A DNA stretch of 32,238 bases from Bacteroidota bacterium (GTDB taxonomy: Bacteria > Bacteroidota > Rhodothermia > Rhodothermales > Bin80): NCBI GenBank assembly GCA_028873925.1, contig JAPPNA010000032.1:1-32238 (forward strand), given 5' to 3'. Each line of letters begins with the position of its first letter. Position 1 is the first letter of the stretch. The position numbers and the translations under genes are program-made. Shown one piece after another: positions 1 through 32,238 of this stretch. The notes beneath the pieces were generated by a model that made no database searches, was not told the origin of the DNA, and worked only from the letters and a program-made list of their open reading frames with translations.

Positions 1-1
1 G

Positions 2-67
2 CGCGAAATCTACCTGGCACTGGGACTGAATCCGGTCCCCCTCAACCCCGACATTGTCACCCTCTGA
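2..67 (+). CDS. C-terminal end of an unidentified protein (partial)
   Basis: An open frame runs from the window edge to a TGA at 65-67 and encodes 21 residues ending in NPVPLNPDIVTL. The residue composition looks protein-like, and no stop separates it from the edge. There is too little sequence to assign a family. The 174 bases after it (68-241) show no gene and form the space towards the end of a minus-strand pseudogene. Confidence 0.45.
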   Translation, partial: REIYLALGLNPVPLNPDIVTL

Positions 68-241
68 CCCGGATTCAGGTCAGAAAATTTGTAGTGACCA
101 AATAAGCCCTAAACTGCCTATTTACCCCCAAAAATGGGCCGAAAATGCCGAGAAATGTCAAAGATGGGTTAATGGATTGTCTGATGGTCAGCCTCCATGA
201 ATTGCATCTTGATGGGAGGTTTACCGTCCGGCGATCCCGGT

Positions 242-809
242 CTAACGGGGGACAGCTCCCGGCATTGGCTCTATGACCTGCGTTGTCACGCCGGATTTCG
301 TCAGGACTACCTGTGGCGTTCTGACTTTGAGATTCAGAGGACTGAACAACGTATCCTGTGACAGAATGAACGGGAACTGCGCCTGGCTCACACGGCGCAG
401 CACCAGCGTTTCGTAAATCCCCGCTTCCTCTCCCACTATGGGGTCAGCGTAAACGGCCAGAACAGGGTAGTCCTGCCATTTTGAGCCAGGCTGCTTTGAC
501 CATTCGCTGAGCAGTTTCACTTGATCGCCGGAACACCCCATCCCACCCAGCAGAATCACGATTGCAGAGTCGGGCATTGCCCAGTCAAGCTCTGACACCG
601 ACAACCTGGTCTCGGGAAAAACCAGTTGATCAATGGGCAGTTATTGCCCAAGCAAGGGAGATTGGACCAGCCATTTCCTGTATCTGTGGGGCTGCCCTCT
701 CTGGTGCAGGCGGGTACAGGAGAATCCGCGTGCCTGCCATCAATCCCAGCACGAGCACAAATGGGATTCCAAACCACAGGATGTGGCGAACATGTTTAGA
801 AAGATGCAT
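242..809 (-). pseudogene. Frameshifted membrane-anchored thioredoxin-like protein
   Basis: Two overlapping minus-strand frames together read as one protein. The N-terminal frame (ATG at 809) has a basic start MHLSKHVRH, one hydrophobic helix and a Pro-rich linker, then ends at TGA 632-630. The C-terminal frame is open from 640 down to 242 and holds a thioredoxin-like strand followed by a GMGCSGDQ turn at the position of an active-site loop. Only one Cys is left there, not CXXC. The frames must be joined by a shift between about 632 and 640. The layout (short cytoplasmic N-terminus, one helix, thioredoxin-like domain) matches the intact gene at 31632-32228, although that one has CIDC. It lies directly after the beta-propeller pseudogene on the same strand. 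The fold is inferred from the pattern only. A sequencing error is the alternative to true decay. Confidence 0.5.
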
Positions 810-1809
810 CTGAAGGCGGAATGAACTTATAACGGAGAAGCACAGGGTTGCCGACCCCGCCATCCGGCATCTGCTCGTTATCCCCATAGCCGTAAATGTA
901 CTCATCTGCCGCACCCACTGGGTCTATAGGAGACATAGTGCTGCGAGCCGCGAACGCCCCGATATTGCTCGCCACTACGAAGCCTAACCGCGTTCCGGGG
1001 GTAGCGGCCAATTGCTCGCGGGGGATCCAATACGCAACTAGGCGGGTCTGCCTGTCAATCTTGAAAATTCCAAAATTCATGGGGTACTCCATGACAGACT
1101 CCAGGAGCCCTGCCGAGCCTGCCCCGCCAGCCCCGCCAAGGAGATCCTCCGCCCGCTCAACATCCTCACCGGCACGGCATCTGCCCGCCCCGCAAATATT
1201 TAGTACGGCCCATCACCAAAGCACTCTATGGCTCGACCAGACATGCTTCCTGAACTGTTGCATAGTATGGGGTGCCGTGGAACCGGAATCCGGGTTGAAC
1301 CGATTTCATTGAGATCCATTGAGTAGGCCATCGTAGCATGCTTCCTAAGTGACATCAGGTTCGGTAGCACATGCAGCGTGTCGCCCGAAGCGCAGGCTCC
1401 TTTGGCACCCTGCTGCGGCACATGCACGGTCACGCATTCGGCTTCGGCAGTAAACATTACCATCTGCCCACTGATCCCCAGCGATAAGATGCGGTCCGGT
1501 GTGACAAATCGCGCATTGCGAATTTGCCCGCTCCCTTCGGGCAGGCAGGTGCCAGGATCAAGCGTTCGCTTGTGCCCCCGTCGGGGTTGAATACGAGCAA
1601 TCTGTTGCTCGCCCGATCGCTAACCAGGAATGTCCCCTCTGGCCCGACATCAACATACGTGAGCATTCCAATTATGATGCTCGGGTCCAGACGCACGGTG
1701 TCATCCAATGCGAACAGATCCCAAATGGTACCAGCGGTGCAGATACTCCCTCCTGTGCCCGGTCCACAGAGACCGAGCAGGCCGACACAAGCAGCAAGGG
1801 GCCCAGCAC
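796..1809 (-). pseudogene. 6-bladed beta-propeller lipoprotein, multiply frameshifted
   Basis: Coding sense passes through several minus-strand frames. A short lipoprotein-like start (GTG near 1809, LLLVSACS with lipobox Cys) leads to a frame change near 1715 and then a propeller blade containing TYVDVGPEGTFLVSDR. A second frame change lies near 1535, where the sense passes to TCLPEGSGQIRNARFVTPDR. A TAA follows at about 1200. A last open segment (about 1165-796) carries GIFKIDRQTRLVAYWIP and ends at 796. About 330 residues in total would fit the 6-bladed propeller (BF3164-like) lipoproteins common in Bacteroidota, which sit on the outer membrane or in the periplasm with unclear roles. At least three breaks make this a pseudogene. 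The overlap with the next gene's start (796-809) and the tight spacing to the Cys-rich ORF upstream suggest a former operon. Confidence 0.5.
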
Positions 1810-1840
1810 GCCCCGATTTCCACGGGGCGAACGCGATGCC

Positions 1841-2161
1841 TTAGCAGTGATAGCAGACATAACCCAATCTGGCACCTGGTTCACAGCAACCATAAGGACC
1901 TCGGCCGCAGGGCACACCCGGGTAACAGATACCCACGCAACCCGTCATGAGTCCATAACACGCCTTGCAAGCCGGGTTCCGATCAATGTCAAACATCAAC
2001 CCCGGAGCAGTGGTCGAGGCCATGATGTCCGCTGATGGGGAAGTGGGTGGCAAGATCGCGACAGCCACCATGATGGCAAAGAGAATCCCGGCCACGTCAA
2101 GCAGCAGGCATCCCTTCGTCGCGCCAGCACGGTTAAGGAGTGAGATACCAGCGTTCCGCAA
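1841..2161 (-). CDS. Small Cys-rich membrane or exported protein
   Basis: The 106-aa frame from TTG at 2161 has a hydrophobic segment (LLLDVAGILFAIMVAVAIL, about residues 20-38) and a C-terminal tail with nine Cys (CKACYGLMTGC, CCEPG, VCYHC). The same frame stays open upstream to TGA at 2286-2284 and encodes another hydrophobic stretch (APAVLFALAIIHL), but it has no normal start codon before the CRISPR array. The gene may therefore be truncated at its 5' end. It lies immediately upstream of the beta-propeller pseudogene. In Bacteroidota, small Cys-containing exported peptides (for example the NVEALA type) often precede 6-bladed propeller genes, so a similar pairing is plausible. No direct family match is claimed. 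Confidence 0.4.
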   Translation of the reverse strand: MRNAGISLLNRAGATKGCLLLDVAGILFAIMVAVAILPPTSPSADIMASTTAPGLMFDIDRNPACKACYGLMTGCVGICYPGVPCGRGPYGCCEPGARLGYVCYHC

Positions 2162-2295
2162 TTGAACTGTTCGTAAGTGAATAATGGCCAGCGCGAATAG
2201 TACGGCAGGCGCATTAAAAATCCAAAAAATACACGCCCGCCAAGAAAACCCGCATGGGCGCGGACTTGGCCGAATCTATGAGGTCACAAGGGGAT

Positions 2296-3251
2296 GTCGC
2301 AATCCCCTATTGAGCGGGGCAGGCCCTGACAGGCGGGTGTCAGGGGCCGGCGAGCTGCCGGTAAAAGAGGGGTCGCAATCCCCTATTGAGCGGGGCAGGC
2401 CCTGACAGCCCGGGAAAACACAATGGATCTGGATGGGGCCTTGGCGGAGTGTCGCAATCCCCTATTGAGCGGGGCAGGCCCTGACAGCTGTCCGCCAAGC
2501 GGGCCACACATGCGATCCACGTCCAGTCGCAATCCCCTATTGAGCGGGGCAGGCCCTGACAGCCCGTTCGTTCGCATCCGCATCTTTGGTCCGGGGTTTC
2601 TGTCGCAATCCCCTATTGAGCGGGGCAGGCCCTGACAGCCTGGACTGCTGGAGTTATCCCACCACAAAACTCTCAAATGTCGCAATCCCCTATTGAGCGG
2701 GGCAGGCCCTGACAGAAGGCATGGCGCGCCACATCTATTGGGAGCGGAAATAATGCGTCGCAATCCCCTATTGAGCGGGGCAGGCCCTGACAGCTGGAAC
2801 TCAGACACATCCTAGACGAAAACCCACGTGAGGTCGCAATCCCCTATTGAGCGGGGCAGGCCCTGACAGGCGCGAAAAAGCACCATATAGATAGGAGGAT
2901 TGCTGAACTGTCGCAATCCCCTATTGAGCGGGGCAGGCCCTGACAGGCGCAAATGAAAAATACAAAACAGCACTGGACCTGCGTATGTCGCAATCCCCTA
3001 TTGAGCGGGGCAGGCCCTGACAGACCCGAAATTCCCGCTACACTTCGTCCTGGAAATCAGGGTCGCAATCCCCTATTGAGCGGGGCAGGCCCTGACAGAT
3101 GTTCACTCCCTGCCGATACCCCTGTCCGAAACAAAGTGTCGCAATCCCCTATTGAGCGGGGCAGGCCCTGACAGGCTATGCGCATGGCGCGCAAGAGGCG
3201 ACCGGGCAGCCGATGTCGCAATCCCCTATTGAGCGGGGCAGGCCCTGACAG
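2296..3251 (-). CRISPR. CRISPR array, 13 repeats and 12 spacers
   Basis: Thirteen copies of a 37-bp repeat (plus strand begins GTCGCAATCCCC and ends GGCCCTGACAG) start at 2296, 2372, 2451, 2526, 2602, 2679, 2757, 2833, 2910, 2987, 3062, 3138 and 3215. I see no base difference between copies. Spacers are 38-42 bp and all different. Read on the minus strand the repeat ends in ATTGCGAC, like the ATTGAAAC-type 8-nt crRNA tag, so transcription is probably leftward with the leader on the high-coordinate side. A short CCCC/GGGG stem (loop of 8) can form in the repeat. The repeat and spacer lengths fit type III or some type I systems. No cas1, cas2 or effector gene is in the window. Confidence 0.98.
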
Positions 3252-3350
3252 GGCTGTTTTCAGTTACTTTCTCGCCATTCCATGTGGCTGAGCCGCATGA
3301 GATAAGCAGAATATAGTGAAGTCTTGGCCAAATTGATTCCATCATGCCAC
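3252..3350 (-). promoter_or_regulatory. Probable CRISPR leader
   Basis: This stretch borders the array on the side that is upstream if the repeat 3' end is ATTGCGAC. It is less GC-rich than the surroundings and, on the minus strand, contains a TATATT box about 55-60 bases before the first repeat. It carries no open frame of interest. The orientation is inferred from the repeat tag only, and repeat degeneration, which would help, is absent on both ends. Confidence 0.35.
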
Positions 3351-4152
3351 CCTTCGGGTCACCGGCAGCTCAACAGCGGCCCTGATCTAATGGCCAGCAC
3401 GCCTGGAACAGGCCAATTTTCCGCCGGACAGGCCAAAAGTCGCAATTCATCAGCCTTTTGGTTCGTAACCACTGGTCCGTAGCGGCGACCGGAACGTTAC
3501 GAATCGACGCTCGCGACGGACAGCGCAGGCAGCAGGGCTGTTGAGGAGGATGACAAGGAGTTGCAGATTCGTACATTCAGGCTGGAAGTGCTCAAAGTCG
3601 GTGCCTTGCTGGTACGTCATGGCCGCTATGTTACCTTCTATATCGCCCATACGGCGGTAGCGGCATGGGAACGCTTTTGGACCAACTTTGAACGGTTTCA
3701 CTGGCAGACGTTGCCCGACCTGTAACTTTTCTCGCCTCAGCTGAGGCGCAATCCGAGTTTGTGCGAACGACCGCGTACCCACGCGCGGGATTGGTGCGCA
3801 AATACGCTACATCCGGCACCGAAATCCAGTCGATTCCGGCTGCAAAACACCACAATTCCCCTCCCTTGCAGTCGCAAATGGCCCAATTTTCCGACTCGTT
3901 GCGGCCATCCTACCCCGGGGTGATCCAATGCCGCCTCGGAAGGTCAGGGCGATGCCGAGGTGAATAGAATGGGATTGAGGCCGCCACATGTGTGGCCAGG
4001 CCGGGTGGCCCGCATCAGGCGGTTCAAGTTCCACTAACCGGGTGGCCCGCAGCATCTGATTATGCGGACACCACCTGAGGCACGCCGGCTACTGCGTTAA
4101 GCGCAAACAGATCGCGCCCACCCAAAGAGCCACGCCAATAACCGGGGCAGAC
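3351..4152. other. About 800 bases without a recognisable gene
   Basis: Several minus-strand frames of 70-110 codons are open here (for example 3450-3782 and 3807-4055). They overlap one another, have no clear ribosome binding site and match no family I know. A 14-bp direct repeat, CCGGGTGGCCCGCA, occurs at 4001-4014 and 4038-4051. The stretch may be remnants of decayed genes, in line with the damage on both sides of it. Confidence 0.4.
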
Positions 4153-4374
4153 TCACTCAGTTGTTGGCCCGGATTGCGGAGCAGCCCTAGGCCTCGTGAT
4201 CAGGAGTTTCGCCTTTTGATTCGCGTCCCTAATCGGAATCCCCAACCTGTTTCGCACCTTCAATTCGACTCCAAACCGCTTCAGCTCTCTCTCCAATCTG
4301 GCCTGTTCCTCAACCAGTTTGTAGTCAATCTTCGGGTTGTGGCGGATGATCTGCTCTCGATCCTGTGCTTTCAT
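4153..4374 (-). CDS. Small charged protein downstream of the split protease
   Basis: A 73-aa frame starts at ATG 4374, one base after the TGA (4378-4376) of the protease C-terminal half. This is typical of translational coupling. The product is rich in Lys, Arg and Glu, with a predicted amphipathic helix (YKLVEEQARLERELKRFG, residues 18-35) followed by a segment LKVRNRLGIPIRDANQKAK. No signal peptide or membrane segment is visible. The family was not recognised. Its function is unknown, but its place suggests it was expressed together with the protease, perhaps as a partner or adaptor. Confidence 0.45.
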   Translation of the reverse strand: MKAQDREQIIRHNPKIDYKLVEEQARLERELKRFGVELKVRNRLGIPIRDANQKAKLLITRPRAAPQSGPTTE

Positions 4375-4375
4375 G

Positions 4376-5170
4376 TCAAGAAAATTCTCGGGAGTGGATA
4401 AAGATGCGAAGCCCTTGGCGCTTTACGTAATCGCGCAACAGCTCCAAATAGTCTGTGACCTTCCGGTGCAACTCTGCGGATGCCGCCAGACCCTTTACAG
4501 CGAGCTGCACCTCCTGCTTCAGTGCCTCCAAGTTAGTGCCACGGCCGTGGTGCCTCCAGCGCTTGCCGTCACTGAAGCAGGCAGCAATCGCGGTCGCTCG
4601 CCTATCCGTTTCCTGCTGATTCGGTTCGGCGGGTTCCAAATCCTTGAACATGTCTTGCGAGAGCCATTTTTCTACGAGCTCCTTGGACCACCGCGCTGAC
4701 TGCTCATGCAGGTACAACTCACCAGGGTTGAATCTGCTGACGGGTGCGAATTCAGCGGAAGTCATGGTTCCGGCAGCCGATTATTCATTGAGCCATCTGA
4801 ACTGGTTAAGATACGCCAGCGCCGGAACCAAATCGCCATATTCCTCAAAATGAGGATCAATCGGGCCGAGCATGGAGAAGGGGTCTTTCAGGATCCGATT
4901 GGCGCTTAAGGCAGAAATGGTCCCAGCTGACATGGCCTTGTCAGGCACGATCACGGACATTTCCGCGCCGGTGTAGCGGATCACAGAAACCATTCGCTCT
5001 ATCGTGCTGACTACACCTCCGGGCGTATCAAGGAATCTGCATACTTCCTTGAACAACGGCTGAGGCTGATGGTCGATCGCCCGGCTGAGCACTCCGTCCA
5101 CTCCCGATAAGAGCGGTTCCGTGATGGATACCACATTGGCATTCAGCAATGGGCTGATTTCAGAGGTCAA
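4376..5170 (-). pseudogene. SDH-family (ClpP/SppA-like) serine protease split by an in-frame TAA
   Basis: The N-terminal half (TTG at 5170, 129 codons) has DTPGG (residues 48-52), the nucleophile motif AMSAGT with Ser81, and LGPIDP (101-106). These are hallmarks of the serine dehydrogenase proteinase family (PF01972), a ClpP/crotonase-fold group. The reading frame stops at TAA 4783-4781 after FRWLNE and then continues without a shift through SAAGTMTSAEF into the expected C-terminal half, with KRWRHHGRG, LHRKVTDYLELLRDY and an FIHSREF end at 4376. Intact relatives have an ordinary residue at that point, so this is a single-codon nonsense change. Re-initiation at ATG 4765 could still make the C-terminal half. 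The gene lies 190 bases after a DUF6880-like gene on the same strand. The start is uncertain because a TGA stands immediately before the TTG. Confidence 0.75.
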
Positions 5171-5359
5171 TCAGTTCTGCGTAGCCTCTACGCACGAGTC
5201 GAACGGATTCATGGGCAACTAAATGTTCCGGGCCGGTATGCGCGAGACCTGACGACTCGTTGCGGTGGAAACCTTCAGCGGTTGGACTTACGGTGCAGTT
5301 CGGGGTCGATCACCCCTTTGGGCACCAGCCTTCTGTTCTGAACCCATTCGGCCTGCCGC

Positions 5360-6766
5360 TCATGTTCCTGATCGAACCAGCCCCCAGAAATGGTGATGCG
5401 GGAACACCCGCTTTCGCAGGTTCTTCTGGAATTGAGTATGCGGCGGAATCGTGCCCCAGTTATATACCTTCCCAGCCAAGTTCTGACACCGGATGAAATA
5501 GTCCGCCGCATCTTTGAAAACCGAATCGTATCCTATGCGCACCAGATTGGTGAGGAGCTTACGATACAGCAAGGTGGCAGCAAGGGGGTAACCGTTGCCA
5601 AATTCCTCAGCAAGGCTCGTTGCTATTCTGTCGGGAATCTCAGACACGTCTGCAGCTCGCCTGACTATCAGCCTGGCGGCCTTGCCCTTCAACCCCCACT
5701 CGATGAGAAAAACTGCGGCTCTGCCCAATGCGGCTTTTGATTGCACGAGCTCAATTGCACGCTGCTCAACGGCTGCTCGTTCTTCATCCGCATAGTGCCG
5801 CAATATGGCGCGGAGGACTTTAGGCTCCGGCGACTGCCTGAACCAGTCCCAAAGCGCCTTCTCCGCCTTGCGATGCTCACCCATGGCCTCAAGCACAGAC
5901 ACCCGGCTTTCCATCCATTTCACGCTCTTGGCCCCCTGTGATTGATGAACCGCAGCATCCAACACAGCAAGCGATTCCTCATACCTGCCCATATTAAGCA
6001 GCCGATCGGCAATTGACGCAGAGATATCAGGCTGATGGCGCTCCTCCGCACTGTACTGCTCAATAAAGCCATCCGCATCACCCCGCGTGTCTGCGATCAG
6101 GCAAACAGCTTTCCGTAGCGACTCAATAGACCGTCTGGCAGAATATTCCAGCTCGGGATCGCTGGTCAGCAAGTCTTCAACGCGCTTCCTTTCCTGCATA
6201 TACAGGGACTGAAGCCTACGCAGACCATCCCGCTCAAGCAGCGTTTCCAGTGACTCAATCACATCACGCATCCGCGAGGATGCCTCGTGGATGCCGGAGT
6301 CAAATACCGCCGATGCAATCTCTTCCGGTGTTGTATCGGCCAATTCTGACAGTTCGCCCAGGCCGAGTGCAGCTTGCCATGTTGCCGAGCTCACGGTTCC
6401 GTAAACGTCATATACCCGCTCGTCCAGCAGACCTTCAAGCGATGCAATCGTGAGCAGTAACTGAAACGCTCCATGCGGATAAGTTGAGATCAGCTGCTGC
6501 TGGGCCAATTCGCGATATGCTCCAAGCTCCCTTCCCAGCGCAAGAGTCTTTTTGGACGTGAGCTGGGATACCTGGCCCCGAATGGAGGTGAGTCTCTTCA
6601 GGATGCGCTTCGTGGCAATCTTCGGGTTCAAGGCCGCCTGAATCTCCATTCTGAGCTGCTTCTGAAGGACCGTGTTGCCATCGGATGCACTAAACAGCAG
6701 CTGTGCCAGTCTGGGACCGCCCAGTATTTCCAGGTTCTTCGCTTTAAGTGTTTTCTTTGAAGCCAT
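5360..6766 (-). CDS. DUF6880-like protein of unknown function
   Basis: This 468-aa protein starts MASKKTLKAKNLEILGGPRLAQLL at an ATG. It is entirely alpha-helical in appearance, has no signal peptide or membrane segment, and ends HHHFWGLV plus six residues. The N-terminal pattern (Lys-rich start, LNAKNLE-like helix, then R.EI....P...A..I.KRL..I) and the Phe-Trp-x-Leu-Val end resemble the DUF6880 family as I remember it. The middle contains TPR-like helical repeats (LLNMGRYEESLAVLDAA, about residues 256-272). The family has no established biochemical role to my knowledge. It stands upstream of the split serine protease and the small ORF on the same strand, and the three may form one transcript. 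The family call is moderate, but the coding status is strong. Confidence 0.7.
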   Translation of the reverse strand: MASKKTLKAKNLEILGGPRLAQLLFSASDGNTVLQKQLRMEIQAALNPKIATKRILKRLTSIRGQVSQLTSKKTLALGRELGAYRELAQQQLISTYPHGAFQLLLTIASLEGLLDERVYDVYGTVSSATWQAALGLGELSELADTTPEEIASAVFDSGIHEASSRMRDVIESLETLLERDGLRRLQSLYMQERKRVEDLLTSDPELEYSARRSIESLRKAVCLIADTRGDADGFIEQYSAEERHQPDISASIADRLLNMGRYEESLAVLDAAVHQSQGAKSVKWMESRVSVLEAMGEHRKAEKALWDWFRQSPEPKVLRAILRHYADEERAAVEQRAIELVQSKAALGRAAVFLIEWGLKGKAARLIVRRAADVSEIPDRIATSLAEEFGNGYPLAATLLYRKLLTNLVRIGYDSVFKDAADYFIRCQNLAGKVYNWGTIPPHTQFQKNLRKRVFPHHHFWGLVRSGT

Positions 6767-7622
6767 CCGTGCCTACCTCATGCTTTGCCCGGGCCAACGC
6801 TTTAATGCTCAAACTGTCGATCCGGTTTGTGCCTCTTGAGGAGCACCTTGAGTGCGGGTTGCCTGACGAAAGTCCGATCTGTGATGTGCCCCGACCGATG
6901 CCTGGAAAGAGTTTCCGTCGCCGACGTACGAGGTGCGTCACTGAGCTGGTCACTGACCCTCCGCAGCGGCTCAACAGGTGGACGCTACATGCCGCTGATC
7001 CAATCGGGGGCCTCAGCGTGCGTAGCCCATACAGGAGGTGAGCCAGTGGCAGCAGGCGGACACAGGAAGGGCCTTCAGAGATAACCGAAATATGGCGCGG
7101 CTGAGTGCAGACTGGGCCGATGCTGGCGGCACACTGCCGGTGTTGTCGATTTTCCGACATCAGCGAGCGAATTCCGTAATGCCCATCGGGCGGACAGTCC
7201 GGCGTAAAACGCCTGAAGGCGACTCTGGACCCATCTGATGGCTGGGACAGCTGCGGTTAGTTAGGGCAGGTTCGGATGCGCGGTCATCCTGCGGAACGTA
7301 TCCGGCCAGGGAAGGCGGAAGTGCAGGAGAAGATCCGAGGTTCCGGCAATAGCGCAAGCTGCATAAGCGGGCCCGGCTAATCCGGCCTGCCCGCACGACA
7401 ATAAAGGTGGCAGGCGTGGAGCCATTATTCTATACCTGAGCCGCCGGTGCCGGGTGGCCACTGGTGATATGGCAAATCCGTCTGTAAAACCCGCCACTCG
7501 GTCCCGGCGGGCATCCAGACAGCGCCTGTGCGAAGTGCAATAGCGAAAATCAGCAGGCATTTCTCAGTACTGGCTTAAGATTTTGATGCCTGCGGGCATT
7601 ATCTTGGGGTTTGGAAATATCC
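6767..7622. other. About 850 bases without a convincing gene
   Basis: The stretch separates the divergent DUF6880-like gene and bcp, so promoters for both should be here. Open frames of 60-140 codons exist on both strands (for example 6748-7041 plus and 7261-7560 minus), but they are Arg/Pro/Ser-rich, overlap each other and match nothing known. An imperfect hairpin at 7577-7605 lies just before bcp: an ATGCC/GGCAT inner stem with loop TGCG and an AAGAT/ATCTT outer stem. It could be a leader structure or a weak terminator. Confidence 0.4.
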
Positions 7623-8087
7623 ATGCTCATGATTCAGGAAGGGGACCGCGCACCGGACTTTGAAGGACGCAACCAAGATGGCGAGATCATCCGGCTCAGC
7701 GATTTCGCGGGCCAAAAACTCGCGCTCTATTTCTACCCCAAAGACAATACGCCCGGATGCACGAAACAGGCCTGCAACCTCCGGGATAATGTGGATGAGC
7801 TGGCGCAGGCGGGCTTTGCCGTGGTCGGGGTGTCGCCGGATTCCGTTGAGTCCCATGAGCGATTTGCCGCCAAATGTGCGCTCCCATTCCCGCTGATCGC
7901 GGACCCCGAAAAAATTATCTGCAATATTTACGGGGTCTGGGGCGAAAAGAAGATGTACGGCCGTACCTACTTCGGCATCAAAAGGACGACCTTCGTTATT
8001 GATGGTGCTGGCAGGATTGAGAAGGTGTTCCGGAAACCGAAGACGGCCTCGCACGCCGAGCAGATCCTTCAAGCAGCTGCCCGGTGA
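7623..8087 (+). CDS. bcp: Thiol peroxidase of the Bcp/PrxQ type
   Basis: A 154-aa cytoplasmic peroxiredoxin reduces hydroperoxides using thioredoxin. The peroxidatic Cys46 is in DNTPGCTKQAC and the resolving Cys51 follows five residues later, the classic Bcp spacing. FYPKDNTPG, GVSPDS and the C-terminal TTFVIDGAGRI strand are all in place, and the length is normal for the family. The frame is open from TTG 7611. I prefer ATG 7623 because it gives the usual N-terminus, with GGAA eight bases upstream. ATG 7629 is also possible. gatB follows after 12 bases, so the two are probably cotranscribed. Confidence 0.93.
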   Translation: MLMIQEGDRAPDFEGRNQDGEIIRLSDFAGQKLALYFYPKDNTPGCTKQACNLRDNVDELAQAGFAVVGVSPDSVESHERFAAKCALPFPLIADPEKIICNIYGVWGEKKMYGRTYFGIKRTTFVIDGAGRIEKVFRKPKTASHAEQILQAAAR

Positions 8088-8099
8088 GGCAGCCCGGCA

Positions 8100-9572
8100 A
8101 TGCAGGCGGACGATTTGTTTGAGCCGGTGATCGGGCTGGAGGTGCACTGCCAGCTTCAAACCGCGTCAAAGGCCTTCAGTACCGATTCGGCCCGCTTCGG
8201 GGCGCAGCCCAACACACATGTGGACCCGGTGAGCCTGGGATATCCCGGCTCCCTGCCGGTGCTCAATGAAAGCGTCGTGGAATTCGCCGTGCGTCTGGGC
8301 CTGGCGATGAATTGCCGGATTGCCGAACGAAGCATCCTGGCCCGTAAACACTACTTTTACCCCGACCTGCCGAAAGGCTACCAGATTTCGCAGTACGAAG
8401 ACCCTATCTGCACGCGGGGATTCCTTGATATCAGCCCGGGCCGCCGCATCGGCATCACTCGGATCCATATTGAAGAGGACGCGGGTAAATCCATTCATGA
8501 TCAGGATCCCGCAGATACGCTCCTGGATTTCAATCGATGTGGCGTGCCGCTGCTGGAAATTGTCTCCGAACCGGACATAAGATCCGGCAGGGAAGCCAGC
8601 CTGTACATGCAGAAAGTGCGGCAGCTCGTCCGCTACCTGGAAATCAGCGATGGCAACATGCAGGAAGGTTCGCTGCGGTGTGATGCGAACGTGTCTGTTC
8701 GGAAACAGAATGCCGCTGTTCTGGGGACCAAGACGGAAATCAAGAACATGAATTCGTTCCGGCATGTGGAGCGGGCCATTGATCACGAGGTCAGCCGGCA
8801 GATCGTGATTCTGCGCACTGGCGGAGCCATCGTGCAGGAAACCAGACTCTGGGATGAGGATCGAGCGGAAACCCGTCCCATGCGCTCCAAAGAAGAAGCG
8901 CACGACTATCGGTATTTCCCGGATCCGGACCTGCCGCCGATCCTGGTTACTGCGGCCCGCCGGTGTGCCATAGCCGCGGCCATGCCGGAACTGCCGGATG
9001 CCCGGCGCACCCGCTACGAAGCAGACTATGGGCTGCCCCCGTACGATGCGGCATTGATCACGGAAGAACGGCCCCTGGCCGACTACTTTGAGCAGGCCCT
9101 GGAAGTGCTGCACAGCAAGGCTCCAGAACGGCCCCTTGACAAACAGGCTAAGATGCTGTCGAATTTTGTGATGGGGGAGGTGCTGCGGATATGTAAGCGT
9201 CACAACTGGAGCATGGCGAAATTTCCGGTGAGCACCATCCGCCTGGCGGAGCTGGCGCAACTGAGGCTGGAGGGTAACATCAGCTCAAACGGGGCACAGG
9301 CCCTCTTGGAGGTGATGCTGACCGATGAACGGGAACCCGGTCTGATCGCCAAAGAACAGAATCTGCTGCAGGTATCCGACAGGCAGGCTCTGCGTCCGAT
9401 CATTGAAGAGGTCGTCCGGGATCACCCAAAGCAGGTGAGCTTGTATCTTGCGGGAAAGGATAAGCTGATAGGATTCTTTATCGGCCAGGCGATGCGGAGA
9501 TTCAAAGGGTCAGCCGATCCGAAACTTGTGCGGTCCATGCTGATTGGGGCGCTTTCAACCGGTAAATCATGA
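8100..9572 (+). CDS. gatB: Aspartyl/glutamyl-tRNA amidotransferase subunit B
   Basis: This 490-aa protein is full length. GatB binds the misacylated Glu-tRNAGln or Asp-tRNAAsn, activates it with ATP and amidates it with ammonia supplied by GatA. Visible family signatures are EVHCQLQT at the N-terminus, YPGSLPVLN, KHYFYPDLPKGYQISQY, IEEDAGKS, DFNRCGVPLLEIVSEPD, SLRCDANVS, TEIKNMNSF and RSKEEAHDYRYFPDPDL. The C-terminal tail domain (QKLLEV-like helices to LIGALSTGKS) is complete. gatA and gatC are not in the window, so the complex is encoded at more than one locus. The start ATG 8100 lies 12 bases after bcp. The stop overlaps the next start in an ATGA arrangement, pointing to translational coupling. 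Confidence 0.97.
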   Translation: MQADDLFEPVIGLEVHCQLQTASKAFSTDSARFGAQPNTHVDPVSLGYPGSLPVLNESVVEFAVRLGLAMNCRIAERSILARKHYFYPDLPKGYQISQYEDPICTRGFLDISPGRRIGITRIHIEEDAGKSIHDQDPADTLLDFNRCGVPLLEIVSEPDIRSGREASLYMQKVRQLVRYLEISDGNMQEGSLRCDANVSVRKQNAAVLGTKTEIKNMNSFRHVERAIDHEVSRQIVILRTGGAIVQETRLWDEDRAETRPMRSKEEAHDYRYFPDPDLPPILVTAARRCAIAAAMPELPDARRTRYEADYGLPPYDAALITEERPLADYFEQALEVLHSKAPERPLDKQAKMLSNFVMGEVLRICKRHNWSMAKFPVSTIRLAELAQLRLEGNISSNGAQALLEVMLTDEREPGLIAKEQNLLQVSDRQALRPIIEEVVRDHPKQVSLYLAGKDKLIGFFIGQAMRRFKGSADPKLVRSMLIGALSTGKS

Positions 9573-10933
9573 CCCATCAATCACGGGCTGTGCTGCCGCT
9601 CTTGTGTGTTCTGGCTACGTATCCCGGGCTGGCCTGTGCGCAACCGGAGGAGGAAGCCGGACCTGCCGTGGTCCGAAGTGGGCTCAGCGGTCACATTACC
9701 GTTCGGCCTGAAATTGATTCAACGGCCGACTACCGGGGCTTTGAAATCCTCGTGGCCGTAGACAATGAGGGCGAACCCGACACGCTGGGGTATGCCATCA
9801 CCGACAGCACCGGGTTTTTTTCAATGGATGTGGAGGTCGCCGAACGTGGTGTGTACGCGCTGATCGTCAGTCGCCGCGGAGATCTGCTTGAACTCGGCCA
9901 CCTGGCCGTAGCCGATGGAGACTCGGCCAGCCTGAATGTCGCTCTGCCTACGGGATCCGCCCGCATGCGGCCCCGATCACAGGAAAATGCCGCCTGGCAG
10001 GCCTACCAGAATACCCGTCTGCAGCACGATCAAAACCTCATTGCGCTGACGCAGGCCGAAGAATACAACGAGTCTGCCGTGAACCTGCAGATTTCCCAAA
10101 CAGCCATGATCCTCTGGGATCTGCGGGAGATATATGAGGGCACCATGGGAGCGGAAGTGGCCTCCGCGGAGGCGGTCGTGATGAACGCAGGGTGGAATGA
10201 CTCGCTGGTCGTAGCCTGGGGCGTGGAAGTGTCCCCGGAAAATGTGCAGTTTGGGGAGGTGGGCCGAACAGTTCGTCAGGCAATGAACAGGCTTCACGGG
10301 TCGCAGGCCGCCCTGGAAATTCTGGAAGACTATACGCAGCGGGCCATCCGTGACGAGCACCGCGCGGAGCTGATGTCCGAACGGGTGATGGCGCATCTGG
10401 ACCAACAGGAGCATGCCGAGGCACTCGCGGCGGCGGAGCGGCTGTCCGCGGAGTTTCCGGAATCAGCCTGGGCCGAATGGGCCGCACGCGCGGCCTACGA
10501 AATCCAACACCTCCTGCCGGGCATGCCTGCCCCGGAACTCATTGCTCTGGACACGGCAGGCGTGCAGGTGAACCTGGCGGACCTGGCGGGCCGGTATGTG
10601 GTGCTGGAATTCTATCGTCCCGAAGATGATGTATTCCAGCGCGAGGTGGAAGGGCGCAACCACCTGATCGCCGACTTCGGGCATGACAGAGTTGAGTTCG
10701 TGTCGATTTCGCTGCAGCCGGATACGCTGGTCAATGAGGCGTTCTTTGAAGAACGGGAGCTGCCCGGCGTGCACATCTACGGGACGACCAACCTGGCGCG
10801 GCTGTACAATGTGAATGTGCTGCCCACGCGGTACCTGATTGACCCGGAAGGGCACCTGGTGGAGAAATTTGTCGGTGGAGCCATGGCTGCGCTGTATGAA
10901 TACATGATCCTGATGGACGAAAACGCAAACTGA
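9569..10933 (+). CDS. Secreted redoxin-like protein without CXXC
   Basis: The 454-aa product has a signal peptide (hydrophobic core AVLPLLCVLATYPG, likely cleavage after ACA near residue 24). A beta-rich segment follows (about residues 40-125) that could be a carboxypeptidase-regulatory-like domain, then a long helical middle, and a C-terminal TlpA/AhpC-TSA-like domain from about residue 312 (LPGMPAPELIALDTAG, YVVLEFYRPEDD, a late cis-Pro-type VLPTRYLIDPEG). Bacteroidota have many such helical-plus-TlpA periplasmic proteins. Here the loop that normally carries WCxxC reads YRPEDDVFQRE, so a dithiol redox role is not possible in the usual way. Its start overlaps the gatB stop (ATGA) and tpiA follows 3 bases after its stop, so it is set inside a housekeeping operon. 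Confidence 0.8.
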   Translation: MTHQSRAVLPLLCVLATYPGLACAQPEEEAGPAVVRSGLSGHITVRPEIDSTADYRGFEILVAVDNEGEPDTLGYAITDSTGFFSMDVEVAERGVYALIVSRRGDLLELGHLAVADGDSASLNVALPTGSARMRPRSQENAAWQAYQNTRLQHDQNLIALTQAEEYNESAVNLQISQTAMILWDLREIYEGTMGAEVASAEAVVMNAGWNDSLVVAWGVEVSPENVQFGEVGRTVRQAMNRLHGSQAALEILEDYTQRAIRDEHRAELMSERVMAHLDQQEHAEALAAAERLSAEFPESAWAEWAARAAYEIQHLLPGMPAPELIALDTAGVQVNLADLAGRYVVLEFYRPEDDVFQREVEGRNHLIADFGHDRVEFVSISLQPDTLVNEAFFEERELPGVHIYGTTNLARLYNVNVLPTRYLIDPEGHLVEKFVGGAMAALYEYMILMDENAN

Positions 10934-10936
10934 AAC

Positions 10937-11689
10937 ATGCTGATTGCGGGAAACTGGAAAATGCACCTCGATGTCTCCGGTGCCGAAGCGCTGGCGAGAG
11001 CAGTCGTGGAAAAAGCCGAAGGCTCCGGTAGCGTGAAGGTGGCGGTCTGCCCGCCCTTTGTGCACCTGCGGGCCGTGAGCCGGCTGCTCAGCAACAGCCG
11101 GGTCCGGCTGGGTGCTCAGAACATGTACTATGCAGCGCAAGGTGCCTTTACCGGTGAAGTGTCGGCAGGGATGCTGCTTTCGGTGGGGTGCCATTATGTG
11201 ATTGTCGGACACTCAGAGCGGCGGCAGTATTTCGGAGAGACCGATGCGGATGTCAGTCAGAAGGTCATCAGAACACTGGATGTGGGCCTGGTGCCGATTG
11301 TGTGTGTCGGCGAGACCTTGAGTGAGCGTGAGGATGGCCGCGCCCGCGAGGTGGTGGCTGCGCAAGTCAAATTCGCGCTGGCCGAAATAAGTCCGGCTAC
11401 ATCCAATGCCGTCGTGATTGCCTATGAGCCGGTGTGGGCCATAGGTACGGGCCGTACGGCAACGCCCGCCATCGCTCAGCAGATGCACGGACTGATCCGC
11501 AGCCTGCTGGCCAACCAGTTCGGACAGGACCTGGCAGCCGGTATCCACATCCTGTACGGTGGGAGCATGAAGCCGGGCAACGCCCAGGAACTGCTTAGCC
11601 AGCCCGATGTGGACGGGGGCCTGATTGGTGGAGCCAGCCTGAACGCGGATGCCTTCGGAGGGATAATCTCGGCCGCGCAGTCGGTATAA
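10937..11689 (+). CDS. tpiA: Triosephosphate isomerase
   Basis: This 250-aa glycolytic enzyme interconverts dihydroxyacetone phosphate and glyceraldehyde 3-phosphate. Catalytic residues are visible: Asn6 and Lys8 in AGNWKMH, His92 in VIVGHSERR, and Glu164 in AYEPVWAIGTG, which also begins the flexible lid. YGGSMKPGNA forms the phosphate-binding end, and the length is standard. It is the last gene of the plus-strand run bcp-gatB-redoxin-tpiA and converges with the FmdB-like gene. The 29 bases in between hold a weak GC-rich stem that might end both transcripts. Confidence 0.98.
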   Translation: MLIAGNWKMHLDVSGAEALARAVVEKAEGSGSVKVAVCPPFVHLRAVSRLLSNSRVRLGAQNMYYAAQGAFTGEVSAGMLLSVGCHYVIVGHSERRQYFGETDADVSQKVIRTLDVGLVPIVCVGETLSEREDGRAREVVAAQVKFALAEISPATSNAVVIAYEPVWAIGTGRTATPAIAQQMHGLIRSLLANQFGQDLAAGIHILYGGSMKPGNAQELLSQPDVDGGLIGGASLNADAFGGIISAAQSV

Positions 11690-11718
11690 GCGGCGCGGAG
11701 CAACAGCCGGTCCGCTGC

Positions 11719-12012
11719 CTATTTAGCATCTGAAGCTGCCTCGGGCTCTTTCTTGGCCGCTGGCTTATTGGCCTTCTTTTCAACCTTGTCAGCCTTATCG
11801 GTCTTCGCGCCGTTCTTAGCCTCTTCCGAAGGCGCCTTGACATAATCGGTCTGGTAGAATCCGCTGCCCTTCAGGATGAAACCGGTGCCGCCCAAAATCA
11901 CCCGGCGCACCGGCTGCCCGGTATCCGGGCACGAGGTCAATGGATCAGCCGTAATGGACTGGAAGAGCTCAAATGTAGTTCCGTCCTCACGACGGTAGAC
12001 ATAAGTTGGCAT
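11719..12012 (-). CDS. FmdB-like small protein with a degenerate zinc ribbon
   Basis: The 97-aa protein starts MPTYVYRREDG and has the conserved GGTGFILKGSGFYQTDY segment (residues 41-57) of the FmdB/CxxC_CxxC regulatory-protein family. The usual two CxxC pairs are missing. Only one Cys remains (SCPDTGQPV), so zinc binding as in the standard family is unlikely. From memory, Bacteroidota and Rhodothermia relatives often show this reduced form. The C-terminal 35 residues are a Lys/Ala/Glu-rich low-complexity tail. It follows the beta-lactamase-fold lipoprotein gene by 32 bases on the same strand. Its role is unknown, and a link to ribosome or RNA binding would be speculation. Confidence 0.8.
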   Translation of the reverse strand: MPTYVYRREDGTTFELFQSITADPLTSCPDTGQPVRRVILGGTGFILKGSGFYQTDYVKAPSEEAKNGAKTDKADKVEKKANKPAAKKEPEAASDAK

Positions 12013-12044
12013 TGGGCTGGCAGACTGGCAAACCCCCTTACAAG

Positions 12045-13346
12045 TCAGTGGTCGCCCTCATGTTCCGCCGGCAGCCCGATCAGGGCCTCGTAAGTCAGGT
12101 CTGCCACCTTGCGGCGCACCGGCAGGTAGTCATAATTGTTCCGGCTGGGATAGACGCGATTGGTCAGCAGGATGACGTACAACTGCTGATCCGGGTCGAT
12201 CCAGATTGACGTTCCGGTAAAGCCCGTATGCCCGAAACTGCGCGGACCAAAATAATCGCCGGCGGAGGAAGGCTCCGGGTACGGATTGCGCGTATCCCAC
12301 CCGAGCGCGCGCGTACTGAATGATGTATCCACCACCGTAGTGAACAATTCAATGGTTTCCGGGCTGAGAAACTGTCGGCCTTCAAGTTGTCCCCGCCGGA
12401 CCATCATGGTGGCAAATCGGCTCAGATCCTGCGCCGTGGAAAACAGCCCGGCATGGCCGGCGACACCGCCGAGAATCCAGGCGTTCTCGTCATGGACCTC
12501 ACCCTGGATCAGCCGGTTTCGGAAATAATCGTCCAATTCAGTAGGCACCACATCCGGATCCGGCGTGCCGGTGGGCCGGAATCCGGTGTCAGCCATGCCC
12601 AGCGGACCGAATATGTTGGCCTGGCACCAGGCAGAGAAGTCTTCTCCGGTAATCTGTTCGATCACCAGAGCCATCATGATCATCCCAAAATCACTGTACG
12701 AGTAAGCATCGCCGGGGGCGTTGTCCAACGGTGAGGCATAGATGGAATCAAGTACGGCCTGGCGCGTCAGGACGTTGTCCGCATAAAAGGTCCTAAAGGG
12801 CGACAGTCCGCTGGAATGCGTAAGAAGATGGCGAATGGTGATGCTCCGTTTGTCGGCACGGTCAAATCCCTCGAGGTAGTCCGCAACCGGGGCCTCAATG
12901 TCCAGCAGACCCCGCTCATGCAGCAGCATGGCGGCGGTCGTAGTGGCAATCACTTTGGTCAGTGAGGCAAGATCAAAGGGTGAATCCGCCCTCGTGCGAC
13001 GACGGGAGCGGTAGGTATAAGTGCCGTAGCCATCCATTTTGATCAACTCCGAACCGCGTCCGAGCGCGACCACGGCCCCCGGAAAGGCGCGGTTTTCAAT
13101 GGCAGATATCAGCAGCGTATCCAGGCTCATAAGTGCTGACGTATTCAGCAGCAGCTCTTCCGGCTGGATGGCCGGGACCACAATCACGGGTACGTCTACC
13201 GCATCTGCCTCGATCAGGACAGGCACAGCCGGGGGCTCTGTGTCCACCAGCATACTGGACGATCTGCACGAGCTGATCAGCACCATTGCCCCGAGGAGCC
13301 AGCCGTACCGCCTGATTCTGCTGCTAATCTTCGCAATCCGGATCAT
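12045..13346 (-). CDS. Serine hydrolase lipoprotein (beta-lactamase/PBP4* fold)
   Basis: The 433-aa protein has a lipoprotein signal (GWLLGAMVLISSC, acylated Cys27), a linker to about residue 70 and then a class C beta-lactamase-like domain. The nucleophile motif SLTK is at 128-131, the second motif reads YSYSDFG and the third is HTG in RSFGHTGFTG. The motif IRHLLTHSSGLSPF is typical of esterase/D-aminopeptidase/AmpC-related proteins. In Bacteroidota this domain is also found fused behind NagZ-type glucosaminidases. Here it stands alone. Likely substrates are cell wall peptides or esters, and true beta-lactamase activity cannot be inferred. It is divergent from the ferredoxin gene with only 29 bases between them, so the promoters must overlap. 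Confidence 0.88.
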   Translation of the reverse strand: MIRIAKISSRIRRYGWLLGAMVLISSCRSSSMLVDTEPPAVPVLIEADAVDVPVIVVPAIQPEELLLNTSALMSLDTLLISAIENRAFPGAVVALGRGSELIKMDGYGTYTYRSRRRTRADSPFDLASLTKVIATTTAAMLLHERGLLDIEAPVADYLEGFDRADKRSITIRHLLTHSSGLSPFRTFYADNVLTRQAVLDSIYASPLDNAPGDAYSYSDFGMIMMALVIEQITGEDFSAWCQANIFGPLGMADTGFRPTGTPDPDVVPTELDDYFRNRLIQGEVHDENAWILGGVAGHAGLFSTAQDLSRFATMMVRRGQLEGRQFLSPETIELFTTVVDTSFSTRALGWDTRNPYPEPSSAGDYFGPRSFGHTGFTGTSIWIDPDQQLYVILLTNRVYPSRNNYDYLPVRRKVADLTYEALIGLPAEHEGDH

Positions 13347-13375
13347 TATATTTATGGGAATTGATTTGAAAAAAT

Positions 13376-13732
13376 ATGCCGAAAATTACAGTATCAGGAC
13401 ATGGCACGTTCGAGGTTGCCGAGGGCCAGCGGCTGGTCAATGCGCTGGAGGAAAACGGGGTTGACATCGGGCACCGCTGCGGCGGTTATGCGCGTTGCAC
13501 GACCTGCCGCCTGACCATTAGTGAAGGTGAGCCCGGCGTGATAACGCAGGCCGAATACACTAAGCTTGTTGACCGCAACCTGCTAGGCGAGGTCCGGCTG
13601 GCCTGCCAGATACTCGTGGAATCAGACATGACCGTGGAGCCGCTGATGCGCGTTAGCACCATGGGCTGGAGCGATCCGGGCCCGCCGCCGGAAGAAACAG
13701 TCACGCCGGAGCCCGAGTGGCAGCAATTCTAG
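13376..13732 (+). CDS. [2Fe-2S] ferredoxin
   Basis: This 118-aa protein is of the plant/mammal-type ferredoxin fold. The cluster ligands are Cys35, Cys41, Cys44 (CGGYARCTTC) and Cys77 (RLACQIL). The N-terminal ferredoxin ends after about 95 residues, followed by a short Pro/Glu-rich tail. It transfers single electrons to a partner not identified in the window. Its heme-related role is not indicated, and the nearest heme genes are 5 kb away. The start ATG is preceded by GGGAA and an A/T-rich stretch. There is no downstream gene on the same strand. Confidence 0.93.
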   Translation: MPKITVSGHGTFEVAEGQRLVNALEENGVDIGHRCGGYARCTTCRLTISEGEPGVITQAEYTKLVDRNLLGEVRLACQILVESDMTVEPLMRVSTMGWSDPGPPPEETVTPEPEWQQF

Positions 13733-14123
13733 CTCATACGCCCGCATCTTGGTTGCCGGGGGTAGGCGGGGGTGCGATGGTCGGAGCTGGGATTCTTCCT
13801 GGATGGGGCTAAAGTCCAATCCACCGGATTATGCTGGCGCTGCTTAACCGATCTTGGATGTCGCAGGATCCGTCCGCGGGTGATTTGAGTCCCGGAGTAA
13901 ATGAGGCCGGGGGCCTGACGGACGATCCTGCCGCTGTTGCCGTACTGAACAGCCTTCGGTTGCAGACAGTGCGGATTCAGGGCAACCCACTACCCGGCGA
14001 GGCAGACCTGTCTGGAGCATACCACAAATCAGAATGGCGTGTAAGGCGGAGCCGCTTGACTTCCATGTTCGTCCGCATGTAGAACCGTAGGGAACTGGAA
14101 TAGACCCACAAATAGAACCGCAA
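13733..14123. other. Convergent gap of 391 bases, no convincing gene
   Basis: The gap lies between the ferredoxin stop and the poly-HTH stop. One 83-codon plus-strand frame (13831-14082) is open, but it has no ribosome binding site and no recognisable pattern. Importantly, neither strand encodes remnants of the DDE domain that would follow the HTH part in an IS630 transposase. Confidence 0.4.
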
Positions 14124-15770
14124 TTAGCCGGAATTCTTCAGGTCCTTCTGGAGATCACGCAGATCAATGCTATGCCGCTTCAGCCAACTGGATGCAGTAG
14201 TTGTTGCGACTCCCTCCGCGTCAGCCAGACTCTGAAGGGTCCACCTCCGGCCATTCGGCGGCGGTTCCGTCTTTACCCGGTTGATTGCGCCTGCGATTTT
14301 TTCGGCACCATAGGTAACTCTGCGAGAGCTGGGCTGCGGGTCTAAACACGCGATACCCTTCGCCAGATATAGGTTGCGCCACCGATACACAGTTTCCACA
14401 TGCGCGCCTACATGTTCGGCTACAGCCTGAATGGATAGCCCCTCCGCTAAGGCCAACAGGATGCGGGCCCGTGACACAATTCTTGGCGAATCACGTCTTA
14501 CCTGCAGGATTGACTGTAGCTGATCACGGTCTGCTGCTGACAGGGCCAGCCTGGCGAGTGAACTCTTGCGTGGCTTATCGCGAAGTCCTGCGATCCCCTC
14601 CTCAATGTAGCGCTTATGCCATGTGAAAACCGTTCCGTAATCTATTCCAAGGTGTCTTGAAACAGCCAGGGCTGACGAATGCTCTGTACAGGCAAGCACG
14701 ATACGGGCGCGCATTACTAATTTCTCTGGGTAACTGTCGGACTGCGCGATCGCCTGGAGCTGATCACGATCTGCTGCTGACAGGATTAGCCCGGCGAATA
14801 TATTCTTGCGCGGCCTGTCGTACAGTCCTGCGATCCCCTCCTTCATGTAGCGCGCGCGCCACTTCCTCACGATTGAGAGAGCTACTCCAAGGTGTCTTGA
14901 AACAGCCGGGTTTGACGGATACTCTGTACAGGTAAGCACGATACGGGCGCGCATTACAACTCTCTTTGGGTGACTGTCGGAATGCGCGATCGCCTGCAGC
15001 TGATCACGGTCTGCGGCCGATAGTATCAACGGCTTTTTGGGAATGCGTGTAGGCTTGGAGTAGAGTCCTTCAATCCCGCGCTCCAAATAAAGCTTCCGCC
15101 ATTTTCTGACAGTCAGTGGATGGACACCAAGACGTTTTACCACAGCCTTTTCGCTCAATTCCTCGGCTAAGGCAAGCACGATACGGGCGCGCTTCACGAG
15201 ATTCTGCTGTTGGTCTGTGGACCGCACTATTTCCAGCAGCTGATCACGGTCTGCGGCCGATAGGACCAACGGCTTTTGGGGAATGCCTTTTGGCTTGGAG
15301 TAGAGTCTTTCAATCCCGTGCTCTATATAAAGCTTCCGCCATAAGTTCGTATTGTTTTCGCTTACGCCAAGGCGCCTGGATATATCCCGACTTGATTCAC
15401 CATCCGCATAGGCAAGCACGATACGGGCGCGCATGATAGTCCACGCATGGTGATTATCGGATTGCAGAAGTCGTTGCAGTTGATCACGGTCTGCTTCCGA
15501 CAGGACCAGCAGCTTCTTGGGAATGCCGCCTGATTGGGTGCAGAGTCTTTCAATCCCGCGCTCCAAATAACGCTTCCGCCATACGTACACAGTGCTGTTG
15601 TGAACGCCAAGGCGCTGGGCTATGTCTTGAGCTGGCTCACCATCCGCACAGGCAAGCACAATGCGGACGCGCAGGATTATATGGTCACGCCCGGTCTGCA
15701 GCAATTGTTGCAGCTGATCACGGTCTGCTGCCGATAGAACCAGCGGCTTGTTTCGAATTCCTGCCGGCAT
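14124..15770 (-). CDS. Protein of six tandem IS630-type helix-turn-helix units
   Basis: The 548-aa protein (ATG 15770, MPAGIRNKPLVLS) consists of six units starting at residues 12, 90, 170, 250, 330 and 410. Each follows the plan LSAADRDQLQ, a variable stretch, RARIVLA, a first helix, R(L)GV, a recognition helix and W(R)K(R)Y...GI.GL. That is the homeodomain-like N-terminal fold of IS630/Tc1-mariner transposases. A seventh, different HTH follows at about 500-540 (RRWTLQSLADAEGV, the second HTH of IS630 proteins). No DDE catalytic domain is present, and the protein ends 23 residues after that HTH. The frame is open upstream to 15890, overlapping the HerA stop, and ATG 15848 is an alternative start. 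It lies 46 bases after the HerA-type ATPase gene in a same-strand run. It probably binds a long composite DNA site. The activity is unknown. Confidence 0.85.
   Translation of the reverse strand: MPAGIRNKPLVLSAADRDQLQQLLQTGRDHIILRVRIVLACADGEPAQDIAQRLGVHNSTVYVWRKRYLERGIERLCTQSGGIPKKLLVLSEADRDQLQRLLQSDNHHAWTIMRARIVLAYADGESSRDISRRLGVSENNTNLWRKLYIEHGIERLYSKPKGIPQKPLVLSAADRDQLLEIVRSTDQQQNLVKRARIVLALAEELSEKAVVKRLGVHPLTVRKWRKLYLERGIEGLYSKPTRIPKKPLILSAADRDQLQAIAHSDSHPKRVVMRARIVLTCTEYPSNPAVSRHLGVALSIVRKWRARYMKEGIAGLYDRPRKNIFAGLILSAADRDQLQAIAQSDSYPEKLVMRARIVLACTEHSSALAVSRHLGIDYGTVFTWHKRYIEEGIAGLRDKPRKSSLARLALSAADRDQLQSILQVRRDSPRIVSRARILLALAEGLSIQAVAEHVGAHVETVYRWRNLYLAKGIACLDPQPSSRRVTYGAEKIAGAINRVKTEPPPNGRRWTLQSLADAEGVATTTASSWLKRHSIDLRDLQKDLKNSG
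14304..15737 (-). repeat. Six ~240-bp tandem coding repeats
   Basis: The units of the poly-HTH gene repeat at the DNA level. A TGATCACGGTCTGC-type block occurs at 14521, 14761, 15001, 15241, 15481 and 15715, giving spacings of 240, 240, 240, 240 and 234 bases. A second block, AGCACGATACGGGCGCGC, recurs in the three units around 14695, 14935 and 15175 and again near 15415, also 240 apart. The last (15655) and first (14460) copies are more diverged. The pattern indicates in-frame duplication followed by divergence, possibly with gene conversion. Confidence 0.95.
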
Positions 15771-15816
15771 CCTGGTGTACTCTGGTGATGGATATGGATA
15801 CCCGTACGCTGCTTTC

Positions 15817-17466
15817 TTAGCCCTGTACAAGATCGTACGCCTGCTCATCAAGCGTCTGATTGCCCCGCATAATCCGGAAGAACTGATCATCGTAATTCCG
15901 CGTTCGGATCACAATCGGCATGGGGATGGCGTGCCCTAGGATCAGTGCCTGTTGTTTGCCATCAATGGATGCCAGGATATTACGCAAGCCGGAGGCGGTG
16001 CTTTCTCCGGCCAACGTGGCTCCGATGTCCTTTTCGTCATTGAGCTGACAGACGAACTTAGTGCCGATCTGGCTAAGCACCTCCTCATCAATGGCACTCG
16101 GCCGCTGGTCTACAATCAGCAGCGACACGAAGAACTTCCGCATTTCGCGCGCGATCTTGCCGAACGGGGTCTCCCGGGCAATGCCGGGTGCCAGGAATTT
16201 GTGCGCCTCCTCAATGGTGATGATAAGCTGGCGGGGCTGTTGCGATTTGTCCCGCTTGCGGCGGTATTCAGTGGATTTCTGCTCGTAACGGGCCCGAATG
16301 CGGCGCGTAAAGACATTGGCCACCAGCAGATAGGCCGTCAGTTCGGTGTAGTTGCCGAATTCAAGCACAATGTGCCTACCGCTGTCAATGGTCTCCAGGA
16401 AATCCTCAAGTACATCGCGCTCGGACTCGGTGCGCGGAGTGGTCTTGAAGAACCTATACTCTTTCAGCCGCGAAAGCCTCCGGTGCAGGGCCTTGAGTGA
16501 CTGCTCATGGGCACCGATAGACTCAGCCAGTTCTCCCATCTCGTCTGCGCGTGCCTTTAGCAGTTCGGTGAGCCAACCGGTCCCGTATCGGCGTTTAAGC
16601 GCGTAGCAGGAATCCACCGCCGTGGAAGTCAGATTGAATGTGCTGGTGAGGGGCAGAATGTCGTTCGGCTCAATCTGATCGGCGTACAGGTACACCGTGC
16701 CATCCGGCCGGTGCCCGGACTGCCGTGCGTGTTCGGGATCCAATGAATAAATGGATACCCGGCTGTCAAAAAGCTCCTTGAGACCTTTCAGGAAGCCGGT
16801 CTTACCTTCATGATGTACTGTTGAGGCGTACTCCGAATGCATGTCAAAGATTAAGTTAACCGCTGCGTCGTTGAATATGGTGCCGCACAGCAGCAGCCGA
16901 GTCAGAAAAGTCTTGCCGGTGCCGGTCTTGCCAAAGACGGCATTGGACCGCTCCACCAACTTCCTGAGATTGACACACAGCGGAATATCGTCCATGCCGC
17001 GCGGGCTGCCTATCTGAAAGTAGGTCTGCCCGTCCTCATGGGATTCGGCCCCGAAGACGCGCGCTACATCGTCACGGTCAGCCCGTGCGACCGGCGAGAA
17101 GTGTGATGGAATCGTCTTGACGCCGTGGGCCTCCTGGTCAGACAGCTCAGGATGGTCCCGGTTGTCCATCATGAGCATGGGGCGGACATCCACGGTAGTA
17201 TAGGCACCCATACCCCGAACTACCTGCCGAAGTAAATGCTCCTCAGCCGCCGGCGGATACAGTCGAATGCTCTCGTTGGTGGCATCAATAGTGACATCGG
17301 TGATGAGTGAGAAAAAATCGAAATGCGTACCCTGCACCACCACGAATGTGCCCGCGGTAATGTCTTCGGCATCTATATGCTCTGCGAGTTTCATGGCCAC
17401 CCCCTTGCTCAGGGAACCATGGGTTACCACACCAAGCTTATCCGGACGATCGTTGGGGTGCTGCAT
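15817..17466 (-). CDS. herA: HerA-type hexameric DNA translocase ATPase
   Basis: The 549-aa protein begins with a HAS-barrel-like domain (RPDKLGVVTHGSLSKGVAM, FVVVQG, to about residue 120). A RecA/FtsK-like ATPase core follows: Walker A GKTGTGKT (179-186), Walker B LIITIEEAH (414-422) and an arginine-finger-like DQRPS near 453-457. The family forms hexamers that pump DNA, with the nuclease NurA in archaeal repair or with varied nucleases in bacterial defense. No nurA, SIR2 or DUF4297 partner is adjacent. Instead, rlmN ends 9 bases upstream and the poly-HTH gene begins 46 bases downstream. The start at ATG 17466 gives the normal HAS-barrel N-terminus. The symbol marks the family, not a proven role. 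Confidence 0.88.
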   Translation of the reverse strand: MQHPNDRPDKLGVVTHGSLSKGVAMKLAEHIDAEDITAGTFVVVQGTHFDFFSLITDVTIDATNESIRLYPPAAEEHLLRQVVRGMGAYTTVDVRPMLMMDNRDHPELSDQEAHGVKTIPSHFSPVARADRDDVARVFGAESHEDGQTYFQIGSPRGMDDIPLCVNLRKLVERSNAVFGKTGTGKTFLTRLLLCGTIFNDAAVNLIFDMHSEYASTVHHEGKTGFLKGLKELFDSRVSIYSLDPEHARQSGHRPDGTVYLYADQIEPNDILPLTSTFNLTSTAVDSCYALKRRYGTGWLTELLKARADEMGELAESIGAHEQSLKALHRRLSRLKEYRFFKTTPRTESERDVLEDFLETIDSGRHIVLEFGNYTELTAYLLVANVFTRRIRARYEQKSTEYRRKRDKSQQPRQLIITIEEAHKFLAPGIARETPFGKIAREMRKFFVSLLIVDQRPSAIDEEVLSQIGTKFVCQLNDEKDIGATLAGESTASGLRNILASIDGKQQALILGHAIPMPIVIRTRNYDDQFFRIMRGNQTLDEQAYDLVQG

Positions 17467-17475
17467 GGGACAGAG

Positions 17476-18603
17476 TTAATCGGCTTGTGGCGCGGATGGC
17501 CGGACAGCCAGCTGCCCGCAGGCCGCATCAATTTCCGCGCCACGACTCCGCCGTACGGTCACGGTAACATCCAGCTCTATGAGTCGCTCAATAAAGGCGT
17601 TGAGCTGTTGGGGGCCGGTCCGGGTGAAGGGCACATCGGCGACCGCGTTGTACATGATCAGGTTTACTCTTGCGTTTACCCGCCGGCACAGGCGGGCCAG
17701 TTGGCGCGCATCCTCAGCAGTGTCATTAAACCCGTCAAACATACAGTACTCAAAAGTTATCCGCTGGCCCGTCGCCCGGCGGTAGTATTCCAGCGCTTCC
17801 ATCAGCGGCGCAAGCAGCGCGTGTTGACTGTGACTGACTGGCATGATGCTGGCCCGCTTGCTATCGGTCGGTGCATGAAGGGAAAAGGCAAGCCTTACCT
17901 GAGGAGTCACATGGGCCAGATCCCGGATGCGACGCGCAATGCCGACCGTGGACACTGTGATTCGTCTCCGGGACAGCCCCAGGCCATCCGGCCGGGTCAG
18001 GATCTGTAGACTCTTCGTGACCGGCTCAAAATTCAGCAGAGGCTCGCCCATGCCCATATATACCACATTGGTGATGCCGCGGCCATACTTTTTCACGGCC
18101 AGTGTATTCATCAGCAGTACCTGGTCGGCAATCTGGCCGCAGGAGAGGTTTTCCTGGAAGCCCATCCGGCCGGTAGCACAAAAGGTGCAACCCATGGCAC
18201 ATCCGACCTGGCTGGAAACGCAGACCGTCAGACGCTTTACACGACCCTGCTCGTCAAAGTCGGGGATCAGGACCGTTTCAACACTGCGTCCGGAGGGCAG
18301 CCGCAGCAATGCCTTTACCGTTGCGTCTGCGGCTGTCTGCATCTGATTCACCGCGAATGTCCCAATGGTGGCCTTGGATGTGAGCGTTTTCCGCAATGGG
18401 AGCGGCAGGTTGGTCATGGCATCAAATGAAGAGATCCCGCTGCGCCCGTACAACCACCGGAATATCTGATCTGCGCGCCAGCGCGGCTGACCCAGGCGGG
18501 TGATCCAGTCCTCCAACCCGTCCGGCCCCAACGACTTTATGTCCAGCAGAGATCGGTCCGCCGCTAAATGATCCGGCTCCATTTTGAAATTGACCGCAGA
18601 CAT
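17476..18603 (-). CDS. rlmN: Dual-specificity RNA methyltransferase RlmN
   Basis: This 375-aa radical SAM enzyme adds the C2 methyl group to A2503 of 23S rRNA and A37 of some tRNAs. The [4Fe-4S]-binding motif is Cys135-x3-Cys139-x2-Cys142 (GCAMGCTFCATG). Cys128 and Cys362 (AACGQL) stand where the two mechanistic cysteines are in the E. coli enzyme. YMGMGEPLLN, RRITVSTVG and LAFSLHAP are further signatures. The N-terminal tRNA/rRNA-binding helices (RWRADQIFRWLY) are present. It heads the minus-strand run rlmN-herA-poly-HTH and is divergent from the small secreted protein gene at 18643. Confidence 0.97.
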   Translation of the reverse strand: MSAVNFKMEPDHLAADRSLLDIKSLGPDGLEDWITRLGQPRWRADQIFRWLYGRSGISSFDAMTNLPLPLRKTLTSKATIGTFAVNQMQTAADATVKALLRLPSGRSVETVLIPDFDEQGRVKRLTVCVSSQVGCAMGCTFCATGRMGFQENLSCGQIADQVLLMNTLAVKKYGRGITNVVYMGMGEPLLNFEPVTKSLQILTRPDGLGLSRRRITVSTVGIARRIRDLAHVTPQVRLAFSLHAPTDSKRASIMPVSHSQHALLAPLMEALEYYRRATGQRITFEYCMFDGFNDTAEDARQLARLCRRVNARVNLIMYNAVADVPFTRTGPQQLNAFIERLIELDVTVTVRRSRGAEIDAACGQLAVRPSAPQAD

Positions 18604-18642
18604 CCTACCTTATGGGAGAACCTGACAAGATTATAGGGTATT

Positions 18643-19059
18643 ATGAAAAAACCACTTCTGTTCTTGTGCCTCATGGCACTCTTTACAGCTCCTGCGGCCA
18701 TGTCACAGCTGCCATCCAATATTCTGGAGGGATCATGGCGTATGGTGTCGCAGCGGTCTGTGTGGCCGGACACGGTCATTGTGACCACGAACCCGCCGCC
18801 ATCGATCAAGATTCTCAATTCCACCCATTTCTCGTGGGGCTACCAGTCTCAGGATGGCTCGGAAGTACTGGCCGGCGGTGGCCGTTACTCGCTCACAGGC
18901 GACACGCTCTATATTGAGTATCTGGAGTATCATTCAAGCGAGGTGCTGGTAGGCGTGGAATTACTGTTCTCGGCGCGTCTGGTGGGCGATCTCTGGTATC
19001 ATGTCGGCGAGTTTCCCAGTGGATTCCGTCTGGAGGAAGTCTGGCGGCGGATTGAGTGA
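18643..19059 (+). CDS. Small secreted lipocalin-like protein
   Basis: The 138-aa protein has a clear signal peptide (KK start, LLFLCLMALFTAPAAMS, cleavage likely near residue 21). A beta-rich body begins ILEGSWRMVS and contains YSLTGDTLYIEY and LWYHVGEFPSGFRLEEVWRR. The G-x-W start and alternating strands resemble the lipocalin-like/DUF4488 group of periplasmic proteins in Bacteroidota. The ligand is unknown. Its stop abuts the stop of ctaB on the opposite strand with no base between. The fold is inferred from the pattern and was not tested by alignment. Confidence 0.75.
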   Translation: MKKPLLFLCLMALFTAPAAMSQLPSNILEGSWRMVSQRSVWPDTVIVTTNPPPSIKILNSTHFSWGYQSQDGSEVLAGGGRYSLTGDTLYIEYLEYHSSEVLVGVELLFSARLVGDLWYHVGEFPSGFRLEEVWRRIE

Positions 19060-19983
19060 TCACAGAATCCAACGGTCCAGGGCCATCCCCAGGACCAGCA
19101 CCGGTATATACAGGACGCTGGCGCGCACGACGCGCCGCGCCGCTTTGGCGGTCTGCTGTGAACAGAACGCCATGACCGGGGCCAGAAACCATCCACCGGT
19201 CAGCACGGCAGCCCCCAGATAGATCCAACCTGTCGCACCGATCAGCGTGGGAAGGACGCTCACGGCGACCAGCAGCAGGGTATAGACCAGTGTGCGCCGC
19301 GTGGTGGACTGCGGCTTTGGCCTGACTACCGGCAGCATACGGTAACCCGCACGCGCATAGTCTTTGCGGTAAATCCAGGCTAAGGCCAGAAAGTGCGGCA
19401 TCTGCCACAGCGCCAGAATGGCGAACAGGGCCCAGCCGGCCGCACCGAACGTCCCGGCCCCGGCGGTGAAGCCTCCAAGTGCTGGCAGCGCACCCGGAAT
19501 CGTTCCGACCAGGGTGTTGAGAGAGCTGAGTCGCTTCAGGGGCGTATAGGCACCCAGGTAGAGGCCTACGGTCGCCACAGCCAGCAGACAGGTAAGCAGG
19601 TTCACGGTCCAAAGCGTCGTCACTCCTCCGGTAACCAGCAGCCCTCCCACCATCAGTACGGCCGCCGGAGAGCGTCGCCCGGAGGGCAGCGGACGCTGCG
19701 CGGTCCGGCGCATTACGGAATCATGGTGGCGCTCAAGATAGTGATTGAACATGCCGCTGCCCGCACTGCATAGCGCAGTTCCAACCAGCGTTGACAGGAG
19801 CAGGGCGTAGTCCACCCGCTCAGGGGATCCCAGAATAAAGCCGCCCAGCGCGGCAACGACGACCAGAAGGGTGATTTCCGGTTTAGCAAGCTCCCAGTAG
19901 TCGGACCACAGGGACCGTACGCGGCCTGACAGCTTGGGAACCGGCAGTTGTGCCTGAATCTGCGTCATTCGGCTACGGGCCAC
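19060..19983 (-). CDS. ctaB: Protoheme IX farnesyltransferase (heme O synthase)
   Basis: The 307-aa integral membrane UbiA-family prenyltransferase attaches farnesyl to heme B to make heme O. The first Asp-rich motif region reads NHYLERHHDSVMRRTAQRPLPSGR (about residues 79-102), with the Asp and Arg residues typical of COX10/CtaB. VGTIPGALPALGGF and the second loop with YRKDYARAGYRMLPVV follow. About nine hydrophobic helices can be counted. It overlaps the ctaA stop by 19 bases on the same strand and supplies heme O to CtaA. No cytochrome oxidase subunit gene is in the window. Confidence 0.96.
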   Translation of the reverse strand: MARSRMTQIQAQLPVPKLSGRVRSLWSDYWELAKPEITLLVVVAALGGFILGSPERVDYALLLSTLVGTALCSAGSGMFNHYLERHHDSVMRRTAQRPLPSGRRSPAAVLMVGGLLVTGGVTTLWTVNLLTCLLAVATVGLYLGAYTPLKRLSSLNTLVGTIPGALPALGGFTAGAGTFGAAGWALFAILALWQMPHFLALAWIYRKDYARAGYRMLPVVRPKPQSTTRRTLVYTLLLVAVSVLPTLIGATGWIYLGAAVLTGGWFLAPVMAFCSQQTAKAARRVVRASVLYIPVLVLGMALDRWIL

Positions 19984-20936
19984 GGGAGCCCGACATCATT
20001 GCGAAGGCTACAGACCATCACGCAGACGACCGAAGCCATCAGTACGGCTCCCACCGCAAGGTGAGCTGAGGACAGCACTATCTGCGCCAAGCTGCGGGCA
20101 ACCTGGGTGGCATCATAAAGAATAATTGTCAGGGCGAAGATGCCCAGCAGCATCTGCGCAATCAGGCAGGCAATCATCACCCATGCTCCGCGGCTGAGCA
20201 GTTTGTTTGACGCATAGCGGTTTCGGATCCGAGCTGCGGTCATCAGAATAAGGCTGAGTGCTACCACGCTACCGGTGACATGGATCAGAACAAAAGTCAG
20301 GTCAACCCCTGCCCCCCGGTGTCTCAGCAGTGCACCCAAGAAAATCTGTACAAATACGGCGATGGCGGTCAGGACCGCCAGCGTGCGCAATTGATGGTCA
20401 ATTTGCGCGGATGTGATCGCTGTTCCGGGCGGATAGCGTCTGAGCCACAGCCCGGATATCGGCAGTATGGCCAAGGTGGTCGTTGAGAATACAAGCTGCG
20501 CCCCCATGGCATGTACGATGGCCAGATCCAGGGATTCCCAGAGGACCCGAAGGCCTCCTAGGATGCCTTGGGCCACTACCAGGCCCAACGCGGCCGCAGT
20601 AAGGATTCGCATCCATTTGCGGGGATCCGCAATCCAGGTCCACGCCATCAGCCCGACCACCCATAAACCTACAAGCGCGCCGAGCAGTCTGTGGCCGTGT
20701 TCGGCGAGTATATCCGGTACCTCCCACCAGCGCACATCGGCGTTGGCCGGATCTGAATAGCCCGTGGCGAACGGATCCAAAGAGCCGAAGGAACTCGGCC
20801 AGTCCGGCACAGCCAGTCCGGCCTCAATGGTGGTTACTACACCGCCCCAGCCAACCAGTACCAGTGTGAGCCCAAGCCCGATGCCGGAATACCAGAATCG
20901 TGCTCTGGGCGCAAAGGCGTTTGGCGAAGCTGGCAT
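19965..20936 (-). CDS. ctaA: Heme A synthase (CtaA/COX15)
   Basis: This polytopic membrane protein of about 323 aa oxidises the C8 methyl of heme O to the formyl group of heme A. The four heme-binding His positions are visible in LAEHGHRLLGALVGL, AIVHAMGAQLVFS, FVLIHVTGSVVAL and LSSAHLAVGAVL, and GGVVTTIEAGLAVPDWP is the family's first-loop signature. About eight transmembrane helices are present. An upstream TTG (20963) would add nine residues. ATG 20936 (MPASPNAF) is preferred. It overlaps ctaB by 19 bases, giving a coupled ctaA-ctaB pair, and is divergent from the phosphohexomutase gene. Confidence 0.95.
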   Translation of the reverse strand: MPASPNAFAPRARFWYSGIGLGLTLVLVGWGGVVTTIEAGLAVPDWPSSFGSLDPFATGYSDPANADVRWWEVPDILAEHGHRLLGALVGLWVVGLMAWTWIADPRKWMRILTAAALGLVVAQGILGGLRVLWESLDLAIVHAMGAQLVFSTTTLAILPISGLWLRRYPPGTAITSAQIDHQLRTLAVLTAIAVFVQIFLGALLRHRGAGVDLTFVLIHVTGSVVALSLILMTAARIRNRYASNKLLSRGAWVMIACLIAQMLLGIFALTIILYDATQVARSLAQIVLSSAHLAVGAVLMASVVCVMVCSLRNDVGLPWPVAE

Positions 20937-21013
20937 AAGGCGCGCGAGGGTAGCACATAGCAACCCGCAGCGGGCCTAATCTGTTCCATCATCAGGTTTG
21001 GTGAGGAGGCTGC

Positions 21014-22381
21014 ATGCATACGCTGATAGAATCCGTGTCGGGGATTCGGGGGATTTTCGGTGCAGGGCTTGATGCCGGAGTACTGGTCCGGTATGCGCTT
21101 GCGTTCGGCACCTGGTGTCGCCGGCGTACAGGCGAGGCCAACTGCACGGTGGTAGTAGGTCGTGATGCGCGGGTTTCCGGGGAAATCTGTGCTCAGATAG
21201 TAACAGCAACTCTGCGCAGTGTGGGGATCAACGTTGTGGATGCAGGCCTGGCCTGCACCCCGACGGTCGCTATGGGTGTGTTGATGGAACGGGCTCAGGG
21301 CGGCATTATCCTGAGTGCCTCCCACAATCCTGAGCAGTGGAATGCCCTTAAGCTGCTCAATTCAAGGAGTGAATTCCTTGCGCCTGATGAAGTGCTGGAA
21401 CTTCAGCGATTGGCCCGCAATATGGAGCCTCCGTCACACGCGGACATCCCTATCGGCTCTCTTCGGGTCCGTAACTTTACCGATCCTCACATAGAGGCCA
21501 TCTGCAGGCTGGATTTTGTTGACATCAAGGCAATAGCCGAGCGCGACTTTTCCGTGGCGGTGGATGGCATCAATTCGGTGGGTGCCATTGCGTTGCCGCG
21601 CCTGCTCAAGCGTTTGGGTGTGCGGAGCGTGCATGTGATCAACGGCGATGTCAGCGGGCGGTTCGCGCATCCGGCCGAGCCGCTGCCGGAACACCTGGAA
21701 GGCACAATGGCGTTTGTGCGCCAGGTGGAGGCGGACCTGGGTCTGGTGGTTGATCCAGATGCCGACCGGCTGGCCTTAATCGATGATAACGGCTGTTATG
21801 TCAGTGAAGAGCTCACCCAGGTCATTGCGGCTGATTTCTTGTGGCAACGGCGCACGGGCCCGTTTGTGACCAATCTGTCGTCCTCCAGAGCGATTGACGA
21901 CCTGGCGGCCCGCTATGGCGAGAAGGTTCACCGTTCGGCTGTAGGCGAAATCAATGTCGTCAAGGCCATGCAGGCGCATGAGGCGGTACTGGGTGGTGAG
22001 GGCAACGGGGGCGTGATTCTGCCCGACCTGCATTACGGGCGTGACGCTCTGGTAGGGGCTGCCATAGTGCTGCAGCAGCTGGCGGACCGAGGGGAGCCGC
22101 TTTCGCAGTATCGGCAGTCGCTGCCTGCTTATGTGATTTCCAAGAACAAGTTAACGGTTGACACTCCCGATGAGGTATTGAGTGCCTTTGCCGATCGCCA
22201 TGCGGCCAGGAATATCTCCACCGTAGATGGTGTTAAGGTAAATTTTGACGTGGGCTGGGTCCACATACGCAAGTCCAATACGGAGCCGATTATCCGCATC
22301 TACGCGGAGGCACGCACGCGCGCGTCTGCCGACGATCTGGCCCGCTGGGCCATCGTGGATATCCGCCAGGAGAACCCATAG
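21014..22381 (+). CDS. glmM: Phosphoglucosamine mutase-like phosphohexomutase
   Basis: This 455-aa alpha-D-phosphohexomutase has four domains in order. The catalytic phosphoserine loop is ILSASHNPEQWNALK (Ser103), the Mg-binding loop DPDADR is at 247-252, the sugar-binding loop GEGNGG at 328-333 and the phosphate-binding loop KSNTEPIIRIYAEA near the end. GEGNGG, rather than GEMSGH or GEQSGH, is the version seen in archaeal-type GlmM and related bacterial enzymes. The likely reaction is glucosamine-6-phosphate to glucosamine-1-phosphate for cell wall precursors, but phosphomannomutase activity cannot be excluded. A good ribosome binding site, GAGGAGG, stands 4 bases before the ATG. Confidence 0.85.
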   Translation: MHTLIESVSGIRGIFGAGLDAGVLVRYALAFGTWCRRRTGEANCTVVVGRDARVSGEICAQIVTATLRSVGINVVDAGLACTPTVAMGVLMERAQGGIILSASHNPEQWNALKLLNSRSEFLAPDEVLELQRLARNMEPPSHADIPIGSLRVRNFTDPHIEAICRLDFVDIKAIAERDFSVAVDGINSVGAIALPRLLKRLGVRSVHVINGDVSGRFAHPAEPLPEHLEGTMAFVRQVEADLGLVVDPDADRLALIDDNGCYVSEELTQVIAADFLWQRRTGPFVTNLSSSRAIDDLAARYGEKVHRSAVGEINVVKAMQAHEAVLGGEGNGGVILPDLHYGRDALVGAAIVLQQLADRGEPLSQYRQSLPAYVISKNKLTVDTPDEVLSAFADRHAARNISTVDGVKVNFDVGWVHIRKSNTEPIIRIYAEARTRASADDLARWAIVDIRQENP

Positions 22382-22945
22382 CCTGCCTGCTCATCGGGAG
22401 CTTGCGGTACTATGAAGGCGGAAGACGGCGACTGGCAATTGTACCTCAGGCGGTATCGCTCTAAGGGGCAACGAGCGGGGTGAGCTCAGGTGTGTGGCCG
22501 ACGCAGACGCGCGTGCCGGGGTTGTTAATTCTTGCCGTTTGGGGAGTGTTGCGATTCACAGTTCGGAAGTCGACCCAATTGAGCGCACTGTCCCACGATG
22601 CCACGCTCGGTGCAACCTGAACTGCGCGGGCGCTTGCCCGATTCAAAGGGCCATAATCGGGGTTCAGGAATTGCCGGGTCCGGTGCGTGAATCTCCACCA
22701 ATCGTATGCGGCATGCCGCAGTCGCTCGACCCGGCAATTCGCACAAGGGTCGCGCGCTCAACGCTGTGCGCCCAACCTGTGGGGCGCATCCCCAGGGACC
22801 CGTGCAGGTGGCCTGCTCCTGGCCGAGTGCCGGGCATTTCGCGCCGGACCTCAGGCAGATGGAAAGGTTGACATACTTCGGATCCTGGGTCCATGGGCCC
22901 GATCGTAGCCTGGCACCAACCGCGCATTGCACTGCACCGAGCGGG
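22382..22945. other. Structured 560-base gap with possible gene remnants
   Basis: The stretch lies between the convergent glmM and TonB-receptor stops. It holds a hairpin CGGGC-GCTT-GCCCG (22627-22640), a 13-bp inverted repeat and a 14-bp palindrome (listed separately). Minus-strand frames around 22461-22927 carry protein-like fragments (for example TPQTARINNPGTRVCVGHTPEL) in more than one frame, as in a decayed gene. No family was recognised. Confidence 0.4.
22668..22740. repeat. 13-bp perfect inverted repeat enclosing a 14-bp palindrome
   Basis: GAATTGCCGGGTC at 22668-22680 is matched by its exact reverse complement at 22728-22740. The 47 bases between contain the perfect palindrome TGCGGCATGCCGCA at 22707-22720. 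The whole unit can fold as a long stem with an internal hairpin. No T-run follows on either strand, so it is not a standard intrinsic terminator. It could be a REP/MITE-like element or a protein-binding site. Confidence 0.9.
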
Positions 22946-25795
22946 TCAGAACAGATCCGCAGTCAGCCGGATGTACACCGCGCGACCGTTGTAATCCCAC
23001 GGCAGCTCTCTGGGGTGCAGCTGTCCGAGTCGGCTTACTTCTGCCGGACTGTTCAGAGGTACGGAGTCAAACAGGTTGTTCACCCCAACGGCTGCGCGGT
23101 AGTTGCGGCGGATTGCGTAGCCGAGTTCTCCGCCTGCAATGATCACCTGCCGATAAGTTTCCAGCGCGCTTTGCCCATCTTCAAGTCGACACAGCGTATT
23201 GCCGAAGGCGCAGATCTGGAACCTTGAGTAGTAGTTGAGCCGAACCATGGCATGAACTGATCCCATTTCATGACGTGCCGTCAGCACCGTGCGATGTTTC
23301 GGGCTGAGCGTAAGCATCTCCGTCTGCCGCGCTGGTGTCAACAGGGTCAGCATGACCGGCTGCTGCAGCGGTCGGTTGAGAAAGGTGCGCAGCTGCTTCG
23401 GCTGAGCAAAATCCACCAGCGACAGCTCCGTCCAGTTCCAAGCCAGGCTTGCGCTGGATGATTCTCTGCCTGACCATTCGCGCTGCCATGCCAGAACGAG
23501 GTCGGTACCTCTTGTTCGGGTGTCAAAGTCGTTGGAGTAGAATCGGATTTCGCGGATATTCTGCACGCCGCCCAGCAGATTTGCCTCATCCATGATTGCG
23601 ACCATTTCGTCGGTCATCGGAATGTTGCCCGTCACCGCGATTCTGTCCTTGAAGGTGATGTTAAAGTAATCGAATGTCAGCGTTAGGTCTTCCGAGATCT
23701 CCATGATGGTGCCGAGCGAGACGTTGCGCGACTTCTCCTCTGTCAGTTGCTTACCACCCAGCCCCTGCGCAATGGGATGCGTTGATGGCAGCTGCCCCAC
23801 CTCGATCAGTCCGGTTGTGGGCGAAAAGCCGGTCGTCTGAAACACATTCAGGTTCGCCTGCCCCGGCGTGGGTGCCCGAAAGCCGGTACTGATCGTACCG
23901 CGGAACGCAATTCGGTTCGTGGCCCGGAAAAGCCCGCCGAGCTTGCCGGTCAGCGTGCTGCCGAACTGCTCATAGAAGTTCTCATAGCGGGCCGCCGCAT
24001 AGACGACCCACCGGGCCGAGAGGTCCGCCTCCAAATCCAGATAGAAGGCCACATTAGGGCGGCTCCATCGGCCTGCGAAGCTCGGATTGAGTCCCTGGTA
24101 GCCGTTTGACCCTACGCTGAACCCCTGATCTGAATATGGCCCGGCGTGGTAGGATTCAAGATTCCCCGCCCGACTTTCAAAAGTCTCATCGCGCCAGGTG
24201 AATCCCCAGGCAACGTTAAGCGGTGATGCCAGCGCACCTATTGGAATCGGATAGCTCATCGCCAACGATGCCTCCATCTCCTGCTGCATGTAGCCCCGGG
24301 GCTTGAACGAGGTCGGCGTGTTCGGGCCGTACGAGGCATTGATGGTGTCATAAATGAAGTAGTCCTGCACGCTGCGACCGATGTTCAGATTCACATCCCA
24401 CTTCAGACCTGCATCCGGGCCGCCCTCAACACCAGCCACCATACTCCAGTCCGTCATGTCCGCGCCGAACTGCGGCGTGAATCCACCCGGAAACAGCTCA
24501 TTGAACAGAAAGCAACGGCCGCGATAGTTGCCGACGAAGCCTTGCACCGCGGCGTTGTCCGCATCCAGCCCCGGCAGATCCTCAAGGTCCCGGCAGACGA
24601 CTTCGTCGCTTGGGTCCAGATCAATGACCGCCCGCCGGGCGGATTCTCCTGTGCCGAACCTGAACACGCTCCCCCGCGCGGTCGCCGTCCCCGGCGCACG
24701 AAAATAAAATCCGTACTCCGCGGTACGTTGCGCGAACCCTCCGAAGGTATAGGCGCGCAGGGTATTGCCGATCAGCAGTCCGGCATTGGCAAACCCTGTC
24801 CACGAATCGCGCACTTCCGGGCTGCCCCATATGTGTGCAGGATTCTTCACCGGATAGCCTCTTGAGGCAAGGAGTGCCGCATCGGCGCGCTGCGCGCTGC
24901 GCCCGGTGGGCCCGACATCTCTGCCTTCCAGACTCAGGTTGAGATATCCATGTTCGGTCAGTGGCAATCCGACATTTGCAGCGAGATGGCCGTAGCGTCC
25001 GTCTCCGTGCGTGTACTGTCCCCCCTGCATCCTGACCACCAGACCGCGGACTGAATCCCGGAGTCGGAGATTCAGGACACCGGCGACCGCATCTGCGCCG
25101 TACTGGGCGGAGGCACCATCGCGCAGAATCTCGATCTGCTTGACCGCAATGCTCGGAATCGTGTTGAGGTCAGGGCCTTGCGCGCCCTTGTTGAGCGCGC
25201 TTCCGCTGAGCGCGATAGAGCTCGAGCGGTGCCGCCGTTTGCCGTTGATGAGGACAACGACATTGTCCGTCGGCAAACCGCGCATGGTGGCTGGACGAAC
25301 AAGCGCTGCTTCGTCTCCACCGCTGTTGCCCACATTGTACGATGGCACATGTGTGCGCAGGATATCGTCCATGTCGGTGGTTGCCACATTGGCCAGGTCG
25401 GATGGCCCCAGCACATCCACCGGCACCACGGAATCCTTAACCATTCGCGGCAGTCTTCGGGTGCCCACGACGACCATTTCGTTGAGCCCCAGTACGCTTT
25501 CGCGCAACCGGACAATCAGCGGGGACGCATCCGGCGGAACATCGAGTGTCAGCGTCCGGTAGCCGACAAAGCGGAAAATCAGCGTCACGGATTCGGAAAC
25601 CGGATTCAACTCAAATCTGCCATCAGCATTGGTAACAGTGCCTGTGTCGGTTCCCTGTATGGCCACCGTGACACCCGGCATCAGTTCGCCTGTGTTGGCA
25701 TCGGTCACGATGCCAGTGATGGCGCGCTGCGCATTGGTCAAAGGACAGGCCAGGAGGGCAACGCTGAAAAGCAGAAGAATTCGCATCAAATTCAT
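22946..25795 (-). CDS. TonB-dependent outer membrane receptor
   Basis: The roughly 949-aa protein starts at ATG 25795 with a signal peptide (NLMRILLLFSVALLACPLTNAQ). A carboxypeptidase-regulatory-like domain follows (ITGIVTDANTGELMPGVTVAIQGT to about residue 105), then a plug domain (DILRTHVPSYNVG, NGKRRHRSS, VKQIEILRDGASAQYGADAVAGVLNL) and a long beta-barrel ending in a Phe (TADLF). It imports a large substrate such as a siderophore, vitamin, peptide or glycan across the outer membrane with TonB energy. No SusD-like lipoprotein is adjacent, so a glycan role is not supported. The frame stays open 34 codons upstream (to 25897), but the signal peptide fixes the start. The ending at the barrel C-terminus looks complete. 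Confidence 0.95.
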   Translation of the reverse strand: MNLMRILLLFSVALLACPLTNAQRAITGIVTDANTGELMPGVTVAIQGTDTGTVTNADGRFELNPVSESVTLIFRFVGYRTLTLDVPPDASPLIVRLRESVLGLNEMVVVGTRRLPRMVKDSVVPVDVLGPSDLANVATTDMDDILRTHVPSYNVGNSGGDEAALVRPATMRGLPTDNVVVLINGKRRHRSSSIALSGSALNKGAQGPDLNTIPSIAVKQIEILRDGASAQYGADAVAGVLNLRLRDSVRGLVVRMQGGQYTHGDGRYGHLAANVGLPLTEHGYLNLSLEGRDVGPTGRSAQRADAALLASRGYPVKNPAHIWGSPEVRDSWTGFANAGLLIGNTLRAYTFGGFAQRTAEYGFYFRAPGTATARGSVFRFGTGESARRAVIDLDPSDEVVCRDLEDLPGLDADNAAVQGFVGNYRGRCFLFNELFPGGFTPQFGADMTDWSMVAGVEGGPDAGLKWDVNLNIGRSVQDYFIYDTINASYGPNTPTSFKPRGYMQQEMEASLAMSYPIPIGALASPLNVAWGFTWRDETFESRAGNLESYHAGPYSDQGFSVGSNGYQGLNPSFAGRWSRPNVAFYLDLEADLSARWVVYAAARYENFYEQFGSTLTGKLGGLFRATNRIAFRGTISTGFRAPTPGQANLNVFQTTGFSPTTGLIEVGQLPSTHPIAQGLGGKQLTEEKSRNVSLGTIMEISEDLTLTFDYFNITFKDRIAVTGNIPMTDEMVAIMDEANLLGGVQNIREIRFYSNDFDTRTRGTDLVLAWQREWSGRESSSASLAWNWTELSLVDFAQPKQLRTFLNRPLQQPVMLTLLTPARQTEMLTLSPKHRTVLTARHEMGSVHAMVRLNYYSRFQICAFGNTLCRLEDGQSALETYRQVIIAGGELGYAIRRNYRAAVGVNNLFDSVPLNSPAEVSRLGQLHPRELPWDYNGRAVYIRLTADLF

Positions 25796-26406
25796 GAAAT
25801 CATTGCGACCGGTAATGCCTCGTGCTGGCCTTCCATACGGCCCAACGGGCTCCAGGAATGCAGGCAGATCCGCCGGCTGTCCCAAGGCCATTCCCAAAAA
25901 TATCCATGCGTCGTGTTCTCCTCAGCAGGTACCCAGACAAATCGCTGATCGTCCGTTGAATACTGTACACGGCAACGAGTCATCCGGTCTGGATCGTCCT
26001 GATTGCAAACAGAGTAGACTGGACGGCAGGTACGACTCAGGCAACCCCTGCAAGGTACGACTGCAACGGTTTGAAACAAATCCTGCACGGGAATGCTGAC
26101 TTATAGGGCTGCTAACCTGCCGGGTTTCGCGTCCGGGAATTGCTGCCGGATACATGCTGCCAACAAGTGCGGATTCCATTTCGCTTGCCTTGATACACGT
26201 CTGTCACTGCAGTTGACCGGGCAGAGTCTGGAGTGCGGTCGACTGGCGGCAACGCATCGGGAAGGGACGCACGGTGTGCGGGCAACTGTGGCAGGCGGGA
26301 CTGAGCGTTTGAGCGCTTGCTGGCTTGAAGCGGAGTTAACATGGCCATCTGCACCCAATGTCTTGTTCCAGCGTAAATCGAGCCGACACATGGACCGAGT
26401 CTGAAT
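25796..26406. other. 610-base intergenic stretch upstream of the TonB receptor
   Basis: It should hold the promoters of the receptor (minus) and of the Panacea pseudogene (plus). A short direct repeat, AGGTACGACT, occurs twice around 26028-26062. A few open frames on both strands overlap one another and match no family. No RNA gene was recognised. Confidence 0.4.
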
Positions 26407-27039
26407 ATGCCAGAAGTTCTTGAGCGGGCGGTTGGAATTACTCCTCGTCCGGATTTCAGTGATCTGGAAAAGAATCCCTGCACCGCAGAGGAAGTCGTGG
26501 CACTATTCATGCTGGCGAGAGCGCTCAACAGCGGCGGAAGGCGACTCACGCTGCTGGAAATCAATAAGCTTGTTTTCATCGCGCACGGCTGGATCCTGGG
26601 TGCCCTTGATCGACCGCTGATTGACAACAGGCTTGACCAGATTCAGGCCTGATCAATAGGCCCGGCAGTCGTCAACCTGCACTTTATGCTCAATAAACGG
26701 GGCTCCGAATCGTTGAATCTGTACGATTTCTATTCGTTGCTGTCCCGCACTTCCAATCCCTTGAATCGGATTCTCTTGCCGGGACCCGGGCAAGTGAGAC
26801 CGATAGGCTTGACGCAACTTGACCAGAACTCTGAGGTGATGGAGGGCTTGAATTGGATTTTTGACACCTATACGCGGTATAGCGGCGGCCAGTTAATTAC
26901 CCTTACGACCTAAGCAGATGGCCCATGGGCAAGGTGCTATCGGCCCGGTATCTTGGGACGCTGGGGACTGGTGCGCGGTGGGCCGTATATTCCAGACTAC
27001 AATATCTGGGATTATTATCGGAGGAGGCTGGGCGGATAG
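26407..27039 (+). pseudogene. Panacea-domain (SocA-like) antitoxin gene with two in-frame stops
   Basis: One continuous frame from ATG 26407 to TAG 27037-27039 is interrupted by TGA at 26650-26652 and TAA at 26911-26913. The first part has LTLLEINKLVFIAHGWILGALDRPLIDN (residues 48-75), the KLxYyaHgW.La..grPLf signature of Panacea (DUF4065) proteins. After the first stop comes SIGPAVVNLHF, where relatives read A-W-x-x-GP-V-V, so TGA stands where the conserved Trp (TGG) is expected. After the second stop comes ADGPWARCYRPG, matching the usual THxxGxPW end. Panacea domains neutralise many unrelated toxins and are also found in SocA, a proteolytic adaptor. With both stops the product would be an 81-residue fragment. 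A small membrane protein is encoded downstream. Confidence 0.75.
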
Positions 27040-27281
27040 CACCGAATACGCCGTGGGATCGGCCGGACACTGATCCCGCAGAGGTTCAGCCTTCAAGCCT
27101 TGTGGGCGGAGCAATTGGTTTCGCCAGCTTTGAATTCAACAAGTTCAGCACAGGGGTGAAATGGTTTGTCCGCTGGTCTTCGCTCGGAGTGGGGGTCATG
27201 TTTGGGCTCAATTACGGATCGGCTCAGCTGCGGCGCGCCGGGTGTCAGTGGTGGCCCCAATCCACGGCATTCTGCGAATGA
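26925..27281 (+). CDS. Possible small protein between the Panacea gene and the membrane ORF
   Basis: This 118-codon frame overlaps the 3' end of the Panacea pseudogene in another frame, so its first third is probably not translated as such. The later part (SLVGGAIGFASFEFNKFSTGVKW, then a hydrophobic SSLGVGVMFGLNYG) looks protein-like. Its stop overlaps the next start in an ATGA arrangement, the only reason to list it. The true start is not clear. Family unknown. Confidence 0.25.
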   Translation: MGKVLSARYLGTLGTGARWAVYSRLQYLGLLSEEAGRIAPNTPWDRPDTDPAEVQPSSLVGGAIGFASFEFNKFSTGVKWFVRWSSLGVGVMFGLNYGSAQLRRAGCQWWPQSTAFCE

Positions 27282-27514
27282 CGGCTCAGATCGCGGAAAT
27301 TGATCCGACTGCTGTTGGTGCCGAAACAGATTGGCCACTCTTGGTCTTGGGTGGGATGGCTACTGTCATCATTCTGATTACCGCTTGTGCTATTGCAGGG
27401 CATATATTGTCGCGGAAAGAACGAAAGGGATCCACGATTCTTTCTGGAATTGCGGGGATCTTCATGGTCGCCCTTGCAATTGTGAGCGTTATAGTGCTGA
27501 TCTGGATTTTGTAG
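27278..27514 (+). CDS. Small two-helix membrane protein, candidate toxin partner
   Basis: The 78-aa protein from ATG 27278 has an acidic N-terminus (MTAQIAEIDPTAVGAETDW) and two hydrophobic helices, LLVLGGMATVIILITACAIAG (about 21-41) and ILSGIAGIFMVALAIVSVIV (about 54-73). They are joined by a basic loop, HILSRKERKGST. It follows the Panacea pseudogene on the same strand. Panacea antitoxins are known to be paired with diverse toxins, including small membrane-acting ones, so a toxin role is a reasonable inference from position and size. No family was recognised. The frame continues upstream to 27161, but with no good start site. Confidence 0.5.
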   Translation: MTAQIAEIDPTAVGAETDWPLLVLGGMATVIILITACAIAGHILSRKERKGSTILSGIAGIFMVALAIVSVIVLIWIL

Positions 27515-27974
27515 CGTCAGGAGTTGAAGGTCCAGGCTGCGGGAATTGGACCTGGTAAATTGAGCGGCGAGGTACCGTTTTGACCATGTGCCCGGGTTAA
27601 CTGCGGGCCAGATCGTTAACCCGGAGGCACCTGCCGAAGAGTTGACCTGCCGGAAGAGCACCATTAACTGCGGATAGAGGGACCAAAGTTCGTCCGCGGT
27701 TCACTGGCACGGCTCGGAATTAGCAATGGTCATCAAATTATGGCAATCCTGTCGGTTAGACTTTACCGGCCATAAAGGCACGGCTACCGATACTGCCCAC
27801 ACTGCGGCCGGCCTTGCCGCGGTTGGTCGCGCTGCTCAAAGAGTAGGTCGACCCGGGCAGTAATGCGATGGCCCGGCGGGAGTATGAACATCCCAATTTG
27901 TTGATGCGCGGGTACGGCGCACAGGCCCTGACGACCACATTGCTAAGGTGGTGAGAGCGGCTCGGGAACAAGGA
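27515..27974. other. 460-base gap without a clear gene
   Basis: The gap lies between the membrane ORF and the convergent HsdR_N-type gene. Apart from the long inverted repeat at 27588-27630, only a minus-strand frame of 71 codons (27756-27971) is open. It is rich in Ser and Arg and matches nothing known. It could be a remnant. Confidence 0.4.
27588..27630. terminator. Long inverted repeat downstream of the membrane ORF
   Basis: CCGGGTTAAC (27592-27601) and GTTAACCCGG (27615-27624) form a perfect 10-bp stem with a 13-base loop. Four further pairs (GTGC/GCAC) extend it across a two-base bulge to 27588 and 27630. It stands about 75 bases after the membrane ORF stop. It lacks a T-run, so termination would need Rho or be inefficient. 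An operator or recombination site is the alternative. Confidence 0.4.
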
Positions 27975-28895
27975 TTAGGGCGTACTCAAATGGGCATCCC
28001 TGTTGGGATCCTTTTCAAATCTGTCCAATAGTGATCTTGCAATCTTGAGGATGCTGGCTGATGAGTGATGACCTTCCACATACAGTGGTGTCCCCCTTAA
28101 CTGCATGGGCGAAGTAAATGGAGAGCCGTTCCGGTGGATTGGCTCGGCATTTACCAAGAAGCGCCTGGATTTGGTGGTTGATTGTAACGGCAGATCAGCT
28201 TCTGAGAGAAGCCTGTCTGCATAAAGTTGTCCGACAATTTCAAAGAGAATTTCTTTCCAATAATTGAGGGATCGGACACTGCCATCCCAGAGACGCAGGG
28301 ATGCCGGGCAAGGTTGCCCCGTCGGGCTGGGGAAGTTTCCAAGGCTTATCCATTCTGGGCCATTGGGTGGGTCAGGGGGCGGCTTGGGATCGGGATCCTT
28401 CGCCCGAACAACCTGGCCGGAGCGGATGTTGGGGCACCACAGACAGAGCAGACGAAGGGCGCTCTGATGGACCGGATCACTGCCGATGGACACATCCAGA
28501 ATTATCTTGTCTGGCAAAGGTTTCTGTTCAAAGACTGAATACAGCTCCCATTGGTCTCCGTTGGACAGCCCAGCGTAGGCAATGCCTTCCATCATTGCGC
28601 AGGTGAGCATCTGCTCGCGGTGGTCGTTGGAGAGCGGGTCGCCCAGCTTCTTGGCCTCCAGTATGGCAGCGGGCTTTCCACGCGGTCCCAACAGAGCGTA
28701 ATCCACATATTTCTTATTGATCTGGTATTCCGGTGTTACGCAGTCCAGATCGGATACATCCCAGCCAAGCACCCGCAGCAGCGGGTCAATCAGAGCCATG
28801 CGCGTGCGTGTTTCATTTTGGCTGAGGCTGGTGCCGTGCGTCTTGATACGGGCCTGCAATCGCTCAATGCAGGTCGTTAGGGGGTCCAAGATCAT
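27975..28895 (-). CDS. HsdR_N-type PD-(D/E)XK nuclease-like protein
   Basis: The 306-aa protein from ATG 28895 (MILDPLTTCIERLQ) has the N-terminal domain of type I restriction R subunits: Glu28 in NETRTRMALIDPLLRVLGWD, Asp65 in KYVDYALLG and the Glu80-x-Lys82 pair in AAILEAKKLGDPL. These fit the PD-(D/E)XK nuclease core. QMLTCAMMEGIAYAGLSNGDQWELYSV is also typical of the family. The C-terminal 150 residues are different, with a Pro-rich linker (PDPKPPPDPPNGPEW). There are no helicase motifs, and no hsdM or hsdS is near, so this is a stand-alone nuclease-like protein, perhaps part of a defense system. The frame is open to 29129, but the extension looks non-coding. Confidence 0.8.
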   Translation of the reverse strand: MILDPLTTCIERLQARIKTHGTSLSQNETRTRMALIDPLLRVLGWDVSDLDCVTPEYQINKKYVDYALLGPRGKPAAILEAKKLGDPLSNDHREQMLTCAMMEGIAYAGLSNGDQWELYSVFEQKPLPDKIILDVSIGSDPVHQSALRLLCLWCPNIRSGQVVRAKDPDPKPPPDPPNGPEWISLGNFPSPTGQPCPASLRLWDGSVRSLNYWKEILFEIVGQLYADRLLSEADLPLQSTTKSRRFLVNAEPIHRNGSPFTSPMQLRGTPLYVEGHHSSASILKIARSLLDRFEKDPNRDAHLSTP

Positions 28896-28930
28896 CTTCA
28901 AGCGGTTATCAATGGGGTGCAAATATACGG

Positions 28931-28954
28931 AAAACAAAAAGGGGGCGGGCCCCC
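28931..28954 (-). terminator. Intrinsic terminator-like hairpin before the HsdR_N gene
   Basis: On the minus strand, GGGGG-CCCG-CCCCC (28954-28941) is followed by TTTTTGTTTT (28940-28931). This is a short GC stem with a T-run in the right place. It stands 36 bases before the start codon of the HsdR_N-type gene on the same strand. It could end transcripts arriving from upstream or attenuate the gene. There is no intact gene directly upstream on that strand within 700 bases. Confidence 0.45.
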
Positions 28955-29653
28955 ACCCCTTGAAGCGGCAGTCCAACGGTCTACCAAAGACCCATTCCGC
29001 CGATACTGTGAGGTCAGTGACCGCGCAACAGATTTGGGTCAGTTTCGGCACTTGAATGGCATACCCACGGTTAGCGTGCATTTTGCCTGCGGAACACCTG
29101 CGGAGCGGCGATTTGTATGACTTGGGCATATCTCGGCCGGGCTCACCGAGGAGCCAGCTGGATCAGGGTTAATCTTGAAGAATCCGCTTTGCCGGCGGCG
29201 ACCGTTGCACCAGGCCATCGGAGGCCCATTGTTCAATGCTGATCGTCAGCATGGCGGCATAGCCTCTCCAAATGATTTCATGACCCGCCGCCGGGCCCTG
29301 CGATCATTAGGCGCGGTTGCCCCGTTTTCAGATATGAGCGGTCGCGTATGCGGCCTTCACTGCCGCGCGCCACCTGGTGGAGCATGCGTCATCTACCCGG
29401 CAATCCCATCCAGACTCACGGTAACCTGTCCTCGGGGCAGAGATGCGTCCAAGCCGTGCGCATGATGCGCCGCATCGAGGCGGCTCCGCCGGCCAATCAT
29501 ATGCGGCCTGTAGACGCAGCTGAACAATTGCCCCGGCACTATCCAGTGCACCGCAATTGACCTGACAGCAGCTCGCGGTCGCAATATGCCTACCATGTAC
29601 CTGGAGGTAAGTTGGTTTTGTGCGAGCCGGGCAGGCCTTAGCGTACTAACAGA
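28955..29653. other. 700-base gap without a recognisable gene
   Basis: Short frames on both strands (for example 29039-29236 minus and 29175-29465 plus) overlap and match no family. It separates the HsdR_N-type gene from the split AAA ATPase on the same strand. No repeats, terminal inverted repeats or RNA genes were seen. Confidence 0.4.
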
Positions 29654-31000
29654 TCACGATCCCCGCGACAATGCACCCTCGTCAGAGCCGAATCCGACGC
29701 TGAGATGGCGAGGCTTACCGCCGCTTTCCAGGCTCGATTCAATCTGACGCTGAAAGTCTTCGTCGACCAGGTTGTATGTGTCAATCACTGCCTTTTTCAC
29801 CCACTGCCAGAATCTCCGCGCTTTTCCGGGTTTGGCGATCGCCCTACCCACTGCCGGCTCAACGAGGTAACGAGCCATGGAAGGAATGGGCACATAGTGC
29901 CCTCCGTTCAAACGATCCGCCTGCACGCCCTGAGAAACCAGGGCCGAAAGGCAGTGCGATGCCGATGGCGTTGCCTCTCGCCCCCTAAAGCGCAGCACAT
30001 CGATCAATTGATCGTGATCGAATTCCTGCCCCATCCCTGCACCTCCAATCAACATTCCGAGCAGTGTAAGCGCATCCTCGGGTCCCCCTGATGCGCGGAG
30101 CCCGTAATACTCCCGCTTATAGCGTTCCACTGCGTCGCGAACGGCCTCCAGGGCCTGCGTTGTGGGATTGGACCCATGCTCCGCAAGATAGTCACGCACT
30201 GCCGCCACGCAACTCATGATGTGTTGAGGGAAATTGTCCGATAGTTGGGCGAGGATTGTGGACCATGCACCCTTATGATCTGATTCGCAGTCTACCTCAT
30301 CCAGCCATTGCATCAAAATCCGCCTGGTCGACTGATCACTAAGCTAACCTATATTCCAGACGCAGGCGAGTTCCAGCCGTGATGCCCCCCGCTTGCGCAG
30401 GCCCTCCCATGTGTTGCTGAGGCCTCCCAGCACAAGCACAACTCTGCGCCCCGTCCGACCATCAATTAAGTCGTTCAGCGCATCCCTCATCTCAAGTCCA
30501 GAGGCGTGATCCGAAGAATCCAGCAGGTGCTGCGCTTCATCCAAGATCAGCAGTAATCGCGTCTTTAAAGGCAGTCGGTCGCGGATGGCCCCAGTTACCG
30601 TCTGTGTCCCGGAAATCCGATGAGTGACACCTGTCTTAGCGAGAACCGCATCAGTGTTCAGATGTCTGTCAGTACTCTCTACATAGTCTCCACCCAATAC
30701 CTGTGCCATACGCGCGGGGGATTCCAAGTCACGGGGCTTGAGATAAACAACCCGCCAGCCCGCATCATGGGTCTGTGCAGCTATATGCGCAAGCAGTGTC
30801 GTCTTTCCCGCACCTGGCGGGCCCTGAAAGAGGATCGCAGCTCCCGGTTCATTCAAGCGGGTCACACTGGTGAGCACATTCCCGACGAAACGTGTATGCG
30901 CGCCGCGACCGTGAAATATTTTTGTCTGTCCGCGATCCCTAAAGCGCCGCTCCTGAGTGAGCGTGCGCGCCGGGGCCATTCGTTCCGTATCCCGCATCAT
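29654..31000 (-). pseudogene. AAA ATPase split by an in-frame TAG
   Basis: The first half (ATG 31000 or 30997, 218 codons) contains Walker A GPPGAGKTT (60-68), Walker B LLLILDEAQHL (149-159) and a sensor-like LGGLSNT (191-197). It stops at TAG 30346-30344 after VWNIG. The same frame continues without a shift: LSDQSTRRILMQWL, DNFPQHIMSCVAAVRDYLAEHG, then a helical tail and a winged-helix-like end (VPIPSMARYLVEP) to 29654. Read through, it gives one ORC/Cdc6- or TniB-like ATPase of about 448 residues, the usual size for this group of accessory AAA proteins, where L.D...R.IL.DWL belongs right after the core. It is therefore a nonsense change in one gene and not two genes. A TTG at 30316 could restart the second half. 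Confidence 0.75.
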
Positions 31001-31631
31001 AGTCCTGCAATTTACACATCACGAATTACCGGCCTCCGACCGGTATCGTTTCGACACTCGGGTCTTTTGCACAATTCCGGAGCCAAACATTTCCGGCTCG
31101 TATTGACAGCACCGACATCCATGCGGCGAACAGCATCTTGATGGTCTCGGAAGCCGGGGCATCTGCACATGGAGGTTGCAGGGTTGCCGGGCCTGTGAAA
31201 CAGGCAAAACCTTCAATTCATGAGTTCTGCAGGCTCCTAGGTGCAGACGCAGACCATCGGCATTTCCCGCCCTTGGTCTGCCATCACCCCACTCTATTTG
31301 GGGTAGACCCCATGCGGGTCGACATTCCGTTTGGTTACATGTGGCTGCCGTACTACTCTCGCCGCCTGCGCGAGCGTCCCGAAAACATCCTGTGCCTGCC
31401 GGGCAACCTGGTCCGCAGGTAGGTCGGTAACGGCCTGTCCAGCGCCGACGGGAACCACGCAGCAAAGGGCGGATCTGCCGGGTGCCCCTCGGGGAAGTCT
31501 ACAGGCAATCAAGGGAAGGCAGGTCGCGGCTGCCTCCCCGGGCGGGCCCGTTCAAAAAGAAATTTCCGGAATACATGGCTTTTCTGTATTTTCTCGCTGT
31601 CTTTCCCCGCGCAGGCAATGCGAGTATCACA
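31001..31631. other. 630-base gap without a convincing gene
   Basis: The region separates the divergent AAA ATPase and thioredoxin-like genes. Overlapping open frames exist on both strands (31019-31465 minus, 31138-31422 plus, 31294-31512 minus), but none has a recognisable motif or start signal. No hairpin with a T-run was seen. Confidence 0.35.
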
Positions 31632-32228
31632 ATGTTGAGAAGGCTCACGATCCTCTTGTATACCATAGGAGTCGGCCTACTGATATTTGTGGCTGAAAAG
31701 TGGATCCGTGCGCTCCAGCGCCCTGACGAGGTGCACCCGGTTGTCGCGGTTGACGAGCCATTTAACTTTGAGGCTCTTACAGATTCGGACGGGTTCACGC
31801 TGTACGGGTCGGCGACAGAACGAGCCCCCGGCGCGTTGCTGGCCATCTTTACGATGCCCGTGGACCCCTGCATTGACTGCTTGAATGAGGTCCACGCCTT
31901 TCGCGCCATGCTGCTTGAGCGCGGCCTGAGCGGGAGGGAAGTTCACCCTGAAATTGTGGTCGTTGGCAGCGACCCGTCCAAGGCCAAACATTTTGTAAAG
32001 ACGACTGACCTTGAGCAGCCCATCTGGTACGGCTCTGATCCGGTCCATGATGCGCAGCTGCATTCATTCGGACGGACTTCTATCACGTATCAAATGCTCT
32101 TGGTTGACCCGGTAGACCGACGCATATTTTTCCGCGCCCGGCTGACCCTGGGCCAGGGATCTCCACCTGAGGTACGGGAGGATGTTCTCTGGGAAGCGGA
32201 TAGGGCCTTTGCGGCTTATTCCAATTAA
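31632..32228 (+). CDS. Membrane-anchored thioredoxin-like protein
   Basis: The 198-aa protein from ATG 31632 has a single N-terminal membrane helix (LTILLYTIGVGLLIFVAEKW) and a periplasmic thioredoxin-like domain. The first strand, ALLAIFTM, leads to PVDPCIDCLNE, a CxxC active site (Cys-Ile-Asp-Cys) followed by the expected helix. A Thr stands where the cis-Pro loop is usual (RTSITYQMLLVD). It probably acts in thiol-disulfide exchange or as an anchored reductase. The frame is open back to 31482, but the signal anchor fixes the start. The intact layout matches the frameshifted gene at 242-809. It ends 10 bases before the window edge. Confidence 0.7.
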   Translation: MLRRLTILLYTIGVGLLIFVAEKWIRALQRPDEVHPVVAVDEPFNFEALTDSDGFTLYGSATERAPGALLAIFTMPVDPCIDCLNEVHAFRAMLLERGLSGREVHPEIVVVGSDPSKAKHFVKTTDLEQPIWYGSDPVHDAQLHSFGRTSITYQMLLVDPVDRRIFFRARLTLGQGSPPEVREDVLWEADRAFAAYSN

Positions 32229-32238
32229 TCCTGGTAAT

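Follow-up and report, generated by a model that had tools for sequence, protein, structure and literature searches.

A protein of six tandem IS630-type helix-turn-helix units without a transposase nuclease in the order Rhodothermales

Introduction

When the DNA-binding half of a transposase is found six times over in one chain, with no nuclease behind it, is it a piece of an insertion sequence awaiting decay, or a protein that its host has put to use? This question is raised by a gene in a stretch of 32,238 nucleotides (the window) from a Bacteroidota bacterium of the order Rhodothermales, in which an earlier note, made from the letters of the DNA, had described an array of IS630-type helix-turn-helix (HTH) domains. 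In animals, there are well-documented cases of regulators exapted from the DNA-binding domains of transposases (e.g. PMC10027918). In the literature, we found neither a description of a tandem IS630 HTH array nor a bacterial case of a transposase HTH multiplied into an array. In the characterised element ISY100 (Tc1/mariner/IS630), the N-terminal HTH region by itself shows specific DNA binding, and the inverted repeat is bound weakly by a fragment with the first HTH and tightly by a fragment with two HTHs (PMC2170065).

Results

Architecture of the array protein

The array lies in an open reading frame of 588 codons without a stop (15890-14124, minus strand). The start was chosen at 15770, where the N-terminus MPAGIRNKPLVLS fits those of IS630 proteins (compare MPRGRPLTPLVLS in G001, a relative placed in the same family as the array genome). 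The gene and its parts are:

14124..15770, minus strand: HTH-array gene, 548 aa, pI about 10.2 (open reading frame with Pfam and NCBIfam matches)
15513..15746, minus strand: HTH unit u1 (78 aa), recognition stretch HNSTVYV
15273..15512, minus strand: HTH unit u2 (80 aa), recognition stretch SENNTNL
15033..15272, minus strand: HTH unit u3 (80 aa), recognition stretch HPLTVRK
14793..15032, minus strand: HTH unit u4 (80 aa), recognition stretch ALSIVRK
14553..14792, minus strand: HTH unit u5 (80 aa), recognition stretch DYGTVFT
14313..14552, minus strand: HTH unit u6 (80 aa), recognition stretch HVETVYR
14124..14312, minus strand: IS630 second HTH (HTH2), last 62 residues, by alignment to IS630 proteins

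Six IS630-type HTH units of 78-80 residues follow one another head to tail, u1 being two residues shorter than the others, and u6 runs into the second HTH as it does in IS630. The six units claimed by the earlier note were recovered: six stretches are each matched by Pfam HTH_23, HTH_29, HTH_28 and HTH_32 (HTH_23 E = 5e-65), the NCBIfam IS630 transposase model (NF033545) gives six matches, each time to its N-terminal part only, and the DNA repeats with a spacing of 234/240 bp. The NF033545 matches identify the units as N-terminal HTHs of the IS630 type, and the HMM matches rule out a chance or mechanical open reading frame. The seventh HTH that had been read at the end of the chain proved to be the HTH2 of IS630; this piece of 62 residues, which matched no Pfam family when searched alone, is predicted to be helical and aligns in register with the HTH2 of real IS630 proteins.

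The chain stops at the point where the IS630 DDE domain would start. In agreement with the earlier note, no DDE domain or remnant was found by tblastn on either strand of the window, and the IS630 HMM, run on the whole genome, found no DDE on the array contig. The array protein carries neither a Lys-rich tail nor a ligand domain. The pairwise identity among u1-u6 is 52-78% in DNA and 38-66% in protein, so that the units are neither a product of chance nor near-identical assembly copies, and the core residues L4, W58, Y62 and G66 of the unit are invariant across the array.

Predicted structure

The AlphaFold model of the 548 residues (10 sequences) has a mean pLDDT of 85.9 and a pTM of 0.33. 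Four helices make up the HTH bundle of each unit, which is modelled with confidence (block pLDDT mostly 86-96), and pLDDT falls below 50 in the links at residues 80-84, 161-164, 240-243, 321-323, 400-405 and 479-484. Confident bundles, low-confidence links and the low pTM suggest beads on a flexible string and not a rigid superhelix. A structure search with the whole model gave nothing at E below 0.001 and Z of only about 5-6, as expected for single small helical domains; the weak and expected matches were to DUX4, PAX, Mos1, Tc3, KorA and sigma region 4. The u6-HTH2 part is weakly like the bipartite DNA-binding regions of the paired/Mos1/Tc3 type. Among solved structures searched by sequence, none was relevant.

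Ancestry and precedents

In a tree of 29 HTH units, u1-u6 form one group (support 84/78) that is nested within the group of IS630 first HTHs (97/93), with the sister pairs u1-u2 and u4-u5 as the most recent duplicates. As a single clade inside the IS630 first HTHs, the array was most likely grown by multiplication of one IS630 unit.

The genome of the array also holds related IS630 pieces (on contigs C162 and C117), which are broken or partial. The piece on C162 (L002:3-716) is the closest IS630 relative within this genome, at 39% identity; it is broken by two stops, lies at a contig end, and possibly descends from the founder element. In two other genomes, G026 and G022, multi-copy elements (L095, L096, L104, L105, L107, L108) match the DDE part of the IS630 model only. 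They have an internal TAA stop and the HTH in another frame, with at least six near-identical copies per genome, and look like a two-frame IS630 group.

According to the earlier note, IS630 transposases have one first-HTH unit, then the second HTH and a DDE domain. This does not always hold: in WP_266686931.1 and WP_329163976.1 of Streptomyces and WP_239010633.1 of Rhodococcus, the first-HTH unit is present twice in tandem and is followed by HTH2 and an intact DDE_3. These two-unit transposases are carried on actinobacterial plasmids (L127:145-1494, L128:161-1501 and L129:114-1463). A protein of 179 aa from a Streptomyces plasmid (WP_331737765.1, L126:1495-2034) has two HTH units and no DDE, and lies beside an IS5 transposase.

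A second long array is present in the relative G003 (contig C24, L064:3847-6306). This protein of 819 aa has about seven HTH units, for which Pfam gives six stretches, and its C-terminal tail is Lys-rich. Its units belong to the IS630/HTH_23 class, have long linkers and recur with a period of about 95-100 aa. They form a separate group in the tree, near the HTH domains of Lys-rich proteins, and the separate clades rule out a common origin of the two arrays. The claim that the architecture is undescribed stands as far as the literature on tandem IS630 HTH arrays goes, and is qualified by this separate seven-unit protein. Taken together, the two-unit transposases and the G003 array indicate that multiplication of the unit is recurrent in the IS630-type HTH class.

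Locus and distribution

The surroundings of the array are made up of:

13376..13732, plus strand: 2Fe-2S ferredoxin gene (fdx), convergent neighbour of the array
13733..15816, no strand assigned: segment of 2,084 bp between fdx and herA, missing in the relatives G004 and G006
15817..17466, minus strand: HerA-type ATPase gene (herA), directly upstream of the array
17476..18603, minus strand: rlmN, first gene of a probable rlmN-herA-array run

The genes stand in the order tpi, zinc ribbon, beta-lactamase-like and ferredoxin, the last pointing towards the array, which is followed, on its own strand, by herA and rlmN. In G004 and G006, the same neighbours stand in the same order and the ferredoxin and herA stops overlap by 18 and 4 bp, so that the 2,084-bp segment is a lineage-specific insertion. 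No second copy of it occurs elsewhere in the genome assembly. No long flanking inverted repeat was found, only short imperfect pairs of doubtful meaning. The GC content at third codon positions is 0.57 in the array and 0.65-0.72 in the neighbouring genes, which points to a recent or foreign gene and agrees with an origin from a mobile element. The herA stop precedes the array ATG by 46 bp on the same strand, which makes co-transcription, and hence co-expression, with rlmN-herA plausible from the gene layout. A promoter and terminator scan at the array gave no signals above shuffles.

Searches of 114 genomes of the order Rhodothermales, 245 of the class and 394 of the phylum gave no other six-unit array, and neither did searches of a species-level genome collection, phages, plasmids and viral contigs. 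Distant arrays could have escaped, as the low-threshold search of the phylum scored at most three candidates per genome and the scans of genome collections require near-exact peptide words. Plasmid matches listed at >80% query coverage were rejected, as they cover about 0.7-0.8 kb of the record, with one or two HTH units counted repeatedly. The array is known from one genome only and has no between-species conservation. Nor was the seven-unit type seen in any genome of the order besides G003.

Scaffold constraint and divergence of the recognition helix

After the duplication that gave u4 and u5, replacements in the scaffold were suppressed (pN 0.09 vs pS 0.29, P = 0.008). The pairs u1-u2 and u2-u3 show the same direction more weakly (P about 0.09, not significant alone), and purifying selection on the HTH scaffold is supported by these comparisons of codons.

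Divergence within the unit is greatest in the N-terminal half of the recognition helix (codons 51-57); AlphaFold places the helix after the HTH turn at unit positions 52-70. In this stretch, u1-u2 have 10 replacements over about 17 sites and a dN over the unit-wide dS of 3.2; for u4-u5, the figures are 10.5 over about 16 sites and 5.4. Similarity along the units is patchy, as seen in u1-u3, which means that exchange between units does occur. To allow for it, the baseline was limited to the synonymous sites of codons 43-65, and the pooled P was 7e-4. Since the stretch had first been picked by eye, the observed maximum was also set against neutral simulations (omega = 1), in each of which the highest-scoring window of the whole unit was taken. 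Replacements are densest in the 7-codon window that starts exactly at codon 51; the value of this window was reached in 0/600 runs for each setting with d = 0.35 and in ≤0.5% of runs at d = 0.45, which gives a window-corrected P of under 1/600 to 0.005 for the recognition helix of sister units.

First-HTH units of single-unit IS630 proteins with a scaffold identity of at least 0.75 (13 pairs) served as the control. Their stretch 51-57 is on average 71-90% identical (minimum 43%), vs an average of 14% in the three array pairs with a scaffold identity of 0.75-0.85. The scaffold of u4-u5 is 85% identical and its helix stretch 14%; for u1-u2, the values are 80% and 0%. Divergence of this kind requires either positive selection or repeated swapping of helix segments; swapped-in diverged segments could mimic fast evolution.

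Discussion

We propose, with a probability of about 0.6, that the array is a DNA-binding regulator or DNA organiser used by its host, exapted from the DNA-binding region of an IS630 transposase and amplified into a flexible multi-HTH protein. The DNA-binding half of the transposase would have lost its DDE nuclease or arrived without it, and its 240-bp first-HTH segment would have been duplicated in frame to give six units capped by the second HTH. The product would be a flexible, basic and sequence-specific DNA-binding protein, acting as a regulator or in DNA architecture. Each HTH may read a few base pairs of its own, and the chain as a whole would then contact an extended or multipartite site; six first HTHs with HTH2 on flexible links would, by analogy with ISY100, bind with high avidity. 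We infer from these features that the array binds DNA, probably at a long composite site, and has a regulatory role.

The earlier note had called the protein domesticated and modular. Both terms gain indirect support from the purifying selection on the scaffold and the diversification of the recognition helix, as read from the codons. The diversity of the helices implies that different units read different sequences, and a changing helix on a kept scaffold would be expected of a modular DNA reader and not of a dead remnant. It is possible, though tentative, that the array is a bacterial reader in the full sense, with a common scaffold, helices under diversifying selection and a chain that encodes a long composite DNA sequence; if true, it would parallel multi-finger or TALE-type arrays, with helix-turn-helix units as its modules.

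The array may instead be a non-functional remnant, that is, a truncated IS630 copy with repeats grown by slippage or unequal exchange and decay yet to come. It stays the main rival because there is no between-species conservation of the array, and the occurrence in a single genome, the IS origin, the atypical GC3, the missing DDE and the damaged IS630 pieces in the same genome are in line with it. However, 588 codons have stayed open despite a divergence between units of up to about 48% in DNA, the four core residues are invariant, scaffold replacements were suppressed in u4-u5, and those in the recognition helix cluster beyond the neutral expectation. On balance, we hold a remnant to be unlikely.

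Other truncated transposases act as transposition repressors, and the array could sit on the terminal inverted repeats of IS630 elements and block their transposases. The IS630 ancestry, the retained HTH2 and the related pieces on C162 and C117 would suit such a role, but these pieces are broken or partial, and the recognition helices are diverged among the units as well as from those of IS630 relatives, which is the opposite of keeping one target; we regard repression of transposition as distinctly improbable. Still less probable is a sequence-tolerant nucleoid or architectural protein that gains avidity along DNA from its many HTH units. Its basic charge (pI 10.2), its many flexible predicted DNA-binding units and the Lys-rich tail of the G003 array would agree with this role, but non-specific binding leaves a diversification confined to the recognition helix unexplained. 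An assembly artefact of several joined IS630 copies, considered in the earlier note and conceivable in a draft genome of 185 contigs, several of which carry IS630 pieces (one at a contig end, C162), has hardly any likelihood, given units of one clade that differ by 22-48% in DNA, an exact 240-bp spacing within one open frame, a segment that is present only once in the assembly and flanks on both sides that are syntenic with relatives.

If the proposed working as a host DNA-binding protein holds, the array is a natural experiment in how new DNA specificity arises when a single HTH is repeated and retuned, and engineered DNA readers could possibly be built on it. With IS630 transposases (Tc1/mariner/IS630; NF033545; e.g. 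ISY100), it shares the first HTH, the second HTH and the N-terminal start motif, but it has six first-HTH units instead of one, no DDE and no recognised inverted-repeat ends. The actinobacterial transposases also have the first HTH duplicated head to tail, with a spacing of ~80 aa and HTH2 behind it, but only two units and an intact DDE_3 nuclease. The series of one unit in the usual IS630, two with DDE in actinobacteria, six without DDE and an independent seven in G003 makes the origin of multi-HTH proteins testable. DUX4, PAX and SNAPC4 (multi-homeodomain, paired-domain and Myb-repeat proteins) offer an analogy of working, with several HTHs per chain and weak structural matches only; they are eukaryotic, and no sequence relationship to the array was found.

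The seven-unit protein of G003 resembles the array in its tandem HTHs of the same broad class and the lack of a transposase domain, but it is an independent amplification of another HTH subgroup, with a Lys-rich tail and other neighbours. Its gene lies between PPK2-like and CYTH-CHAD-like genes, named from a reading of their translations, and may have to do with polyphosphate or nucleoid biology. HTHs of this subgroup also occur as single units, fused to Lys-rich coiled tails in two proteins (L010:1036-2166 and L008:1459-2124) and inside an apparent CYTH-HTH-CHAD fusion in another (L015:151-2397), which suggests that Rhodothermales have an HTH family, as yet undescribed, with a link to polyphosphate proteins.
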